A stretch of DNA of 64,000 nt, taken from the NCBI GenBank assembly GCA_009841615.1, contig VXLL01000028.1, positions 1 to 64,000 of the forward strand. The letters run 5' to 3'. The notes beneath the pieces were generated by a model that saw nothing but the letters and a program-made list of their open reading frames with translations, did not search any database and had not been told where the DNA came from. The first letter of the stretch is position 1, and the number at the start of each line of letters is the position of its first letter. This document shows, piece after piece, positions 1-64,000 of this stretch. Both the position numbers and the translations under genes were made by a program. The DNA is from Gammaproteobacteria bacterium. Its GTDB lineage: Bacteria > Pseudomonadota > Gammaproteobacteria > Pseudomonadales > Azotimanducaceae.

Positions 1-32
1 GATGGTACCTCGTCGGGTGTAGTCGTCACAGG

Positions 33-755
33 CTAGGTTGGTGTGGGAGCACTAGCGATTGTTTCACGCGATTCCGATTCTTGCTCTGCTGAAACCTGTT
101 CTAGGGGACGTAGGCTCACTCGAACTGTTGCTTTAGCGTTAGCTGAACGCAACCCTAGCTCGTCAATCGCGACATACTCAAAGCTTTCGTTGCCAAGAAA
201 GCCGGTACTTGGGGTATACCGAAACTTCTCGCCATTTAACTCGACTTTTCCGTAACCGGGAGGAGTCGCGATTTGGTAGGCTACGATTTGTCCGTCGACA
301 TCAATTGCTTGCGGTTCAATCATTACAACCATGTTTACCGCCGTTGTTGCTTGAATGGGTTCGGCGACTGGCGGATCGTTGACTGCAGCAATATCAATTT
401 TTACGGTAGCGGGTTTGGAAACACGACCATTTCTGCGCAAAGTCACATACTCAAACTCGTCACTGCCAAAGTAGTTGGTGGGCGGCGTATAGTAAATATT
501 TGGAGGAGTACCACCAATTGACCCATGTTCAGGAAAAGTTGATATCTGGTAGGAAACTTCACGATCTGAAGGTGCCGTTGTCGTAAGTGTGATAGAAGCT
601 GTGCTGTCTTCTTCAATGTCAAACTCGAGAGCTAAGGGATCAGGACCGCGGGCACACCCAGTTTGTATTAAGAGACATACACCCAATATCGAACAAATAC
701 CAACTAGTGGGTATTGCTGGAAGCTGCACTTTGAGCTGAGTTCAAACTTTGCCAT
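33..755 (-). CDS. Lipoprotein-like protein with two bacterial Ig (Big_9/cadherin-like) repeats
   Basis: A 240-residue exported protein. The N-terminus has a hydrophobic stretch (about residues 17-32) ending in QTGC, which resembles a lipobox although the -3 residue (Q) is unusual, so lipidation at Cys33 is likely but not certain. Two repeats follow, about residues 40-122 and 128-212. Each has the pattern of bacterial Ig-like domains: a G-x-V/I edge, a Y-TP-x-x-x-F/Y-G segment, then S/E-x-F-E-Y-V, and NDPP marks the junction. The C-terminal 25 residues are Ser/Thr/Glu-rich. A strong Shine-Dalgarno (AAGGAGGG) precedes the ATG. Such repeats usually mediate adhesion or act as spacers at the cell surface; no enzymatic motif is visible. 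Confidence 0.75.
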   Translation of the reverse strand: MAKFELSSKCSFQQYPLVGICSILGVCLLIQTGCARGPDPLALEFDIEEDSTASITLTTTAPSDREVSYQISTFPEHGSIGGTPPNIYYTPPTNYFGSDEFEYVTLRRNGRVSKPATVKIDIAAVNDPPVAEPIQATTAVNMVVMIEPQAIDVDGQIVAYQIATPPGYGKVELNGEKFRYTPSTGFLGNESFEYVAIDELGLRSANAKATVRVSLRPLEQVSAEQESESRETIASAPTPT

Positions 756-938
756 TGAGCCCTCCTTGTTGTGACGTAGACAACAGTAACGGATTTTAGT
801 TGCTAATCGCTAGGGTCATCGGATATGTTCGTTTTCACCGATTGCGTAGTGTGTTGCTGACGAATTTAGTCTTCTAGCAAGATTTTGGCACGCTCCCATT
901 AAACATTTGTTCGCATGTGGAATGGGATCAATAGCCAA

Positions 939-1853
939 CTATTCAAGACGAAACGTGATGGTCAATCCCATTCCGATGCTACTTAGAGTGTCAGTCTCTC
1001 TTTTGCTGGTATACCCTTCTGGTAGGGCGTGACTTCTGAGCACGTCCAAACTGCCTGTTGCTTCAAACGAATCAAATGGTGCGTACTTCCCCCGTAAGCC
1101 GATGAGAATTGAATCGCTAAATTGCCAATCCACACCCGCAAAGAATTGCAACGATGGTGATGAGTCGCGCAGTGTTTCATGCACTGAACTGGTCGTGCCA
1201 GCTAGATTCCTTCTCACCTCCTCCGAGTTCGGCAACGTACTTCCGGTACTAATCTGAGTCCAATCGTTGTTTCGAACCCAAATCCTACCACCATAGATCG
1301 AAGTGTTCATTAGACCAACACCAGCTCCGAGGTAAAGTTGCGTTTTGCGTCCGGAGCGAAAGTTGTACCTTAGATTCGCCAACAACGAATGAGTCGTAAT
1401 TTTTCCAATGTGTTCTTGAGCTCTGTAGATTTCGTTGCTCAACTTGTCTCGCGCAACTCCCGAACGACTTCTGATGGATTGAGTCTGATCCAGCGAAGAT
1501 TCTCCGTACGAATACTCAATCTCTACGGAAATGTTCTTCCACAAACCGGTACCGTCGAGGTGTCGACCTATGATAGCCGTGCTTGCAATTCCAAACCCGC
1601 CGTCAAATTTTGTTAACCATCCAGTACCCTCAGTGGGACAACCCGCTATCTGCCTAGACTCTTCGCTAGGATTGATGACAGGATCACATACACTACCTTG
1701 ATCAGTCGAGGATCCAAGATAATCAAAACCCGAGGTAGCAGACAGACCTAAACTTGAACTGATATACACACCTTTGAAAACGTCGGCGTTAACCGTTCCA
1801 AACGCGAGAAAAACTGACAATGTCGAGATTAATATAGCAGTCGGCTTCTTCAT
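939..1853 (-). CDS. Outer-membrane beta-barrel protein
   Basis: 304 residues with a clear Sec signal peptide (MKK, a hydrophobic core, cleavage near VNA-DV at about residue 23). The mature part has alternating polar and hydrophobic strands. 'LGAGVGL' and 'FFAGVDWQF' are the type of Gly/aromatic strand seen in OmpA-like or OmpW-like transmembrane barrels (OMP_b-brl). The last strand reads GLTITFRLE, with Phe close to the end as is usual for BAM substrates. AGAGGAA precedes the ATG. A similar barrel lies at 13240-14136, so the genome carries at least two members of this loose class. The ligand is unknown. Confidence 0.75.
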   Translation of the reverse strand: MKKPTAILISTLSVFLAFGTVNADVFKGVYISSSLGLSATSGFDYLGSSTDQGSVCDPVINPSEESRQIAGCPTEGTGWLTKFDGGFGIASTAIIGRHLDGTGLWKNISVEIEYSYGESSLDQTQSIRSRSGVARDKLSNEIYRAQEHIGKITTHSLLANLRYNFRSGRKTQLYLGAGVGLMNTSIYGGRIWVRNNDWTQISTGSTLPNSEEVRRNLAGTTSSVHETLRDSSPSLQFFAGVDWQFSDSILIGLRGKYAPFDSFEATGSLDVLRSHALPEGYTSKRETDTLSSIGMGLTITFRLE

Positions 1854-1914
1854 ACGGTGAATTCCTCTTTAATTTTGACAAGAATATCCTAAGTGATAGG
1901 AGAAATCTGAATGT

Positions 1915-3780
1915 TCAGGTCTCCCGATGAACTTGTTGATTGCTAGCTCGTTCTGCTAACTCAAAGCTCACGCGAACAGCCTCGCGCAAACTTTGTTGCT
2001 GGTACATTTTTGCATATAAGCCGTTTTGTCGAAGCAGTTCGATATGGGATCCCAGCTCTACGATTCGACCAGCCTCAACAAAAGCGATCTTGTCCACGTT
2101 TCGAATAGTTGAGAGACGATGCGCGATGATAAAACATATGCGCTCCCGTAGTAATTGTTCAATACCCTGTTGAATGTGTTGTTCGGTGTCAGTATCAACG
2201 GAACTCGTGGCTTCGTCAAAAACCAAAATTTGTGGGTCAGATAGTAAAGCGCGCGCAATCGAAACAAGTTGTTTTTGACCAGCTGACAATTTGCTACCTC
2301 CAGCTCCAGCATTGGTTTGATATCCACCTTCCATGGCTTCGATGAAGTCGTGCGCGCCAGCCAGACGGGCAGCAGCTACCACTTCCGCGTCCGAGGCTTC
2401 GATTCGACCGTAGCGAATGTTCTCGAGTATCGGACCGGAAAATACGTGCGCGTGTTGTAAAACCACCCCCAACTGCGAACGATACCAGTTGAGCGGAAAC
2501 TCCCGGTAGTCGATACCGTTCACTTCGACAATTCCAGTAGTGGGTTCGTAAAACCGACAAAGTAGGTTTACGAGAGTAGTCTTTCCACCGCCCGTAGGAC
2601 CCACAATAGCCAATGATTCACCTGCATTGATTTTCAAATTGATGTCGTGCAAAACCGGCGCGCCAGAGTCATAGGCAAAGCCCAAATCTTTAACTTCGAC
2701 GGATGTAATTTCAGTGGGGATGGCGTACTTGTTATTTGAACGCGAAACAATATCAGGTTGCGCATCCATAACTGCTAGCACGCGTTCCGCTGAAGCTTGC
2801 GCAGTTTGCATTTCGGTGAACCACGCTGCCATTTCCATGGCAGGTTCTAGGAAGTAACGAACCCACATCATGAAAGCAAGAAATACCGTGACCGCGAAGA
2901 CTCCTTGCACGACTTCTATGCCGCCAACCGCTAGGGTTATGCCAGTGATCATGCTCCCCGTAGTCATCACAATCGGGACGTAGACTGCCGAAAGTGTTAA
3001 GTTTTCGACGGAGGAGTTGTAGAGTCTGTTGGTCGTTTGCTGGAGATCTTTGAGATGATTCTCTTGCTGGACGAACGACTTACTCGTGAGTACGCCCATG
3101 ATGCTTTCGTTGATCGTACCCGTCAATATTGAATTTGTCGCACGCACATCCCGAGCCGTTCTCAGTATAGAACGTCTAAGTTTCACGGTAATCCAAGCAA
3201 TCACGGGAATAAATACAAACGCAAACAAAGCCAATTTCCAGTTCAGGACGAGCATCACAATGGCAAACGACAACATCATTGTGGTGCCCCACATGAAATC
3301 GAGAAACGCCCACGTCAAAATGTTCGACAGACGTTCGCAGTCTGACATCAACCGTGACATCAGCCAACCTACAGGTCGGCGATCGAAAAATCGAAAAGAC
3401 TGTTGCTGAATGTTGCGAAATGCATCGTCGCGAATGGTATAACTCGCGTTCGAACGGACTTTGCAGACGTACATCACAAAGCCGCTGACCACCGCACTGG
3501 CCAACAATCCGGACAACAAAATCAGAATTGCCCACAACGCGAGATTGGCATCGGTGCCGTTCTTTTTTATGTCTGCGACCATTCCCATGGTGATTAAACC
3601 AGGAAACATTTCGGTCGCACCTGTGACTGCCCCACAAAATGCAATGATTGCTAAGTGTACTTTGTACCTTAGGATGTAGCCGAACAACCTGCGCCAAAGA
3701 TGGAATTCCATCTGCGCTTTTTCGGTGTCTTGAAACTCGTCCTTCAGTTCTACGGGCTCTGCAGAAGTACTCTCAGCCAT
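1915..3780 (-). CDS. mdlB: Heterodimeric ABC exporter subunit, MdlB-like (consensus ATPase site)
   Basis: 621 residues: an N-terminal transmembrane exporter domain of six helices (about residues 30-325), then a nucleotide-binding domain. Visible motifs are Walker A GPTGGGKTT, Q-loop (LGVVLQH), ABC signature LSAGQ, Walker B with catalytic Glu (ILVFDEA), D-loop SSVD and H-loop IAHRLST. The ATG overlaps the last 8 bases of the upstream subunit gene, so the two are translationally coupled. This half keeps the catalytic Glu while its partner has Asp there, which is the asymmetry of E. coli MdlA/MdlB and of TM287/288-type exporters. The substrate cannot be read from the sequence; lipids, peptides or drugs are all possible. 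Confidence 0.9.
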   Translation of the reverse strand: MAESTSAEPVELKDEFQDTEKAQMEFHLWRRLFGYILRYKVHLAIIAFCGAVTGATEMFPGLITMGMVADIKKNGTDANLALWAILILLSGLLASAVVSGFVMYVCKVRSNASYTIRDDAFRNIQQQSFRFFDRRPVGWLMSRLMSDCERLSNILTWAFLDFMWGTTMMLSFAIVMLVLNWKLALFAFVFIPVIAWITVKLRRSILRTARDVRATNSILTGTINESIMGVLTSKSFVQQENHLKDLQQTTNRLYNSSVENLTLSAVYVPIVMTTGSMITGITLAVGGIEVVQGVFAVTVFLAFMMWVRYFLEPAMEMAAWFTEMQTAQASAERVLAVMDAQPDIVSRSNNKYAIPTEITSVEVKDLGFAYDSGAPVLHDINLKINAGESLAIVGPTGGGKTTLVNLLCRFYEPTTGIVEVNGIDYREFPLNWYRSQLGVVLQHAHVFSGPILENIRYGRIEASDAEVVAAARLAGAHDFIEAMEGGYQTNAGAGGSKLSAGQKQLVSIARALLSDPQILVFDEATSSVDTDTEQHIQQGIEQLLRERICFIIAHRLSTIRNVDKIAFVEAGRIVELGSHIELLRQNGLYAKMYQQQSLREAVRVSFELAERASNQQVHRET

Positions 3781-5614
3781 TTGCAGCTAGCTCCGTTTCA
3801 TACTGAATAGTCTCGTCAAGCAGACCTTGAATGTCGCACAATTCACGATAAGGTCCGGGGACGGAAAACAGTTGGTTGTGTGTACCGATCTGCACGATGC
3901 GACCGTGCTCCATAACCACGATTCGATCAACATTACGAATCGTCGTCAATCGATGGGCGACAATGATGGTGGTAGGTTGGTGTTCTTTGTTCGCTAGATT
4001 CGCCAGAATCTCATTTTCCGTGTGGGTATCTACTCCCGATAGAACATCATCGAGAATCAAGACTGAAGCTTTCGAAACGAGCGCTCGCGCTAAGGCCAAA
4101 CGTTGACGTTGCCCACCTGACAAGTTCACACCACGTTCTCCGATACGTGTGTCATAACCCTTTGGAAAGCCTGTTATAGTTTCGTGCATTAGTGCTTTTC
4201 GTGTCGCGTCAACGAGTTCTTCGTCACTGGCTTCGCGTTTTCCTAAGAGCAAGTTGTCCCGTACCGTACGCGAAAAGAGAAATGGTTCTTGAAGCACGCA
4301 AGCAATCTGCTGGCGCAACCAATCCACGTCGAGGGTATGAATGTCCTTCCCGTCCAACGAGATGCGACCGCTTTTGATCGGGTAGAACCGCAAGAGTGCA
4401 CGAATGAGCGTTGACTTACCGGATCCGGGAGGACCAACAATACCTATCTTCTCCCCTGGCTCGATCGTTAGTTCAATGTTCTCGAGATGCTCAGCAGTAT
4501 CGTTGTAGGCAAGCGATACGTTCGTAAAGACAATTTGCCCTTGCGTTCGATGTTCTTTCGGTCGTTGCTGAACAGGTTCTTGTTCGGCGTTCAACAGGTA
4601 TTTAACCCTTTCCAGAGAGACGAGAGTCTTGCCGGCGTGCTCAACAACATCAATTAGTTGGCGAATTCTCCATACGACAATACTCGAAAGGGTGATGAAC
4701 AACAACAACTCTCCAGTCGTTAATTGTCCCAACGATAGTAGATACCCGCCACCAATAGTAACAATGCCTATCTGTACGGTACATACGAAATCACTAATAC
4801 CCCAATACCAAGACTCGTAATTTGTCATACGAATGTATTTGTCCCGATAGTTCTTGTTCTCACTATCAAATCGTTGGTATTCAAAGTCTTCTCGCGCGAA
4901 AGCCTGCACGACGCGAATACCCGTGAGGTTCTCTTGCAGCACCGCTGTGAGCTTGCCCTCTGCTTCATCGGCAGCTCTAAACAACTTGGCAACAAATCGG
5001 AAGAAGAAGATGCCACCAGCAACAATGACTGGCAGGAGCATTACGCTGTAGAACGTCAGCGTCGCATGACGCCAAAATAAGATCGGCAACATCACGAACA
5101 CTAGGAGTAATGCCCGCGCGAGTGCATCGACATCGTTGTGCATGAACTGTCGTAAGGTTTCCACATCGGAAGTGCAGCGTTGCACCAAGTCTCCTACCTC
5201 TTCATGGTCAAAGAACTTTGCCTCTGCGTGATTCGTGTGGTCGTATAGCGCTTCGCGCAATTTACGGGCGAACCCTTCTGACGCTACCGCGGAGAATCGC
5301 CCGCGAAGAAATTGCAAAACGCTCGCAAAAATCGTAATAATCACGCCAACAATCGCCGAGACGATTAAATAGCTCGCAAACGGTGTCGCCGAACCGAAGA
5401 AATTTGCTAATTGGTGCAGGTACTTGTTTGCATATCCAAAGTCCTGGTTTTCCACCACGTCAATCGCGTACATCGCGATTACCGGGACCGCCATCAAACC
5501 AGCTATAGCAAGAGTCGAGCACAGTGTAGCAAGCACGTACAGCGTCCGATGCCCACGCGTGATAGACCACAAACTGTGGTATGAATGCTTGTTGTTATTA
5601 GGTGTGGTTGCCAT
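3773..5614 (-). CDS. mdlA: Heterodimeric ABC exporter subunit, MdlA-like (degenerate ATPase site)
   Basis: 613 residues and the first gene of a two-gene minus-strand operon. Six transmembrane helices (about residues 30-320) precede an ATP-binding domain with Walker A GPPGSGKST, signature NLSGGQRQR, Walker B LILDDV and H-loop AHRLTT. The residue after the Walker B Asp is Asp instead of the catalytic Glu, as in MdlA of E. coli (LILDDA) and the degenerate half of other heterodimeric exporters. The stop codon lies inside the start of the mdlB-like gene. The intergenic space upstream (5615-5867) separates it from the divergent yqgE operon and must hold both promoters. Confidence 0.9.
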   Translation of the reverse strand: MATTPNNNKHSYHSLWSITRGHRTLYVLATLCSTLAIAGLMAVPVIAMYAIDVVENQDFGYANKYLHQLANFFGSATPFASYLIVSAIVGVIITIFASVLQFLRGRFSAVASEGFARKLREALYDHTNHAEAKFFDHEEVGDLVQRCTSDVETLRQFMHNDVDALARALLLVFVMLPILFWRHATLTFYSVMLLPVIVAGGIFFFRFVAKLFRAADEAEGKLTAVLQENLTGIRVVQAFAREDFEYQRFDSENKNYRDKYIRMTNYESWYWGISDFVCTVQIGIVTIGGGYLLSLGQLTTGELLLFITLSSIVVWRIRQLIDVVEHAGKTLVSLERVKYLLNAEQEPVQQRPKEHRTQGQIVFTNVSLAYNDTAEHLENIELTIEPGEKIGIVGPPGSGKSTLIRALLRFYPIKSGRISLDGKDIHTLDVDWLRQQIACVLQEPFLFSRTVRDNLLLGKREASDEELVDATRKALMHETITGFPKGYDTRIGERGVNLSGGQRQRLALARALVSKASVLILDDVLSGVDTHTENEILANLANKEHQPTTIIVAHRLTTIRNVDRIVVMEHGRIVQIGTHNQLFSVPGPYRELCDIQGLLDETIQYETELAANG

Positions 5615-5867
5615 TTGTCTGTTTTCGTACGGACGTAAGACGCTTCAGAATTAAGCGTCGCACTACACTGAATCACCGAATACGCGCTAGCTGCACCAAC
5701 AGGATCCATCCTGTTCAAGTAGAACTAAGGAAGTCCCTACCTTCGTGCAAAATCTAATCGGGAGTTGTGCTCAAAATGCACCTGTGTACGACCTTAGCAT
5801 GAAGGTCGAGTTCCAATAATATTTGTACTTCGCGCCGATCTTAAACTCTTAAACATATCATTATTGA

Positions 5868-6440
5868 ATGGACGTTGATTCTCTCGTAAACCATTTCTTA
5901 CTCGCACTCCCGATCCAAACAGATTCTTACTTTGAAGATTCGGTTACGCTCCTAGTCAAACACGACCAAGACGGTGCGATGGGTTTCATTGTCAATCGGC
6001 CGACACCAGTCTCACTGAAGGATGTCCTTGTTCGCGTGGAGCTCGAGACCAAACTTGAGATCAAAGGTATGATGCTTGAAGGCGGTCCTGTAAGCCGCAC
6101 CTTTCCAAGTATGATTCACACCAATGAATTCAGTACTAACGAAACATTTAAAGTCACCGAAGACATCTCAGTTACCATGCAAGAAAGTCACGGTGGAGTC
6201 TACGAAACTTTAAAGGCTATCGCCGAAGGCAAAGGCCCTCAAGAATACTTGTTTCTCTTGGGATACGCTGGTTGGGGTCCCGGGCAACTAGAAAGTGAAC
6301 TTGAAGACAATGCTTGGGTTGCCTGTCCAGCCGACCGACAGATTTTATTCGACGAGCCTTTTGAAAGTCGATTACAAACACTTTCCGATCAACTCAATAT
6401 GGACTTTGACAAGTTTGTGTTTCATGGAGGCGACGCGTAA
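5868..6440 (+). CDS. yqgE: YqgE/AlgH family protein (DUF179)
   Basis: 190 residues, the usual length for the family. Typical motifs are visible: an N-terminal 'LLALP' strand, SVTLLVKHDQDGAMGFIVNRP, a 'GGPV' turn, and GYAGWGPGQLE-x-E near residue 140. The biochemical role is unknown; in pseudomonads the homologue AlgH was linked to alginate regulation. The stop codon directly abuts the ATG of ruvX, so the pair is co-translated, an arrangement conserved in many gammaproteobacteria. The Shine-Dalgarno is weak. Confidence 0.92.
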   Translation: MDVDSLVNHFLLALPIQTDSYFEDSVTLLVKHDQDGAMGFIVNRPTPVSLKDVLVRVELETKLEIKGMMLEGGPVSRTFPSMIHTNEFSTNETFKVTEDISVTMQESHGGVYETLKAIAEGKGPQEYLFLLGYAGWGPGQLESELEDNAWVACPADRQILFDEPFESRLQTLSDQLNMDFDKFVFHGGDA

Positions 6441-6851
6441 ATGCGCCGCCGGAAGGGTGCTTTGACGTTCGATTTTGGGATGAAACACATCGGTGTCGCC
6501 AGCGTGGAAGTCACCTCGCGAATCGTCGGTCCGAAATGCACTCTGTCTGCTAACCACGGGAAACCTAACGTCGACCAGTTAGACTTTTTAGTTGATGCCT
6601 GGCAACCTACGGATCTAGTCGTAGGTCTACCATTGAACATGGATGACAGTGAATCCAATATGTCGAAAGCCGCGCGCAAATTTGGCCTGTTTCTAGAGAA
6701 ACGATTTCAGTTGCCAGTACATTTCGTCGACGAACGCTTGAGCTCTTACGAAGCGGCGCAACGCGAGGGGACAAAAAACGCCGATCATGCGCTCGCCGCT
6801 GTTGCCATTGGCGAGACTTGGCTACACGAGCTGATCGTTTCGCGCCGTTAA
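6441..6851 (+). CDS. ruvX: Pre-16S rRNA nuclease / Holliday-junction resolvase-like protein RuvX (YqgF)
   Basis: 136 residues with an RNase H-like fold. The first acidic motif is in LTFDFGMKHIGVA, the second in VDERLSS and the third in 'DHALAAVAI'. 'VVGLPLNMD' is a family hallmark. YqgF acts in 16S rRNA 5'-end maturation, and a Holliday-junction role is also proposed from its fold. The ATG follows the yqgE stop with no gap. Confidence 0.93.
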   Translation: MRRRKGALTFDFGMKHIGVASVEVTSRIVGPKCTLSANHGKPNVDQLDFLVDAWQPTDLVVGLPLNMDDSESNMSKAARKFGLFLEKRFQLPVHFVDERLSSYEAAQREGTKNADHALAAVAIGETWLHELIVSRR

Positions 6852-6858
6852 GTCCCCT

Positions 6859-7581
6859 GTGTTGGTGTCTTCTCCGGGAGTAGCATTTCCAAAGTTGAGT
6901 CTTGAACAACGTACACAGCGCATCATCGAAGAAGTCCGCACAACAGCGATTCGAATCCGTCGCGATCCAGCGCAAATTAAGATCCTAGCGGTGAGCAAGC
7001 AAAAATCGGTCGCAGACATACATACCTTGGTGGCTCAAAATTTTCGCGATTTCGGAGAGAGTTATGTCGCCGAAGCATTACCTAAACTGAACTCGCTGGC
7101 ATCCGCAGGGTGCACTTGGCATTACATCGGAGTCGTACAGTCCAACAAGACTAAACTGCTAGCACAACATTTTGACTGGGTTCAATCAATTGATCGTATC
7201 CGTATTGGTAAGCGGTTGGCCGCCGCTCGGGAAGAACGTTCGACCAAGCCATTGAATGTCTGCGTACAAGTTAATATTGACGAGGAACCTACAAAAGCTG
7301 GTGTATCAGCGGACCAAGTTCCGGAATTGGTTGACCAGTTGCATCAATTTCCACAGCTTCGGGTGCGCGGATTAATGGCGATACCAAACCCACAAGCGCA
7401 TCAAGATGCAACACGAAATTCCTTTCGACAGATGCGCGAATTATTTGAAAGCTTACGAACTCAAACTTCAGCAAATTGGGATACGTTGTCTATGGGAATG
7501 TCCGGAGATTTCGTTGTTGCAATCGAAGAGGGGGCGACGATGATCCGAATTGGAACCGCGCTTTTTGGACCAAGGAATTGA
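6859..7581 (+). CDS. yggS: Pyridoxal-phosphate homeostasis protein YggS (PLPBP)
   Basis: 240 residues, alanine-racemase-type TIM barrel without the second domain. The PLP lysine sits in KILAVSKQK. The motifs FGESYVAEA, WHYIGVVQSNK, 'RGLMAIP' and LSMGMSGDF are all present. The start is GTG, eight bases after ruvX. The protein controls vitamin B6 and amino-acid/keto-acid balance, with no enzymatic reaction of its own known. Its TGA stop overlaps the TTG start of proC, so the two are probably coupled. Confidence 0.93.
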   Translation: MLVSSPGVAFPKLSLEQRTQRIIEEVRTTAIRIRRDPAQIKILAVSKQKSVADIHTLVAQNFRDFGESYVAEALPKLNSLASAGCTWHYIGVVQSNKTKLLAQHFDWVQSIDRIRIGKRLAAAREERSTKPLNVCVQVNIDEEPTKAGVSADQVPELVDQLHQFPQLRVRGLMAIPNPQAHQDATRNSFRQMRELFESLRTQTSANWDTLSMGMSGDFVVAIEEGATMIRIGTALFGPRN

Positions 7582-8384
7582 TCCCACGCGTTGCAATATT
7601 GGGTTGCGGGCACATGGGTTCTGCCATTGCTCATGGAATTCTGAACTCAAACGCTCTCGACGTTTCTCTAATCGTCGCAGATCCCAATCTTGATAAACTG
7701 GAACAGTTCGCGAAGACAGCTGCGATCGGCTCGAACGACAATGCCGTAGCAGTACGAAACGCGGATACTGTCTTTGTAGCGGTGAAACCTCATGATGTGC
7801 AAACAGCTCTAACAGAATGTGCCGAACACCTCGCCAACAAGCTCATTATCTCTGTCGCAGCAGGCATCCCGCTGAATCAAATAGAACAATGGCTTCCCCA
7901 CGATGCACCAGTCGTACGGTGTATGCCCAATACGCCATCGTCAGTTGGTGCCGGAGTAGCTGGAGTGTTCGCCAACGCCTTTGTCACTGGATATCAAAGA
8001 GAACTAGTCAACAAGTTAACGCAATCGTTCGGGAAGGTGGTATGGCTCTCGTCAGAGGACCAATTACATGTGGTCACAGCGCTCTCGGGAAGTGGACCAG
8101 CATATTTCTTTTACATAATGGAAGCTATGATCAAAGCCGGTTGCAATTTAGGGCTTGAACGTACAATAGCCGAACAACTCGTCGTGGAAACGGCATATGG
8201 TGCGGCTAATATGGTGCGGAAAACACAACAAGCACCACAAACATTGAAGGAACAAGCGGAAACGCCCGGTGGAACCACTATAGCGGCTATGACCTCTCTC
8301 GATAACGACAACGTTCAGGTATCGATCGCTAAGGCGGTTGAAAAAGCTAGCGCTCGGTCTGTCAAAATCACCGAAGAGTTTTAG
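7578..8384 (+). CDS. proC: Pyrroline-5-carboxylate reductase
   Basis: Last step of proline synthesis: NAD(P)H-dependent reduction of pyrroline-5-carboxylate. I place the start at TTG 7578, overlapping the yggS stop (TTGA). This gives 268 residues, matching the family length (E. coli 269), and puts the Rossmann motif VAILGCGHMG at the extreme N-terminus. An ATG further upstream in the same frame lies deep inside yggS and would add 34 residues that resemble nothing in the family. C-terminal signatures include TALSGSGPAYFF and the 'PGGTT' loop. The proC-yggT pair is a classic gammaproteobacterial neighbourhood. Confidence 0.93.
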   Translation: MIPRVAILGCGHMGSAIAHGILNSNALDVSLIVADPNLDKLEQFAKTAAIGSNDNAVAVRNADTVFVAVKPHDVQTALTECAEHLANKLIISVAAGIPLNQIEQWLPHDAPVVRCMPNTPSSVGAGVAGVFANAFVTGYQRELVNKLTQSFGKVVWLSSEDQLHVVTALSGSGPAYFFYIMEAMIKAGCNLGLERTIAEQLVVETAYGAANMVRKTQQAPQTLKEQAETPGGTTIAAMTSLDNDNVQVSIAKAVEKASARSVKITEEF

Positions 8385-8389
8385 TCGCC

Positions 8390-8914
8390 GTGACCGTTAT
8401 TCTTATACTCGTTTTGAGGTTGTTCGGCGTTCTGTGCTTGCTCAGATTCTTGTTCCAACTTGCCGGCGCGAACATGTACAACCCGCTGGTCCAAGGATTT
8501 GCGCGAGCCACCAATCCAGTACTGCAACCGTTACGGCGTTTTTTACCCAAACATCGTCTCATTGACTTCAGTTCTGGACTCGTTGTTCTAATAGCCTTCT
8601 TCCTTGTTCAGTGCCTGAGTTCCCCCGAGGAAGTCAAAGAGGGAGTGTTCCATTTACTTCTCATTAGCGGTGCCGTAACGGCGATCATACACGTATGCTG
8701 GATATTCATCGGGGCAATTCTTTTGACCGTGATCATGAGTTGGGTCGCACCGAATGTGTACTCCCCGGCAACCGAACTCGCCCGTGTGCTAACAGAACCT
8801 GTCTTGCGACCGCTTCGAAAGGTATTACCTGCTATGGCGGGCTTCGACTTTTCTCCTATGCTCGCTATGGTGGGACTTTCTTTCATACTGTATTTTTTGC
8901 GCCCGTTTTCGTGA
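8390..8914 (+). CDS. yggT: YggT family integral membrane protein
   Basis: 174 residues, GTG start five bases after proC. Two YggT repeats are visible, each with a hydrophobic helix followed by 'NP..Q..ARATNPVLQPLRRFLP' in the first and 'TEPVLRPLRKVLP' in the second. About four membrane spans are expected. Function is not established; homologues have been connected to osmotic stress and to membrane protein or division functions. Its position between proC and rdgB is conserved in gammaproteobacteria. Confidence 0.9.
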   Translation: MTVILILVLRLFGVLCLLRFLFQLAGANMYNPLVQGFARATNPVLQPLRRFLPKHRLIDFSSGLVVLIAFFLVQCLSSPEEVKEGVFHLLLISGAVTAIIHVCWIFIGAILLTVIMSWVAPNVYSPATELARVLTEPVLRPLRKVLPAMAGFDFSPMLAMVGLSFILYFLRPFS

Positions 8915-8927
8915 GACAAGTTTCTTG

Positions 8928-9569
8928 ATGTCAAATCCCGTCCACACAGACGAACAAGCCAAGGTTGTAATCGCTACACACAACCAGCACAAGTTCGAGG
9001 AACTGAAGTCTACGTTGAGCGATCTACCTTTTGAATTTCTACCGCTGACCAACTGGTGGCAAAAGCCAGTATCTGAAACCGGAAAGACATTCGTTGAAAA
9101 CGCGGTGATAAAAGCTCGATACGCTAGCCAGCGTGCTGGAATTCCTGCTATCGCGGATGATTCTGGACTAATTGTTGACCTACTTAATGGCAAACCCGGG
9201 GTTCACTCGAGTCGTTTTGCAGGGGAGCATGCTACGGACGAGGAAAATAACAACTTACTACTAGAACGCGTCAAGGCGAAAAGAAAGGTCAACGAACCCG
9301 TGAAAGCCAGATTTGTCGCAATTCTGGTCTACTTGGAGCATGCAGACGATGCAAGGCCAACTATTGCAGAGGGTAGTTGGCAAGGTTCTATCATCGAGAG
9401 TCCTCGCGGCGACAGTGGCTTCGGATACGATCCGCTGTTTCTCCCGTTAGACTCGGACCTCACAGTTGCGGAACTCGGACCTAGTGTTAAGAATCGGGAC
9501 AGTCACCGCGCCAAAGCTGCTCGGAATCTAGTGCAGTTACTCTCTGACCGATTAAAAGACCGCTCCTAA
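8928..9569 (+). CDS. rdgB: XTP/dITP pyrophosphatase (RdgB/HAM1)
   Basis: House-cleaning nucleotidase that hydrolyses dITP, dXTP and XTP to monophosphates. ATG 8928 gives 213 residues; an in-frame TTG one codon earlier is less likely. Motifs: ATHNQHKFEEL (nucleotide binding), 'ADDSGLIVDLLNGKPGVHS' (metal site), 'FGYDPLF' and the C-terminal SHRAKA base-recognition segment. It sits between yggT and hemW as in E. coli and Pseudomonas. Confidence 0.93.
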   Translation: MSNPVHTDEQAKVVIATHNQHKFEELKSTLSDLPFEFLPLTNWWQKPVSETGKTFVENAVIKARYASQRAGIPAIADDSGLIVDLLNGKPGVHSSRFAGEHATDEENNNLLLERVKAKRKVNEPVKARFVAILVYLEHADDARPTIAEGSWQGSIIESPRGDSGFGYDPLFLPLDSDLTVAELGPSVKNRDSHRAKAARNLVQLLSDRLKDRS

Positions 9570-9659
9570 GCTACGACAAGACCTTTTCAGACTGCAACGC
9601 GAGAAACCGAAACGCTCCTGTACTTCCAAGATAAGACCTTAACATGATCCCCACCTTTT

Positions 9660-10754
9660 ATGAGTGGACTATACATACACATTCCCTGGTGCGTAAGGAA
9701 GTGTCCTTATTGTGATTTCAATTCGCACGAGAAAGACTCTGGATTTGACGAGAAGCGATACCTCGCGCGCCTGATCGAAGATTTCGAGGAAGAACTGCAT
9801 CGCGGTGCCCATTCGATCGCGACGGTGTACTTCGGCGGCGGTACTCCCAGTTTGTTTGCACCGCAATCCTTCGATGCATTCCTTACTCGACCTGAACTTG
9901 CGAAAGTAACAGAAATAACCATGGAAGCTAATCCCGGTACGGTCGAACACCGTGATTTCGCGGAATATCGAGCTGCGGGTATCAATCGTTTGTCCTTGGG
10001 TATTCAATCGTTCAACGACAAGTATCTACCCCGACTGGGCCGTATTCATGACGCGAACGAAGCCCGTACTGCTAGCATACGAGCACTGGAAGCTGGTTTT
10101 TCAAGTGTCAACTTAGACTTGATGTTTGGACTTCCGGATCAATCAATCGAAGACGCACTCCACGACCTGAAAACCGCAATTGCACTACAACCCCAACACA
10201 TTTCGTGGTATGAACTGACAATAGAACCGAATACTGTGTTTGGAAAACATCCTCCAAAGTTACCACCCGTCAAAGATCGAATCGAGATGAGTACTCGAGG
10301 TGTGGAACTGCTTGCCGAATCCGGCTATCGACGGTATGAAGTATCAGCATATGCTCGAGATAACCAAATATGCGCCCACAACTACAACTATTGGACTTTC
10401 GGCAACTACATCGGTATAGGAGCTGGCGCTCACGGTAAGATGAAGCGTGATGAGGGATTTCTCAGAACTAGAAAACCGAAAATGCCAACATCGTACTTGA
10501 ACGGCGTTGATGGCACTGAAACTACAATCGAACGCGACGATCTGCCAGTGGAGTTCATGATGAACGTCTTACGACTCACTGAAGGAGTCACTGACTCAAG
10601 TTTCAACGACCAAACCGGATTACCTCTCAGCCAAATCGACCCACAGTTGCGAAAGTTACGATCTTGGGGACTGATGGAAATGAGAAGAATTCAACTAACT
10701 CCTTTGGGATACTCTCAGCTCGACAGTGTCGTTGCACAATTTCTGAGACGCTAA
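9660..10754 (+). CDS. hemW: Radical SAM heme chaperone HemW
   Basis: 364 residues. The N-terminal YIHIPWCVRKCPYCDF contains the CxxxCxxC iron-sulfur motif of the HemN/HemW group. 'YFGGGTPS', 'EANPGTV', 'RLSLGIQSF' and HNYNYW follow, and a HemN C-terminal domain ends the protein. It lacks the extended N-terminus of true anaerobic coproporphyrinogen oxidase HemN, and the neighbouring rdgB also points to HemW, a heme chaperone. About 90 bp separate it from rdgB, and the Shine-Dalgarno is poor. Confidence 0.92.
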   Translation: MSGLYIHIPWCVRKCPYCDFNSHEKDSGFDEKRYLARLIEDFEEELHRGAHSIATVYFGGGTPSLFAPQSFDAFLTRPELAKVTEITMEANPGTVEHRDFAEYRAAGINRLSLGIQSFNDKYLPRLGRIHDANEARTASIRALEAGFSSVNLDLMFGLPDQSIEDALHDLKTAIALQPQHISWYELTIEPNTVFGKHPPKLPPVKDRIEMSTRGVELLAESGYRRYEVSAYARDNQICAHNYNYWTFGNYIGIGAGAHGKMKRDEGFLRTRKPKMPTSYLNGVDGTETTIERDDLPVEFMMNVLRLTEGVTDSSFNDQTGLPLSQIDPQLRKLRSWGLMEMRRIQLTPLGYSQLDSVVAQFLRR

Positions 10755-10905
10755 CGGGACCCAAAGAGCCTCGTAAGGACGTGTGAAAGCTCTCAAATCA
10801 CCCGTTCATCACTGGTTACAATTTAAGGACTACTGAACAATATCGCGAACTGTAAGTCAGTCTAAAAACGCCTCAACACGGAATTCGCGAAGAGGGGAAG
10901 AAGTT

Positions 10906-12429
10906 ATGTATCAAAGAGAACCCACGCACAGCACCACTACTGCAACAATAGGTCACTTCATCGGTGGTAAGGTCATACACCGATCAGGTCGAACCTTACC
11001 AATCGAAGATCCCGCGTCTGGCAGTACGATTAGGGTCGTGGAACTAGCGGACAGTGACACTGTGGATGAAGCGGTCAACATCGCTCAACAAGCGTTTCCA
11101 GAGTGGCGAGATACCACTCCTTTGAAACGTGCTCGAGTTATGTTCAAGTTTAAGCAACTCTTGGAAGACAACGCAGATGAAATTTGCAAACTCATAACTC
11201 AAGAACACGGTAAAACCTTAGAAGACGCAAGGGGAGAATTGCAACGAGGTATCGAAGTTGTTGAGTATGCCTGCGGGATCCCCGAACTGTTAAAAGGTGA
11301 ACATACTCCTGGCGTGGGTACGAATATCGACAGCTGGTCTCAGTTTCAGCCTCTTGGCGTGTCAGCGGGTATCACCCCATTTAATTTTCCAGCGATGGTT
11401 CCGATGTGGATGTATCCCATTGCTATTGCTTGCGGAAACGCATTTGTACTCAAACCTTCCGAGCTTGATCCTTCAGCTTCGATGTTCTGCGCGAATTTAC
11501 TTCGAGACGCAGGTCTTCCCGATGGCGTGTTCAACATCGTTAACGGGGACCGCGAAGCCGTGGATGCGATTCTAGCGAACCCAATAGTTCAAAGTGTTAG
11601 CTTTGTCGGTTCAACCCCAGTCGCGGAGCACGTGTATGTGACTGGTACCAAGAATGGAAAACGCGTTCAAGCTCTGGGTGGCGCGAAGAACCATGCTATC
11701 GTCATGCCCGACGCAGATATGGATCAAGCATCCAATGCTACTTTAGGTGCTGCCTACGGTTCGTGCGGTGAACGATGCATGGCAATCTCTGTCGTGGTTT
11801 GTGTCGGAGAAGAAACGGCATCTGAGTTCATCTCCAACATTCAACAAGGTCTAAATAACTTAACCGTAGACAGCGGCTTTAGCTCCGATAGTGATATGGG
11901 TCCTCTCATTTCGGAAAGACACTTGAAACGAGTGCGAGATTACATTGAACTAGGCGTGGAAGAAGGTGCTGAATTAGTTGTGGATGGGCGCAGTCTCGTA
12001 GTTAGCGGCCATGAAAACGGACATTTCTTAGGACCGTGTTTGTTCGACCGCGTCAGTCCAGAAATGCGAATATACCAAGACGAAATATTTGGGCCTGTTC
12101 TGTGTGTTGTACGCGCTCAGACACAAGAAGAAGCAATGGCCATCGTCGACGAACATCCGTACGGAAACGGTACATGTATCTTCACGCGTGATGGCGAAGC
12201 GGCTCGCTTTTTTGCCGAAAATATCAAAGTAGGGATGGTGGGGATCAACGTTCCTTTGCCTGTTCCTGCTGCGGTACATAGCTTTGGGGGCTGGAAACGA
12301 TCGTTATTTGGAGATCTTTACGCCTACGGACCAGACGCAGTTCGGTTTTACACTCGGCGCAAGACGATTACCGAACGATGGCCTTCGGGCGGAGTGCGCG
12401 AGCAAGCACGTTTTTCATTCCCAAGCTAG
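10906..12429 (+). CDS. mmsA: CoA-acylating methylmalonate-semialdehyde dehydrogenase
   Basis: 507 residues, aldehyde dehydrogenase fold. It converts methylmalonate (or malonate) semialdehyde to propionyl- (or acetyl-) CoA in valine, inositol or beta-alanine breakdown. The catalytic Cys lies in GSCGERCMA, close to the G-Q-R-C-M-A signature that separates MmsA/IolA from other aldehyde dehydrogenases. 'GITPFNFPAMVP' and LGGAKNHA are also typical. GGGGAAG precedes the ATG. The omega-aminotransferase at 24678-26069 could feed it semialdehydes, but the two genes are not adjacent. Confidence 0.92.
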   Translation: MYQREPTHSTTTATIGHFIGGKVIHRSGRTLPIEDPASGSTIRVVELADSDTVDEAVNIAQQAFPEWRDTTPLKRARVMFKFKQLLEDNADEICKLITQEHGKTLEDARGELQRGIEVVEYACGIPELLKGEHTPGVGTNIDSWSQFQPLGVSAGITPFNFPAMVPMWMYPIAIACGNAFVLKPSELDPSASMFCANLLRDAGLPDGVFNIVNGDREAVDAILANPIVQSVSFVGSTPVAEHVYVTGTKNGKRVQALGGAKNHAIVMPDADMDQASNATLGAAYGSCGERCMAISVVVCVGEETASEFISNIQQGLNNLTVDSGFSSDSDMGPLISERHLKRVRDYIELGVEEGAELVVDGRSLVVSGHENGHFLGPCLFDRVSPEMRIYQDEIFGPVLCVVRAQTQEEAMAIVDEHPYGNGTCIFTRDGEAARFFAENIKVGMVGINVPLPVPAAVHSFGGWKRSLFGDLYAYGPDAVRFYTRRKTITERWPSGGVREQARFSFPS

Positions 12430-12466
12430 AACTTGATCTCGAAACGGAGCTTTTGACTTAGTCAAT

Positions 12467-13156
12467 ATGCGAGTCGCGAACTCTGCAACATCCGTAGACA
12501 CCACGGACCTCTATGCAATGTATCGCGAGCGACATTCGGAGCTCTCTACCGACAATCAGCTGAGAGTACGTCGTTGCCTAAGCTGGCTTGAAAAGGCTAC
12601 AAATGAACATATGGATGAGGATTTTGACACTTCGTTCATTTTTCATTGGGTCGCGTTCAACTCGATGTACGCGACATCTGAGACTGAAAATCAACCCGCG
12701 TTATTTAAGGATTACCTGGAGAAGATTACCAGGTTAGACTACAACCAATCTATCCGTAACGCACTGCAACCCATTTACGGACCAAACATCTCTCCTTTAC
12801 TCCGCACGCGGTACGTGTACGGTATCTATTGGAAGTACGACCTTGATCCGAGCTCGAAGAATCAAACGGATGCCGCGTGGGAGGAAAAACGCAAAAACGT
12901 AACTAAGACCATCTCGGCAGGATTGACCGCTGACGGCGATATAAACCATGCTTTAAACTGCATTTTCGATCTACTGTACGTCCTTCGAAACCAACTCATC
13001 CATGGTCTTGCTACCTACAAAGGCTCTGTTAATCGCGATCAAGTTCGCAACGGCTCAATGATATTGGCAAAGGCAGTTCCATGTTTTGCGACGCTCATGT
13101 TGGGCTATCCGGATCAAGATTGGGGACAATCGCCTTATCCACCGATCAACCGGTAG
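12467..13156 (+). CDS. HEPN-domain protein (possible RNase)
   Basis: 229 residues, no signal peptide or membrane span. Near residue 176 is LRNQLIHG, a clean R-x4-H motif with Asn after the Arg, the catalytic signature of HEPN RNases. An earlier FHWVAFNSMY stretch resembles the first helices of Apea-like/MAE-type HEPN domains. No nucleotidyltransferase (MNT) partner or obvious antitoxin is adjacent, and the gene lies alone 37 bp after mmsA. It could be a stress or defence RNase or an inactive binding domain; the motif supports only the fold and possible activity. Confidence 0.6.
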   Translation: MRVANSATSVDTTDLYAMYRERHSELSTDNQLRVRRCLSWLEKATNEHMDEDFDTSFIFHWVAFNSMYATSETENQPALFKDYLEKITRLDYNQSIRNALQPIYGPNISPLLRTRYVYGIYWKYDLDPSSKNQTDAAWEEKRKNVTKTISAGLTADGDINHALNCIFDLLYVLRNQLIHGLATYKGSVNRDQVRNGSMILAKAVPCFATLMLGYPDQDWGQSPYPPINR

Positions 13157-13239
13157 TCATCGCCTCTACTGCGATTGTCATTTGAGATCACCTAAGGCGT
13201 CGTGGTATTACAAGAAGCTCTCAATCTAGAGAGATGGTG

Positions 13240-14136
13240 TTAGAGCGAATATAGCAAAGACAGTCGCAGACTGAGCCCTCGAAGTTTCGCTTCGGTCCGC
13301 GCAAGATTGAGTACCAACGGTCCGCGAGCACCGTTTCTCCAAGTGACTACACCTTCGCCGAGACCCGTTCGAAGTCTACTCCGATCCATATACCGCACAC
13401 CCAAATCGACCTTGGTCCGAGTACTCAATTCCATTGATACGCCAAAGGACATCAACCATGTGAGACTTGTTTCGGTAGCACCAGGTACTGTAGTAGTGGT
13501 CACCGGAAACGTCATTGTCGTCGTCTCGATTCGATTGCGCGAATACCCAAATCCAGCTCCGATATAGGGTATTGCTTTCCTCGGACCTGGCAAGCTCAAG
13601 TTAGGTAAGTCAAGATAGCCAACAAAGGATGTAGTCACCGTAGATAATTCCGCCATGACCGATTGCTGTGAACCAGTCGCAAGAAAATTGGTGTTTCCAT
13701 TGAAAACGGCAGATTTCTGGTAGTCGAGTGAAAACTCAACGCGTATGTTGCTGAGGGTCGATAGGCCCAATCCAATCTCAATCGATTGAAACCGGTCGAA
13801 GCCTCCCTTCGATCTATACGGAAGGCCGTCGCTTCCGGTACCACATCCATACAGAGCTGCCGGTGTACCACTCGGACAATAGGTGTCCATAAAGACTGTT
13901 TCTTCAAAGCGTTCGTGGGCGGCTCCGCCACGAAAATAAAAATTTCCAGCTATAGCAGAACTCGTAAAACAAATTAAACCAGAAACAAGAACGAAAGCTA
14001 GAGTCGTTCTTAACGTGTTCAGTGTAGTCTTTGAGGTCTTTGGGGTGTCGAGCGATTGGGGTTTCTTAAATGTAGGGAACTGCTCGAAAACCAAACCGCT
14101 CCACAGACACAATGTTTCGATCCTTCGAATGTGCAT
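13240..14136 (-). CDS. Outer-membrane beta-barrel protein with uncertain start
   Basis: 298 residues from the ATG at 14136, but the signal peptide (LRTTLAFVLVSGLICFTSSAIA) begins only around residue 42, so the true start may be internal. No ATG lies in between; TTG codons at about residues 9 and 15, or a CTG just before the hydrophobic core, are alternatives. The mature part is a barrel with alternating strands such as 'IPYIGAGFGYSRNR' and 'VDLGVRYMDRSRL'. Two Cys in the first loop (about residues 87 and 97) may pair. It resembles the barrel at 939-1853 in style, and the function is unknown. Confidence 0.6.
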   Translation of the reverse strand: MHIRRIETLCLWSGLVFEQFPTFKKPQSLDTPKTSKTTLNTLRTTLAFVLVSGLICFTSSAIAGNFYFRGGAAHERFEETVFMDTYCPSGTPAALYGCGTGSDGLPYRSKGGFDRFQSIEIGLGLSTLSNIRVEFSLDYQKSAVFNGNTNFLATGSQQSVMAELSTVTTSFVGYLDLPNLSLPGPRKAIPYIGAGFGYSRNRIETTTMTFPVTTTTVPGATETSLTWLMSFGVSMELSTRTKVDLGVRYMDRSRLRTGLGEGVVTWRNGARGPLVLNLARTEAKLRGLSLRLSLLYSL

Positions 14137-14326
14137 AGGTCATTGTTTTTATTGTCATCGAAGCTAACATGATAATCATGGCTTTGCTAACTTCGCTGAC
14201 CGCATACTGGTCGCTACAGACTAGGTCGCGGTTATTTGAAATTTCTTGTTGATGAAACTATTAGTAATCTTGACATGTTGTTCGACTCTGCGGCCAATTG
14301 TCAGGACCCTAGACTATACATGAAAG

Positions 14327-14644
14327 CTACTCCTCGGTTGGTACTGGTAGCCAACGAATAGCTTCTGCGAATACGATTTCACTTCCAGCATAGATTTCTA
14401 GGGTCACCTTCCCAAAGTCCAAGTTGGATAAATAGAGGTGTGTTCCTGACGTACCCAAATCAAGGTATGACCGGAAAGGACGCTTGATTACACTATTTAG
14501 TGTTGTTTCAAAAGGAAGGTAATAGGACAACTGCCAGTCCCCCGAATTGGGCAATAATGCAGAAAATCGAGCGCTAGCAATCTTTTTACTTACTCTTCCA
14601 TCAGTCGACCGTGTTGCTCTTCGATGTTCGATCACGTGTCTCAA
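14327..14644 (-). pseudogene. Fragment of a golvesin C-terminal-like (carbohydrate-binding type) domain
   Basis: The frame encodes about 105 residues. The last 80 look like a beta-sandwich end: GDWQLSYYLP, then 'TSGTHLYLSN', 'GKVTLEIYAG' and a terminal V-x-AEAIRWLP. This order resembles the golvesin/Xly C-terminal domain found on secreted bacterial enzymes, whose last strand reads V-x-ADA-I/V-R. The N-terminal 25 residues do not fit, and the frame has no signal peptide or ribosome site, so I read it as the 3' remnant of a larger secreted protein. It is divergent from the LRR genes and may be debris of a former surface-protein locus. Confidence 0.4.
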
Positions 14645-14706
14645 AGGAGCAGGTGCGCGAGCCTAAACACGCTGGAATCACGTATACTAGTTCGAAGGAC
14701 ACCTGC

Positions 14707-15924
14707 ATGCAGAACTGCATACGAAAGACAAGAACAATGGTGCTGGGCGGCATTACAACAGCACTACTTCTAATTGATGTCGCTCCCGGTCAGGACCTTC
14801 CAATTAGTCCTTTTGAGCTCGGTGTGAATGATCGGGAGGAGGCATCGGAAGATCCGGCACAAGACCGTGAAGCTCTTGAAGCATTCTATCATGCAACTGG
14901 TGGGGACGAGTGGAAAAACAATGATGGTTGGTTAACGGACGCTCCGCTTAAGGACTGGTACGGCATCGGTGTGAGTCGCGGCAGAGTTTTTTTCCTTGGG
15001 CTAGAAGACAACAACCTCAAGGGCGAAATCCCCAAGGATATCTTCCTGCTAGACAACTTAAGTGAGTTAGATCTCAGATGGAATTTCATAACTGGTGGAT
15101 TAGAAAATCTGACAAGAATGTCCGAACTGAGTTATTTGCGACTTTCGGCAAATCAATTTAGTGGTCAAATCCCTGCGTCGATTGAGAAAATGACCAAATT
15201 GCGAACGCTCGACTTATCAGAAAACCAGTTTTCTGGAACAATCCCAACCCAGATCGGTGAGTTGCTCCGCTTAGAAGTTTTCACTGCACACAGCAACGAA
15301 TTGACGGGTAAACTGCCAGAAGAACTGTGTTATCCTCACAACCTTAAACGCATCGTACTTAGTCAAAATCAGCTTTCTGGTTCCATTGTTGAAACTGTGA
15401 TGAACTGCATTTCATTGCGACATCTGAATCTAGCAAATAACCAATTCGAGGGCTCCATCCCAGAGGAACTGACTTCGTCAGAACAAATGAATTGGTTGGA
15501 TCTTCGTGGGAACAAATTTGACGACGACGAACAACCGATCTTCAGAATAAACTTTCCTGGTCTCAACATTCAGCCTGTTCATGTTGACAAGCTGTACGGT
15601 CTCTCAATGTGGGGTAGGGGAAGTTTTGTAAGTACTAGTGAAGAGAGTAGCCTGGCCAGTGTAAAGTTTTTCAATGCCGTTTCTATAGAAAATGGCTTAC
15701 TGAAACTGGATGAGGAGAGGGTATCAGCAAACTCTGTTGATCGACTGAAAAAGAGAATAGACAATCTCAATTCGTACTTAGAAGCGACTGGTACTCGAGT
15801 TTCCACTTTATCGGACTTTGAACGCTCGTACGCAGGAGAACAAAAACACGCATTTCTCAACAAACTCAAAGAGTTAGACGCGCGTGCGAACATCCAAACG
15901 TGGGGAATACAGGGCGAGAGGTGA
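14707..15924 (+). CDS. Secreted leucine-rich-repeat protein (copy 1)
   Basis: I choose ATG 14707, preceded by GAAGGA at 14692-14697, over an upstream in-frame start at 14611. This gives 405 residues beginning with a Sec-type signal (TMVLGGITTALLLIDVAPG). The LRR N-cap is 'DREALEAFYHATGGDEW', with W and GW following. About seven plant-type repeats (LxxLxLSxNxLSGxIP) follow to about residue 255, and a non-repeat C-terminal region ends the protein. It shares its layout and many residues with the next gene, so the two are tandem paralogues. Likely cell-surface or secreted binding; the partner is unknown. Confidence 0.8.
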   Translation: MQNCIRKTRTMVLGGITTALLLIDVAPGQDLPISPFELGVNDREEASEDPAQDREALEAFYHATGGDEWKNNDGWLTDAPLKDWYGIGVSRGRVFFLGLEDNNLKGEIPKDIFLLDNLSELDLRWNFITGGLENLTRMSELSYLRLSANQFSGQIPASIEKMTKLRTLDLSENQFSGTIPTQIGELLRLEVFTAHSNELTGKLPEELCYPHNLKRIVLSQNQLSGSIVETVMNCISLRHLNLANNQFEGSIPEELTSSEQMNWLDLRGNKFDDDEQPIFRINFPGLNIQPVHVDKLYGLSMWGRGSFVSTSEESSLASVKFFNAVSIENGLLKLDEERVSANSVDRLKKRIDNLNSYLEATGTRVSTLSDFERSYAGEQKHAFLNKLKELDARANIQTWGIQGER

Positions 15925-16034
15925 TTAACGAAGTGGATTTCGACTCTTCGTTCTTTGCACACTTTGATATTTCAATTTTGAATCCGGCATAGCACGTGCA
16001 AGAGGCCAGTAACTCAGACATTAAAGATTGGATC

Positions 16035-17813
16035 ATGTATAGCAAAGCAAACAAACATAAGAGAACAGCACTCGCTGGTGGTGCGACAGTGTTCGTGTTA
16101 TTCGGTGTATGTGTGAGCCACGATATATCTAGCGGTCTAATTGCTCTTGGTGAATCAGCACGGGCGCAAGAAGTACAAGATTCGGCACAAGACCGCGAAG
16201 CGCTTGAAGCAATCTACCACGCGACTGGCGGCGACGAGTGGAAACACAACGAAGGTTGGTTAACGAAAGCACCGTTAGAGGACTGGTACGGTCTAAGGTT
16301 GAACAATGGACGTGTTATTTATCTTGAATTAAATGACAACAACCTCACTGGTGAAATTCCAGAGGATATCAACTCGCTGGAAGAACTAGCAGTTTTAGAT
16401 CTTAGATGGAATTCCCTTACGGGTGGGCTCGAAAATCTCAAAGATTTACCAAAGATAAGGGTACTGAAGTTATCTGCAAATAACTTCAGCGGTGCGATTC
16501 CAGCATCGATGGGTACATTGGATTCCATACAAGTTCTAGATTTGTCCGAGAATGAATTTTCTGGTTCAATCCCAAATGAACTTGGCGGGCTGATCAATTT
16601 AGAAGCATTTGCTGCCCATAACAATGTGCTGGAAGGAGAGTATCCGAAACGACTGTGTGACATTCAATCGTTAAGACGCGTAGTCCTAAGCGACAACAAT
16701 CTAAGCGGATCCATTTCTGACCTGTTGCTGAATTGTGAGGGATTGCAACACATACATTTAGCAAACAACAGTTTTGAAGGTGCAGTTCCTACAAGACTAC
16801 CGTCATCTGAACAGGTGAATTGGTTGGATCTTCGAGGGAACAATATAGACGAAAAAATTTATACAGTCTTGCAAATAAACTTTCCTGGAATCCTCATACA
16901 AACCGATCAAATTGGTGAAATTAACGGTCTAACCGTATGGGGGCGTGGAAGTTTCACATTCTTTCATGAACAGTTTCGGCTGGTATCTTTACGATATCTC
17001 AACGCTATTTCAGTAGAAGACGGTCGATTAAGGCTAGCGGAACCTCGAGTACCTTCAGAGCTACTAGACCAAGCCAAGGATTCGATAGACTTTGTCAACA
17101 TGCACCTAGATGACTCGAGCACTCAAATACAAACCGTGTCTGATCTTGAGCGATTTTTAGCAAAAGCGGAAAAGCGAGCACTGACTAACCAACTCAAGAA
17201 CTTAGGTTCGAAGCACAACGTGATTCGGAACGATTACTTCGAAGCACCCGACGAAGCAATCGATAAGCACGATTCGACACGACAGCCTCTAAAACCTGAT
17301 ATGTTTGTCGTTGATGTTGCTTCATCGAAGCTAATTTTTCGACACTCCCAATCACATGATGACTTACAAACTTCAAAAGGGCTGTCAGAGGACGACGATT
17401 CCGATGAAACAATGGCACCGACCTCCGAATCTAAATCTTCTTCACTTCGTTTCACAGCGAAGCTGAGCATGAGTGAACTGAATTTTTTAATAGATGGGGC
17501 TGTGTTTGCCTCCAATATAAACTACAAGTATATTGACGGTGAGGCTGGAAGGGTCACGATAAATTTCTACTGCGAAATTCATCATTTGCAGGAGTTCTTC
17601 GGAGTGGTAAATGTTACCTCAGGGTCAGAATTTCCCCATATGATTCGAGATGTTCATCCAGCTTCCGAGGATACTGAGATGAATGTTGTGGTGAATTTAA
17701 ATCTACCTGGATATTACTTTGCTCGTCTAACGGCAACTCCAAGATATCGCGTTACAAAATTCGAGCCCACTTTCGTAATGGTAGAATCACTCGCCCAGTA
17801 CTTCAGTAACTAA
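16035..17813 (+). CDS. Secreted leucine-rich-repeat protein (copy 2, longer)
   Basis: 592 residues from ATG 16035; an in-frame GTG at 15996 would add 13 residues before the signal peptide. The signal (TALAGGATVFVLFGVCVSH) is followed by the same N-cap as copy 1 ('DREALEAIYHATGGDEW') and about seven plant-type repeats with the 'GWGRGSF'-like motif after them (VWGRGSF). Beyond copy 1 it carries about 190 extra residues. These begin with an acidic, Ser-rich linker (EDDDSDETMAP) and end in a beta-rich domain of unrecognised family. The extension suggests that copy 2 gained a domain or copy 1 lost one. Confidence 0.8.
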   Translation: MYSKANKHKRTALAGGATVFVLFGVCVSHDISSGLIALGESARAQEVQDSAQDREALEAIYHATGGDEWKHNEGWLTKAPLEDWYGLRLNNGRVIYLELNDNNLTGEIPEDINSLEELAVLDLRWNSLTGGLENLKDLPKIRVLKLSANNFSGAIPASMGTLDSIQVLDLSENEFSGSIPNELGGLINLEAFAAHNNVLEGEYPKRLCDIQSLRRVVLSDNNLSGSISDLLLNCEGLQHIHLANNSFEGAVPTRLPSSEQVNWLDLRGNNIDEKIYTVLQINFPGILIQTDQIGEINGLTVWGRGSFTFFHEQFRLVSLRYLNAISVEDGRLRLAEPRVPSELLDQAKDSIDFVNMHLDDSSTQIQTVSDLERFLAKAEKRALTNQLKNLGSKHNVIRNDYFEAPDEAIDKHDSTRQPLKPDMFVVDVASSKLIFRHSQSHDDLQTSKGLSEDDDSDETMAPTSESKSSSLRFTAKLSMSELNFLIDGAVFASNINYKYIDGEAGRVTINFYCEIHHLQEFFGVVNVTSGSEFPHMIRDVHPASEDTEMNVVVNLNLPGYYFARLTATPRYRVTKFEPTFVMVESLAQYFSN

Positions 17814-18036
17814 AGAATTTCCTATACACTGCTCTATCTACGACAAAAAACAATCAAGTTTTAAAGTCTCTAATTTCTGTGCGGTGATGAGAGTGGCCCA
17901 TCGCACCCAGTATTCGAAAAACTGAGATCAATTACCTACTCTTTAAGAAATAACACGCTTTTTTCAATTCTAATTGGGTTCTCTTTTTATATAATTGTAG
18001 GTTATTTAACTAAATCTAGTAAATATCCTACATTCT

Positions 18037-19194
18037 ATACCAGCACTCCTTCCGCGAACTAAATTACAGCGGTGTATTCAACATGAACTGGTACGCCGAC
18101 CGGTCGTTGCTGTACTTGGGGCTCGACAAGTTGGTAAAACTACGGTCGCCCACCAAATAGCTTCTCAGACTGCAGAATCAACTACGCTACTTGAACTAGA
18201 ATCGCAGACAGCTCGAAGGGCTCTATCCTCCGCACCAGAATTTGTACTTAGGAATAGTACAGGGCTCGTGATCATCGATGACATTCAAAGGCAACCAGAA
18301 CTCTTAGCTATATTGAAACGCATCAGTGAGGACCCAAATAGACAAGCTCGATTCCTCCTATTCGGTAGTACTTCTCCTGAGTTAATACAACGTGTGTCTG
18401 AATCGCTCTCTCGAACGGTTCGATTTATCGACGCGAGCGGTTTCTCGTTGGATGAAATCGGGTACAACAACCAAAATAGACTGTGGTTCCGTGGAGGACT
18501 CCCACGGAGCTACCTATCCAAAGATGACGATGCCGCCCGTCGTTGGTTAGACTCTTTCGTAAGGTCATATTTAGAACGAGATGTCTTGTTGATAGATCCA
18601 CGAACGAATCCAGCTTTGGTGGAAAGATTCATGGGAATGCTCGCCCATCGCCAAGGATATACTTGGAATGCATCCGAAATTAGCGGCTCATTGGGAAGCC
18701 GGGATCGAATAGTCAATCGTTTTCGAGACATTCTGTTAGGCTCATTGATGATTCGCTCGCTGCCAGCTTGGTTAGACAATCTTGGAAAGCGGATAATTAA
18801 GAGTCCAAAGATATATCTCCGCGATAGTGGGATCCACCATTATCTGTTGGGTCTGACTAGCTTTTCGGAACTCTCGACGCATCCTAGTTTCGGCTCGAGC
18901 TGGGAAGGATTTGCCCTTGAGCAAACGTTAATTGCACACGGTGCTCACGACTCTTACTTTTATCGCACGCAACGTGGGACCGAACTTGATCTGCTACTAC
19001 TACGCAAAGGAAAGCGTTGGGGCTTTGAGTTTAAGTGCACGGACGCGCCTCGAACTTCAAAATCAATGCACATCGCCATCAAGGATCTAGAGCTCGAACA
19101 CCTCTGGACTATTTATCCAGGTACTCTGTCCTATTCCTTGACTGAGTCAATCACTGTTCTGCCCTTACGGGATGTAACTAGTTTAACCTTCTAA
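18037..19194 (+). CDS. DUF4143-type AAA ATPase with a non-canonical or lost start codon
   Basis: The frame is open from 18010 to 19194. Walker A GARQVGKTT is encoded at about 18118-18144, preceded by ELVRRPVVAVL exactly as in DUF4143 ATPases. Walker B is IIDDIQR, where the usual Glu is Asp. The C-terminal part has the DUF4143/PD-(D/E)xK-like end, 'GTELDLLLLRK...GFEFK'. No ATG, GTG or TTG exists in frame between the stop at 18007 and the P-loop. The first normal start (GTG 18268) would delete Walker A. ATA at 18037 sits where an ATG is expected and is one transition away, so the start may be ATA, CTG 18088, or lost. Its TAA stop lies inside the left target duplication of the TnpB element. Confidence 0.7.
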   Translation: MPALLPRTKLQRCIQHELVRRPVVAVLGARQVGKTTVAHQIASQTAESTTLLELESQTARRALSSAPEFVLRNSTGLVIIDDIQRQPELLAILKRISEDPNRQARFLLFGSTSPELIQRVSESLSRTVRFIDASGFSLDEIGYNNQNRLWFRGGLPRSYLSKDDDAARRWLDSFVRSYLERDVLLIDPRTNPALVERFMGMLAHRQGYTWNASEISGSLGSRDRIVNRFRDILLGSLMIRSLPAWLDNLGKRIIKSPKIYLRDSGIHHYLLGLTSFSELSTHPSFGSSWEGFALEQTLIAHGAHDSYFYRTQRGTELDLLLLRKGKRWGFEFKCTDAPRTSKSMHIAIKDLELEHLWTIYPGTLSYSLTESITVLPLRDVTSLTF

Positions 19195-19199
19195 ACTTT
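19191..19199. repeat. Target-site duplication, left copy
   Basis: CTAAACTTT immediately left of the TnpB element. The identical 9-mer lies immediately right of it (20541-20549). Bases 19192-19194 of this copy are the TAA stop of the DUF4143 gene. Confidence 0.8.
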
Positions 19200-19200
19200 G

Positions 19201-19222
19201 GGACTTATCCAGCTGATTAGAC
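19201..19222 (+). repeat. Left terminal inverted repeat of the TnpB element
   Basis: Bases 19204-19222 are a perfect reverse complement of 20519-20537. The outer GGA differs from GGT on the other end by one base. The tnpB stop codon (TAA on the minus strand, 19219-19217) lies inside this repeat. Confidence 0.85.
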
Positions 19223-20437
19223 AACTGATGACAATTTTAACGCTTCCTTGAGGCTGCTATTAATCAACGCTAGGTCAAGATAATAGTCTGACATCCCCTC
19301 CACGTTTTCGGAAAATTCCAGGACGCTGACCCCCAGCTGCCCTATTAAGTTGATTCCTTCTCGGCGAATATTCTTCGCGGCGTTCAAGTCTCTATTCAGA
19401 ATCGTACCGCAACTGAAACATTCCCAAGTACGGTCCGACAGAGTTAATTCTCTATTAACCGAACCGCATTCAAAACAGGTTTTGCTGGACGGACACCACT
19501 GATCGATTTCAACAAAGTGTTTTCCACGCCAAGCACACTTATATGCAACGAGTCGAGAAAATTCTCCTAGTCCTAAATCTTGCACGTGCTTTGCCAGTTT
19601 CCTGTTTTTCGTCATACCACTCACATTCAGTTTTTCTAAGATGACTGCTTGGTTCTCGTCAACCATCTTCGTGCTGGACTTATGTAAAAAGTCATGACGA
19701 CAATTTGCTACTTTTTCGTGTATTCGTGCTACTTTTAACCGTTGCTTAGTGCGCCGGTGTGATCCGAATTGTTTTCTTGATAAGGACTTTTGTGCCGTTC
19801 GCAACCGCGCGTGATATTTCATAAAGTGTCGCGGGTTCGCAATCCTGTTGCCGTTCGAATCGACTGCGAAGTCCTTGATTCCAACGTCAACACCAATTAC
19901 TTTGTTTTTGGGGATCGTTTTGTTTAGATTTGGTTGTTCGGCGCCGTCATCGACCAATATTGACACGAAATACGTATTTGTTGGAGTTTTCTTGAGCGTC
20001 ACGGTCTTGATTTTCCCGAGAAAATACCGATCTAAATTGATTTTCACCAGACCTAATTTCGGAATGTGAATCTTCCTACCCTTGAATTTCACGCCTTGTG
20101 GGTAATAACACGCTTGGTTGAGATCATGTTTCGACTTAAACACCGGGGCTCTACTGTGGCCGTTTTTATGGCGGGTATAACCATCCATCAAGTTTTTGAT
20201 CGCCTGATTTAATGACTGTGCGTACGCGCCAGTCAACCAGCGGTATTCATCCGTCATCTTTAGTCGCGCTAAATCGGTCGTCATTTCTATAAAAGACATA
20301 CGACGCTCTTTAATTGCGCGCAGATCTCGATTTGCAGCGAGATAATAGTTGTACGCCCACCGAACGGCACCAAACTCTCTCTCTAACACTTCCTGCTGGG
20401 ATCTAGTTGGATATATTCGATATTTAAACGCTTTCAT
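19217..20437 (-). CDS. tnpB: RNA-guided endonuclease TnpB
   Basis: 406 residues, full length. The split RuvC residues are all present: Asp184 in GVDVGIKDF, Glu268 in VILEKLN and Asp350 in 'LNRDLNAAKNI'. The zinc ribbon C321-x2-C324 ... C340-x2-C343 (CFECG, CFSCG) is intact. The N-terminal HTH/wedge region (KAFKYRIYPT) is typical. TnpB proteins of IS200/IS605 and IS607 elements are omega-RNA-guided nucleases; the omega-RNA normally spans the 3' end of tnpB and the element end. No tnpA (HUH or serine recombinase) is present. The stop codon is inside the terminal repeat, so the guide would be read from the neighbouring DUF4143 gene. Confidence 0.92.
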   Translation of the reverse strand: MKAFKYRIYPTRSQQEVLEREFGAVRWAYNYYLAANRDLRAIKERRMSFIEMTTDLARLKMTDEYRWLTGAYAQSLNQAIKNLMDGYTRHKNGHSRAPVFKSKHDLNQACYYPQGVKFKGRKIHIPKLGLVKINLDRYFLGKIKTVTLKKTPTNTYFVSILVDDGAEQPNLNKTIPKNKVIGVDVGIKDFAVDSNGNRIANPRHFMKYHARLRTAQKSLSRKQFGSHRRTKQRLKVARIHEKVANCRHDFLHKSSTKMVDENQAVILEKLNVSGMTKNRKLAKHVQDLGLGEFSRLVAYKCAWRGKHFVEIDQWCPSSKTCFECGSVNRELTLSDRTWECFSCGTILNRDLNAAKNIRREGINLIGQLGVSVLEFSENVEGMSDYYLDLALINSSLKEALKLSSVV

Positions 20438-20518
20438 TTGTACGGATAGCTTAACACAAAACAGAACAGATGGGAAATCAATGGCTTTTTAAATCAATCA
20501 ACTTGATCTTCAGAAATA

Positions 20519-20540
20519 GTCTAATCAGCTGGATAAGACC
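20519..20540 (-). repeat. Right terminal inverted repeat of the TnpB element
   Basis: Reverse complement reads GGTCTTATCCAGCTGATTAG and continues with AC; 19 bases match the left end exactly. It is directly followed by the second copy of CTAAACTTT. Confidence 0.85.
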
Positions 20541-20549
20541 CTAAACTTT
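20541..20549. repeat. Target-site duplication, right copy
   Basis: CTAAACTTT. On the minus strand this copy encodes the last codons of trmB (ACT AAA GTT read through to the TAG stop at 20543-20541). Confidence 0.8.
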
Positions 20550-21221
20550 AGTACGATCCCGCGAGTACGCGAAATCCCATATCTTCTGTCCGGCATCTAG
20601 TGCTTTTTGTCGATAACGAGACTGCGGAGGCGGTTCTATGAGATTGATTTCAATTTTATAAAACGAATCACTCATATTACTATGAATTTGCTCAGCGTAG
20701 TCACCCGCATCAGTAGCGATGTAAACAATACCAGTCGCTGACATTTTGCGATGTACAAGTGCTACAAACTCGGCATTAATCAATCTTCGGCGGTGGTGTC
20801 TTTGTTTTGGCCATGGATCAGGAAACAGAGCATAGAGCAAATCGATACTGTCATTTGGAATCACTTCTAGTACAGTCGTCGCTTCTTCCTCGACTATGCG
20901 AACATTTCTCAGTTCCGCGCGCTCACATCGGTTGACTAAAGCACCGATACCTGGTCGATAGACGTCAATCCCCAGACATTGCCAGGTTGGATTTTGGTTC
21001 GCTATATGCGCGATTACTTCACCATTACCGAAACCGATTTCGACAAAGACCTTTTCTGCTTGAGCTGTGAAATATTCTCGAAGATCTTGAGGTGCTAATC
21101 GATATTCAGGTAGGTTCGCGTATCCTTTAGCTTGTGCTTTCGACATGCGCGAGCTACGTCGAACATACAGTTGTCGTTGGTTGTAGGTGAGAGTGGAATC
21201 GGATTCCACTGACGATGGCAC
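20541..21221 (-). CDS. trmB: tRNA (guanine-46-N7)-methyltransferase
   Basis: 226 residues. It methylates G46 of tRNA using S-adenosylmethionine. Visible are the SAM-binding EIGFGNGE, then IDVYRPGIG, and the family signature FPDPWPKQRHHRRRL. The start used is ATG 21221; an internal ATG at 21146 (MSKAQAKGY) is possible. It follows rpoH by 14 bases and is probably co-transcribed. Its stop codon is in the right target duplication of the TnpB element, so insertion left it intact. Confidence 0.92.
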   Translation of the reverse strand: MPSSVESDSTLTYNQRQLYVRRSSRMSKAQAKGYANLPEYRLAPQDLREYFTAQAEKVFVEIGFGNGEVIAHIANQNPTWQCLGIDVYRPGIGALVNRCERAELRNVRIVEEEATTVLEVIPNDSIDLLYALFPDPWPKQRHHRRRLINAEFVALVHRKMSATGIVYIATDAGDYAEQIHSNMSDSFYKIEINLIEPPPQSRYRQKALDAGQKIWDFAYSRDRTKV

Positions 21222-21235
21222 TACGCGCGAGTGAA

Positions 21236-22096
21236 TTACGCGACGAGTAGATGTCCTCGTATTTTTTCCATCGCCGCTGATTCGAGTTGGCGAATGCGTT
21301 CCGCAGACACGCCAAACTTTGAGGCAAGTTCTTGCAACGTTGCCTTCGGTTCGGATAACCAGCGTTCCATCAACACGACTCGGCTTCTTTCGTCAAGAGT
21401 TTGAATTGCTGTATAAAGACGTTCGTGTTGTTGTGTGTCCCAATCTTCCTTCTCAAGAACTACTTCAGCGATGGGAGTCTCATCAACAAAGGTCTGTGCC
21501 GGGGACCAAGATGTCGATTCGTCATCGTCGGAGACAGAAGTGTCAAAATTAACATCGGGAGAGGACATCCTGCCTTCCATTTGGGACACGTCATCAGTAC
21601 GGACACCGAAATCCTCGGCAATGGCTTCTGTTTCCTTCCGCGTAAGCCATCCCGTGTGGCCTTTCTTGGCATCGCGTAATTTGAAGAACAACTTACGTTG
21701 CGCTTTCGTAGTAGCAATTTTGACAATACGCCAGTTTTTAATGATGAATTCATGAATCTCTGCGCGAATCCAATGAACTGCAAATGAAACGAGCCGCACG
21801 CCGACATTCGGGTCGAAGCGTTTAACTGCTTTCATGAGCCCGATGTTTCCTTCTTGGATCAAATCGGCATCTGCCAAACCATAGCCGCGGTAGGTACGCG
21901 CAATATGTACCACAAATCGTAGGTGACTGAGAATTAATTCTCGAGCTGCTTCCAAGTCCCCATCATCATAAAATCGGCGCGCTAAATTCTGTTCCTCGTC
22001 CGCGGTTAGGATGGAAAACGCGTTGACAGAATGTATATAGGACCGAAGGTCGCTACCTGGCGATAATTGATTGATAGGAATGACGCTAGAACTCAT
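21236..22096 (-). CDS. rpoH: RNA polymerase heat-shock sigma factor sigma-32
   Basis: 286 residues. Region 2 contains ARRFYDDGDLEAARELI, 'SHLRFVVHIARTYRGYGL', 'DLIQEGNIGLMKAV' and VRLVSFAVHWIRAEI. The RpoH box QRKLFFKLR, which separates sigma-32 from other group-3 factors, is present. Region 4 ends with ELASKFGVSAERIRQLE. It drives heat-shock genes; hsp20 at 49763-50200 is a likely target. A sigma-70-like promoter overlapped by a consensus CIRCE operator lies 35-72 bases upstream, implying HrcA control. Confidence 0.95.
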   Translation of the reverse strand: MSSSVIPINQLSPGSDLRSYIHSVNAFSILTADEEQNLARRFYDDGDLEAARELILSHLRFVVHIARTYRGYGLADADLIQEGNIGLMKAVKRFDPNVGVRLVSFAVHWIRAEIHEFIIKNWRIVKIATTKAQRKLFFKLRDAKKGHTGWLTRKETEAIAEDFGVRTDDVSQMEGRMSSPDVNFDTSVSDDDESTSWSPAQTFVDETPIAEVVLEKEDWDTQQHERLYTAIQTLDERSRVVLMERWLSEPKATLQELASKFGVSAERIRQLESAAMEKIRGHLLVA

Positions 22097-22130
22097 TTGT
22101 AAACTTGATTTCTTTGCAACAACATTAAAT

Positions 22131-22158
22131 ATTATACTAATTTAGCACTCCCTGTCTA
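22131..22158 (-). promoter_or_regulatory. rpoH promoter, sigma-70 type
   Basis: On the minus strand, -10 TATAAT (22136-22131, perfect consensus) and -35 TAGACA (22158-22153, five of six) with a 16-base spacer. The spacer and -35 lie inside the CIRCE operator. Confidence 0.7.
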
Positions 22159-22168
22159 CGAGTGCTAA
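22142..22168. promoter_or_regulatory. CIRCE operator (HrcA binding site)
   Basis: TTAGCACTC-N9-GAGTGCTAA, identical to the CIRCE consensus on both arms and in spacing. It starts 46 bases before the rpoH ATG and covers the -35 region and spacer of its promoter, the geometry of a repressor site. HrcA is the known ligand of this element; hrcA itself is not in the window. Confidence 0.93.
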
Positions 22169-22414
22169 CTCGTTAAAAAGTTCCGTTTTAAAAGAACAAT
22201 GCATACATCTTTGCTCCGTTAACTATCTAAGGGCGGTAGATCAAAACTCAAGGGTGCTTCGATGCCAACTCAAAATAACAAGTCCGTGCGGACAGAAGCA
22301 CTCTGTCCTGTGAAACTAGGCTACATGTTCTAATATAGACAGCAGGGTGTAGCGCAAGTAGCCTCGACCATGGCGAGTGTTCGAAAAGCGATTTGTGATG
22401 TCTCTGAAAGCTAA

Positions 22415-22861
22415 CTACCGTTGCAGATTCGCAATTAGTACTAGACCGCTTCCAATGAGAGTAACAACCATGAAAATCATGATTACCCAACCACAATAAA
22501 TCGCACCAACTAGCGAAGCAATACTGGCGATGGCAGGTGGGACGATCGGCGTATTGGGCAAGTTAATCAGTACGGTAACCAGAATGATAATCGACAATAT
22601 CGCTCCGACAATGCCTTGAGACAGGACTTTCCTATGATTTAACTCTAATGTATAGTCTACAATTGTTTTCGCGGTAGCTTCGGCTTGTTCTAAATTGCTT
22701 TCCGGCATATTGGTGAGCATCCGCTCATAAACTCTTGCCCTAAATGTCTCTGGATCCCCTTGCGCAACCTTAGCCATTGTCGCATAGACAGCCGTAATAA
22801 GCGATACTACAATACAGATAGACGCGACCACTGCAGCGACAATTTTTCCTGTTTTTCTCAT
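22415..22861 (-). CDS. Small integral membrane protein of unknown function
   Basis: 148 residues with about four hydrophobic spans (residues 8-28, 80-100, 104-124, 127-145). A soluble acidic/polar loop (DPETFRARVYERMLTNMPE) sits between spans 1 and 2. I do not recognise the family. It is a lone minus-strand gene between rpoH and the divergent amtB. Shine-Dalgarno is weak. Confidence 0.6.
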   Translation of the reverse strand: MRKTGKIVAAVVASICIVVSLITAVYATMAKVAQGDPETFRARVYERMLTNMPESNLEQAEATAKTIVDYTLELNHRKVLSQGIVGAILSIIILVTVLINLPNTPIVPPAIASIASLVGAIYCGWVIMIFMVVTLIGSGLVLIANLQR

Positions 22862-23226
22862 CTTAGACAGTTTCTTGACCGATAAAGGAACGGATTTTAG
22901 TTGAAGACTCAGAAAGACATACCACTCAACCTACCCTGTACCGAAACTGACTGATTAACGATACGGTAGTCCTTCACTAGTAGAAAACTAAAGCAACATC
23001 CTGTTGATTTACAACCATCTCCGACAGAGTTTGTTAGCAACAATGTGCCAATGAATTGTTGACTTCTGACTTAGTTAGAATTTAGTTGTTATGACTCAAA
23101 GATTCGTTTCATTTTCCGAAACGAATCGTCAGTCTTCGTTTAGCTACGGACTACAGGTGGCGAACTTCTCGCTGTGTCGCCATCGCGACCGTTCAATTAG
23201 ATTGAATCCCTGGAGGATGTTCGTCC
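22862..23226. other. Intergenic region between divergent membrane-protein gene and amtB
   Basis: 365 bases without a supported gene. It holds a perfect 10-bp inverted repeat at 23101-23127. A shorter inverted pair (TGGCGA / TCGCCA) lies around 23158-23182, and GGAGG precedes the amtB start. I looked for a sigma-54 TGGCAC-N5-TTGC site, usual before amtB, and found none. Confidence 0.6.
23101..23127. promoter_or_regulatory. Inverted repeat upstream of amtB
   Basis: GATTCGTTTC-N7-GAAACGAATC, ten perfect base pairs around a 7-base centre, 100 bases before the amtB ATG. It could be an operator or an mRNA hairpin. There is no T-run, so a terminator is unlikely. Confidence 0.5.
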
Positions 23227-24630
23227 ATGATTCCAACTTTTCGCAATAAGCTACCGAACAAGACCAGGCTAAGAGCGCTTACCTTGACCGGTGTGCTCTG
23301 CCTCGTCGCGTTACCGATATCCGCCAACCAAGATTTGGGATACGTTTTAAACTCACTTTCATTTCTGATTTGGGGTGTATTGGTAATGTGGATGTGTGCT
23401 GGTTTCACCATGCTTGAATCCGGCACAGTGCGAACCAAGAACGCATCCGTGATTTGTTTGAAGAACCTCGGTTTGTTCTCCATTGCGTGCATCACTTATT
23501 ACATCATCGGCTATGATTTGATGTACACCGACGTAACGCAATTTATCGGTAGACCTTTCACTACCGGTTTCGGTCATGGACCGTCAGAAGCTGAAATCGC
23601 GATGATTTCAGTAGAAGCATCATCCAGCACGGAAGTTGTGTCGAACGGCTACGCGACCATGTCCGATTGGTTCTTCCAAATGGTGTTTGTCGCAACCACG
23701 GCTTCGATCGTTTCAGGCGCTTTAGCCGAACGAGTCCGATTATGGTCGTTCTTCGCGTTCATCTTTATATTGGTTAGCTTCATCTACCCCGTGGTTGGCG
23801 CGATGACTTGGGGCGAAGGTTTTCTTGATCAGAAAGGTTTTACAGACTTTGCCGGTTCAACGATCGTGCATTCAACAGGAGGTTGGGCGGCACTTGCGGG
23901 AGTTCTCATTGTTGGACCACGAATTGGCAAATTTAGAAAGAATGGAACAGTCCATCCGACCCCACCATCGAATGTGCCCCTAGTGACTTTAGGAGTTTTA
24001 ATCCTCTGGTTAGGCTGGATGGGATTCAATGGCGGCTCCGTGTTAGCAATGGATAACCCACATAACGCGACAATCATGAGCGACGTTATTGCCAACACCG
24101 TGATGGCAGGTGCCGCTGGAGTCTTGACCGTCATGGCGCTGTCGAAAGTGATTCTCGGGCGAATGAGTCTTCTTGCAGTATTGAACGGCGCGATTGCTGG
24201 GCTCGTTTCAATCACTGCCGCACCTGATTTTCACGACAAGATCTGGCTGGCTATCGTGATCGGAGCTGTTGGCGGCTTGTTGTGTCTCATCACAATGAGA
24301 TTGTTCGATACGATCAAAATTGACGACGTGGTTTCCGCTATCCCAGCCCACTTAGTGGCTGGGATCTGGGGAACGTTGGCAGTCTGCTTCACCAAGGCCG
24401 ATGCTTCTCTCTGGATTCAGTTTCTAGGCATTGTCATCGTTGGCGCGTTTACGTTCATAGTTTCTTGGGTGGCGTGGTACGTCATCGACTTGATCTTTGG
24501 TCTCAGAATTAGTGCCGAAACCGAAGAGTTAGGACAAGATGTGACTGAATTAGGTATGGAAACGTATCCAGAATTTGTCCAAGTCATCGATCACGAAATG
24601 TACGCCGAAGAGATCGAAGCTACAAAATAA
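23227..24630 (+). CDS. amtB: Ammonium transporter Amt
   Basis: 467 residues with a signal-like N-terminus and 11 predicted spans. Pore features are visible: DFAGSTIVHSTGGWAAL (conserved Asp and first pore His) and AIPAHLVAGIWGTL (second pore His). GGAGG precedes the ATG. The usual PII partner glnK is not adjacent, so regulation may differ from the E. coli glnK-amtB operon. A convergent hairpin separates it from the aminotransferase gene. Confidence 0.93.
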   Translation: MIPTFRNKLPNKTRLRALTLTGVLCLVALPISANQDLGYVLNSLSFLIWGVLVMWMCAGFTMLESGTVRTKNASVICLKNLGLFSIACITYYIIGYDLMYTDVTQFIGRPFTTGFGHGPSEAEIAMISVEASSSTEVVSNGYATMSDWFFQMVFVATTASIVSGALAERVRLWSFFAFIFILVSFIYPVVGAMTWGEGFLDQKGFTDFAGSTIVHSTGGWAALAGVLIVGPRIGKFRKNGTVHPTPPSNVPLVTLGVLILWLGWMGFNGGSVLAMDNPHNATIMSDVIANTVMAGAAGVLTVMALSKVILGRMSLLAVLNGAIAGLVSITAAPDFHDKIWLAIVIGAVGGLLCLITMRLFDTIKIDDVVSAIPAHLVAGIWGTLAVCFTKADASLWIQFLGIVIVGAFTFIVSWVAWYVIDLIFGLRISAETEELGQDVTELGMETYPEFVQVIDHEMYAEEIEATK

Positions 24631-24646
24631 CAAAGTAGTTGACATG

Positions 24647-24679
24647 AGTTAGAGCCTGTATCTACGGTAGGCTCTAACT
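24647..24679. terminator. Candidate bidirectional terminator between amtB and the aminotransferase
   Basis: AGTTAGAGCCT and its exact reverse complement AGGCTCTAACT form an 11-bp stem with an 11-base loop, placed between two convergent genes. The T-tract is short on both sides, so efficiency is uncertain. Confidence 0.55.
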
Positions 24680-26069
24680 AATTCCCAGCGAATTTTTCGA
24701 TTGTTTCGAGTAGTGCTCGTTCGAACTTAGTAAACAACTCGTCGATTTGGCCGTCTGTTATCACAAGCGGCGGGCAGAAACAGACAACATCTCCGAGGGC
24801 TCGGACCACGAGTCCATGGTGCAAGCACCGTTCCATGCAGTACGCGCCAACTTTTGCGTCTCGAGCAAACGATTCTTTCGTTTCTTTGCTTTTGACGAGT
24901 TCAATCGCACCTATTAGTCCAATGCCACGCGCTTCGCCGACAATCGGCAGGTCCTTGAACGCACGCAGTCTTTCTTGAAAGATTTCGGCTTTGTGCGCGA
25001 CCGATTGAAACAAGTCTAATCTCTCCATAATCTCGATGTTTTGAAGTGCTACAGCAGCACACACCGGATGCCCGGTATAGGTGAACCCATGGGCGAACAT
25101 CCCCGAAGTACGCGTTGCTTCCTTAATCGATTCGTAAATGAATTCAGGTACGATCACAGCACTGATCGGTAGGTACGCGCTCGACAGTGCTTTGGCTAGA
25201 CTTACTGTCGTTGGCTTGATATCCATGGTTTGGCAGCCGAATGGATTTCCTGTTCTCCCGAAACCGCAGATTACCTCATCGTCAATGAACAGAATGTCGT
25301 AGCGTTGTAGCACTTCTTGAATTTTCGCGAAATAACCTATGGGTGGGACGATAACTCCACCTGCACCCATAACCGGCTCGGCTATAAATGCGGCTACAGT
25401 TTCCGGTGCTTCTTGCAGAATGAGGTCTTCCAATTCAGTCGCCAGACGCGAACTAAATTCCTCTTCACTCTCACCCGCTTCTGCGAACCGGTAATGATGC
25501 GGATTACTCGTATGCAAGATCCCATGAATGGGGAGATCAAAGTTCTTGTGGAAAGCAGGTAGTCCGGTTAAACTACCGGCACCAAGAGTTACTCCATGGT
25601 ATGCACCCCAACGTGAGATCACCTTTTTCTTTTCAGATTTCCCGATCACGTTGTGATATAGCCACAACAGTTTGAGCTGCGTGTCGTTCGCGTCCGAACC
25701 GGATTGTCCTAGAAACACTCGCCCGTTCTCAATCGGGACCATCTCACTAAGTTTCTCTGCGAGCAATACACTTGGTTCGTTAGTTACCCCTGCGAACAAC
25801 TGGGCATACGACAAGGTTCGCATCTGTTCCTCTGCAACAGAGGCTAATTCTTCGACACCATATCCCAGAGCAGAACACCAAAGTCCCGCCATTCCCTCTA
25901 AGTATTGTTTACCGGTTGCATCCCAGATATAAACACCCTTCGCACGCTGTCGGATTAAGGGTCCTGTTTCGTGAAACTCTGCTAGATTCGTTGTTGGGTG
26001 GAATACAAAACGCAAATCACGCGCTTCAAGTGATGTCGGAGGGAATTCGTTGTGGAAACGTTCACTCAT
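24678..26069 (-). CDS. Class III pyridoxal-phosphate aminotransferase (omega-amino acid type)
   Basis: 463 residues. The PLP lysine is in SLAKALSSAY, and the cofactor Asp is in LFIDDEVICGFGRTG. 'GSDANDTQLKL', 'YHGVTLGAGSLTG' and 'HGFTYTGHPV' match the omega-amino-acid/polyamine:pyruvate aminotransferase group (SpuC-like). A substrate such as putrescine, beta-alanine or taurine cannot be fixed from sequence. Beta-alanine or 3-aminoisobutyrate would give the semialdehydes used by mmsA, an appealing but unproven link. Its stop overlaps the convergent hairpin. Confidence 0.88.
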   Translation of the reverse strand: MSERFHNEFPPTSLEARDLRFVFHPTTNLAEFHETGPLIRQRAKGVYIWDATGKQYLEGMAGLWCSALGYGVEELASVAEEQMRTLSYAQLFAGVTNEPSVLLAEKLSEMVPIENGRVFLGQSGSDANDTQLKLLWLYHNVIGKSEKKKVISRWGAYHGVTLGAGSLTGLPAFHKNFDLPIHGILHTSNPHHYRFAEAGESEEEFSSRLATELEDLILQEAPETVAAFIAEPVMGAGGVIVPPIGYFAKIQEVLQRYDILFIDDEVICGFGRTGNPFGCQTMDIKPTTVSLAKALSSAYLPISAVIVPEFIYESIKEATRTSGMFAHGFTYTGHPVCAAVALQNIEIMERLDLFQSVAHKAEIFQERLRAFKDLPIVGEARGIGLIGAIELVKSKETKESFARDAKVGAYCMERCLHHGLVVRALGDVVCFCPPLVITDGQIDELFTKFERALLETIEKFAGN

Positions 26070-26163
26070 AGAATTACTTTTGTCCGATTAGCTACCTCCC
26101 TTGCGCGCAACTCATCTGTTATTCCGGTCGTACGCAGGGTGGTATTTGTACGAGAACACTATT

Positions 26164-26967
26164 ATGGCGTTTATTGCCTCAATCGCGGGTTCAGACTCCT
26201 CTGGTGGGGCCGGCATTCAAGCAGACGTTTCTTGCATAGAAGCTTTGGGACACCATGCGCTAAGCGTTATTACTGCGATAACTGCTCAAGACAAACATGG
26301 CGTGCAGCATATCAAAAACAGCGACGAGACAACAGTCCAAGCTCAATTAAACGCCGTCTTTTCATCCTTCGATGTCGGTGCAGTTAAAAGTGGAATGCTG
26401 CCGAATGCTGTTAATATTCAAGCTCTTGCGAGAACCTTGCAAGATCAATCCAAGCCACTTTCATACGTTCTCGATCCTGTCATATGTGCATCAAGCGGAG
26501 AGCTACTTGTCCAAGAAGAATCGATTCAAGCGATGGCACAACAACTCTTCCCTCTGGCGACAGTCGTGACTCCCAACATTTCCGAAACGGAATGCATAAC
26601 AGGCCGAACCATAAACACTCTCGAGGAGACTATTTCAGCGGCGCACGAGATTCTAAGCCTAGGCTGTCAAGCAGTTTTAATCACCGGTGGTCATGCGGAA
26701 ACAGACCCTGGGGTGGATGTCTTTCTTGATTCGCGGAGCAAAGACACCCCAGCTTACATACAGGACCGATTCATTGCTGATCGATCACCTCGTGGCACGG
26801 GGTGCACCTACGCGTCCGCGATTGCCTGCGGGCTAGCCTCTCAATCGACTCTATATGATGCCATACAGAAAGCTAAACGGTACATAACTCTGGCGATAGC
26901 AAATGCTACTCCGGTTGAATCAAAAGTTTGGTTCTTAAACCATCAGGTCGCCGCGAGCGAACTATGA
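26164..26967 (+). CDS. thiD: Hydroxymethylpyrimidine/phosphomethylpyrimidine kinase
   Basis: 267 residues from ATG 26164; an in-frame ATG at 26101 would add 21 residues that do not fit the family. The N-terminus IASIAGSDSSGGAGIQADV is the ThiD substrate motif, and 'SPRGTGCTYASAIA' is the C-terminal anion-hole/catalytic motif. It phosphorylates HMP to HMP-PP for thiamine synthesis. The stop overlaps the thiE start (ATGA). No TPP riboswitch is visible upstream. Confidence 0.93.
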   Translation: MAFIASIAGSDSSGGAGIQADVSCIEALGHHALSVITAITAQDKHGVQHIKNSDETTVQAQLNAVFSSFDVGAVKSGMLPNAVNIQALARTLQDQSKPLSYVLDPVICASSGELLVQEESIQAMAQQLFPLATVVTPNISETECITGRTINTLEETISAAHEILSLGCQAVLITGGHAETDPGVDVFLDSRSKDTPAYIQDRFIADRSPRGTGCTYASAIACGLASQSTLYDAIQKAKRYITLAIANATPVESKVWFLNHQVAASEL

Positions 26968-27590
26968 CGCGACCAGTATTACATGTCATCACCGACGAAA
27001 CACTCCAGCGACACTTCACCCACGAACAACTAGCCCAAAGAATGGCTGACGCCGGTGCCGATTTCCTGCAGTTTCGGGAGAAGCGTTCTAAAGACACTCT
27101 GGCACTACTCAAGACGGCTCAGGCACTCCAACAAGTTTGCCAGCAGTCGACTCACACTCGACTAATCGTAAACGATCGCGCAGATGTCGCCGTCGCAATT
27201 GATGATTGTGGTGTTCATCTAGGCCAACGCGACCTGCCCGTCGCCATCGTGCGTCAGATATTGGGTCCGGAACGCATTATCGGAGGCACGCTCAACGATC
27301 CCAATGAGTTTTCTCGAAGTTGGGCTCAGCATTTCAACTATTTGGGAGTGGGACCGGTGTTCGGAACAAACTCGAAAACGAACTCAGCACCATCTCTCGG
27401 ACTTGATGCTTTAACCGAGCTTTGTCAAGCTAGCCCTGTCGACGTCATCGCGATCGGGAACATCACATTGAAAAACATTGACGACGTCCTCGCAGCCGGA
27501 GTGGCTGGAGTAGCGGTACTTTCGGCCATCGTCTGCAGCAAAGATCCAGCCAAACAAACCCAAGAATTTATGAAGGCTCTAGGCGCATGA
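26964..27590 (+). CDS. thiE: Thiamine-phosphate synthase
   Basis: 208 residues from the ATG that overlaps the thiD stop. It condenses HMP-PP with thiazole phosphate. Motifs: DFLQFREKRSKD, 'RLIVNDRADVA', 'GVHLGQRDLP', 'YLGVGPVFGT' and 'VIAIGNI'. The usual IG-x-S strand is IIGGTLND here, a mild variation. It is followed, again by ATGA overlap, by a second member of the fold. Confidence 0.92.
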   Translation: MTRPVLHVITDETLQRHFTHEQLAQRMADAGADFLQFREKRSKDTLALLKTAQALQQVCQQSTHTRLIVNDRADVAVAIDDCGVHLGQRDLPVAIVRQILGPERIIGGTLNDPNEFSRSWAQHFNYLGVGPVFGTNSKTNSAPSLGLDALTELCQASPVDVIAIGNITLKNIDDVLAAGVAGVAVLSAIVCSKDPAKQTQEFMKALGA

Positions 27591-28246
27591 CTCTAGTATC
27601 TTCGTTGCCGCGTGTCATGTTGATTTGCGACTACCAATTTTGTGGCTCTACGGAGCTTTGGTGCGAGATACTTGAAACGATCAGCAAAAGAGATTGGAAC
27701 AATGAACTCGCAGTACAAATCCGCATAAAACATCAATCAACCACTCAGTACCGTGAATTAGCCGAATTAGCCAAGTCGATACTGCCATCGACCGTTCGAA
27801 CGCTGCTCAACGGTGACGCTCAAGTCGCTGCAGAACTTGGATATGACGGTGTTCATCTACCAAACAGTCGACTTGAGACACCTCGATCCTGCACTGAGGG
27901 ACTGAGCTGGGTATCGGTCGCGATTCACGAGACTTCGGAGCTTGATTTCCTCGAACTTCTTGGTGCACACTCCATCGTGGTCGCACCGGTTTTTCAAACT
28001 CAGTGGAAAGCTAACGTTCCACTCGGACTGGCTCGACTTCGCACTTTGGTTATACAAAGCTCTGTTCCGGTCTATGCACTAGGTGGTATTGACCATAGCA
28101 ATGTTGATGCCTGTCAACAACAACATGTGCACGGAATCGCTGTGCTTTCTTCAGTACTCAAGGCGCGAGATCCGGTTCATGCGATTGAAGAGTATTTGGC
28201 ATGTTTTACCCTTAAAAGCCCACCTCAAGAGTGGAGGACGAGTTGA
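27587..28246 (+). CDS. tenI: TenI/ThiE-like protein (thiazole tautomerase or second ThiE)
   Basis: 219 residues, TIM-barrel fold of the ThiE/TenI family but divergent. Recognisable strands are VQIRIKHQ (ThiE has LQ-x-REK), 'GYDGVHLPNSRL', 'WVSVAIHETSEL', 'SIVVAPVFQT' and 'VYALGGIDH'. The diphosphate-binding residues of ThiE are partly replaced, while a His follows the fifth strand as in TenI, the thiazole tautomerase that acts after ThiG. With thiG about 7 kb downstream this is the best reading; a weak second thiamine-phosphate synthase is the alternative. ATGA overlap couples it to thiE. Confidence 0.75.
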   Translation: MTLVSSLPRVMLICDYQFCGSTELWCEILETISKRDWNNELAVQIRIKHQSTTQYRELAELAKSILPSTVRTLLNGDAQVAAELGYDGVHLPNSRLETPRSCTEGLSWVSVAIHETSELDFLELLGAHSIVVAPVFQTQWKANVPLGLARLRTLVIQSSVPVYALGGIDHSNVDACQQQHVHGIAVLSSVLKARDPVHAIEEYLACFTLKSPPQEWRTS

Positions 28247-28473
28247 GACCACGTGACAGATCTTTCATGACCACCCATTGCCGTGCATAAGTGAGGAATT
28301 GCGAGCCACAGGTTACAATCACTCGGTTAAATTAAAATCGTAACTTGATTTTGTTTAAGCGCGTGCGACTACCTAAAACAAATATCCAACGTCCCTTCGG
28401 CGTCTTGGGGTTTGGCACCAGTAGCACATTGCACTAGATCAACAAAGCAGGCCTTCGTCGGAACTGAAGTCCC

Positions 28474-29841
28474 ATGAATACCAAGAAAACCGATCGTTTT
28501 TCCAATCCAACACGTCGAACAATAGTCAAAGGATTAGCAGCGTCTCCTCTAGTCTTTGCTCTCGGCGCAAATAAACTCGGAGCACAGGAGCTTTCTCAAA
28601 TGTCTTCTAATACGCAATCCTCTAATTCTGAATTTGTCAATGGCGTGAGCGATTCGCAAATCGTTCTCGGTACCTCAGCGGCGTTCACGGGACCGTCGCG
28701 CGGTCTCGGGATTGAGTTATATCGCGGTGCGATGGCATACTTTCAAGATGTAAACTCAAAGGGCGGTGTACATGGCCGTGAAATCGCTTTGACACTGTAC
28801 GATGACGGCTACCAACCCGACCCGGCAGTGAATAACACCACAAAATTGATGCGGGACGATAATGTCTTTGCACTCTTCGGGTATGTGGGTACACCGACGG
28901 TCACCAGAGTCCTACCGTTATTGAAGAAGTTCCAAGAAGAGAGTTTCCTGCTGTTCTTTCCTTTCACTGGCGCTCAGCCTCAACGGCAACTTCCATACGG
29001 TCCGTTCGCGTTTAACTTGCGCGCTAGCTACCGTCAAGAAACCGGTGGACTGGTCGAAAATTTCGTCAAAGTGGGGCGTGAGAAGATTGGTGTGTTTTAT
29101 CAAGCTGACGCGTATGGCCGTAGTGGTTGGGCAGGATGTCGAGAAGCACTGGCGAAACATAACCTCAAGATGGTCGGTGAAGCCACGTACACTCGTGGTA
29201 CTCAATATACCGCGAGTCTAAAAGATCAAGTCGAATGGTTCATGCGCGACAAGCCCGACGCGATCGTATGTATCGGTGCATATGCAGCGTGCGCAGCATT
29301 CTTGCGAGATGCTATCGATGGTGGACTACAAGTACCAATTGCAAATCTATCCTTCGTCGGTAGCGAAAACTTACTGAAGCTCATCACGGACACTCACGAC
29401 AACTCAGAAAAATACAGTCAGTTCTTAGTAAATTCTCAGGTTGTCCCAAGCTACAACGACTTGTCTCTCGAAGGTGTTCAGCAATACGACGAGTTTATGA
29501 CCAAAAATGCGCCGAGTGCACCCTCGGAAGTTACTTCGAAAGAGGAAGACTACAAAACGTTTGATCGAAGCTTCGTGAGTCTAGAAGGTTTTCTGAACGC
29601 GAAATTGATGACTGAAATTCTCACACGAATCGGACCAGAGCCCACTCGTGAAGGAATAGAACAAGCTGTATTCACGATCCAAGACTTAGATCTTGGTATT
29701 GGGGAAACAGTATCGTTCAACGCAGATCGTCGACAAGGTCTTGATCGAGTGTATTACACGATTGTGGAGAATGGCAGCTTCGTCCCATTGAATGATTGGA
29801 CGGCCGCCTCCAATGGGTGGACTGAGGCTGCAAGCTCATGA
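28474..29841 (+). CDS. ABC-type substrate-binding protein (branched-chain amino acid/urea family), Tat-type signal
   Basis: 455 residues. The N-terminus has TRRTIVKGLAASPLVFAL, a twin-arginine export signal with cleavage near LGAQE. The mature protein has the type I periplasmic-binding fold (Peripla_BP_6): 'VLGTSAAFTGPSRGLG', 'VNSKGGVHGREIAL', 'FALFGYVGTPTV' and 'VFYQADAYGRSGW'. No ABC permease or ATPase is adjacent. The stop overlaps the start of a Cache/HAMP membrane protein (ATGA), so the pair is probably a sensory unit and not part of a transporter. It sits within the thiamine locus, but ligand identity is unknown. Confidence 0.85.
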   Translation: MNTKKTDRFSNPTRRTIVKGLAASPLVFALGANKLGAQELSQMSSNTQSSNSEFVNGVSDSQIVLGTSAAFTGPSRGLGIELYRGAMAYFQDVNSKGGVHGREIALTLYDDGYQPDPAVNNTTKLMRDDNVFALFGYVGTPTVTRVLPLLKKFQEESFLLFFPFTGAQPQRQLPYGPFAFNLRASYRQETGGLVENFVKVGREKIGVFYQADAYGRSGWAGCREALAKHNLKMVGEATYTRGTQYTASLKDQVEWFMRDKPDAIVCIGAYAACAAFLRDAIDGGLQVPIANLSFVGSENLLKLITDTHDNSEKYSQFLVNSQVVPSYNDLSLEGVQQYDEFMTKNAPSAPSEVTSKEEDYKTFDRSFVSLEGFLNAKLMTEILTRIGPEPTREGIEQAVFTIQDLDLGIGETVSFNADRRQGLDRVYYTIVENGSFVPLNDWTAASNGWTEAASS

Positions 29842-30572
29842 TAAAGATTACAAGATTATTCCAGTGGACGATATTTGGCGTGATCGGCTTGTTTGGCGTA
29901 CTTGGAGCCGCTAATGCAATCGTAACACTCGCTGCCATTGATCGAGACCTCACTAGAGAAACCCGAGAGAATAGCCAAAACATTGCGAAAGCCATCGCTG
30001 ACAGCAACGTCGATATCTTGCTTAACAATGATCTGTCGACTTTGCAATCGCGAATCGATCAAATGCTACCACTCCTTGGATCAAATGGCTACATCTACAT
30101 TACCGATGAGCATAACGAGATCATCGCGCATACCTTTGTGCCGAATATTCCAGAAGAGATTTCCACCAGTGAACCCACTGGGGGTATTATCGAACGCACA
30201 CTTAAAGGGAAGGGGGACTTCTTTGAAGTAAGTCACCCAATCCTAGCTGGAGTAGGAGGTAACGTACACATCCTTATAGATCAAGATGACGTTTCTTTGC
30301 TGATTCAAGGTGCTATGGGCAATCAAGTTTGGCCTTTAGCAATCACGTTTCTTGTTGCAATAGTCCTAGGCCTACTCTTAGTAAATCTCGCGGCGCGACC
30401 GATTCAACAACTACTACATTACGCTGTCGCCCTTGCGAAAAAAGAAAGTGTGGACAAACCACAAAACGATAAACTATTGGTGCGAAAAGACGAGGCCGGC
30501 GACTTAGCAAGGTTGTATCAGTATTTTGCCTTGGTAGCGGATCCAAACCGTTCCGGAATCGACGCTAAGTAG
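29838..30572 (+). CDS. Cache/HAMP membrane sensor lacking an output domain
   Basis: 244 residues. Transmembrane helix 1 (about residues 8-32), a periplasmic single-Cache-like domain (about 35-160, with NGYIYITDEHNEIIAHT), helix 2 (about 166-186), then a HAMP-type segment starting AARPIQQLLHYAVALA. It ends about 55 residues after the membrane without a kinase, cyclase or methyl-accepting domain. It overlaps the binding-protein gene by four bases. I infer that ligand-loaded binding protein docks on it and that the signal passes to another protein, or that it is a trimmed receptor. Confidence 0.75.
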   Translation: MIKITRLFQWTIFGVIGLFGVLGAANAIVTLAAIDRDLTRETRENSQNIAKAIADSNVDILLNNDLSTLQSRIDQMLPLLGSNGYIYITDEHNEIIAHTFVPNIPEEISTSEPTGGIIERTLKGKGDFFEVSHPILAGVGGNVHILIDQDDVSLLIQGAMGNQVWPLAITFLVAIVLGLLLVNLAARPIQQLLHYAVALAKKESVDKPQNDKLLVRKDEAGDLARLYQYFALVADPNRSGIDAK

Positions 30573-30606
30573 AACCCAGTTTGTTTAGAGCTTCAAGGCA
30601 GAGCTA

Positions 30607-31929
30607 GTGCCAGAAATCACAAAGAACCTGCCGGGGTTGTTCCGTGGGATGCTATGCATCCTGTTACATCTCTGTTTTGGTACCGTGTACGCTTGGAGTT
30701 TCTTCCAGGTTTTATTGGTTGACTTTGTCGGCTGGTCATATGCCGATACGTCGTTATCGTTCGGTATAACGATCTTTACGCTTGGAATCTCTGCGGCTTG
30801 GGCTGGAATCATGTTGCCAAAAATCGGCCCTCGTAAACTAGCTCTAGCGGGATCAACTCTATTCAGTCTGGGGTACGTTATCGCCTCTTGGGCCTTACAC
30901 ACAGAAAATTTGCTGCTCTTTTGGTTTGGCTACGGGTTTATTGGAGGAACAGGCCTGGGTTTCGGCTATGTCGTACCCGTAGCTACGATCGCAAACTGGT
31001 TCCCAGGGTCGAAAGGACTGTCTACCGGTTTGGTCGTGATGGGTTTCGGCTTAGGCGCGATGTTCCTCAGTGTAGTTTTAGCACCAATACTGCTCACGGT
31101 GACCAAGCAAGATCTCACCTCGACCTTTCTCTATCTTGGTGTGTTCTTCGCTTGTGTTTTAATTCCATCCAGCTTTTTCGTGACCAATCCGAGGAGTACG
31201 ACAACTGCGACCGCTCAACACGTTGCAAGTATCGAAGAACAGCAAGACCACTATGTCCGGAGATGTTTGCAGTCTCGCGAGTTCATTGTCATGTGGCTAA
31301 TCTTCTTTTTCAACATCGCAGCTGGTATTTCGGTTATTAGCTTTCAGTCGCCGCTGCTTCAAGATGTTTGGCAGTTAACCGACGCTAATATTGATCCAGA
31401 ACGACTAGCAAAATACGGTGCTTATTTGATTGCCGCGAGCTCTGTCTGTAACGGAGTTGGACGATTATTGTGGGGGCTCTTGTCAGACCGTCTTGGACGC
31501 GTCATGGTGTTTCGCATCTTACTTGCGAGTCAGACCGTTGTGTTTGGGATTCTTATGACAGAACGCGATCCGTTGATCTTCTCGATTTTAGTTTGCTATG
31601 TCATGCTCTGTTTCGGTGGTGGTTTTGCCGTCATGCCGCCGTTTGTACTCGATGTATTTGGTTCCAAAAAAATGTCTGCCATCTACGGAATCATCCTAAC
31701 AGCGTGGTCATGTGCTGGCGTTCTTGGACCTCTGTATGTAGGTTATCTCAAAGACAACTATCCAAATAAAACTGTTATTTACTGTTTCCTCATCGGTATC
31801 GCGTTTCTGTGTATGGGTTTCATCTTCTCAATGCTACTCAATAACGAGCGAATTCGCTTGAACGTACCCACAATGGCTTCGACACTGCGGAGATTCAATA
31901 TCCCACCGCCTCGTGTTGGCACCAACTGA
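30607..31929 (+). CDS. MFS transporter, oxalate/formate antiporter (OFA) family
   Basis: 440 residues, GTG start, 12 predicted spans. OFA-like features are 'FGTVYAWSFF' in helix 1, 'GGTGLGFGYVVPVATIANWFPG' around helix 4 (split as GGTGLGFGY and IANWFPG) and 'FGGGFAVMPPF' in the C-terminal half. It is 34 bases after the Cache/HAMP gene and probably in the same transcript. The substrate is likely a small carboxylate; given the context, a thiamine precursor is conceivable but speculative. Confidence 0.85.
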   Translation: MPEITKNLPGLFRGMLCILLHLCFGTVYAWSFFQVLLVDFVGWSYADTSLSFGITIFTLGISAAWAGIMLPKIGPRKLALAGSTLFSLGYVIASWALHTENLLLFWFGYGFIGGTGLGFGYVVPVATIANWFPGSKGLSTGLVVMGFGLGAMFLSVVLAPILLTVTKQDLTSTFLYLGVFFACVLIPSSFFVTNPRSTTTATAQHVASIEEQQDHYVRRCLQSREFIVMWLIFFFNIAAGISVISFQSPLLQDVWQLTDANIDPERLAKYGAYLIAASSVCNGVGRLLWGLLSDRLGRVMVFRILLASQTVVFGILMTERDPLIFSILVCYVMLCFGGGFAVMPPFVLDVFGSKKMSAIYGIILTAWSCAGVLGPLYVGYLKDNYPNKTVIYCFLIGIAFLCMGFIFSMLLNNERIRLNVPTMASTLRRFNIPPPRVGTN

Positions 31930-32040
31930 GGTTAATCTGACATACTGCAAACAGAGACTGGGTCAGTCGCGTTATACTAGTAACGAAATTACGTCGCCCT
32001 GACAATTTCCTCGTTAAATTACTATTCCAAAACTGAATAA

Positions 32041-33924
<1,884 letters not shown>

Positions 33925-33928
33925 GGAT

Positions 33929-34906
33929 TTGCGTGTCGAGATTGCTGGAGCTGGACTCTTAGGCCGACTATTAGGCTGGCATTACACCCAACGAGGTGCA
34001 AAGGTCCAGCTCTATGAACGGGCTCGCGCGGACAACCCGCGCAGCGCAGCACACGTAGCCGCGGCAATTCTTGCTGCTCCGAGTGAAAGAACGGAGTCTG
34101 ACGCGCTAATCCTTAGTCTAGCAAAAATGAGCTTGAAACGGTGGCCCGACTGGCTCGAAGAACTCAACGTACCTTATGCTCTAGAAGGTTCAATCATTAC
34201 TGCTCACCCAAACGACCAAGCACTCTTGACTCAATTTATCAGCGTAATGAAACGTCGAGAAGTACCTGGAGTTCGCGTGCTCGATCGAGAGGAACTAACG
34301 TCGTTAGAACCCGATCTCGCGCCGCATTTTCAGAGTGGTGTATTCTTAGAGGGCGAAGGTTGGCTTGATAATCGAGCGTTACTTCAGTCCTTGGAACAAG
34401 TATGCGGATCTATTTCCTACGAGACTCCAGTAGAAACCAAAGACCTTGGTGGGGACCTCGTTATCGACTGTCGCGGCGCTGGTTCGGACGATCCGGATAT
34501 TAGAGGAGTACGGGGGGAAATCTTGCGACTCTACGCGCCCGAAGTAAATTTGAGACGACCGGTCCGTCTTTTACACCCAAAATATCCACTCTATGTTGCG
34601 CCGAGACCGAATCACCAATATGTGCTCGGCGCTACTCAAATTGAGAGCGAATACGAGGGTAAAGTAACTGTTCGCAGTGCGCTTGAATTATTGTCGACTG
34701 CATACGTTATTAGCACTGGTTTTGAAGAGGCCGAAATTACCGAACTGTCGAGTGCACTACGTCCCGCTTATCCAGACAACAACCCTCGAGTGTATTGGAA
34801 TGATAGAGTTTTACGAGTCAACGGCTTGTACCGATGCGGGTTTGCGATTGCTCCGGCAATCGTAGAACAAGCAACTGCTTTAGTTGAGCAGCGATGCGCA
34901 TCTTAG
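33929..34906 (+). CDS. thiO: Glycine oxidase-type FAD enzyme
   Basis: 325 residues from TTG 33929, four bases after the thiC stop. Earlier in-frame ATGs lie inside thiC and would precede the FAD motif by dozens of residues. The Rossmann FAD motif is IAGAGLLGRLLGWHY. DAO-family features include 'SAAHVAAAILAAPS' and the end 'YRCGFAIAPAIVEQATALV'. It oxidises glycine to dehydroglycine for the thiazole ring, as expected for an aerobe lacking ThiH. Its end overlaps thiS by 13 bases. Confidence 0.88.
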   Translation: MRVEIAGAGLLGRLLGWHYTQRGAKVQLYERARADNPRSAAHVAAAILAAPSERTESDALILSLAKMSLKRWPDWLEELNVPYALEGSIITAHPNDQALLTQFISVMKRREVPGVRVLDREELTSLEPDLAPHFQSGVFLEGEGWLDNRALLQSLEQVCGSISYETPVETKDLGGDLVIDCRGAGSDDPDIRGVRGEILRLYAPEVNLRRPVRLLHPKYPLYVAPRPNHQYVLGATQIESEYEGKVTVRSALELLSTAYVISTGFEEAEITELSSALRPAYPDNNPRVYWNDRVLRVNGLYRCGFAIAPAIVEQATALVEQRCAS

Positions 34907-35091
34907 TTAACGGTGAACAAGTAGATGTGGATACATCCAATCTCCAGGAAATTCTTGATCAACTCGGCTATCAACCAGAAGACATTGTTGTGGCGCGTAA
35001 CTTAGAGTTCATCCCTCGAGTCGAATGGAAAGATTGCATCATCGATGAACAAGACTCGCTGGACATCCTTGCTGCGATGTTCGGAGGTTAA
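34894..35091 (+). CDS. thiS: Sulfur carrier protein ThiS
   Basis: 65 residues, ubiquitin-like, ending in Gly-Gly (AAMFGG), the site of adenylation and thiocarboxylation. 'RILVNGEQVDV' starts the fold. It overlaps thiO and is followed by thiG after four bases. Its end supplies the GGAGG ribosome site of thiG. thiF is not in the window. Confidence 0.94.
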   Translation: MRILVNGEQVDVDTSNLQEILDQLGYQPEDIVVARNLEFIPRVEWKDCIIDEQDSLDILAAMFGG

Positions 35092-35095
35092 ACAA

Positions 35096-35890
35096 GTGTC
35101 CGACTCGTGGCGGGTTTATGATGTAGAGTTGCACAGTCGACTGTTTCTGGGGACTGCGCAGTACCCATCGCCCACGATCATGCAAGAAGCGATTGAAGCT
35201 TCCGGCGCACAAGTCTTAACAACCAGTCTCCGACGTCAATCACCAGATTCCGGTGGTGGTCAAAAGTGGTGGCAACAACTCCGTGAATTAAATCGTCAAA
35301 TACTCCCAAATACCGCGGGGTGCAGTAACGCAAAGGAAGCAGTGACTTTAGCAAACATGGCGCGAGAGCTGTTTCAGACGAACTGGATCAAACTTGAAAT
35401 CACCGGAGATGATTACAACCTCCAACCAAATACCCTGGAGCTACTGATCGCGACCGAACAGCTACAAAACGACGGTTTCAACGTCTTTGCTTACACCACT
35501 GAAGATTTAGTAGTTTGTAAACGTCTTCGAGACTTTGGATGTCAAGTCATCATGCCATGGGGCGCGCCCATTGGTACCGGAAAAGGTCTGTTAAATCCGT
35601 ATGCGTTGAAAACTCTACGGGCGCGTATGCCAGAAGTGAGTCTTTTGGTAGACGCTGGGATTGGTTTGCCTTCCCATGTCGCACAAGTAATGGAATTGGG
35701 ATTTGACGGAGTACTGCTTAATACTTCTATTGCACGTAGCGATAACCCTGTGCAGATGGCAACCGCAATGCGACACGCATGTAAAGCGGGTAGGTTGGCG
35801 TATCTTTCGGGTGCGATATCTGAACGCGAAACCGCTGACGCCTCGACGCCAATCATTGGTACCCCGTTCTGGCAGTCGAAAAAGAAATAA
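35096..35890 (+). CDS. thiG: Thiazole synthase
   Basis: 264 residues from GTG 35096, with GGAGG (35083-35087) in the end of thiS; an upstream in-frame ATG at 35045 lies inside thiS and is unlikely. The Schiff-base Lys is in NWIKLEI. Typical motifs are 'SRLFLGTAQYPSP', 'VMPWGAPIGTGKGL' and 'LLVDAGIGLPSHVAQVMELG'. It builds the thiazole phosphate from DXP, dehydroglycine and ThiS-thiocarboxylate. Last gene of the thi operon. Confidence 0.94.
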   Translation: MSDSWRVYDVELHSRLFLGTAQYPSPTIMQEAIEASGAQVLTTSLRRQSPDSGGGQKWWQQLRELNRQILPNTAGCSNAKEAVTLANMARELFQTNWIKLEITGDDYNLQPNTLELLIATEQLQNDGFNVFAYTTEDLVVCKRLRDFGCQVIMPWGAPIGTGKGLLNPYALKTLRARMPEVSLLVDAGIGLPSHVAQVMELGFDGVLLNTSIARSDNPVQMATAMRHACKAGRLAYLSGAISERETADASTPIIGTPFWQSKKK

Positions 35891-35938
35891 CAGCAAAGAC
35901 AAACTTCTCTGACTCTGAGAAGCTTGGAGTTAGACTAG

Positions 35939-36157
35939 CTAGGTCGTCAAACTATTGATCAGACGATCTTCGTTTGGAAATTCCCCTGTTTGGTGTTTCG
36001 AGTAAACGAGCTCTCCGTCGACATCAACATCAAAAATACCACCTGAACCGGGAATAATCTCTACAGTTGCGCTCAATTTTTGCTCGAACTTAGCAGCTAA
36101 ACTAGCCGCTTTCGGTTCGTAGCCTCAGGAAGTGCAATAAGTTATTTTGACGTTCAA
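35939..36157 (-). CDS. selW: SelW-like (Rdx family) selenoprotein with in-frame UGA
   Basis: 72 residues if UGA 36127-36125 is read as selenocysteine (codon 11). The N-terminus is NVKITYCTS-U-GYEPKAASL, the redox motif C-x-x-U of SelW/SelT/SelH proteins, and downstream come 'VEIIPGSGGIFDV' and DGELVYSK-x-x-TGEFP, exactly as in the Rdx family. The start is TTG 36157 with AGGAG six bases upstream. The stop is TAG 35941-35939. A hairpin directly after the UGA fits a bacterial SECIS. ORF callers that treat UGA as stop miss it. It is probably a thioredoxin-fold redox protein; cysteine homologues are common. selA, selB and selC are not in the window. Confidence 0.88.
36100..36124 (-). promoter_or_regulatory. 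Candidate bSECIS hairpin
   Basis: Immediately 3' of the UGA the mRNA can fold as GGCUA/UAGUU lower stem (with two G-U pairs), an asymmetric internal loop, then CCG-AAAG-CGG. The apical loop with a G lies about 12-16 bases after the UGA, the distance expected for SelB recognition. Folding was done by eye. Confidence 0.5.
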
Positions 36158-36325
36158 GGAGTTCTCCTCTATGTTGCGGTTGGTGTGAACGACCCAATTT
36201 GTCGAAGGATCCAATTTGCATCACAAATTTTACGCTTTGCGGTTGCTACTATCATTTGAATCACGTCAGCATAACGTCAAATTTTATTGTCTGCCGTACT
36301 CGGGAAGCATCGCCTCCAAGCTCTC

Positions 36326-37384
36326 TCAATCGGGACGCATCCAGGTTTCGAATTCATTGATGACCGTCTCCATCGAATCGTATCGCCGCTCTCGTTCAAA
36401 ATTAGTACAAGTAAGACAAATACGCTCCAGTGCATCAGGAACATTCATGTTTGGCGCGCGTTCTGAGGGACGAGGTTGAGCTTTGTTTTTGATATTCTCA
36501 ATGACTGTGAGAACGTCGTCGCCTTCGATCATGCGTTGCAGAGTTAGCACTTCAAAAATTAAGGTACCTAAGCTGTAAATGTCAGTCCGATGGTCTACAT
36601 CGTGAGGGTTTTCAAGTTGTTCTGGCGACATATAGGGTGGAGTTCCTTGAACCGGTGCCCGACGGGTTAGTGGTATAGATTCATCGGCGGCATCTATTTT
36701 TTTAAGTTTCCAGTGTGGGTCGAGGTCTTCCGGTAACGTATTTTTGCGCGCGTCGTCGTCCCAGACCTTGGCCATACCCCAATCCAAAACCATTACTTCA
36801 TCAAAGTCGCCCACCAAGACGTTTTCTGGTTTTATGTCGCGGTGCACCACGCCGTGAGTGTGGGCGTAGTGCAGACAATGTCCAACCTGAGACAATACAT
36901 CAACGAGTCGAAAGAGATCGAATTTTCCCACGTTGTGGCTCTTTTTTGCTTTACATTGATCCAAGACTTCACGAAGTGTTACTCCATGGACGAGTTTCAT
37001 CGTGAAGTAGTAATGCCCCTTGGCATCCCGACCCAACTCGTACGTTGGAATCGTATTGGGATGTTGTAACATCGCGGTAACGCGTGCCTCACGCAGGAAC
37101 CTTGCTTGCTCAACCGGATCCGACTGCAGTTCCTTTCGTAAGGCTTTATGACAAATAGTTCGGCGCAAGTGGAGATCGCGACAAGAACTGATAATACAGG
37201 TTCCACCTTTCGCAATCGTCTTAAAATACATATACCGCATCCGGTTATCGGGTTTTCGCGGTAGATGGATATCTGTTTCCGGTCGATACACCACAGGATA
37301 TGCATCGGGATGTTTAGGGTATAACACAGTGTTGAGTCTCGTCGTGCCAAAGTCAGGTAGTATTAAGTTTACAGAGAATCCCAC
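36326..37384 (-). CDS. Hanks-type serine/threonine protein kinase
   Basis: 352 residues, no membrane span. Catalytic loop VVHRDIKPENVLV, metal motif DWG in place of DFG (VLDWGMAK, common in bacterial kinases) and activation-segment end GTPPYMSPEQ are intact. The Gly-rich loop is degenerate (IAKGGTCIISSCRD instead of GxGxxG-x-V), with three nearby cysteines. The ATP lysine is probably in CHKAL. It is divergent from the ExbB-like operon (198 bases apart) and I infer that it regulates it. Confidence 0.85.
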   Translation of the reverse strand: MGFSVNLILPDFGTTRLNTVLYPKHPDAYPVVYRPETDIHLPRKPDNRMRYMYFKTIAKGGTCIISSCRDLHLRRTICHKALRKELQSDPVEQARFLREARVTAMLQHPNTIPTYELGRDAKGHYYFTMKLVHGVTLREVLDQCKAKKSHNVGKFDLFRLVDVLSQVGHCLHYAHTHGVVHRDIKPENVLVGDFDEVMVLDWGMAKVWDDDARKNTLPEDLDPHWKLKKIDAADESIPLTRRAPVQGTPPYMSPEQLENPHDVDHRTDIYSLGTLIFEVLTLQRMIEGDDVLTVIENIKNKAQPRPSERAPNMNVPDALERICLTCTNFERERRYDSMETVINEFETWMRPD

Positions 37385-37581
37385 TGCGCGCGACGACGTG
37401 GGAAGTAAACCACCTCAGTTCTACCAAGTTTCCGTGTGACCTCAAACCACGTATATACTGTAAACAAATTGGTCCAAGTTGGTTATGAACTTTCATCGTG
37501 CCTAGCGTGTCATATTCAAACTTGCTTAACATTCCAAACTTACTATCACTTTTTGACCCCCTATATATCTAAGGAGACCGT

Positions 37582-38619
37582 GTGGTCATAGCCGCTATTC
37601 TCTATCTACTTTTACTCAGCGTTGTTTCATTTAACGTGATGCACGCATTGGAGTGGCCAATTCTGTTTGCTTTCGTTCCCATCTTACTGTTAATTGCAAC
37701 AGTGGGAGGGATTTACCTGTGGCAAAAATCAAAGCGATTACTTCTTCAAACCTTGAGTTATGTCGGCATGTTCGGTCTTACGGTCGTCGCGTTGACCTTC
37801 GCGATCCCGGGCTACGAGATCATTTTTGAAGGCGAGAGTAGCGCTTGGACGACGCGTTTGACCCCTATGTTTGTCGCCGCGATTGCGTTGTATATTTCCG
37901 GACTATGGATTGCCGCCGCCGCGATCAATCAGGCCGACGCCTTGGAATGGTTAGCTAAATTTCTCGGGGGACCCAGTATCTATCTAACGATGGTTAGCGC
38001 TTTAGTCCTTTGTACTGGCTCAATGCTAGCACTTGAATGGTTAGGTGAGACTTACGAAAACACAACCACTATCACTAATCGATTCCTTGATCGAGGAATA
38101 ATCCCGCCGCTAACACTCTTCATGTTTTTCTGGGGAATCCTGTTACTCTTAAGCAAGTGGTGGAATGCTATGTTTTTGCGCTGGTCGGTGGCTCAATGGG
38201 GACGAGGCACTCCTGTGAGAGTGAACTCCAACATTGATCGAGTGCGTAACGTGGTCAAAGATGCTACTCGCTTAGAAGACCAGCTCAATTTCTTGTGGCG
38301 ACGCCACAACGAATCCTATCTCCTCCCTCGCTATATAAATTACGCGACTCCTGTTCTTGGTTTTATCGGAACCGTACTCGGCATCTCACTCGCTGCGGAT
38401 GGAATTCGGGGTATCATTGCTTCAGACAGTGGACTCAGCGGACTCTCCACCGAACTGGGCGATGCTATCTCACCACTTGGGATTGCGTTCGACACCACCT
38501 TGATCGCACTCTCACTCAGTGTTGGGCTGGCGTTAGTACTCGCGTTGGTACAACGGGGGGAAGAACGCACACTTACGATTTTGGAAAGATACCTCCGCGA
38601 CAATATACGTGTTTATTGA
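37582..38619 (+). CDS. MotA/TolQ/ExbB-type proton channel subunit
   Basis: 345 residues from GTG 37582 with AAGGAG upstream. Six or so N-terminal hydrophobic spans (to about residue 205), a cytoplasmic segment, then the conserved pair of pore helices: YATPVLGFIGTVLGISLA and LGIAFDTTLIALSLSVGLAL. The 'P-x-x-GxxGTVxG' and 'A-x-x-TTLIAL' motifs define the MotA_ExbB family. It is longer at the N-terminus than TolQ or ExbB. First gene of a four-gene overlapping operon with two single-span partners. Confidence 0.85.
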   Translation: MVIAAILYLLLLSVVSFNVMHALEWPILFAFVPILLLIATVGGIYLWQKSKRLLLQTLSYVGMFGLTVVALTFAIPGYEIIFEGESSAWTTRLTPMFVAAIALYISGLWIAAAAINQADALEWLAKFLGGPSIYLTMVSALVLCTGSMLALEWLGETYENTTTITNRFLDRGIIPPLTLFMFFWGILLLLSKWWNAMFLRWSVAQWGRGTPVRVNSNIDRVRNVVKDATRLEDQLNFLWRRHNESYLLPRYINYATPVLGFIGTVLGISLAADGIRGIIASDSGLSGLSTELGDAISPLGIAFDTTLIALSLSVGLALVLALVQRGEERTLTILERYLRDNIRVY

Positions 38620-39166
38620 CTCTAGCACTTCTAGCAGTTCCGACGCTTCAAACGTCAGACCTAGTAGTGAACAACAGGAAGAAAATAGTGCGCCGATGAT
38701 GGCGGTGTTCGGAGGCATGTTCGCGCTGATGCTAGTCTTTTTGTTGGTGGTGAATGTAGTGTCCCAAGCCGCGATACGAGAACGGCTGAAAGAAAGCACC
38801 GAGGAAGGAAACTTTCGGATTGAACGCGAAGACGGTAGTTCTGGGTATTCAATCATTGTGTTTCCAGAGTCGATACGAATCGTTGAGACTGCCGAAGGCG
38901 TTGATCGTGGCTCAATATGCAATGCTGGCAGTGCATATCGCAACTATGCGCAAAGAGTCTACAAACAACAAGGTGATCAACTCCTGTTTTTTATTACGGA
39001 AGGCAGCGTTCCAACGATGGCGGAAGCTAGAAACTGCCTAAGATCAATGTGGCCCGATCAAACCATCAGCATCGGTTGGGTCATCACTGACAATGAGTTC
39101 CTCAAGTCAGTTATGCTTGACGAAATCCCCGATTACATAAAAGAACACGCAGACCGTAGTCTATGA
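38609..39166 (+). CDS. Single-span partner protein of the ExbB-like channel (no membrane Asp)
   Basis: 185 residues, GTG start overlapping the channel gene by 11 bases. A Ser/Glu-rich cytoplasmic tail (residues 1-28), one transmembrane helix (about 30-50, MMAVFGGMFALMLVFLLVV), then a periplasmic domain of about 130 residues with two Cys (in SICNAG and ARNCLRS). The layout is that of MotB, TolR or ExbD, but the helix lacks the protonatable Asp. The periplasmic part has no OmpA peptidoglycan motif that I can see. The next gene overlaps by ATGA. Confidence 0.75.
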   Translation: MFIDSSTSSSSDASNVRPSSEQQEENSAPMMAVFGGMFALMLVFLLVVNVVSQAAIRERLKESTEEGNFRIEREDGSSGYSIIVFPESIRIVETAEGVDRGSICNAGSAYRNYAQRVYKQQGDQLLFFITEGSVPTMAEARNCLRSMWPDQTISIGWVITDNEFLKSVMLDEIPDYIKEHADRSL

Positions 39167-40896
39167 GTTCGCCAGCCTCACGTATTCCAAATTTTGCCGG
39201 GATCGCTTTGGTCGACATACTCGCAAACGGAGTTGCTGTGTTGATTATCGTAATTGTGATCAGCATTGCTGTACGCGCGGAAAAGGAAGAAAGGTATACC
39301 GAAAAAGTTCAAGAAATAGCGACCGTAATGACGAGGGAATTCAGCATTTCCTTGGTCCTAAATAAGTTGGCAGCGAGCCCACCCGCACAACTGCACGATT
39401 ACGAAACCGCGCAGATTGATCAAATCTGGCACCCCGAAGTCATGCCAGTATTGGAGTTTCATCGAACTTTAGTGCGCGATCCATACTCAGGTACTGTTTG
39501 GACGCGCGAACAACTCTTAGAAACACCGAACACTCTAGATCTATTCCTAGAGGCATTGAATGAATCGGCGCGACGTAGTATTCGAGGAGACATTTACGAT
39601 GTAGGTACCTACTATCTAGTGATGTCTATTCTGAAGGACCACGACTTAAACATATGGCACTGGCACTTTATTGGTGGTTCTGGCGGATTGGCTGGCTCAG
39701 GGTCGGCTGCCGATTGTCCGCCAGGAGTAAGCTTCGAAGACTGTGCCCGGTTAGAAGGAGCAAACTTGGCAGAGTTACCAGGTTTACCTGAATTAGAGGG
39801 TTGGATCGGCGGTAATACGAACGACCAAGAGGATACGGACGATGCATTGACCCCGAGTTGGCCACCGGAAGACGATGCCACCAGCCAGCCTACGGAACCG
39901 ACAAACAACGCAACAGTTACCAATCCTGATGTTCCTGAAGGATCTAGCCTCGGTCAAGACTCGCCAGTTGATCGCTTCGATCCCAGTGCAATGGGGAGTT
40001 TTCCAACTGCTCGTTCGCCGACCCAAGGATCGGCCTCTCCCGGTCAACCTAGTGCCGACGGCAATATGTCCCAGCCTGTTGATAACGAAACGTTTAGCAT
40101 CAGACTGGCCGATCCTGATTCACAAAACCAAAATGGCGAGGGAATCCCACTTGAGTTACCAGACCCAGATCAGATTCTCTACGCAGTATTGATTTTCTTA
40201 ATCGACATACAGAACATGTTGGACGACGGTCAACCGCCAACAAGACTGATTCAAGACTACATGATGCAACTGACAAACAATGTCGAACGTATCGATGCGC
40301 TACCTGATGAAGACTATGCGATCGTAGAGAGCTTGTTACAGAGCTTGCTGACCTATTCGGGAACAGTCGATGAAGACACGCCTCTCGAACCTCTGGAGGT
40401 AAACCACAACGCTGTTGACGACCTTGACTACGCTCAGATTAAAGTCGTACCAAACCGCTTACTTTATGATGTCGAAGTACTTACGGACAAATCGCAAACT
40501 GATTTGTCGTCGCAAACTGCCTTTCTAAGATTGAGTTTGAATAAGTATCCTGATGTTTGGGAAGGGCTCCAAGTTGATCTGCACCGCGGAGCCGTATTGC
40601 TGATGCCAGAATCCGACACCCCCACGTCAGAATTTTCGTGGCGCGCTGTCGCTTTTGTTTCCATGAGCTTGAATGACATCATTGTTGGATTTGTGTATGG
40701 TGCTATCGACGAGTACGGACTACTTGCGGTTGAAGCGGACAGCAACAGAATATACGTCGGCGCGCAAGAAATAACTCCTGCTACCGAGGGCTGGTTCTTC
40801 GGTGTGAAAACTTGGCTAGTGACGCTGTACGTTCTACTCGCGCTCGCTGTGGGAGCAATTTTGATTTTCTGGCGTCCGGGATTGCGCCGCGCCTGA
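39163..40896 (+). CDS. ExbD/TolR-like partner with membrane Asp and large periplasmic region
   Basis: 577 residues. Helix 1 (about residues 14-38) is ALVDILANGVAVLIIVIVIS, with Asp18 at the position of the proton-carrying Asp of ExbD/TolR/MotB. Periplasmic residues 39-545 include a Pro/Thr/Ser/Asn-rich, low-complexity linker (about 225-315). A second helix (about 548-570) and a basic RPGLRRA tail end the protein. TGATG couples its stop to the next gene. The size and the second C-terminal helix are unlike known ExbD proteins. Confidence 0.75.
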   Translation: MSSPASRIPNFAGIALVDILANGVAVLIIVIVISIAVRAEKEERYTEKVQEIATVMTREFSISLVLNKLAASPPAQLHDYETAQIDQIWHPEVMPVLEFHRTLVRDPYSGTVWTREQLLETPNTLDLFLEALNESARRSIRGDIYDVGTYYLVMSILKDHDLNIWHWHFIGGSGGLAGSGSAADCPPGVSFEDCARLEGANLAELPGLPELEGWIGGNTNDQEDTDDALTPSWPPEDDATSQPTEPTNNATVTNPDVPEGSSLGQDSPVDRFDPSAMGSFPTARSPTQGSASPGQPSADGNMSQPVDNETFSIRLADPDSQNQNGEGIPLELPDPDQILYAVLIFLIDIQNMLDDGQPPTRLIQDYMMQLTNNVERIDALPDEDYAIVESLLQSLLTYSGTVDEDTPLEPLEVNHNAVDDLDYAQIKVVPNRLLYDVEVLTDKSQTDLSSQTAFLRLSLNKYPDVWEGLQVDLHRGAVLLMPESDTPTSEFSWRAVAFVSMSLNDIIVGFVYGAIDEYGLLAVEADSNRIYVGAQEITPATEGWFFGVKTWLVTLYVLLALAVGAILIFWRPGLRRA

Positions 40897-42473
40897 TGTC
40901 ATGGCGGATTCCAATCGTAGTGCTCGCACTGCTAATTTTCGCCCTGCTGACAGTCACTTTACTCAACATTGGACGAACCGACATTGATGCCCTTCGGGTC
41001 TCTTTAGGACTCGAACTAAGCGAGGATGAAACCGCCCAATACATTGATGACAGAGTTCTTGCGGCTCTGGAGACTGGTGCGCTAAACAATGAACTCCGGC
41101 TACGCTTACAAAGACCACAACGAACCGTCGCAATTGATACGTTTCGTATCGATAACTGTGAAGTAACACAAGAAAATTACGAACGCTTCGTTCATTGGTT
41201 CACACCAATCTTAACGAGTGGTGCGCGTGAGCCTCCCCAATGGCTCTGGTCGCTGTCAACTGGACATCGCACCGCGGGTCGACTCAATTCCCCCGCTAGC
41301 GGGGTCACCCATGCCGGCGCGACACAATACTGTTATGAGGTTGGCGGACGATTACCCACGTCAGAAGAATTAGAAATTGCTGCGCGCGGTACGGAAGGAC
41401 GACTCTATCCTTGGGGAAACGACTGGCTCAGTTCCCCTTGGCCGTACCTGGAACCGGATCGGAACGCGCAACAAACCTGCGGGAAATTTCCTGAGTCCGA
41501 CACGCCAAATGGTGTGCACGACTTAGCGAACAACGTCATGGAATGGACCTCCGGAACCTCAGCCCCAGCGTTACTTAGTCGTGAGGGCTACGTACCGGTT
41601 CACGGCGCTCCTACAGTACGCACCCGAGCACGAGATCTCTATGCGTTAAGTGCAGCATGGCTGGAAATCAGCCCGGACGTACAAAGTCATCACTTGGGGT
41701 TTCGTTGTGTTTACGACGAACCACCTATGCGCATCCTCCCCTGGAACGCATTTCTTGGTCGCACTACGACTATTAGAGGTGGTGTATATCAAGTAGGAAT
41801 TACGTCAGACGCGATAGTCACTCATTTTGTCACCAAGATTCCCGAATACGCCGAAATACCCATTCAAAAACTTGTACGATCAACCAAGCAGTTCTCACAG
41901 AAAATACGCATTGACCGATGCGAGGTCAGCCGAGAAGACTATGCCGAGTTTCTTAAAGACCCGCTGGTAAACATGGGACTGTATCGCAACACTGATGAGC
42001 CGTCCGGACACTCCTACGAACCACTGAATTGGGAACTTCAAAAGAAGAATCCTGAGTACCCAGTCACCGGTGTTAGTTGGTGGTCGGCAGACGCTTTCGC
42101 CCGTTGGTCGGGCGGACGCTTGCCCACTGCTGAAGAGTGGCGCGCCGTTGCTGCAGGACCTGAAGGACGACTCTATCCGTGGGGAGATCGTTACGAGACT
42201 GGATTCGCGGCAACCGGCGACGACGAGAACGGGAAACTAGTGATCTGTGACAATGACAACTTAGATCAAACATCGACCGGCATTCGCCACCTTGCAGGAA
42301 ACGTGTCCGAATGGACTCGCTCCGTAACGGTTGATCGAGGCGCGATTACTATGTGGGTGCAAGGTGGCAACTGGATACTCCCCGGCGTCGTAACAAGCCA
42401 GACTATTTTTGGTCGCAAGGTAACCTTGAATCACCGCTCGGAAACGATTGGCTTTCGAGTCGTATACGACTGA
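40896..42473 (+). CDS. Membrane-anchored protein with two FGE-sulfatase (SUMF1-like) domains
   Basis: 525 residues from ATG 40896, overlapping the previous stop (TGATG); an in-frame ATG at 40812 lies inside the previous gene. One N-terminal helix (about residues 5-24) anchors it, and the rest is periplasmic. Domain 1 (about 75-278) has 'IDNCEVTQENYERF', 'GGRLPTSEELEIAARG', 'LYPWGN' and NNVMEWTSG. Domain 2 (about 340-525) repeats them as 'IDRCEVSREDYAEF', 'GGRLPTAEEWRAVAAG', 'YPWGD' and NVSEWTRS. The catalytic Cys pair of true formylglycine-generating enzymes is not evident in the C-terminal segment, so a binding or structural role is likely. Confidence 0.85.
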   Translation: MSWRIPIVVLALLIFALLTVTLLNIGRTDIDALRVSLGLELSEDETAQYIDDRVLAALETGALNNELRLRLQRPQRTVAIDTFRIDNCEVTQENYERFVHWFTPILTSGAREPPQWLWSLSTGHRTAGRLNSPASGVTHAGATQYCYEVGGRLPTSEELEIAARGTEGRLYPWGNDWLSSPWPYLEPDRNAQQTCGKFPESDTPNGVHDLANNVMEWTSGTSAPALLSREGYVPVHGAPTVRTRARDLYALSAAWLEISPDVQSHHLGFRCVYDEPPMRILPWNAFLGRTTTIRGGVYQVGITSDAIVTHFVTKIPEYAEIPIQKLVRSTKQFSQKIRIDRCEVSREDYAEFLKDPLVNMGLYRNTDEPSGHSYEPLNWELQKKNPEYPVTGVSWWSADAFARWSGGRLPTAEEWRAVAAGPEGRLYPWGDRYETGFAATGDDENGKLVICDNDNLDQTSTGIRHLAGNVSEWTRSVTVDRGAITMWVQGGNWILPGVVTSQTIFGRKVTLNHRSETIGFRVVYD

Positions 42474-42845
42474 AGTACTAAACAACTTTACCCCGTAGGA
42501 TTTCCGGTACATTTCGATACACCTTGTTGGTGTTACCGAGACGACTTGTTGCAAGAAACACAAGATGCGTGCTACTTTTCTCAGTGGAAAAAGGGTAAAA
42601 TATTCCTACACTATGCACGCATGATGCGCGAGCGACTTCGTCCACTAAGAACGAAGTTGGCCCAATATTCGATTGGATTAAGGGTGAGCAAGTTGAACGT
42701 GCGATTCTCGAACGGTGCCATTTGGGCTGCCAGATCGAGGGTCAAACCTGAATGTACATTTCTGTTTGCAGAAGTGTGTGTCGAGGAGAATTCATGTACG
42801 TCAGTGCTCGACTGACTACTAATTTTTAATGAGGAACAATAGGTC
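42474..42845. other. Intergenic region before the TonB-dependent receptor
   Basis: 372 bases with no supported gene. The only open frame (about 42546-42815) lacks a ribosome site and recognisable features. GAGGA lies a short way before the receptor ATG. No clear promoter or riboswitch seen. Confidence 0.5.
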
Positions 42846-45800
42846 ATGTTTCGACAAAAGAGATTAATACCCAACATCATTTGGTTTCTGACGCTGCTCA
42901 GTCTTCCGTTTGCGACCTTGGCATTTGGCCAAGATGACGACGACGACGATGATGAGCAAGAAGAAGAAGAGGAATCCACACTAGCAGACGAGGAGATGGA
43001 TGAAGTCGTCGTAACTGGTTCGCGACTCATACGAACTACTTACAACAACATTTCTCCACTTCAAATAATCGATACGGAATACGAGCGAGAAGCTGGTCTG
43101 GTAGACTCCGCGGAGATTCTTCAGAAAGCAACTCAAGCACAAGGCCAACAAATCGACTTAACCTATACAGGTTATGTTTTGGACAACGGTCCGGCCGCAT
43201 CAACGATTTCGTTGCGCGGGCTCGGTGCTTCAAGATCTCTCGTGCTTATCAATGGACGCCGATTAGCACCTGCTGGTGTTGAAGGTGCACCTAGCACACC
43301 AGATCTGAATTTGATACCTGGTGCATTAGTGCAGCAGTACGAACTCTTACTCGATGGCGCAAGTTCCGTATATGGATCCGATGCTGTTGCTGGCGTGGTA
43401 AACGTCATTCTGGTTAAACACTTTGATGGACTTGAAGTCAACTTTTTCGGCGACATGGACCAGTTTAGTGGTAAGTCTAGTAGCAACTTAGCCCTTAAGT
43501 GGGGCCAAAACTATGATCGAGGTTTCTACGGACTGGCTTTGAACTATGACTTCAGCGAAGCGGTGACTCGCGCTGACTCTCCCCATTACGAAGGTTGTTC
43601 GCATGATGCAGAAATTGATCAAAATGGCGTAATTCGTAAAAAGAGCCAGTGGTTTGAGTACTTTTACGGTATGGAATGGGATGACTGCGGCTACTCTGGC
43701 CTCCAAGGCGCATGGGTGACCTCCGTCCCGTTCGGCCCCTTGTTCTATACTCCTGGACGATCAAACGGTGGCTGGCGAGATTTCTCAATATCGAGAATTC
43801 GTTTGGGCGGACAATGGTTCTGGTCCGATGAAGATGGCGACGGTTTCAACGACGTGACATGGCGCGACTATGCACCGGACGCGAATGAGCAGTTTGCCAC
43901 ACTGTACCCAGAATTTCGTCGACTAAACTTCATGTCCTACGGCGAATACACGTTTGACGGCGCTGCCAACGTGACACCGTTCTACGAGTTTACTTACGGA
44001 TCACGAGAATCGGAACACAACGGTGGTGGCTACCAAGTATTCCCGACCGTAAATCCTTTAAATCCATTTAACCCTTGCAACCCACTTGGGGCGGGTGTAG
44101 ATTGTGGTTTAGCGATCAACGAGTTTTTTGCTAAGCAATCATTTCGGGACATGGTCATAGAAGCGTTTGGTTGTGACCCCGGTCCTGGTGGTTCGTGTGA
44201 CCTATCTCGAGGACCCTTAGGTCCTGTCTCAGTGCAACCAGTCGTTGTCATTGAAGGAGATCGAAACATCACCACGGTTGAAGTTGCACAAACCCGCATG
44301 GTTGGTGGGCTGCGTTTTGACATGCCTTGGCTCACCTGGGGAGCTCGACGCGGTTGGACTGGCGAATTCTTCGTCTCTTTTACCGATTCCACTGGAAGTA
44401 CTTTCCGCGAAGGAATACATGAAGACCGTATGGCGTTCGCACTTGGTAATTTTTCATTTCAAGGTATTCCTTGTGACGCCGCTCCTGGCGCACCTATTGA
44501 CCCAGATGACATGGCAGGTTGCGTCCCCGTCAACTTGTTTGCACCTAGTGTCATGGACTTTGATCATCAAGGAAATTTCGCCACACAAGCGGAACGAGAT
44601 TACTTGTTTGTTACACGTGAATTCGATACGACGATTGAACAAACGTTAGTGTCGTACTACATGACGGGGAACATCTACGACCTTCAAGGTGGGACTGTTG
44701 CTGCCGGCTTCGGTGCGGAATGGCGGAAAGATGAAATCGACTCGATTCCCAACCAAGTTGCTGCGGACGGCAAGTTCATTCACTTTTCTGCTGACCAAGG
44801 CGCTGCAGGCTCAAAAACTGTACAGGAAGCGTTTGGCGAAATCGAATTCCCAATAATTGGCAATATGAACTTCGCGAACGAATTGACAGTGAACCTATCC
44901 ACGCGATATACAGATGAGGAGTATTCAGGTGACGCTTGGACTTACTCAACTAAAGTTGCTTGGAGACCTGTTTCTTCTTTATTGATTCGAGGCACAAAGG
45001 GTACTTCTTTCCGAGCTCCAAATTTGCGGGAATTGTTCCTTCGAGCACAGACGGGGTTCTTGAGTGTAGCTGACCCCTGCGTAATTCCAACAGCAGCGAT
45101 CGATCCACTTACTGAAGAATATCTGCCCGATCAAGATCGCCGTGAACCTCACGTTTTAGAAAACTGCCGTAACAACGGTGCTGACCCGTTCGTCATGCGA
45201 GGGTTTACCTCTTACCAGGTGGAAATAGCTGCAGGTGGAGCACTAGATCTCTTACCAGAGACGTCAAAGTCCGAGACTTGGGGCTTTAGCTTCGAACAAC
45301 CGTTCACGAACGCATTCGATTTGGCGATTGGTGGGACCGTTTACGCCTTAAGTATCGATGACACCATTATCGAACCTTCTGCTAGGTTTATCGTGTCAGA
45401 CTGTTATAACAGCGAAACAGGTAATAGTCCTTATTGCCAACGAATCACACGCGATGAAGGTGATGATCCTCGTATGAACTATATTCACCAAGGATTTATC
45501 AATCGCGACAACGAAACCGTGCGGGGGATTGATTTGAATATTGCCTATACGGATACCTTCACAATATTTGATCGACCCATTATTTTCAGCGTCGATTACA
45601 TCACTCACAAGTTGTTGGAGCGATCCGATATTACGATCACGGAAATTGAAGAACGTGATGAAGACGTATCGGAATGGTACTACCCCCGGTATCAACACAG
45701 ACTAACCTTCCGTGCACAATTTAATGACATGCGTTTGAGTTGGAATATCAGAGTGCTTGGACGGCAAGACCAACACGATGACTTTGAAGATTTTTGGGGT

Positions 45801-46091
45801 TCTGTGCCTACTCGTACTGCGGACACATGTCTCGGACCAGATTATGATGATGTCTTGTGTCGCGATATTGGTTCTGCCGATTTCTACTGGTTGCACTCAA
45901 TTTCCTTTTCAATGGCTCGACAAGACTATTACCTCAACGCTGGTATCCGCAACGTCTTTGACGTAGAACCTCCGTTTGTCGATGGTTCTGAAGTGTTCTC
46001 AAGAAGTAACGTACCGATCGGTGCAGGATACGATGTCCTTGGCCGTGCTGCGTTCCTGAGTTTCACTTATCGCCTCGGCGGAATCTTTTAA
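42846..46091 (+). CDS. TonB-dependent outer-membrane receptor
   Basis: 1081 residues. Signal peptide to about residue 28 (LPFATLAFGQ), then a striking acidic run of seven Asp and later five Glu before the TonB box (DEVVVTGSRL). The plug follows with STISLRGLGASRSLVLING and 'LLDGASSVYGSDAVAGVVNV'. The barrel ends with the BAM-type strand FLSFTYRLGGIF. The class is large and the substrate is not predictable; size and plug resemble receptors for peptides, polysaccharides or siderophores. It follows the ExbB-like operon by 372 bases, so an energising link is possible but not shown. Confidence 0.92.
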   Translation: MFRQKRLIPNIIWFLTLLSLPFATLAFGQDDDDDDDEQEEEEESTLADEEMDEVVVTGSRLIRTTYNNISPLQIIDTEYEREAGLVDSAEILQKATQAQGQQIDLTYTGYVLDNGPAASTISLRGLGASRSLVLINGRRLAPAGVEGAPSTPDLNLIPGALVQQYELLLDGASSVYGSDAVAGVVNVILVKHFDGLEVNFFGDMDQFSGKSSSNLALKWGQNYDRGFYGLALNYDFSEAVTRADSPHYEGCSHDAEIDQNGVIRKKSQWFEYFYGMEWDDCGYSGLQGAWVTSVPFGPLFYTPGRSNGGWRDFSISRIRLGGQWFWSDEDGDGFNDVTWRDYAPDANEQFATLYPEFRRLNFMSYGEYTFDGAANVTPFYEFTYGSRESEHNGGGYQVFPTVNPLNPFNPCNPLGAGVDCGLAINEFFAKQSFRDMVIEAFGCDPGPGGSCDLSRGPLGPVSVQPVVVIEGDRNITTVEVAQTRMVGGLRFDMPWLTWGARRGWTGEFFVSFTDSTGSTFREGIHEDRMAFALGNFSFQGIPCDAAPGAPIDPDDMAGCVPVNLFAPSVMDFDHQGNFATQAERDYLFVTREFDTTIEQTLVSYYMTGNIYDLQGGTVAAGFGAEWRKDEIDSIPNQVAADGKFIHFSADQGAAGSKTVQEAFGEIEFPIIGNMNFANELTVNLSTRYTDEEYSGDAWTYSTKVAWRPVSSLLIRGTKGTSFRAPNLRELFLRAQTGFLSVADPCVIPTAAIDPLTEEYLPDQDRREPHVLENCRNNGADPFVMRGFTSYQVEIAAGGALDLLPETSKSETWGFSFEQPFTNAFDLAIGGTVYALSIDDTIIEPSARFIVSDCYNSETGNSPYCQRITRDEGDDPRMNYIHQGFINRDNETVRGIDLNIAYTDTFTIFDRPIIFSVDYITHKLLERSDITITEIEERDEDVSEWYYPRYQHRLTFRAQFNDMRLSWNIRVLGRQDQHDDFEDFWGSVPTRTADTCLGPDYDDVLCRDIGSADFYWLHSISFSMARQDYYLNAGIRNVFDVEPPFVDGSEVFSRSNVPIGAGYDVLGRAAFLSFTYRLGGIF

Positions 46092-46118
46092 GAACTAATT
46101 CGAAAACTAATCTCTTTT

Positions 46119-46157
46119 AAAAAAATCTCGAGGTGCGATGCGCCTCGAGATTTTTTT
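46119..46157 (+). terminator. Rho-independent terminator after the TonB-dependent receptor
   Basis: ATCTCGAGGTGC-GAT-GCGCCTCGAGAT forms a 12-bp stem with one G-U pair, followed by seven T and preceded by seven A, so it may work in both directions. Confidence 0.92.
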
Positions 46158-46218
46158 ATGCTCAGTACCAACGCGGAGTCGTGTCATAACGCGATATCAT
46201 TAGTAATTCAAAAGAAAA

Positions 46219-47436
46219 ATGATTGCCAACGAGAAAGTTCAAATCTTCAATCGCGATTCTCGTGATAACGAGATCGTACCGATACAAGCAGGTGCAATAG
46301 AGCAAGTACGGCAAACGGCACAACTACCGATCGTGCAAAACATTGCTCTCATGCCAGACGCACATGTCGGAATTGGAGCTACTGTTGGTTCCGTTATCGG
46401 TACCACCAACGCCATCATTCCTGCCGCGGTCGGCGTCGATATCGGTTGTGGAATGACTGCGGCAGAGACCAACCTGTCGGCTTCTGACTTGCCTGACTCG
46501 CTAGCACCACTGCGAGGGAGTATTGAGAGAAATGTTCCGCACGGAAGAACTGGTGGTGGGAAACGCACCCGCGATGTTGGCGGGTGGAATAAGGAAATTC
46601 CAGAGGAAGTGTGCAGTCATTGGCATACAAAACTTGCAAAAGGCTTTAACAAACTCTTGGATCGCAATCCCGATTTGAAAAGAGCAAACCACCTTTCCCA
46701 TCTCGGAACCTTGGGGACCGGTAATCACTTTATCGAAGTGTGCTTGGACGAAAATGAGACTGTGTGGGTGATGCTTCACAGTGGTTCACGGGGAATCGGT
46801 AATCGCATCGGTATGAAATTTATCGAACTTGCTAAACAAGACATGCGTCGTCATGAAATCAATCTTCCCGATCGCAATCTGGCGTATCTACAGGAAGGCA
46901 CTAAGCACTTCACAGACTACGTTATGGCTGTTGAATGGGCACAGCGTTTTGCGTTTCTAAACCGAAAAATCATGATGAATCGAACCATCAATGCTATTCG
47001 ACAACATCTCCGACAAGTAGAAATAGTAAGCGAAGTAATAGAGTGCCATCACAATTACGTAGCAAATGAACGACACTATGGTCAAAACATGTGGGTTACT
47101 CGCAAGGGAGCTCTTCGCGCGCGACGGGGAGATGTTGGCATCATTCCTGGTTCAATGGGTGCAAAGTCTTACATTGTTCGTGGTAAGGGCTACGAGCACT
47201 CGTTACACAGTTGTTCACACGGCGCGGGACGCGCGCTGTCCCGAACGGAAGCACGGAAACGGTACTCTGCGGCGGATTTGCAAGCACAAACGGTCGGAGT
47301 CGAATGCAGGAAGGATCACAATGTCGTGGACGAACTGCCGGCAGCCTACAAAGACATCGATAAAGTTATGGAAGCACAAGAAGATTTGGTGGAAATAGTT
47401 CACACGTTGAAGCAAATCGTGTGTGTGAAAGGTTAA
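46219..47436 (+). CDS. rtcB: RNA ligase RtcB family protein
   Basis: 405 residues, close to E. coli RtcB (408). It joins 2',3'-cyclic phosphate (3'-phosphate) and 5'-OH RNA ends with GTP and Mn. Metal and guanylylation features: 'MPDAHVGIGATVG', GVDIGCGM, 'LGTLGTGNHFIEV', 'ECHHNYV' and HSCSHGAGRALSRTEA, which includes the guanylylated His region. No rtcA or sigma-54 activator rtcR is adjacent. A terminator upstream makes it an independent unit. Confidence 0.93.
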   Translation: MIANEKVQIFNRDSRDNEIVPIQAGAIEQVRQTAQLPIVQNIALMPDAHVGIGATVGSVIGTTNAIIPAAVGVDIGCGMTAAETNLSASDLPDSLAPLRGSIERNVPHGRTGGGKRTRDVGGWNKEIPEEVCSHWHTKLAKGFNKLLDRNPDLKRANHLSHLGTLGTGNHFIEVCLDENETVWVMLHSGSRGIGNRIGMKFIELAKQDMRRHEINLPDRNLAYLQEGTKHFTDYVMAVEWAQRFAFLNRKIMMNRTINAIRQHLRQVEIVSEVIECHHNYVANERHYGQNMWVTRKGALRARRGDVGIIPGSMGAKSYIVRGKGYEHSLHSCSHGAGRALSRTEARKRYSAADLQAQTVGVECRKDHNVVDELPAAYKDIDKVMEAQEDLVEIVHTLKQIVCVKG

Positions 47437-47661
47437 TGTTGAACTGCAAGATCAAAAACTTTAACACCCCAAACGAAATCAGCAATGTATAGCATTGCTG
47501 TTTCTTCAAGTTAAATGCAAATCTTATATCTAATGCTGTAATACATAAATCTGTTAAACCGGACGGTGTACATATCTTAAAATTAGGTGACTTTTCAAGT
47601 TTACCCCACATTGGAAGAAAAGTTTCTTCTATTGAACTGTTGAACGAAGAGGGCAAGTAGT

Positions 47662-49698
47662 ATGAAATTCAGAGCAATAAGAGACATCCCTGCGATAGTA
47701 ATTGGTATTTGGGCGATTTCCTTTTTCGCGCAGGAAGCAGAAGAGCCGGTAGAAGCTCCCGATAACATCGAACCTTATCCACCTGAGGTTTGGGCTTCAA
47801 ATCCAGGTATGGCTACTGTAAGGGTTTCACCGGATGGGAAGTATCTGAGTTATATCAGTTTTGAAGATGAAAGCAGTGTTGACGGTCCGGTGATTCTCGT
47901 GTTCGACATTACCGGTGAGAGTGGCAAGTTGATGGATCTCGTACACCGACAAAAAGCTGACGAAATGCAGATTCAGACATATCGCTGGCTCAGCCCCACA
48001 ACGATTGTCATGTCGTTAAGAGCTCAAGTTCGTCGGCAGACTCAAGGATTTAATCAGGGAGTCTTTGAAGGCAAAATTGCTATATTTAACGTGGTTGACA
48101 AAACCATGGAAGAGTTTGATGAGAGTATTGCGGGGCTTGCACACGTGTTACCGCTCGAACCAGACAAGATAATGATTTCGGTCCAAGAGGGGAACGTTGG
48201 TAGCGGTACGCGAATGCAGTCCGCGTATCGCCCGCTCGCGTTTTATAAACTCGATCTGAAAACAAAACGTAAGAAATTAGTAATTCGCGCCAAGCCTTCG
48301 CAGTTCGCGCTCGCATTTGATAGATTAGGAAATCCAGTCCGTTCTCTCGGTTTTGACGAGAACAACGAAGAGCTTGTATATTACTTTCGTTCCCAAGGTT
48401 CCACGAAGTGGACTGAATACTATCGACAGCACATTGACTCCTATGAACGGTTTGATCCCGTTGGCGTGGATCCTAATGCGAAGGATCACATCTTTGTCAT
48501 TGCACACAACGGGCACGATAGAGCGGGCTTTTGGTCGTACGATATGGCAAACAAGCGATTTGCAGAACCCATTTTCCGTACTTCCGGTGATGAACCCAAA
48601 CCGATTCCTGTGGATGACTTATCCCCCGTTTTTCACACAAACGAATGGGAACAGCTTGGAGAAGTAACGGGAATAGAGTATTTCGCCGGCGAGCGAACGC
48701 GAATTTTCATGGACGAGGTTGAAGGCGGGATTTACCATCAGCTGAAACGCGAAGTGCAGAATTCGGCGAACCTCGACATTATTAGTCGTTCGACCGATGG
48801 CCAAACATTTGTCATCTTCAATCAAGGACCTCGCGATCCAGGCACCTATTATTGGCTCCACAAGGGGAAGTTAAGAGTTCTCGGGAGTCTCGCGCCAGAG
48901 ATTGATAGTGATCGACTAGCTGACGTTGAATACCACAGCTGGACTTCGACAGACGGCAGAAAAATCTATGGTTACGTAACCATACCACAGGGCGACCCTC
49001 CGTTTCCTCTCGTCGTATTACCGCATGGTGGTCCGATGGTCACTGAGACGGTATCTTACGATCCTTGGGCTCAAATGTTAGCCAATCACGGATACTTGGT
49101 TTTGCAGCCTCAATACCGTGGGTCTCATAATTACGGGCTTGAATTCTATAAAGCCGCTTTTGAAGGCGAAGAAAGCCAGGCAGGACGAATGATGCAAACG
49201 GATAAAGACACCGGTGCACTGTATCTTGTTGAAGAAGGATTAGCCGATAATGATCGATTGGCGATGTTTGGTTGGTCCTACGGTGGTTATGCTGCGCTTA
49301 TTTCGGCTATACGAGACCCCCAAATTTACCAATGCGCGATTGCGGGTGCGGCTGTGTCTGATCCGCTTATGCAGATTAATTTCTATCGCTACCGGGTACA
49401 GGGAGCACAAAAAGAAGAGCAATTCGGTACCTGGTTGACCGCAGTGTCACCGATCAAAGAAGCAGAAAAAGTAAATATTCCACTCCTGATAGTTCACGGT
49501 ACAGCAGATGCGAGAGTATCTTTAGACCACAGCACAAAATACCGTCGCCAACTTGATAAGTACGAAAAAGAATACCAATACCTTGAATTAGAAAATGCCG
49601 CGCACTTCTTCAGTACTCTCAACTACCGGCATCGAGTGAAGTTCTACGGTGAAATGCTGCGCTTTCTTAAGGAGGATTGCGGTCCCGACGGACTCTAA
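47662..49698 (+). CDS. S9 family prolyl oligopeptidase (acyl-aminoacyl-peptidase type), exported
   Basis: 678 residues. A hydrophobic N-terminus (about residues 10-24) suggests export. A beta-propeller (residues about 45-400) carries strands such as 'VRVSPDGKYLSYISF', and an alpha/beta-hydrolase domain follows. The catalytic triad is visible: Ser in GWSYGGYAAL, Asp in GTADARVSL and His in 'ENAAHFFST'. 'VLPHGGP' is the oxyanion loop. It cleaves short peptides after import or in the periplasm, which suits the neighbouring TonB receptor if that takes up peptides (inference). Confidence 0.9.
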   Translation: MKFRAIRDIPAIVIGIWAISFFAQEAEEPVEAPDNIEPYPPEVWASNPGMATVRVSPDGKYLSYISFEDESSVDGPVILVFDITGESGKLMDLVHRQKADEMQIQTYRWLSPTTIVMSLRAQVRRQTQGFNQGVFEGKIAIFNVVDKTMEEFDESIAGLAHVLPLEPDKIMISVQEGNVGSGTRMQSAYRPLAFYKLDLKTKRKKLVIRAKPSQFALAFDRLGNPVRSLGFDENNEELVYYFRSQGSTKWTEYYRQHIDSYERFDPVGVDPNAKDHIFVIAHNGHDRAGFWSYDMANKRFAEPIFRTSGDEPKPIPVDDLSPVFHTNEWEQLGEVTGIEYFAGERTRIFMDEVEGGIYHQLKREVQNSANLDIISRSTDGQTFVIFNQGPRDPGTYYWLHKGKLRVLGSLAPEIDSDRLADVEYHSWTSTDGRKIYGYVTIPQGDPPFPLVVLPHGGPMVTETVSYDPWAQMLANHGYLVLQPQYRGSHNYGLEFYKAAFEGEESQAGRMMQTDKDTGALYLVEEGLADNDRLAMFGWSYGGYAALISAIRDPQIYQCAIAGAAVSDPLMQINFYRYRVQGAQKEEQFGTWLTAVSPIKEAEKVNIPLLIVHGTADARVSLDHSTKYRRQLDKYEKEYQYLELENAAHFFSTLNYRHRVKFYGEMLRFLKEDCGPDGL

Positions 49699-49701
49699 AG
49701 A

Positions 49702-49732
49702 AATGGCGGTACTCTTGGAGAGTACCGCCATT
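49702..49732. terminator. Hairpin terminator between the S9 peptidase and hsp20
   Basis: AATGGCGGTACTC and its exact reverse complement form a 13-bp stem with a TTGGA loop, just after the peptidase stop and between convergent genes. The T-tract is weak (TTATTT). Confidence 0.7.
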
Positions 49733-49762
49733 ATTTGGCTCAGTGTTTTGTTGAGCTAGTGC

Positions 49763-50200
49763 TTAGGTTTCGACTTTAATACGCCGAGACGCAATAGTTT
49801 CCTGTTTTTTTATGACGATTTCCAGAACTCCGTTGCGATTAGATGCGGTCACCTGATCCAAGTCAGCATTGTCAGGCAATTTGAAACTGCGCTGGAACGA
49901 ACCTTCGACACGCTCAAAACGACCAAAGTCCTTGTCTTCCACTCTTCGCTCAAGTTTGCGTTCGCCCTTGATAGTCACGCGGTCGTGCTCGACGAAAATC
50001 TCAATATCCTCCGAGGTTAAACCCGGTACATCCGCGGTGATGACAAACTTATCCGACTCTTCATGAATGTCCATTGAAGGCACCCAACTATCGTCGGTGC
50101 GGTTTACGAATCGCGGAAAAGTACTCCAAATGCCGTTGTCAAGGTCTCGTTGCAACGCCTGGGCAAATGAAACTACGGGATTTCGATCAACTATTTTCAT
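49763..50200 (-). CDS. ibpA: Hsp20/alpha-crystallin small heat-shock protein
   Basis: 145 residues from ATG 50200, which has AGGAG upstream; a longer frame to 50317 includes sequence with no family match. The alpha-crystallin domain runs from about residue 42: 'WVPSMDIHEESDKFVITADVPGL', 'DIEIFVEHDRVTIKGERK', 'FERVEGSFQRSFKLP' and the end 'NGVLEIVIKKQE'. An IKV motif (RRIKVET) at the C-terminus mediates oligomerisation. A sigma-32-like CTTGAA lies upstream. The symbol is by family only. Confidence 0.88.
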   Translation of the reverse strand: MKIVDRNPVVSFAQALQRDLDNGIWSTFPRFVNRTDDSWVPSMDIHEESDKFVITADVPGLTSEDIEIFVEHDRVTIKGERKLERRVEDKDFGRFERVEGSFQRSFKLPDNADLDQVTASNRNGVLEIVIKKQETIASRRIKVET

Positions 50201-50260
50201 TATTTTTTTTCTCCTAGTTTGTTCTGTTATTTTCTGTGTCGTAATAGCTCGACAACCGGT

Positions 50261-50288
50261 ATATATGAACTCGTAAAAGATTTTCAAG
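50261..50288 (-). promoter_or_regulatory. Candidate sigma-32 promoter of hsp20
   Basis: On the minus strand, CTTGAA (50288-50283) is the consensus sigma-32 -35 element. About 12-14 bases downstream is TTCATATA, a partial match to CCCCATnT (the CAT core only). It overlaps the space before waaA. Plausible given rpoH in the window, but the -10 is weak. Confidence 0.4.
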
Positions 50289-50315
50289 TATCGTGATTTC
50301 AAATATATTCCAATC

Positions 50316-51584
50316 ATGGTTCGTTTTCTCTACGCCGTAGTTTCTCGACTTAGCCTCCCTATTTTCTTTTGCTATCTCCTCTATCGTGGCATAAAGGAGA
50401 AAGCATACCGTGAGCGGAAGCGGGAACGATTTGGCTTTGTACCGGACGAGATAAGAACTGGCAGTCTTTGGTTCCATACGGTGTCTGCTGGGGAAGCTAT
50501 CGCGGCGATCCCCATCATCGAAGCGATCCTGCAGAGTCGACCCACTGAGCAAGTACTAGCGACGACAACGACTCCCACAGGTTACGAAGCAATAAAACAA
50601 AGTTTCGGATCTCGAATCGATCTATGCTACGTCCCGTACGATGTACCCTCCTGCGTGAATCGTTTTTTGAAAAAGACTCAACCCAAAGCACTATTTCTCA
50701 TGGAAACAGAGTTGTGGCCAAATCTAGTCAATCGCACTGCGAGACGAGATATACCCGTGTTTCTTTTGAACGCTAGGCTCTCTGAAAAGTCGGCCGCAGG
50801 ATACGCGCGCATGAGAGATCTAACGGAGTTAATGCTCACGAATATTCGGATGATTGCGAGTCAATATCCGGATACCGCAGAACGATTTCAAACCCTAGGT
50901 TTACCGAAAGAGAGGGTAGTTGTAACTGGCAATGTTAAATTTGATCTCAACGACAAAAACGCTAGCCTACCAAACGACTTAAGCGATTTGAGAAGAATTC
51001 AAGACTTTGGCAAATTAGTTTGGATCTCCGGAAGCACGCATCATCCCGAAGAAGAATTAGTTTTAGATGCACACCGGTCTATTCTGAATCATTCTCCGAA
51101 TACAAAGCTGATCTTAGCACCGAGACACGTAGAGCGTGCTCAGGAAATTCTGACTTTGTGTGAGTCTCGCAGATTGCGCGTGTGCTTACTCAGTGATATA
51201 GATCACAATGCCGATGTAATTGTCGTGGATCGAATGGGAATTCTGTTCCCAGTATATCAATGCGCGTCAGTCGCGTTCGTCGGTGGAAGTCTACAACAAA
51301 CTGGTGGTCACAATCCCATAGAACCGGCATTTTTCGGGCTGCCGATCTTGATGGGACCTAATCGCCGCAACTTCGCTGAAGTTTGTGCTAGGTTTGCGGA
51401 CAGAGATTGTCTATTCACCGTGCACAATGCCGCCGAGATCGCAAAAAAAGTGCTCTACTTCCACCAAGATTCAGCTGCACGGGCGCGTTGTTTCCAAAGC
51501 GCACGCGCGGTCGTACAAGAAAATCAAGGCGCGCTGAATCGAGTCTGTGCGCTATTGAATGATTGGCTTGACCAACTTATTTAA
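50316..51584 (+). CDS. waaA: 3-deoxy-D-manno-octulosonic acid transferase
   Basis: 422 residues, GT30 family, inner-membrane anchored. It adds Kdo to lipid A. Motifs: an N-terminal hydrophobic helix, 'RKRERFGF', SAGEAIAA (catalytic Glu), 'METELWPNL', 'NARLSEKS' and 'GGSLQQTGGHNPIEP'. The ATG lies back-to-back with the hsp20 promoter region, and it is convergent with the TolC-family gene. Confidence 0.93.
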   Translation: MVRFLYAVVSRLSLPIFFCYLLYRGIKEKAYRERKRERFGFVPDEIRTGSLWFHTVSAGEAIAAIPIIEAILQSRPTEQVLATTTTPTGYEAIKQSFGSRIDLCYVPYDVPSCVNRFLKKTQPKALFLMETELWPNLVNRTARRDIPVFLLNARLSEKSAAGYARMRDLTELMLTNIRMIASQYPDTAERFQTLGLPKERVVVTGNVKFDLNDKNASLPNDLSDLRRIQDFGKLVWISGSTHHPEEELVLDAHRSILNHSPNTKLILAPRHVERAQEILTLCESRRLRVCLLSDIDHNADVIVVDRMGILFPVYQCASVAFVGGSLQQTGGHNPIEPAFFGLPILMGPNRRNFAEVCARFADRDCLFTVHNAAEIAKKVLYFHQDSAARARCFQSARAVVQENQGALNRVCALLNDWLDQLI

Positions 51585-51604
51585 CGACAAACTATTCTTT
51601 AGGA

Positions 51605-53056
51605 CTACTTACCGCTCATTGAACTTACAGGGGTCACGACATTGTCATGATCCATGTGTTTGTTCAACTCTAAGAGATCGTTGGGATTCAACATGCCCAC
51701 AGTCTGTTTTAATTGCAACATTTGTGTGATATACGTGTGGACCGTATTTCGTAAGTTCAATTCTGCGGAGAACAATGCATTTTGAGCGTTGAGCACTTCA
51801 ATGATGTTTCGAGTGCCTACTTCGTAACCTTTTTCCGTGGCGTCTAACGACGCGCGGTTAGATTCAAGGGAGCGCTCTAACGCATCGATTTGTAACACGG
51901 TTTGAACCACGTTGCGAAATAGTGCTCGAACTTGTTCTTCTATAGTTAGTCTTTGATTAATCATATTTAAGCGAGATTGTTCTCGACTTAACGCACTCAC
52001 CCTATTTTGCGAGATTCGTCGGCCACCAGCAACCGAAAATCCAATGCTAAAACCAATATTCGTGCTGATCGATTCACTTATTAAGTCATACCCGGTATCC
52101 AGTTGAGTAAAAGGATCTTCTATTGGACTCTCCGAATACGAGTAGGTCATATTTAAGTTGATGGATGGTACGGAAAAGTAATTTAATAACGTATTCCAGT
52201 GATTCCATCGAGCCGTTCGATATCCGCGTTCTGCACTTAATACACCTGGGTTATGTTGAAGCGCGTAGTTGACCCAGAATTCTTCATCGTTCGGATTCGG
52301 ATTTTCGATCGGATAGTCCTCTGACAAGCGCGCGAGCTGTTGAATGGGTTGTCCAGTTATTCTTTCAAGAGTCAAGAATGTCGTATCGAGCCGATTACGA
52401 CTCTGGTTAAGACCAACCTCTAAAGTGTCAAAGGAGGCTTGGGCGTTCAAAACATCCGTTATCGCTGTTAGACCAACATCGTACCGCTGCTTAGTTTGTT
52501 GTAACTGCCTTTCATTAGACTCTCGACGTGCCAGAGCATTGTCTAACGAATCTCTAGCCTGTAAGACGTCGAAGTATGCTCGTACGACCCGAATGATCAG
52601 ATTCTGTTCTTGGGATGCAAAGGTCTCCTTGGCACCTTGAAAACTCACCCTTGAATTTCGATACGATATGAACGTCGGGATGCTGAAAAGCACTTGCGAT
52701 AAATTTACCGAATAACCCGATGGAAATTCTTCGCGGCTTTCGTTTACAGTCCACACTTCATTAGTCTCCGGATCCGCTCCGAAAAATCGCCCCGATGGGT
52801 CGTTCAGAAGCTCGCTAGGATAGGTGCGCCGGTACTTAGTGGTTCTTCGACTACCTCCACCCAATGACAAGTTGACTGTGGGTAGCAAGCTGGCAAGACT
52901 TTGCCTCGCCTGCTCACCAGCGATCTTTCGTTGTATCTTTGCCTGCGCAAACTGGGTATCGTTCTCGACGGCTAAGTGATAAATTTGTTGAAGATCTTCT
53001 GCGCTTACTGAAAGACCAATCGACAACAGCGCGACAACTAAAAGTTTTTTCATCAA
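51605..53056 (-). CDS. tolC: TolC family outer-membrane efflux protein
   Basis: 483 residues with a Sec signal (KKLLVVALLSIGLSVSAEDL). The two TolC repeats show 'VNLSLGGG', a long helical region with 'NALARRESNERQLQQTKQRYDVG' (split RRESNERQLQ and TKQRYDVG) and the repeat GYEVGTRNIIEVLNAQNALF. It forms trimeric tunnels for type I secretion or efflux. No adaptor or pump gene is adjacent; the MdlAB-type exporter and others elsewhere may use it. The family assignment is secure, orthology to TolC itself less so. Confidence 0.9.
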   Translation of the reverse strand: MMKKLLVVALLSIGLSVSAEDLQQIYHLAVENDTQFAQAKIQRKIAGEQARQSLASLLPTVNLSLGGGSRRTTKYRRTYPSELLNDPSGRFFGADPETNEVWTVNESREEFPSGYSVNLSQVLFSIPTFISYRNSRVSFQGAKETFASQEQNLIIRVVRAYFDVLQARDSLDNALARRESNERQLQQTKQRYDVGLTAITDVLNAQASFDTLEVGLNQSRNRLDTTFLTLERITGQPIQQLARLSEDYPIENPNPNDEEFWVNYALQHNPGVLSAERGYRTARWNHWNTLLNYFSVPSINLNMTYSYSESPIEDPFTQLDTGYDLISESISTNIGFSIGFSVAGGRRISQNRVSALSREQSRLNMINQRLTIEEQVRALFRNVVQTVLQIDALERSLESNRASLDATEKGYEVGTRNIIEVLNAQNALFSAELNLRNTVHTYITQMLQLKQTVGMLNPNDLLELNKHMDHDNVVTPVSSMSGK

Positions 53057-53402
53057 AGGGGTACCAATTTAAACTGTTCTGATTTTAGCAAACGAAGTTC
53101 ACGTTCCTTATGGTCGTTTGACACTTACCTCGTTATACGAAAGTATGTGGGTTAATCGTCGTTAACAACGTAAAAGGTAGTCGCTCCACTCCCAGTTGAA
53201 CGGAATGGTACGAGCACGGAAGAGTTCAATGCTACATAGATTTTATCAATGTCGACCGGAACTTCCTAAACGATTCTGGTCTCATAAAGGTATAGAGCTC
53301 AATCTTTTTAAGTGTGGACGATTGATTTCTTATTGCAATAATCATGCCATCACTATAAAATTATTCCTTTGTACGTCACAACTTTACAGGAACATTAACT
53401 CT
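53057..53402. other. Intergenic region between divergent tolC-family gene and rpoZ
   Basis: 346 bases. Any frame here lacks a ribosome site or family features. A TTGACA occurs at 53118-53123 without a good -10. gmk, which usually precedes rpoZ, is absent. Otherwise nothing recognised. Confidence 0.5.
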
Positions 53403-53687
53403 ATGGCTCGAGTAACCGTCGAGGATTGTTTAGAACATGTGAACAATCGTTTTGAACTGGTGACCTTAGCAACTAAGCGGGCTCGACAGTTATCGCTGTT
53501 GAGCGCAGACCCGCTCGTCGCGCGCGAGAACGACAAAAATACAGTTATCGCGTTGCGTGAGATTGCTGATGGGCTTATTTCGAGTGAAATCTTAGACAAG
53601 GACGACGAAGATGAGTTCCAATTCCACCTCAAGCAACACCGATCGCGGTCGGGACTTGGAGATGAAGCACCGCCCCGCGACGCCTGA
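53403..53687 (+). CDS. rpoZ: RNA polymerase omega subunit
   Basis: 94 residues from ATG 53403 ([11 protein letters not shown]), the standard N-terminus; a longer frame upstream adds unrelated sequence. '[16 protein letters not shown]' and '[15 protein letters not shown]' are typical. It aids polymerase assembly and forms part of a ppGpp site. Its end overlaps the spoT start by 77 bases. Confidence 0.94.
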
Positions 53688-55869
53688 ATCCTATTTTCAG
53701 ACTGAACTAGAAAAGCGCGCTAGACAGGAAGAACTAGCCGCCCCAGTATCGGGAATCAAAAAGGGCTACCTTTTTGAATACCTGACACCCAATCAACTGG
53801 ACTTAGTCGAGAAAGCCTTCGACTATGCGAAGAAGGCGCATACCGGACAGCAACGACGGACAGGCCACTCCTACATCACCCACCCCTTAGCGGTAGCCAG
53901 AATTCTTGCCCAACTACGACTGGACCACCAGACAATTTGTGCAGCGCTGTTACACGATGTCATTGAGGACACCAACGTAACCAAAGCAACTTTAGCGAGA
54001 ACGTTTGGCGATCCAATTGCCGACATTGTCGATGGAGTCTCAAAACTCTCGCATCTGTTTGACAGTCGTGCCGAAGCTCAAGCGCGCAACTTCTACAAGA
54101 TGGCGTTGGCTATGGCTAGGGACATTCGGGTGATACTGGTGAAATTGGCAGATCGACTACACAACATGCGCACTATCGGTGTGATGTCTCGCGAAGCCAG
54201 AAAGCGTATTGCCAAAGAGACGATGGACCTCTATGTGCCACTGGCGCAACGAATGGGAATATACACCATCAAAGAAGAACTCGAGCGTCTTTCCTTTGAA
54301 GCGATGTATCCGTTACGTGCGGACCGTTTGGAACGATACACTACGCGAATCCGAAAGCCTGATATTGACTTGATCTCTTCGGTTCAAGACAAACTCAAAG
54401 CAGCTTTCAAAGAAGGGAAGCTCAAAGCAGACATCGAATATCTCGAACCTGAACCTTACTCGCTTTACCAATCTCTCAAAGGACACCGCATGTCCAAGGA
54501 AGAGTACATGGATCGGTTTGTATTTCGTATCGTCGTCGACTCAACTGACGAGTGCTACCGAGCGCTAGGGATCGCGCACAGCATTTACAAACCTAAACTG
54601 GGGGCGTTCAAGGACTACGTCGCCATCCCCAAGAAGAATGGTTATCAATCGCTTCATACCACACTGGTTGGACCCCGACCTACTAGCTCCGTTACCTTAA
54701 AGTTGCTGATACGCACAAAAACCATGCACGAGATTGCAAACTTTGGATTCGTCGCGGGCTGGCGTAATCGTCCTGCTGAACAACTCACAGCAGAACCGGT
54801 AGGACCTTCTTCGAGCGGATTTCGTGAATGGATTCAGCACTTACTTAGTCTGCAACCGGGTGGCGATGCAGCACAGTTTCTAGAGAACCTCAAGACCGAC
54901 CTGTTCCCAGATGAAGTCTATGTTTTCACGCCTCAGGCGAAAATCGTTACGCTGCCTCTTGGATCGTGTGCAATTGATTTCGCATATGCCATTCACACAG
55001 AAGTCGGAGATTCATGCGTTGCGTGTCGGGTCGATGGTAGGGTCGCGCCGTTATCAACCGTACTAGAGTCTGGTCAGACTGTCAACATCGTAACTGCTTC
55101 AGAAGCTCATCCCGACCCGGAGTGGCTAAATTTTGTGCAAACGGCAAAAGCGCGCTCTGGAATTCGTGAACAACTTCGCGAACGGGGGCAACAAGAAGCC
55201 ATTGTGCTCGGCAAAACCTTGCTAGATCGAACCCTAGCGGCTGCTGGGACATCAGTTTCGGAACTGGATTTCAGACGCTTACGAAGAACCTTCAAGGAGT
55301 TCCGCGTGCGCCGAATGAATGAACTATTTGAAGAAGTGGGTCGCGGAAACTTACCGGCTTACCAGGTGGCGCAACGTTTGCTTGACGAAGACGTTGACGA
55401 TCATGAGTCTATAAACCTTGAACAGAGCGGCCCAGTCGTCGTACATCATAAGCAACATCTAGGAGTTCGTTACGGTCGGTGTTGCGGACCAATTCCCGGA
55501 GATAGCATTGTCGGTCACATCTCGCAGGGTGAGGGTCTCGTCATTCATCGCGTGAGTTGTGGTAATATGAGAAACGTCCGAGATCCTAGTACTAAAGTAC
55601 CCGTGAAATGGGGCGACGAACCCACGGGTGAGTTTTCAACGAAACTCCGTATCGATGTCGTACCGCAGTTAGGCATCATAGCGTCGATAGCCAGCGCGGT
55701 AAACGGATTTGGAGCTGGGATTAGCATGATCGACGTAACCGAGCGCTCACCACAGCTATCGACAATTCGCATGCATCTCTCTGTTACCGACGTAAAACAC
55801 CTAAAACGAATCATACGAAATCTGGACAACCGAAGTGAAACTTCCAATGTCCAGCGATTCACCGAATAA
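53611..55869 (+). CDS. spoT: SpoT: (p)ppGpp hydrolase with degenerate synthetase domain
   Basis: 752 residues from ATG 53611 (AAGGA upstream); ATG 53662 is an alternative. The HD hydrolase domain is intact: '[15 protein letters not shown]', HDVIEDT (His115-Asp116) and '[11 protein letters not shown]'. The synthetase fold remains ([15 protein letters not shown]), but catalytic features are changed: the catalytic Glu of E-x-Q-IRT is Lys364 (LKLLIRT), and the substrate-binding R-x-K-x-x-YSI-x-x-K is [12 protein letters not shown] (279-290). The usual AAHW is VAGW. Asp301 remains. TGS and ACT domains follow. I infer a mainly hydrolytic SpoT. No relA is in the window. Conserved rpoZ-spoT-ridA-recG order. 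Confidence 0.92.
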
Positions 55870-55880
55870 GGATTGATTTA

Positions 55881-56270
55881 ATGTCGTCCAAAAAACACAT
55901 ACATGCTGCGAAAGCGCCTGATGTCATAGGACCCTATTCTCACGCGGTTCGGGCTGGGAACTTACTCTTCCTAGCCGGTCAGATCGCACTAAATCCTACA
56001 ACTATGGATCTGGTTGACGGAAAATTTCGAGATGAAGTGAAGCAGGTGTTCAAAAACGTTGAAGCAGTCTTAAAAGCCGCGAACTGCTCGTTGCGCGATG
56101 TCGTGAAACTCACAGTTTATCTTACCGACCTAAGCAACTTTGAACAAGTCAATGCTATTATGAGCGAGAAATTTAGTTCTCCGTTTCCCGCTCGCGCCGC
56201 AGTCGGCGTCGCCTCGCTCCCTCGGGGTGCCTCAATTGAGCTCGATGTAATCGCAACGATTCCTGAGTAG
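55881..56270 (+). CDS. ridA: RidA family reactive intermediate/imine deaminase
   Basis: 129 residues, the standard length. 'PDVIGPYSHAVRAGNLLFLAGQIALNP' (GPYSHAV and LAGQIALNP), 'VVKLTVYLTDL' and 'PARAAVGVASLPRGASIELDVIA' hold the Arg and Glu that bind carboxylates and water. It removes reactive enamines made by PLP enzymes such as threonine dehydratase. Placed 11 bases after spoT and three before recG, in one operon. Confidence 0.94.
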   Translation: MSSKKHIHAAKAPDVIGPYSHAVRAGNLLFLAGQIALNPTTMDLVDGKFRDEVKQVFKNVEAVLKAANCSLRDVVKLTVYLTDLSNFEQVNAIMSEKFSSPFPARAAVGVASLPRGASIELDVIATIPE

Positions 56271-56273
56271 ACC

Positions 56274-58304
56274 ATGCCATCCGAACCGGTCTCCTCAATT
56301 CGCGGAGTAGGTTCTGATACCGCCAAAAAACTTGCTCGACTCAATATCAGAACTAAATTAGATTTAGTTCTGCACTTACCACATAGGTACGAGGACCGTA
56401 GCGTTGTAACGCCGTTGAATGAGTTGCGTAGACCCAACGAGCATTACTACGTTCAGGGCGTTGTACAGGAGCTGGTACTGAAGCAAGGCAAGGGGCGTTC
56501 CAACGCGCAAGTCATACTCTCGGACGATAGTGGCGGCGTGCTAACCCTGCGTTTCTTTAACTACCGACCTCGTTGGATTGCTGTTTTTCAGAAAGGCGTG
56601 TGGGTTCGAGCGTACGGTCAACTGTGGGGGGAATATCGACACAAGTCGATGATCCATCCTGATTTCAAAACCTTCAGTTCAGACCCAGGTCCGCCAGAAC
56701 CAGAATTAGTTCCCGTGTATTACACGACCAAGGGATTGACGAGTAAGCACATCCGAGCGTTAATTCAGAAGACAATACAAGAAGTCCATTTGCTCCCAAA
56801 GTTTGCATACTTCGGTATGACCTTGGCCGAAGCAATCCAGCAATGCCATAGCCCAGATGTTACCACAGAGGAAGAGAGCAGAAGGATTCCTCGACGTCGA
56901 ATTGCATTTGATGAATTATTAGCTTACTACTTGTTGCAACAACGTCGTCGATTACAGCACAAAACGTTTTCCACCCGTATTTTGGATCGTAAGACAAGAC
57001 TAATCCGCGACTTCATAGATTCTTTGGGTTTTCAGCTCACTAAATCGCAAGAAAATGCCGCTCGAGAGATCTTAGTCGATATGAATTCGACGCGACCGAT
57101 GCTGAGATTACTCCAGGGCGATGTTGGCTCGGGAAAGACAGTGGTAGCCACGCTATGCATCTTACGTGCTGCCGAAAACGGAGTACAAACAGCATTTATG
57201 GCCCCTACAGAACTACTCGCGGAACAACACTACCAGACACTGTCCCAATGGTTGGATCCTTTAGGAATTAGAGTTGGTTTGGTCACTGGTCGGATGCCAG
57301 CACCAACGCGGCGCGCGAGACAAAAAGCTATCACCTCGGGGGATGATCTCGTAGTAGTCGGAACCCACGCCTTATTTCAAGATTCGATCCACTTCAAGTG
57401 TTTAGGCCTCACAATCATCGACGAACAACAACGGTTTGGTGTCCATCAACGTATGCTGTTACGTGATAAGGGTAACTTACCACATCAACTCATCATGACC
57501 GCGACGCCCATTCCGCGTACATTGGCTCTGTACCTTTTCGCTGATATGGATGTTTCGCGGATCACGGAGTTACCACCCGGACGTCAGTCCATTACGACCA
57601 CGTTGCATAGTGAGAAGCATCGTTCAGAAGTAATCGAAGCAGTTCGCAGACATGTCGAGCGAGGACAACAAGCATATTGGGTGTGCGCGGCTATCGCAGA
57701 GAGCGAGAATGACGAACAAGAGCTCATTGGGACTGAAGATGTGCTAAAAGATCTCGCAAAAAAAATACCGGCGGTTCGAGTCGGTCATGTTCACGGTCAG
57801 ATGAAAGCCCAAGAAAAACATTCAGTAATGAATGAGTTTCGCGACGGAAATATAGATGTGCTCGTCGCAACTACAGTTATTGAAGTGGGAGTAGATGTAC
57901 CCAACGCAACGCTAATCGTTATAGACAACGCCAGCAACATGGGGCTTGCACAACTTCATCAACTACGAGGAAGAGTAGGTCGTGGCGCGGATGCGAGCTT
58001 CTGTATGCTAAATTACTCTAGTCCCTTGTCTGACACTCAGCGTCAAAGGCTATTACATCTGCGGAAAAGCCAAGATGGATTCGAGCTTGCTGATTTAGAC
58101 TTGCAATTACGAGGCTGGGGAGAAGTCTTTGGCACCAAACAATCAGGTACCGAGAACTTTAGAGTGGCTAGTCTAGTAGATGATCGTGACCTGCTTAAAG
58201 AAGTCAAGAAAGTAGGGTCTAAGCTAATCTCAGAGATGCCTGACACAGCGGGAAAGATTATCGAAACTTGGACACCATTAGAAAAAGATTATGCTGCAGT
58301 TTGA
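56274..58304 (+). CDS. recG: ATP-dependent DNA helicase RecG
   Basis: 676 residues. An N-terminal wedge domain (OB fold, about residues 50-150) is followed by superfamily 2 helicase motifs: LLQGDVGSGKTVVA (I), 'IDEQQRFGV' (II, DEQQ variant), 'TATPIPRTLAL' (III), 'ATTVIEVGVDVPNA' (V) and 'QLRGRVGRG' (VI). It remodels stalled forks and Holliday junctions. Last gene of the rpoZ-spoT-ridA-recG operon; a decayed IS3 copy starts 37 bases after its stop. Confidence 0.95.
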   Translation: MPSEPVSSIRGVGSDTAKKLARLNIRTKLDLVLHLPHRYEDRSVVTPLNELRRPNEHYYVQGVVQELVLKQGKGRSNAQVILSDDSGGVLTLRFFNYRPRWIAVFQKGVWVRAYGQLWGEYRHKSMIHPDFKTFSSDPGPPEPELVPVYYTTKGLTSKHIRALIQKTIQEVHLLPKFAYFGMTLAEAIQQCHSPDVTTEEESRRIPRRRIAFDELLAYYLLQQRRRLQHKTFSTRILDRKTRLIRDFIDSLGFQLTKSQENAAREILVDMNSTRPMLRLLQGDVGSGKTVVATLCILRAAENGVQTAFMAPTELLAEQHYQTLSQWLDPLGIRVGLVTGRMPAPTRRARQKAITSGDDLVVVGTHALFQDSIHFKCLGLTIIDEQQRFGVHQRMLLRDKGNLPHQLIMTATPIPRTLALYLFADMDVSRITELPPGRQSITTTLHSEKHRSEVIEAVRRHVERGQQAYWVCAAIAESENDEQELIGTEDVLKDLAKKIPAVRVGHVHGQMKAQEKHSVMNEFRDGNIDVLVATTVIEVGVDVPNATLIVIDNASNMGLAQLHQLRGRVGRGADASFCMLNYSSPLSDTQRQRLLHLRKSQDGFELADLDLQLRGWGEVFGTKQSGTENFRVASLVDDRDLLKEVKKVGSKLISEMPDTAGKIIETWTPLEKDYAAV

Positions 58305-58341
58305 GAAGGTAATTTTGATTTACGCGAGGCTTGAAGTTGCT

Positions 58342-59022
58342 TCAGTTTGAAGGACAGTTCTTTTGGGGATTAGCCGTAAAACCAAGTTCCACCGCATATC
58401 TCCATTCATAAGCTGCCTGAGACTGATGATCCAGAGCTGAATGCACTCGACGTGGATTGTAGAACTCTTCCAGGTAGGTAAAAACCTCCCGGCTAGCTTC
58501 TGCTCGAATGCGAAATCGTTGTCCTGGTTGGCGATCGATCAACTCAGTCTCCAACGTCACGAACGAGCTTTCTGCCACGGCGTTGTCATAGCAATCACCG
58601 ATGGATCTCATGGGTACTTTCATGTTCGCCGCGGTGCAAGTTTGGCGAAACTCCTGCGACTTGTACTAAGAGCCATGATCGGAATGATGAATGACTTGCG
58701 CGGGATGTCGCGTGCGCACCGCCGTCTGCAAGGCTCGAACCATTAACGCCGCGTCCTGCTTCGGGGACACGACCCAACCCACGTGGTGGGAAAAGACATC
58801 TTGAATCTCCGCTAAATAGAGGGTTCCTTCGGAGGTCGGTATGAAGGTCGCATCCGCCACCCACAGTTGATTCGGCCACTCGACGACGACTGATCCGAAC
58901 CCATCGGGCGCGTAACATCGCTTGAATCCACGGGTCGCGGACAGTATGTACCACTGGGCTCCCGTCGCTACACAAAGGGATCCAATCTGTCGCCAACGAT
59001 ACGAAGCACTGAGGACGCGAGG
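58342..59022 (-). pseudogene. IS3-family transposase orfB remnant 1 (nonsense mutation and deletion)
   Basis: One minus-strand frame holds the rve/DDE core: 'WPNQLWVADATFIPTSEG' (first Asp), HHSDHGS (second Asp) and 'CYDNAVAESSF' (Glu). The codon after HSDHGS, normally Gln or Arg, is TAG (58668-58666), and the frame continues after it with YKSQEFRQTC as expected. Compared with remnant 2, about 13 residues before WPNQ are missing or altered. The C-terminal 'FYNPRRVHSALDHQS' end is intact. No orfA is recognisable upstream. Dead copy. Confidence 0.8.
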
Positions 59023-59534
59023 TCATACCCATGGTCGAGCGTTACGTTCCGTTGCCGATCGTTTATTAGCCGTCGTGTGTGCAATGCTGCAAGTTGCCTC
59101 GGTGTCTCTTCAGAATTCGATGCTGAATTTGAAGAGTGTATGAAGAGAGACTTCCCAAAAACACGTGTGTATCTAGGTACTCTAGTAAATGATCTAATTT
59201 CATCAGGCGAGATGATTGCCACTACACCTGTTATCTGGAATGGTAAAGAGTTGTACGGAACATTCACTCGCTCAACTGGTCTGATTAAAGTAAGTGTCGA
59301 TGTTCATGAACGATGACATCCTGATGATGATGATCGACACCGTGGGCTAGGACAGACTGTAATTCACGAGAAAGTTTAAAAGCATGACTGAGATACGGAC
59401 GGCGATATAGACCTGAGTGAAATCACCGTTGAACACGATGCTGAGGTAGTTCTTGAAGAACTGTTTGACACAAGTGTTAATCTTGGAAGCTCTTGTGAGT
59501 TAAATTGGTCGTTACAGGAAGGAGTAATCTATTA
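59023..59534. other. Gene debris between IS3 remnant and secreted protein
   Basis: About 510 bases without an intact gene. Bases 59077-59316 (plus) encode a plausible 3' end of a lost gene (from ATG 59140: 'RDFPKTRVYLGTLVNDLIS', ending VSVDVHER). A second open stretch (about 59393-59520) encodes DTDGDIDLSEI, an EF-hand/dockerin-like loop, but begins right after a stop. Both look like truncated remnants cut by the IS insertion; I cannot assign families. Confidence 0.4.
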
Positions 59535-60710
59535 ATGAGTAAACGTATTTCTATTATTCTGCTTGCGTTGTCAGTGTTCCTGTCGACAAATTACGTACTA
59601 GGGGAGTCAGATTCACTATCGGTGAAACTCGCCGAATTGAATGACTTGGAAGATCATTGCCTTAAAGTGAGTGATCCTCCCGTTTCTGTTGGCAAATCAT
59701 GCTTGGACCGTTTGTCCGATTACTTTGAAAACAAGCCTATTTGGAATAACGCGACGATGATTTTTCACAGAAATAACAAGACTAAAATCGACCACTGGGT
59801 ATTGAATCAACGAGTGCCTTACATGATGTTCACTGATGTTGATCTCATTGGAGACGCCCCGACATGGGGGGACATATTCGATGGAAAAGTCAGTGAGCGA
59901 ATGGCAGCTGTTGCAGATGTGTTGGATATAGAAACATGCGCACAACTGAAGGATCATGGAGAGATACATCCTTTGCTGACGAACAAATGTCAAGCTCGTG
60001 AGCTTTACAAGTATGCTACTTACTTAGATGTCTGTTTGTCTGGGTTCTCGCGGAGTTCCCTGCTTAATGCAAACAATCCGACAACAGGGGTGTCTGTCTA
60101 TGAAACTGCTCGCAAAGGATTGGACAATTCTCAAACGATCGACGAAGCAAACGACAATGATTGGAAGCTTGTGGAGAATTACCTGCACTCCATGTGGATA
60201 ACAGATCAGTGCTCCAATATGCTGGTTTTGCCTTTAGATGACAATCTTGACTTCGTCGACACCATATCAGGAAAAGGTTCATTCGGTGATATGGAAAAAG
60301 CATTGTCAACTGTTCACGACACAGCATTGGCGATATCTGCTCGTGCTGGCGATCCTTGGGCAGTAGTTAGTTTCTACGAGCGAGGGCTTAGCGAGGACGT
60401 TGAATACTGGGAGTCCTTGTACGAGGTCAATCCATTGTTGTTTCATAGATGGATGTCTACAAGTATTGGAAATGTTTGGTTCGATGATGAAGAACAGGTG
60501 CGACATGCTATGAAGGCATACGACATTGAAAAACAGCAAGTACCACAAGCAGTCGAATTGAACCTTGAGCAATATCTCAAGAAGCATCATCTTGACGCTC
60601 TGGTGAACTCGTTGGAAAGAATGGAACCTATCAGAGAGGAAGATCTGGACAGTTCACTGAAATTTCCTTGGAATAGTGAGCAGGATCCATTGAAGTTACT
60701 CCGGCGATAA
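59535..60710 (+). CDS. Secreted protein of unknown function
   Basis: 391 residues from ATG 59535, with GGAAGGAG about 11 bases upstream; an earlier in-frame GTG (59505) is less likely. A clean Sec signal (KRISIILLALSVFLSTNYVLG) is followed by a mostly helical, acidic protein with several Cys (in DHCLKVS, KSCLDRL, ETCAQL, NKCQAR, DVCLSG, DQCSNM), which probably form disulfides. I do not recognise a family. It is an orphan between two IS3 remnants with its own terminator, which suggests acquired DNA. Confidence 0.65.
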   Translation: MSKRISIILLALSVFLSTNYVLGESDSLSVKLAELNDLEDHCLKVSDPPVSVGKSCLDRLSDYFENKPIWNNATMIFHRNNKTKIDHWVLNQRVPYMMFTDVDLIGDAPTWGDIFDGKVSERMAAVADVLDIETCAQLKDHGEIHPLLTNKCQARELYKYATYLDVCLSGFSRSSLLNANNPTTGVSVYETARKGLDNSQTIDEANDNDWKLVENYLHSMWITDQCSNMLVLPLDDNLDFVDTISGKGSFGDMEKALSTVHDTALAISARAGDPWAVVSFYERGLSEDVEYWESLYEVNPLLFHRWMSTSIGNVWFDDEEQVRHAMKAYDIEKQQVPQAVELNLEQYLKKHHLDALVNSLERMEPIREEDLDSSLKFPWNSEQDPLKLLRR

Positions 60711-60741
60711 TAACTTTCTATAAGACGGTAACATAGAGCTT

Positions 60742-60774
60742 AAAGCCCAGTGGGTTCAGGACTGGCTGGGCTTT
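60742..60774 (+). terminator. Rho-independent terminator after the secreted protein
   Basis: AAAGCCCAG and CTGGGCTTT form a 9-bp stem around a 15-base loop, followed by TTGTTCT; the stem sits 31 bases after the stop codon. Confidence 0.75.
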
Positions 60775-60996
60775 TGTTCTAGAAACTTCACAAGACTGAG
60801 AGACACGCGACAAAACGTATAGCCCGAACAATCCTCATTGTCGGAATCGCGGAGAAACTGGTGTATCTGGCCTTACCTGAGGCTAGTGCGAAATGGATCA
60901 GGCTCTTGGTCCATTGAGAATCCTTCAAAAGCGAATTTGTCATTCACTTTGACGGCCGATTTAATCCGTCCAGAGGCTGGAACATCAGACGGTAGA

Positions 60997-61719
60997 TCAA
61001 GAATACAATGAGCATACCAAACTCAAATTTTTCTTCCTGTGGGGAAAGTATGGGAAATTTTCCCATACACGAAATTTATGACACTCCCACTCAAAGATTT
61101 TCAATGCCGCTTTCGACCGCGTCGCGAAGTGCCGCCGACGTTGCTGGTGAATCAACTCCTTCTCGAACGACGCGAAGAAACTCTCGGCCATGGCAACGTC
61201 GTAACAGTTTCCCACGACGCCCATGGACTGTTTGCTATTCGCCGCTTGGCAGACCGCCTGAAATGCCGTTGAGGTATACCGCGAACCGTGATCTGAAATA
61301 TGAATGACACCTCCTTGAGGACTTCGTTCCGAGATCGCTTTTTGCAGTGCTCGAAACATCAACTCGGAACCCTGTCGCTCACTGGTCGACCAGCCCACGA
61401 TCCGGCGCGAAAACACATCTTTAATGACCGCTAAATACAACGTCCCTTCTTGGGTAGGTACATACGTCTCATCCGCCACCCAGATTTGGTTCGGTCGATC
61501 CGCTTGAAATTCCCGTTTGACGAGATCGGTCGCCATCCCCGAGCCGTCCGCGTGCGACGTGTTTAGGCGACCACGTCGAGTACCAGCAGATAATCCCGCG
61601 GACGACATTAAACGTGAAATGCGCTTGAGACTCACCTGATGACCTTGTCTTTGCAAGGCTGCTTTCTCACGACGGATACTCCAAAACGACCATGCGAGTC
61701 CGCAGAGATCTGTTGTGAA
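60997..61719 (-). pseudogene. IS3-family transposase orfB remnant 2 (truncated at both ends)
   Basis: Open frame with helix-turn-helix-like 'QRQGHQVSLKRISRLMSSAGL' (RQGHQVSLKRISRLM), then the DDE core: 'DRPNQIWVADETYVPT', HISDHGSRYTS and 'NCYDVAMAESFFASFEKEL'. After residue about 190 the sequence departs from the family (ECHKFRVWENFPYFP instead of the YN-x-x-R-x-HSALG end), at a palindrome at 61048-61068. No orfA frame is intact. It is clearly related to remnant 1 but diverged, so the two derive from related elements. Confidence 0.8.
61048..61068. repeat. Perfect palindrome at the broken end of IS3 remnant 2
   Basis: GTATGGGAAA-T-TTTCCCATAC, ten paired bases around a single T. It falls where the transposase frame stops matching its family, so it may mark an insertion or deletion junction, or be an operator of the lost sequence. 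Confidence 0.7.
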
Positions 61720-61942
61720 TCAGCGGCCGCTCATATCGTCGAGCATTAGGTTCCGTCGCTGATCGCTTACGGGCTGTCACTTGCGCAACACAGAAACAGG
61801 CAAGCGAAACCAGCACACATAGACTGATGAACTGTCTTGCACTCCGAGAAGCGGGAAGAATCCAATAGTTTGAAGAGAAGCTCCGAAAAGATTGATAAAA
61901 CTCAAAACAGCGCAAATCGGTGGATTGTACTGTGCTTGACGA

Positions 61943-62107
61943 TTAGACCTCAATCATTTCAAAATCGTCCTTGCCCACGCCACATTCTGGACAACAAAAC
62001 TCGCTAGGCACATCAGTCCAGGAAGTACCGGGAAGTATCCCTTCTTCCTCAAATCCGAGGGCTTCGTCATAAATCCACCCGCATACTATGCATTGCCATT
62101 TTCGCAT
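61943..62107 (-). CDS. rubA: Rubredoxin
   Basis: 54 residues. Two CxxC pairs bind one iron: WQCIVCGW (Cys6, Cys9) and CPECG (Cys39, Cys42). 'IYDEALG', 'LPGTSWTDVP' and the C-terminal KDDFEMIEV are standard. A one-electron carrier. Divergent from ubiA, an arrangement close to that of pseudomonads, where rubredoxin lies next to ubiC-ubiA. Too short for many ORF cut-offs. Confidence 0.95.
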   Translation of the reverse strand: MRKWQCIVCGWIYDEALGFEEEGILPGTSWTDVPSEFCCPECGVGKDDFEMIEV

Positions 62108-62192
62108 GAACTAGTGATTGAACTTGAAAGTTATGTATTAACGTGCACAAAATGATACACTTCAAGGTGTACTTCTATCGAGAAATGAACAC

Positions 62193-63059
62193 ATGAATGA
62201 ACCGTTTAGAGCGTATTGGGAACTCATGCGTCTTGATCGACCCATCGGTACATTTTTACTACTGTGGCCTACCTTAACCGCGTTGTGGCTTGCCTACAGT
62301 GGTTTTCCGAATCTACGAATGTGCGCAATTTTCATCGTCGGTACGTTCATCGCGCGCGCGATGGGCTGCGTTATGAACGATGTCTTGGATCGCGAGTTTG
62401 ATCAACACGTTGCAAGGACCAAAAACCGCCCGCTAGCCGACGGCAGATTAACCGTAATTCAAGCGTTGATCTGCATGGCAGTTTTGATTGCTTTAGGCGG
62501 CTTACTCATACTCTTTCTCAATGATCTGACGAAGTTTCTAGCCCTACTTGCTATACCACTTGCATGTGCTTATCCTCTGATGAAACGCGTCTTCCCGGTA
62601 CCTCAAGTAGTACTCGGTTTCGTGTTTAGTTGGGGTATCCTCATGGCAAGCACTGCCGTCGTCAGCCATGTTACCGCTGAAATCTGGTTGCTATTTTTAT
62701 TGAGTGTATTGTGGATTGTTGCGTATGACACTCAATACGCAATGGTCGACCGCGACGACGACCTAAAGCTCGGATTGAAATCCTCCGCTATCTTTTTTGG
62801 AAAGTTCGACATATTGGCCGTAGTTGTACTGGACATCGCGGTAGTGATGCTCGCGGTTCTAATTGGGCAGGTCGCGGGATTTCGATGGCTTTATTGGGTC
62901 GGGGTCTTAATAGCAAGCGGACTCTTTGTATATCAGTGGGTTTTGATTTTCGGCCGAGATAGAGAGAAAATTTTCCTCGCTTTTAAAAATAACGCGTGGG
63001 TAGGTTTCGTGCTCTTCCTTGGTGTAGTTTCCGAGTATCCTCCCAATATCCACTTCTAA
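62193..63059 (+). CDS. ubiA: 4-hydroxybenzoate octaprenyltransferase
   Basis: 288 residues, eight or nine spans. First aspartate motif NDVLDREFDQHVARTKNRP (N/D-x-x-x-D) and second YDTQYAMVDRDDD. 'DRPIGTFLLLWPTLTALWLA' (DRPIGTFLLLWPT) begins the protein. It prenylates 4-hydroxybenzoate in ubiquinone synthesis. ubiC is not adjacent. Confidence 0.94.
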   Translation: MNEPFRAYWELMRLDRPIGTFLLLWPTLTALWLAYSGFPNLRMCAIFIVGTFIARAMGCVMNDVLDREFDQHVARTKNRPLADGRLTVIQALICMAVLIALGGLLILFLNDLTKFLALLAIPLACAYPLMKRVFPVPQVVLGFVFSWGILMASTAVVSHVTAEIWLLFLLSVLWIVAYDTQYAMVDRDDDLKLGLKSSAIFFGKFDILAVVVLDIAVVMLAVLIGQVAGFRWLYWVGVLIASGLFVYQWVLIFGRDREKIFLAFKNNAWVGFVLFLGVVSEYPPNIHF

Positions 63060-63085
63060 TAGTCTAGTGTGCTAGCCGTCAACTG

Positions 63086-63562
63086 ATGGAGAAGTCGTTG
63101 GAGTTTCTTGGTCGATGCGTATCGTGGTTAGTGTATGCGATGGCTGGTCTCACCGTACTAGTAGTCATAATGCGATACGTCTTCGAAATAGGTACGGTAT
63201 TCCCTCAGGAACTCGTCGCCTACATGCATGCGCTTGTGTTCATGTTTGGGCTCTCCTACACTCTGAAACATGACGCTCACGTACGAGTAGATTTGCTCTA
63301 CAGCCGCTTAGACGAAGAGAAACGAGCGCTCATCAATTTTCTAGGACACCTCGTCTTCTTGATACCCGTAGCCTGTACGATCGGCATCGGAAGCCTCGAC
63401 TACGTCATAGATTCGTGGCGAATATTGGAACGTTCCGCAGAAGTCCGAGGTATTCCAGCAGTTTACTTGCTGAAGACGGTAATTCCTGTATCAGCGTTGC
63501 TCTTGGTTCTGCAATCTCTGCTCGACCTCCGCCGATACTTCAAAGAGATCAGGGGTACTTAG
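63086..63562 (+). CDS. dctQ: TRAP transporter small permease (DctQ)
   Basis: 158 residues, four spans. The family's motif is 'AYMHALVFMFGLSYTLKHDAHVRVDLLY', where HVRVDL is the hallmark. Followed one base after its stop by the large permease gene. The solute receptor dctP is not in view and may lie further downstream or elsewhere. Confidence 0.9.
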   Translation: MEKSLEFLGRCVSWLVYAMAGLTVLVVIMRYVFEIGTVFPQELVAYMHALVFMFGLSYTLKHDAHVRVDLLYSRLDEEKRALINFLGHLVFLIPVACTIGIGSLDYVIDSWRILERSAEVRGIPAVYLLKTVIPVSALLLVLQSLLDLRRYFKEIRGT

Positions 63563-63563
63563 T

Positions 63564-64000
63564 GTGGAACTGATCCCTCTCGTGATGTTCGTCGTCGTGT
63601 TCGCGTTCTTACTTTCCGGATATCCAGTCGCCTTGGTGCTCGCAGGAGTGTCCTTACTCTTTGCGTTTGGTGGGATAGCGTTCGGTGTGTTCCTACCGGG
63701 CGATCTCGGTTTCTTACCAAATCGAATGTTTGGAACCATGACGAATGAAGTGTTGATCGCGGTTCCGCTCTTCATCTTGATGGGAGTCACACTGGAAAAG
63801 ACCAACATCGCGCGCGATCTTCTTCAGACGATGTCGCGATTGGTTGGAAATCTTCCCGGCGGCCTAGGGTTAGCGGTTGTGCTCGTGGGCATGTTAATGG
63901 CTGCTAGTACCGGGATCGTTGGAGCAACCGTGGTTACATTGGCCTTACTGGCGCTGCCATTGATGATTCAGCAAGGGTATAACCACGGTCTGGCAACGGG
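63564..64000 (+). CDS. dctM: TRAP transporter large permease (DctM), 5' part
   Basis: GTG 63564 opens a frame that runs off the window (145 codons visible). 'VVFAFLLSGYPVALVLAG', 'AVPLFILMGVTLEKTNIARDL' and 'GGLGLAVVLVGMLMAASTGIVGATVVT' are typical of DctM N-terminal helices. It forms the sodium-driven transport core with DctQ. Substrate unknown, usually organic acids. Confidence 0.9.
   Translation, partial: MELIPLVMFVVVFAFLLSGYPVALVLAGVSLLFAFGGIAFGVFLPGDLGFLPNRMFGTMTNEVLIAVPLFILMGVTLEKTNIARDLLQTMSRLVGNLPGGLGLAVVLVGMLMAASTGIVGATVVTLALLALPLMIQQGYNHGLAT

Follow-up and report, generated by a model that had tools for sequence, protein, structure and literature searches.

The activity of TnpB has so far been explained through the excision cycle of IS200/IS605 elements. 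These elements have neither inverted ends nor a target duplication (PMC3119063). In the model proposed for ISDra2, TnpB cuts the donor joint flanked by TTGAT (PMC8612924). A TnpB gene drive is likewise reported for IS200/605 in plasmids, with IS-free copies being cut and IS-bearing copies favoured (Mears et al., 2025, PMC11870625). In eukaryotes and eukaryotic viruses, TnpB-type proteins are known from the Fanzors, whose elements have inverted ends and flanking duplications (Bao and Jurka, 2013, PMC3627910; Yoon et al., 2023, PMC10711439). For Fanzor1 and Fanzor2*, the duplication is proposed to enter the RNA scaffold, and some of these elements are non-autonomous (PMC3627910, PMC10711439). 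Among bacterial transposons, a published IS1595 element, ISApl4, is bounded by 14-bp GGGG ends and flanked by AT-rich direct repeats of 8 bp (PMC12561309). In the literature that we surveyed (mainly open-access, with ISfinder outside its scope), we noticed no bacterial TnpB inside an element with inverted ends and a duplication; the only cases were eukaryotic.

Here, we focus on a tnpB unit in a gammaproteobacterial genome. It lies in what we call the window, the whole stretch of DNA that was analysed (64,000 nucleotides, positions 1 to 64,000 of contig VXLL01000028.1), and is accompanied by the following features.

18268..19194, plus strand: DUF4143 gene, the left neighbour
19192..19199, no strand: left copy of the 8-bp target duplication TAAACTTT, containing the TAA stop of the DUF4143 gene
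19200..20541, no strand: whole cassette of 1342 bp, with inverted ends and an 8-bp duplication, absent from this place in five congeners
19200..19222, plus strand: left inverted end GGGACTTATCCAGCTGATTAGAC
19217..20437, minus strand: tnpB, 406 aa, ISDra2-like, its stop codon within the left inverted end
20519..20541, minus strand: right inverted end GGGTCTTATCCAGCTGATTAGAC (minus-strand reading)
20541..21221, minus strand: trmB, the right neighbour
20542..20549, no strand: right copy of the 8-bp target duplication TAAACTTT, containing two bases of the trmB stop codon
20550..20550, minus strand: the -1 base in the tnpB sense, a T, proposed as a TAM-like position (T in five of five family I insertions)

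A preliminary description made from the letters alone had seen a tnpB-only unit bounded by 19-bp perfect inverted repeats and flanked by a 9-bp direct repeat. The perfect 19-bp arms are present and tnpB is the sole gene encoded, with no second gene-sized frame and no tnpA-sized frame in the cassette, but the real ends are 23 bp long with one mismatch (22 of 23 matching, of the form GGG[A/T]CTTATCCAGCTGATTAGAC). The nine bases CTAAACTTT do occur on either side of the cassette. However, the right-hand C (20541) is the last base of the element, as the GGG...CCC ends require, and the window duplication is therefore 8 bp and not 9. A nine-base duplication was rejected because symmetry of the ends requires 8 bp, the length also seen in other copies. 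In the 2.66-Mb genome of the window, the 19-mer of the ends was found at up to three mismatches only at the two ends of the cassette, and a chance origin of the inverted ends is excluded.

The TnpB of ISDra2, from IS200/IS605, resembles that of the window in its protein family, in a guide expected from the tnpB 3' flank and in a TAM on the 5' side, which for the window is a proposal (Karvelis et al., 2021, PMC8612924). Unlike IS200/IS605 elements, which are without target duplication, the window unit has inverted ends, an 8-bp duplication and no tnpA. The 23-bp inverted ends and the 8-bp duplication do not fit IS200/IS605, whose tnpA is of the Y1 type. Nor does the unit fit IS607, which has a serine-recombinase tnpA and no inverted ends or duplication, since inverted ends and a duplication are present and a tnpA-sized frame is missing.

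The DUF4143 gene and trmB converge on the insertion site. The former ends in TAA at 19192-19194 and the latter in TAG at 20541-20543 on the minus strand, the G of which is the last base of the element; without the element, the same G is supplied by the flank. When the flanks are joined without the element, the two stops overlap with TA common to both, in agreement with the earlier claim that removal of the element restores such a junction. It had also been claimed that the left repeat holds the TAA and the right repeat the TAG. This stands for the TAA, whereas the right 8-bp copy has only two of the three TAG bases. We located trmB in 17 of 18 genomes of the genus, that of the window included, and in five of these 17 loci a DUF4143 orthologue adjoins it in the same convergent order with no element between them. 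In place of TAAACTTT, these five loci have one similar 8-mer, which departs from it by one base in three loci, by two in a fourth and by three in the fifth. About 15 extra bases precede the well-aligning part of trmB in each of the five. The empty site is therefore matched as an arrangement and not base for base. The search for empty sites that had been proposed thus produced five congeners having the junction without the element, but a single exact TAAACTTT was not among them. By this comparison, the cassette moved into the trmB/DUF4143 junction.

Further copies bearing the same ends were sought in relatives. Among the genome contigs searched, exact 19-mer matches were found in seven stretches of two MAGs (SB0666_bin_18 and Plut_88873), which match the same-genus genomes G008 and G013. 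Together, these MAGs hold one intact family I copy, with the 8-bp duplication AAGATTAT on either side, and three copies split over contig ends, which were paired through their duplications AAATGAAG, ATTACTAA and AAATGATA. Family I thus comprises five insertions with the same ends and different 8-bp duplications, and the copies found in relatives end at the repeats, each with a duplication of its own. One solo diverged end (L029) had no partner that we could see. With the shortened end at up to three mismatches, one relative gave 12 forward and 7 reverse matches (backward control: 10 and 9) and the other gave 2 and 6 (control: 3 and 6), so that only matches with zero to two mismatches are meaningful.

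It might be asked whether an ordinary IS200/IS605 or IS607 element simply lies by chance between repeats. The TnpB of the window is ISDra2-like, and tnpB loci without such ends do exist in the genus, both of which would suit this explanation. However, the five family I insertions share their ends and differ in their 8-bp duplications, and a strict test for ends and duplications (defined below) was passed by 0 of 200 swapped pairs. We regard a chance arrangement as scarcely credible, and for family I it is already refuted by the repeated insertions.

By Pfam and NCBIfam matches, the protein itself belongs to the TnpB fold family with its RuvC and zinc-ribbon motifs. ISDra2 TnpB (8bf8) matches it at an E value of 1.9e-63. 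In an alignment to a designed nuclease that ranked above ISDra2 TnpB, the D, E, D motifs are kept, which we take to be the catalytic residues. The window TnpB is predicted to be an active RNA-guided nuclease. Classification as a Fanzor element was rejected, since the genome is bacterial and the protein is closest to ISDra2-type TnpB and not to a eukaryotic Fanzor protein.

The ends of the cassette point to another group of transposons. Matches to PF12762, the IS1595 DDE domain, are present in 16 of the 18 genus genomes. Five of 70 IS1595 loci have both ends and a perfect 8-bp duplication, and in 37 of the 70 the left end could be used, most often reading GGG[AG]ATTAT and then a variable stretch. 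The window cassette has the GGG-type inverted ends and AT-rich 8-bp duplication of IS1595 elements without a DDE transposase gene of its own, tnpB being all that it encodes. A passenger gene situated between IS ends without a transposase is called a mobile insertion cassette, and this is the arrangement seen in the window. Such cassettes and the window unit are alike in having a passenger gene between IS ends and no transposase of their own; in contrast to them, the passenger here is an RNA-guided nuclease and the insertion sites carry a signature. ISApl4 is likewise similar in its GGG-type inverted ends and AT-rich 8-bp repeats (PMC12561309), whereas the window cassette has tnpB in place of the transposase gene.

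An autonomous IS with matching ends was found for two of the cassette types introduced below. For type VIII, the tnpB locus L096/L197 and the IS1595 transposase locus L152 have near-identical ends, the transposase domain match of the latter being weak (32 bits against a cut-off of 27). For type IX, near-identical ends are shared between L210 and other tnpB loci on the one hand and the IS1595 loci L130 and L079 on the other. An IS1595 copy with the exact ends of family I was not found in the window genome, in the two relatives or among the IS1595 loci of the genus, and a recognisable GGG-type end was seen at none of the three IS1595 loci that the genome of the window contains. The IS1595 assignment of family I therefore rests on end type and duplication length. 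With inverted ends and an 8-bp duplication that are IS1595-like, and with two types sharing their ends with IS1595 loci, we classify these units as IS1595-type insertion cassettes carrying TnpB. Of the transposase sharing the ends, which was to be sought, loci thus came to light for types VIII and IX but not for family I. The view that the unit is MITE-like, bears TnpB and is moved in trans by a DDE transposase gained support from element-free sites, from repeated insertions with different 8-bp duplications, from cassettes that combine other TnpBs with ends of this kind, and from the two types whose ends recur at IS1595 loci; a DDE transposase acting in trans is the probable mover of the window cassette.

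The window cassette is one of several kinds. TnpB homologues are present in 13 of the 18 genus genomes, and across the genus and family searches the strict test (no mismatch in the 8-bp duplication and a match at 15 or more of 24 end bases) was passed by 20 of 43 tnpB loci, these 43 being the loci with both flanks present and contig-edge loci being omitted. In controls it was passed by 0 of 200 swapped left and right halves and by 0 of 8 named plasmid loci, two of which adjoin an annotated IS200/IS605 tnpA. With one duplication mismatch allowed, 27 of 43 tnpB loci passed, but so did 31 of the 200 swaps and 4 of the 8 plasmid loci; this rule is weak and was excluded from the counts. Among the 23 loci that failed the strict test, L009, L010, L097, L203, L215 and L219 have inverted ends. 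The 20 loci that passed fall into ten end types (our own numbering).

Type I (window): GGGACTTATCCAGCTG
Type II: GGGACTTATATACC
Type III: GGGACTTATAACCC
Type IV: GGGACTTCCGTAGATAAC
Type V: a diverged relative
Type VI: GGC[GT]CTTATGTAG
Type VII: GGTAGTGGCTCA
Type VIII: GGCTCAATTCCAG
Type IX: GGGAATTATGTAGCAAAATC
Type X: GGGATTTATATACGAAAC

The perfect examples of types IX and X come from other genera of the family. The genome of the window has three tnpB genes elsewhere: L011, of type IV, has both the ends and a duplication, whereas L009 and L010, of type VII, have inverted ends but a decayed or absent duplication. Copies with other cargo had been predicted, and cassettes with other TnpBs and the same kind of ends indeed exist. 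Other tnpB loci of the same genus have no such ends and branch with named plasmid TnpBs. In the order as a whole, alpha-type TnpB (clade alpha comprising types II-V, VIII-X and relatives) at an E value of 1e-80 or better was found in 3 of 390 genomes, all of the window's genus. Most genomes are in many contigs, many insertions are at contig ends and few families are involved.

What is new here is a flank signature of the tnpB cassettes that depends on the TnpB clade. Insertions were aligned in the tnpB orientation, with -1 denoting the position that immediately precedes the 5' copy of the duplication; the table of -1 bases covers 43 insertions, which are not the same set as the 43 loci of the strict test. 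T is found at -1 in all five type I and all nine type VII insertions (14 of 14 together) and in seven of ten type VI insertions, the others being two A and one G, while clade alpha has G in 18 of 19. C occurs in 0 of the 43. As a control we used 37 of the 70 IS1595 loci, those with a recognisable GGG-type left end (multiple pattern matches being resolved by hand through the expected distance), and these have C 10, A 9, G 9 and T 9 times. The p values are 3.7e-7 for G in alpha, 6.3e-7 for T in types I and VII, and 2.1e-4 for the depletion of C, and the association between clade and base was reached in 0 of 20000 shuffles. The duplication itself begins with GA in 9 of 9 type VII, with A in 5 of 5 type I and with T in 10 of 10 type VI insertions.

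The alpha rule was then applied to 13 further alpha 5' ends that had not been used in forming it, and G was found in 12, the other being an A at a decayed end. Eleven of the 13 are places known earlier with an unresolved or misplaced 5' end and two are new; the flanks of L289, L293 and L268 (earlier L221, L215 and L219) had been partly visible before. The starts were first read by eye and afterwards checked with a script. For L274 there are two candidate starts, both with G at -1, L292 was left out as no 5' end was found, and L203 was retained as an exception, the exceptions to the rule being L203 and L281.

Could the transposase alone account for this? No conservation is seen at the mirror position of the 3' flank (2/13, 2/5, 1/4 and 2/8), and a symmetric transposase preference therefore does not explain the signature. 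The strongest rival is instead an asymmetric target preference of the transposase, with TnpB as passive cargo to which the preference is linked through co-travelling ends. Each cassette type does have its own ends, from which a correlation between cargo and ends would follow, and the IS1595 control mixes many subfamilies with a usable left end in only 37 of 70 loci. However, in alpha the G persists over no fewer than seven end types (II-V, VIII-X), and IS1595 loci bearing type VIII or IX ends are inconsistent at -1 (g in L079, a in L130, c in L152). IS1595 subfamilies with alike ends vary there too, for example a, a, g, t and a in L142-L145 and L148, and the unconserved mirror position again speaks against the transposase. 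We consider passive cargo unlikely. A further alternative has TnpB and its RNA steering the transposase to its targets, as in CRISPR-associated transposons, with the signature arising at integration. Such steering would explain why the signature follows the TnpB clade, but the sites share no longer sequence that a guide could match (flanks compared by eye) and the guide is expected from the old flank, which makes it very improbable.

We instead favour, with a probability of about 0.7, a non-autonomous IS1595-type tnpB cassette whose TnpB would cut empty alleles at a TAM-like -1 base, the signature resulting from retention. All cassette types end in C on the tnpB 3' side, and the -1 base therefore separates the empty site from the cassette's own 3' junction. 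It may thus be part of a TAM-like site that lets TnpB cut empty sites and spare itself; a one-base TAM would be unusual.

The RNA expected of such a nuclease was sought at the 3' end of tnpB, where two further features are proposed in the window.

19200..19420, minus strand: putative omega-RNA scaffold (3' part of tnpB and inverted end), with few synonymous changes
19180..19199, minus strand: putative guide source (left duplication copy and flank), by analogy with ISDra2 guides (PMC8612924)

Between the window copy and L087, synonymous changes number 1 of 48 in the last 73 codons and 47 of 48 in the first 334; they are also fewer in roughly the last 180-280 nt of types III, VI and VII. In a type VI consensus model of 12 sequences, the last six bases of the element pair with an internal hexamer, with one compensatory pair (G-C in six, U-A in five) that is possibly a single event. 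The hexamer, about 92-120 nt from the end, fits its own end better than shuffled ends (47/20000; 12 elements). Only types II, IV and VI show full pairing. In types III, V, VIII and X it is partial, certain foreign ends matching as well as the element's own end or better, and types I, VII and IX pair poorly, so that across cassette types the pairing is suggestive only. Folds of the window sequence were no better than those of shuffles (z 0.35 and 0.18), and Rfam gave no match at the gathering threshold.

The favoured mechanism would run as follows. The unit is a non-autonomous mobile insertion cassette with IS1595-type ends and tnpB as its only gene, moved by a presumed IS1595-family DDE transposase in trans that leaves an AT-rich 8-bp duplication. 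The omega-RNA would span the 3' part of tnpB together with the inverted end, taking its guide from the adjoining duplication and flank. TnpB would depend on a TAM-like site to which the first base beyond the duplication belongs, on the side of the tnpB 5' end; this base is G or T depending on the clade. The duplication restores positions 1-8 at the 3' end, so an empty site and the 3' junction of the cassette itself would both be matched by the guide, the two differing only from -1 outward. At the filled 3' junction, the terminal C of the element would replace the -1 base and prevent self-cutting. TnpB would then cut empty alleles, sister copies or excision products, leading to repair from the filled copy, and insertions lacking the right -1 base would go undefended and be lost, which would yield the observed signature. 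The proposed cutting of empty sites follows the ISDra2 donor-joint model and the IS200/605 plasmid gene drive. The same effect as in that gene drive is proposed for the cassettes; whereas it was shown for IS200/605 in plasmids, here it would act in cassettes with a target duplication.

In a midpoint-rooted tree of TnpB proteins, alpha (support 0.87), types I and VII together, and type VI form separate monophyletic groups, and tnpB loci that failed the test branch between them along with named plasmid TnpBs. The tree fits at least three captures of TnpB by cassettes; alternatively, one early capture followed by later losses may explain it. We think it rather probable that IS1595-type cassettes took up bacterial TnpB at least three times and are a prokaryotic counterpart of Fanzors, serving as retention or homing modules whose recognition straddles the edge of the duplication and whose terminal C protects the filled junction, with RNA-guided cutting and not the transposase deciding whether an insertion persists. 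The cassettes resemble Fanzor1 and Fanzor2* in having a TnpB-type protein within inverted ends and a target duplication; they differ in that those are eukaryotic proteins and transposon families, whereas the cassettes have a bacterial ISDra2-like TnpB, IS1595-type ends and a flank signature set by the clade.

The interpretation offered in the preliminary description is thus supported, and the clade-specific flank signature was absent from it. This signature predicts the TAM base for TnpB clades, of which we found no description in the literature surveyed, and makes the role of TnpB for its transposon testable through genome statistics. If the favoured reading is true, service to a DDE-type transposon by an RNA-guided nuclease, which Fanzors seem to provide in eukaryotes, extends to bacteria, and it would be explained how self is distinguished from the empty site when the duplication regenerates the target.

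Side observations were made at four loci outside the window:

G060:C12, about 1357-1440 in tnpB sense: two GGG-type ends (locus L274)
G008:C56:2790, about position 1501: single diverged family I end, TGGGATTATCCAGCTGATTAGTC (L029)
G000:C25, about 162.3-163.6 kb: type VII tnpB cassette in the window's own genome (L009)
G008:C83, about 1437-1458: tnpB cassette (L271)

At L274, two unlike GGG-type ends spaced 63 bp apart lie upstream of a single tnpB, each with G at -1, the base just outside the 5' duplication copy, and the double end possibly reflects nested cassettes. At the solitary TGGGATTATCCAGCTGATTAGTC end, neither a partner end nor tnpB is visible at the locus. The two 8-bp flanks of the type VII cassette differ at 2 positions; this cassette appears to split a gene that by eye resembles a sodium/solute symporter. 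A tRNA-Ser gene lies less than 25 bp from the start of the L271 cassette.

In genome G009, two type VI copies on different contigs (L232 and L186) have the 8-mer TAAGAGAT in common, which adjoins one copy at its 5' end and the other at its 3' end, a pattern as after inter-copy recombination or chimeric assembly.

One more observation concerns the window itself:

14611-17813, forward strand: two neighbouring open frames, 437 and 605 aa

Judged by eye, both frames resemble leucine-rich-repeat proteins and look related to each other, so a tandem duplication may lie behind them.
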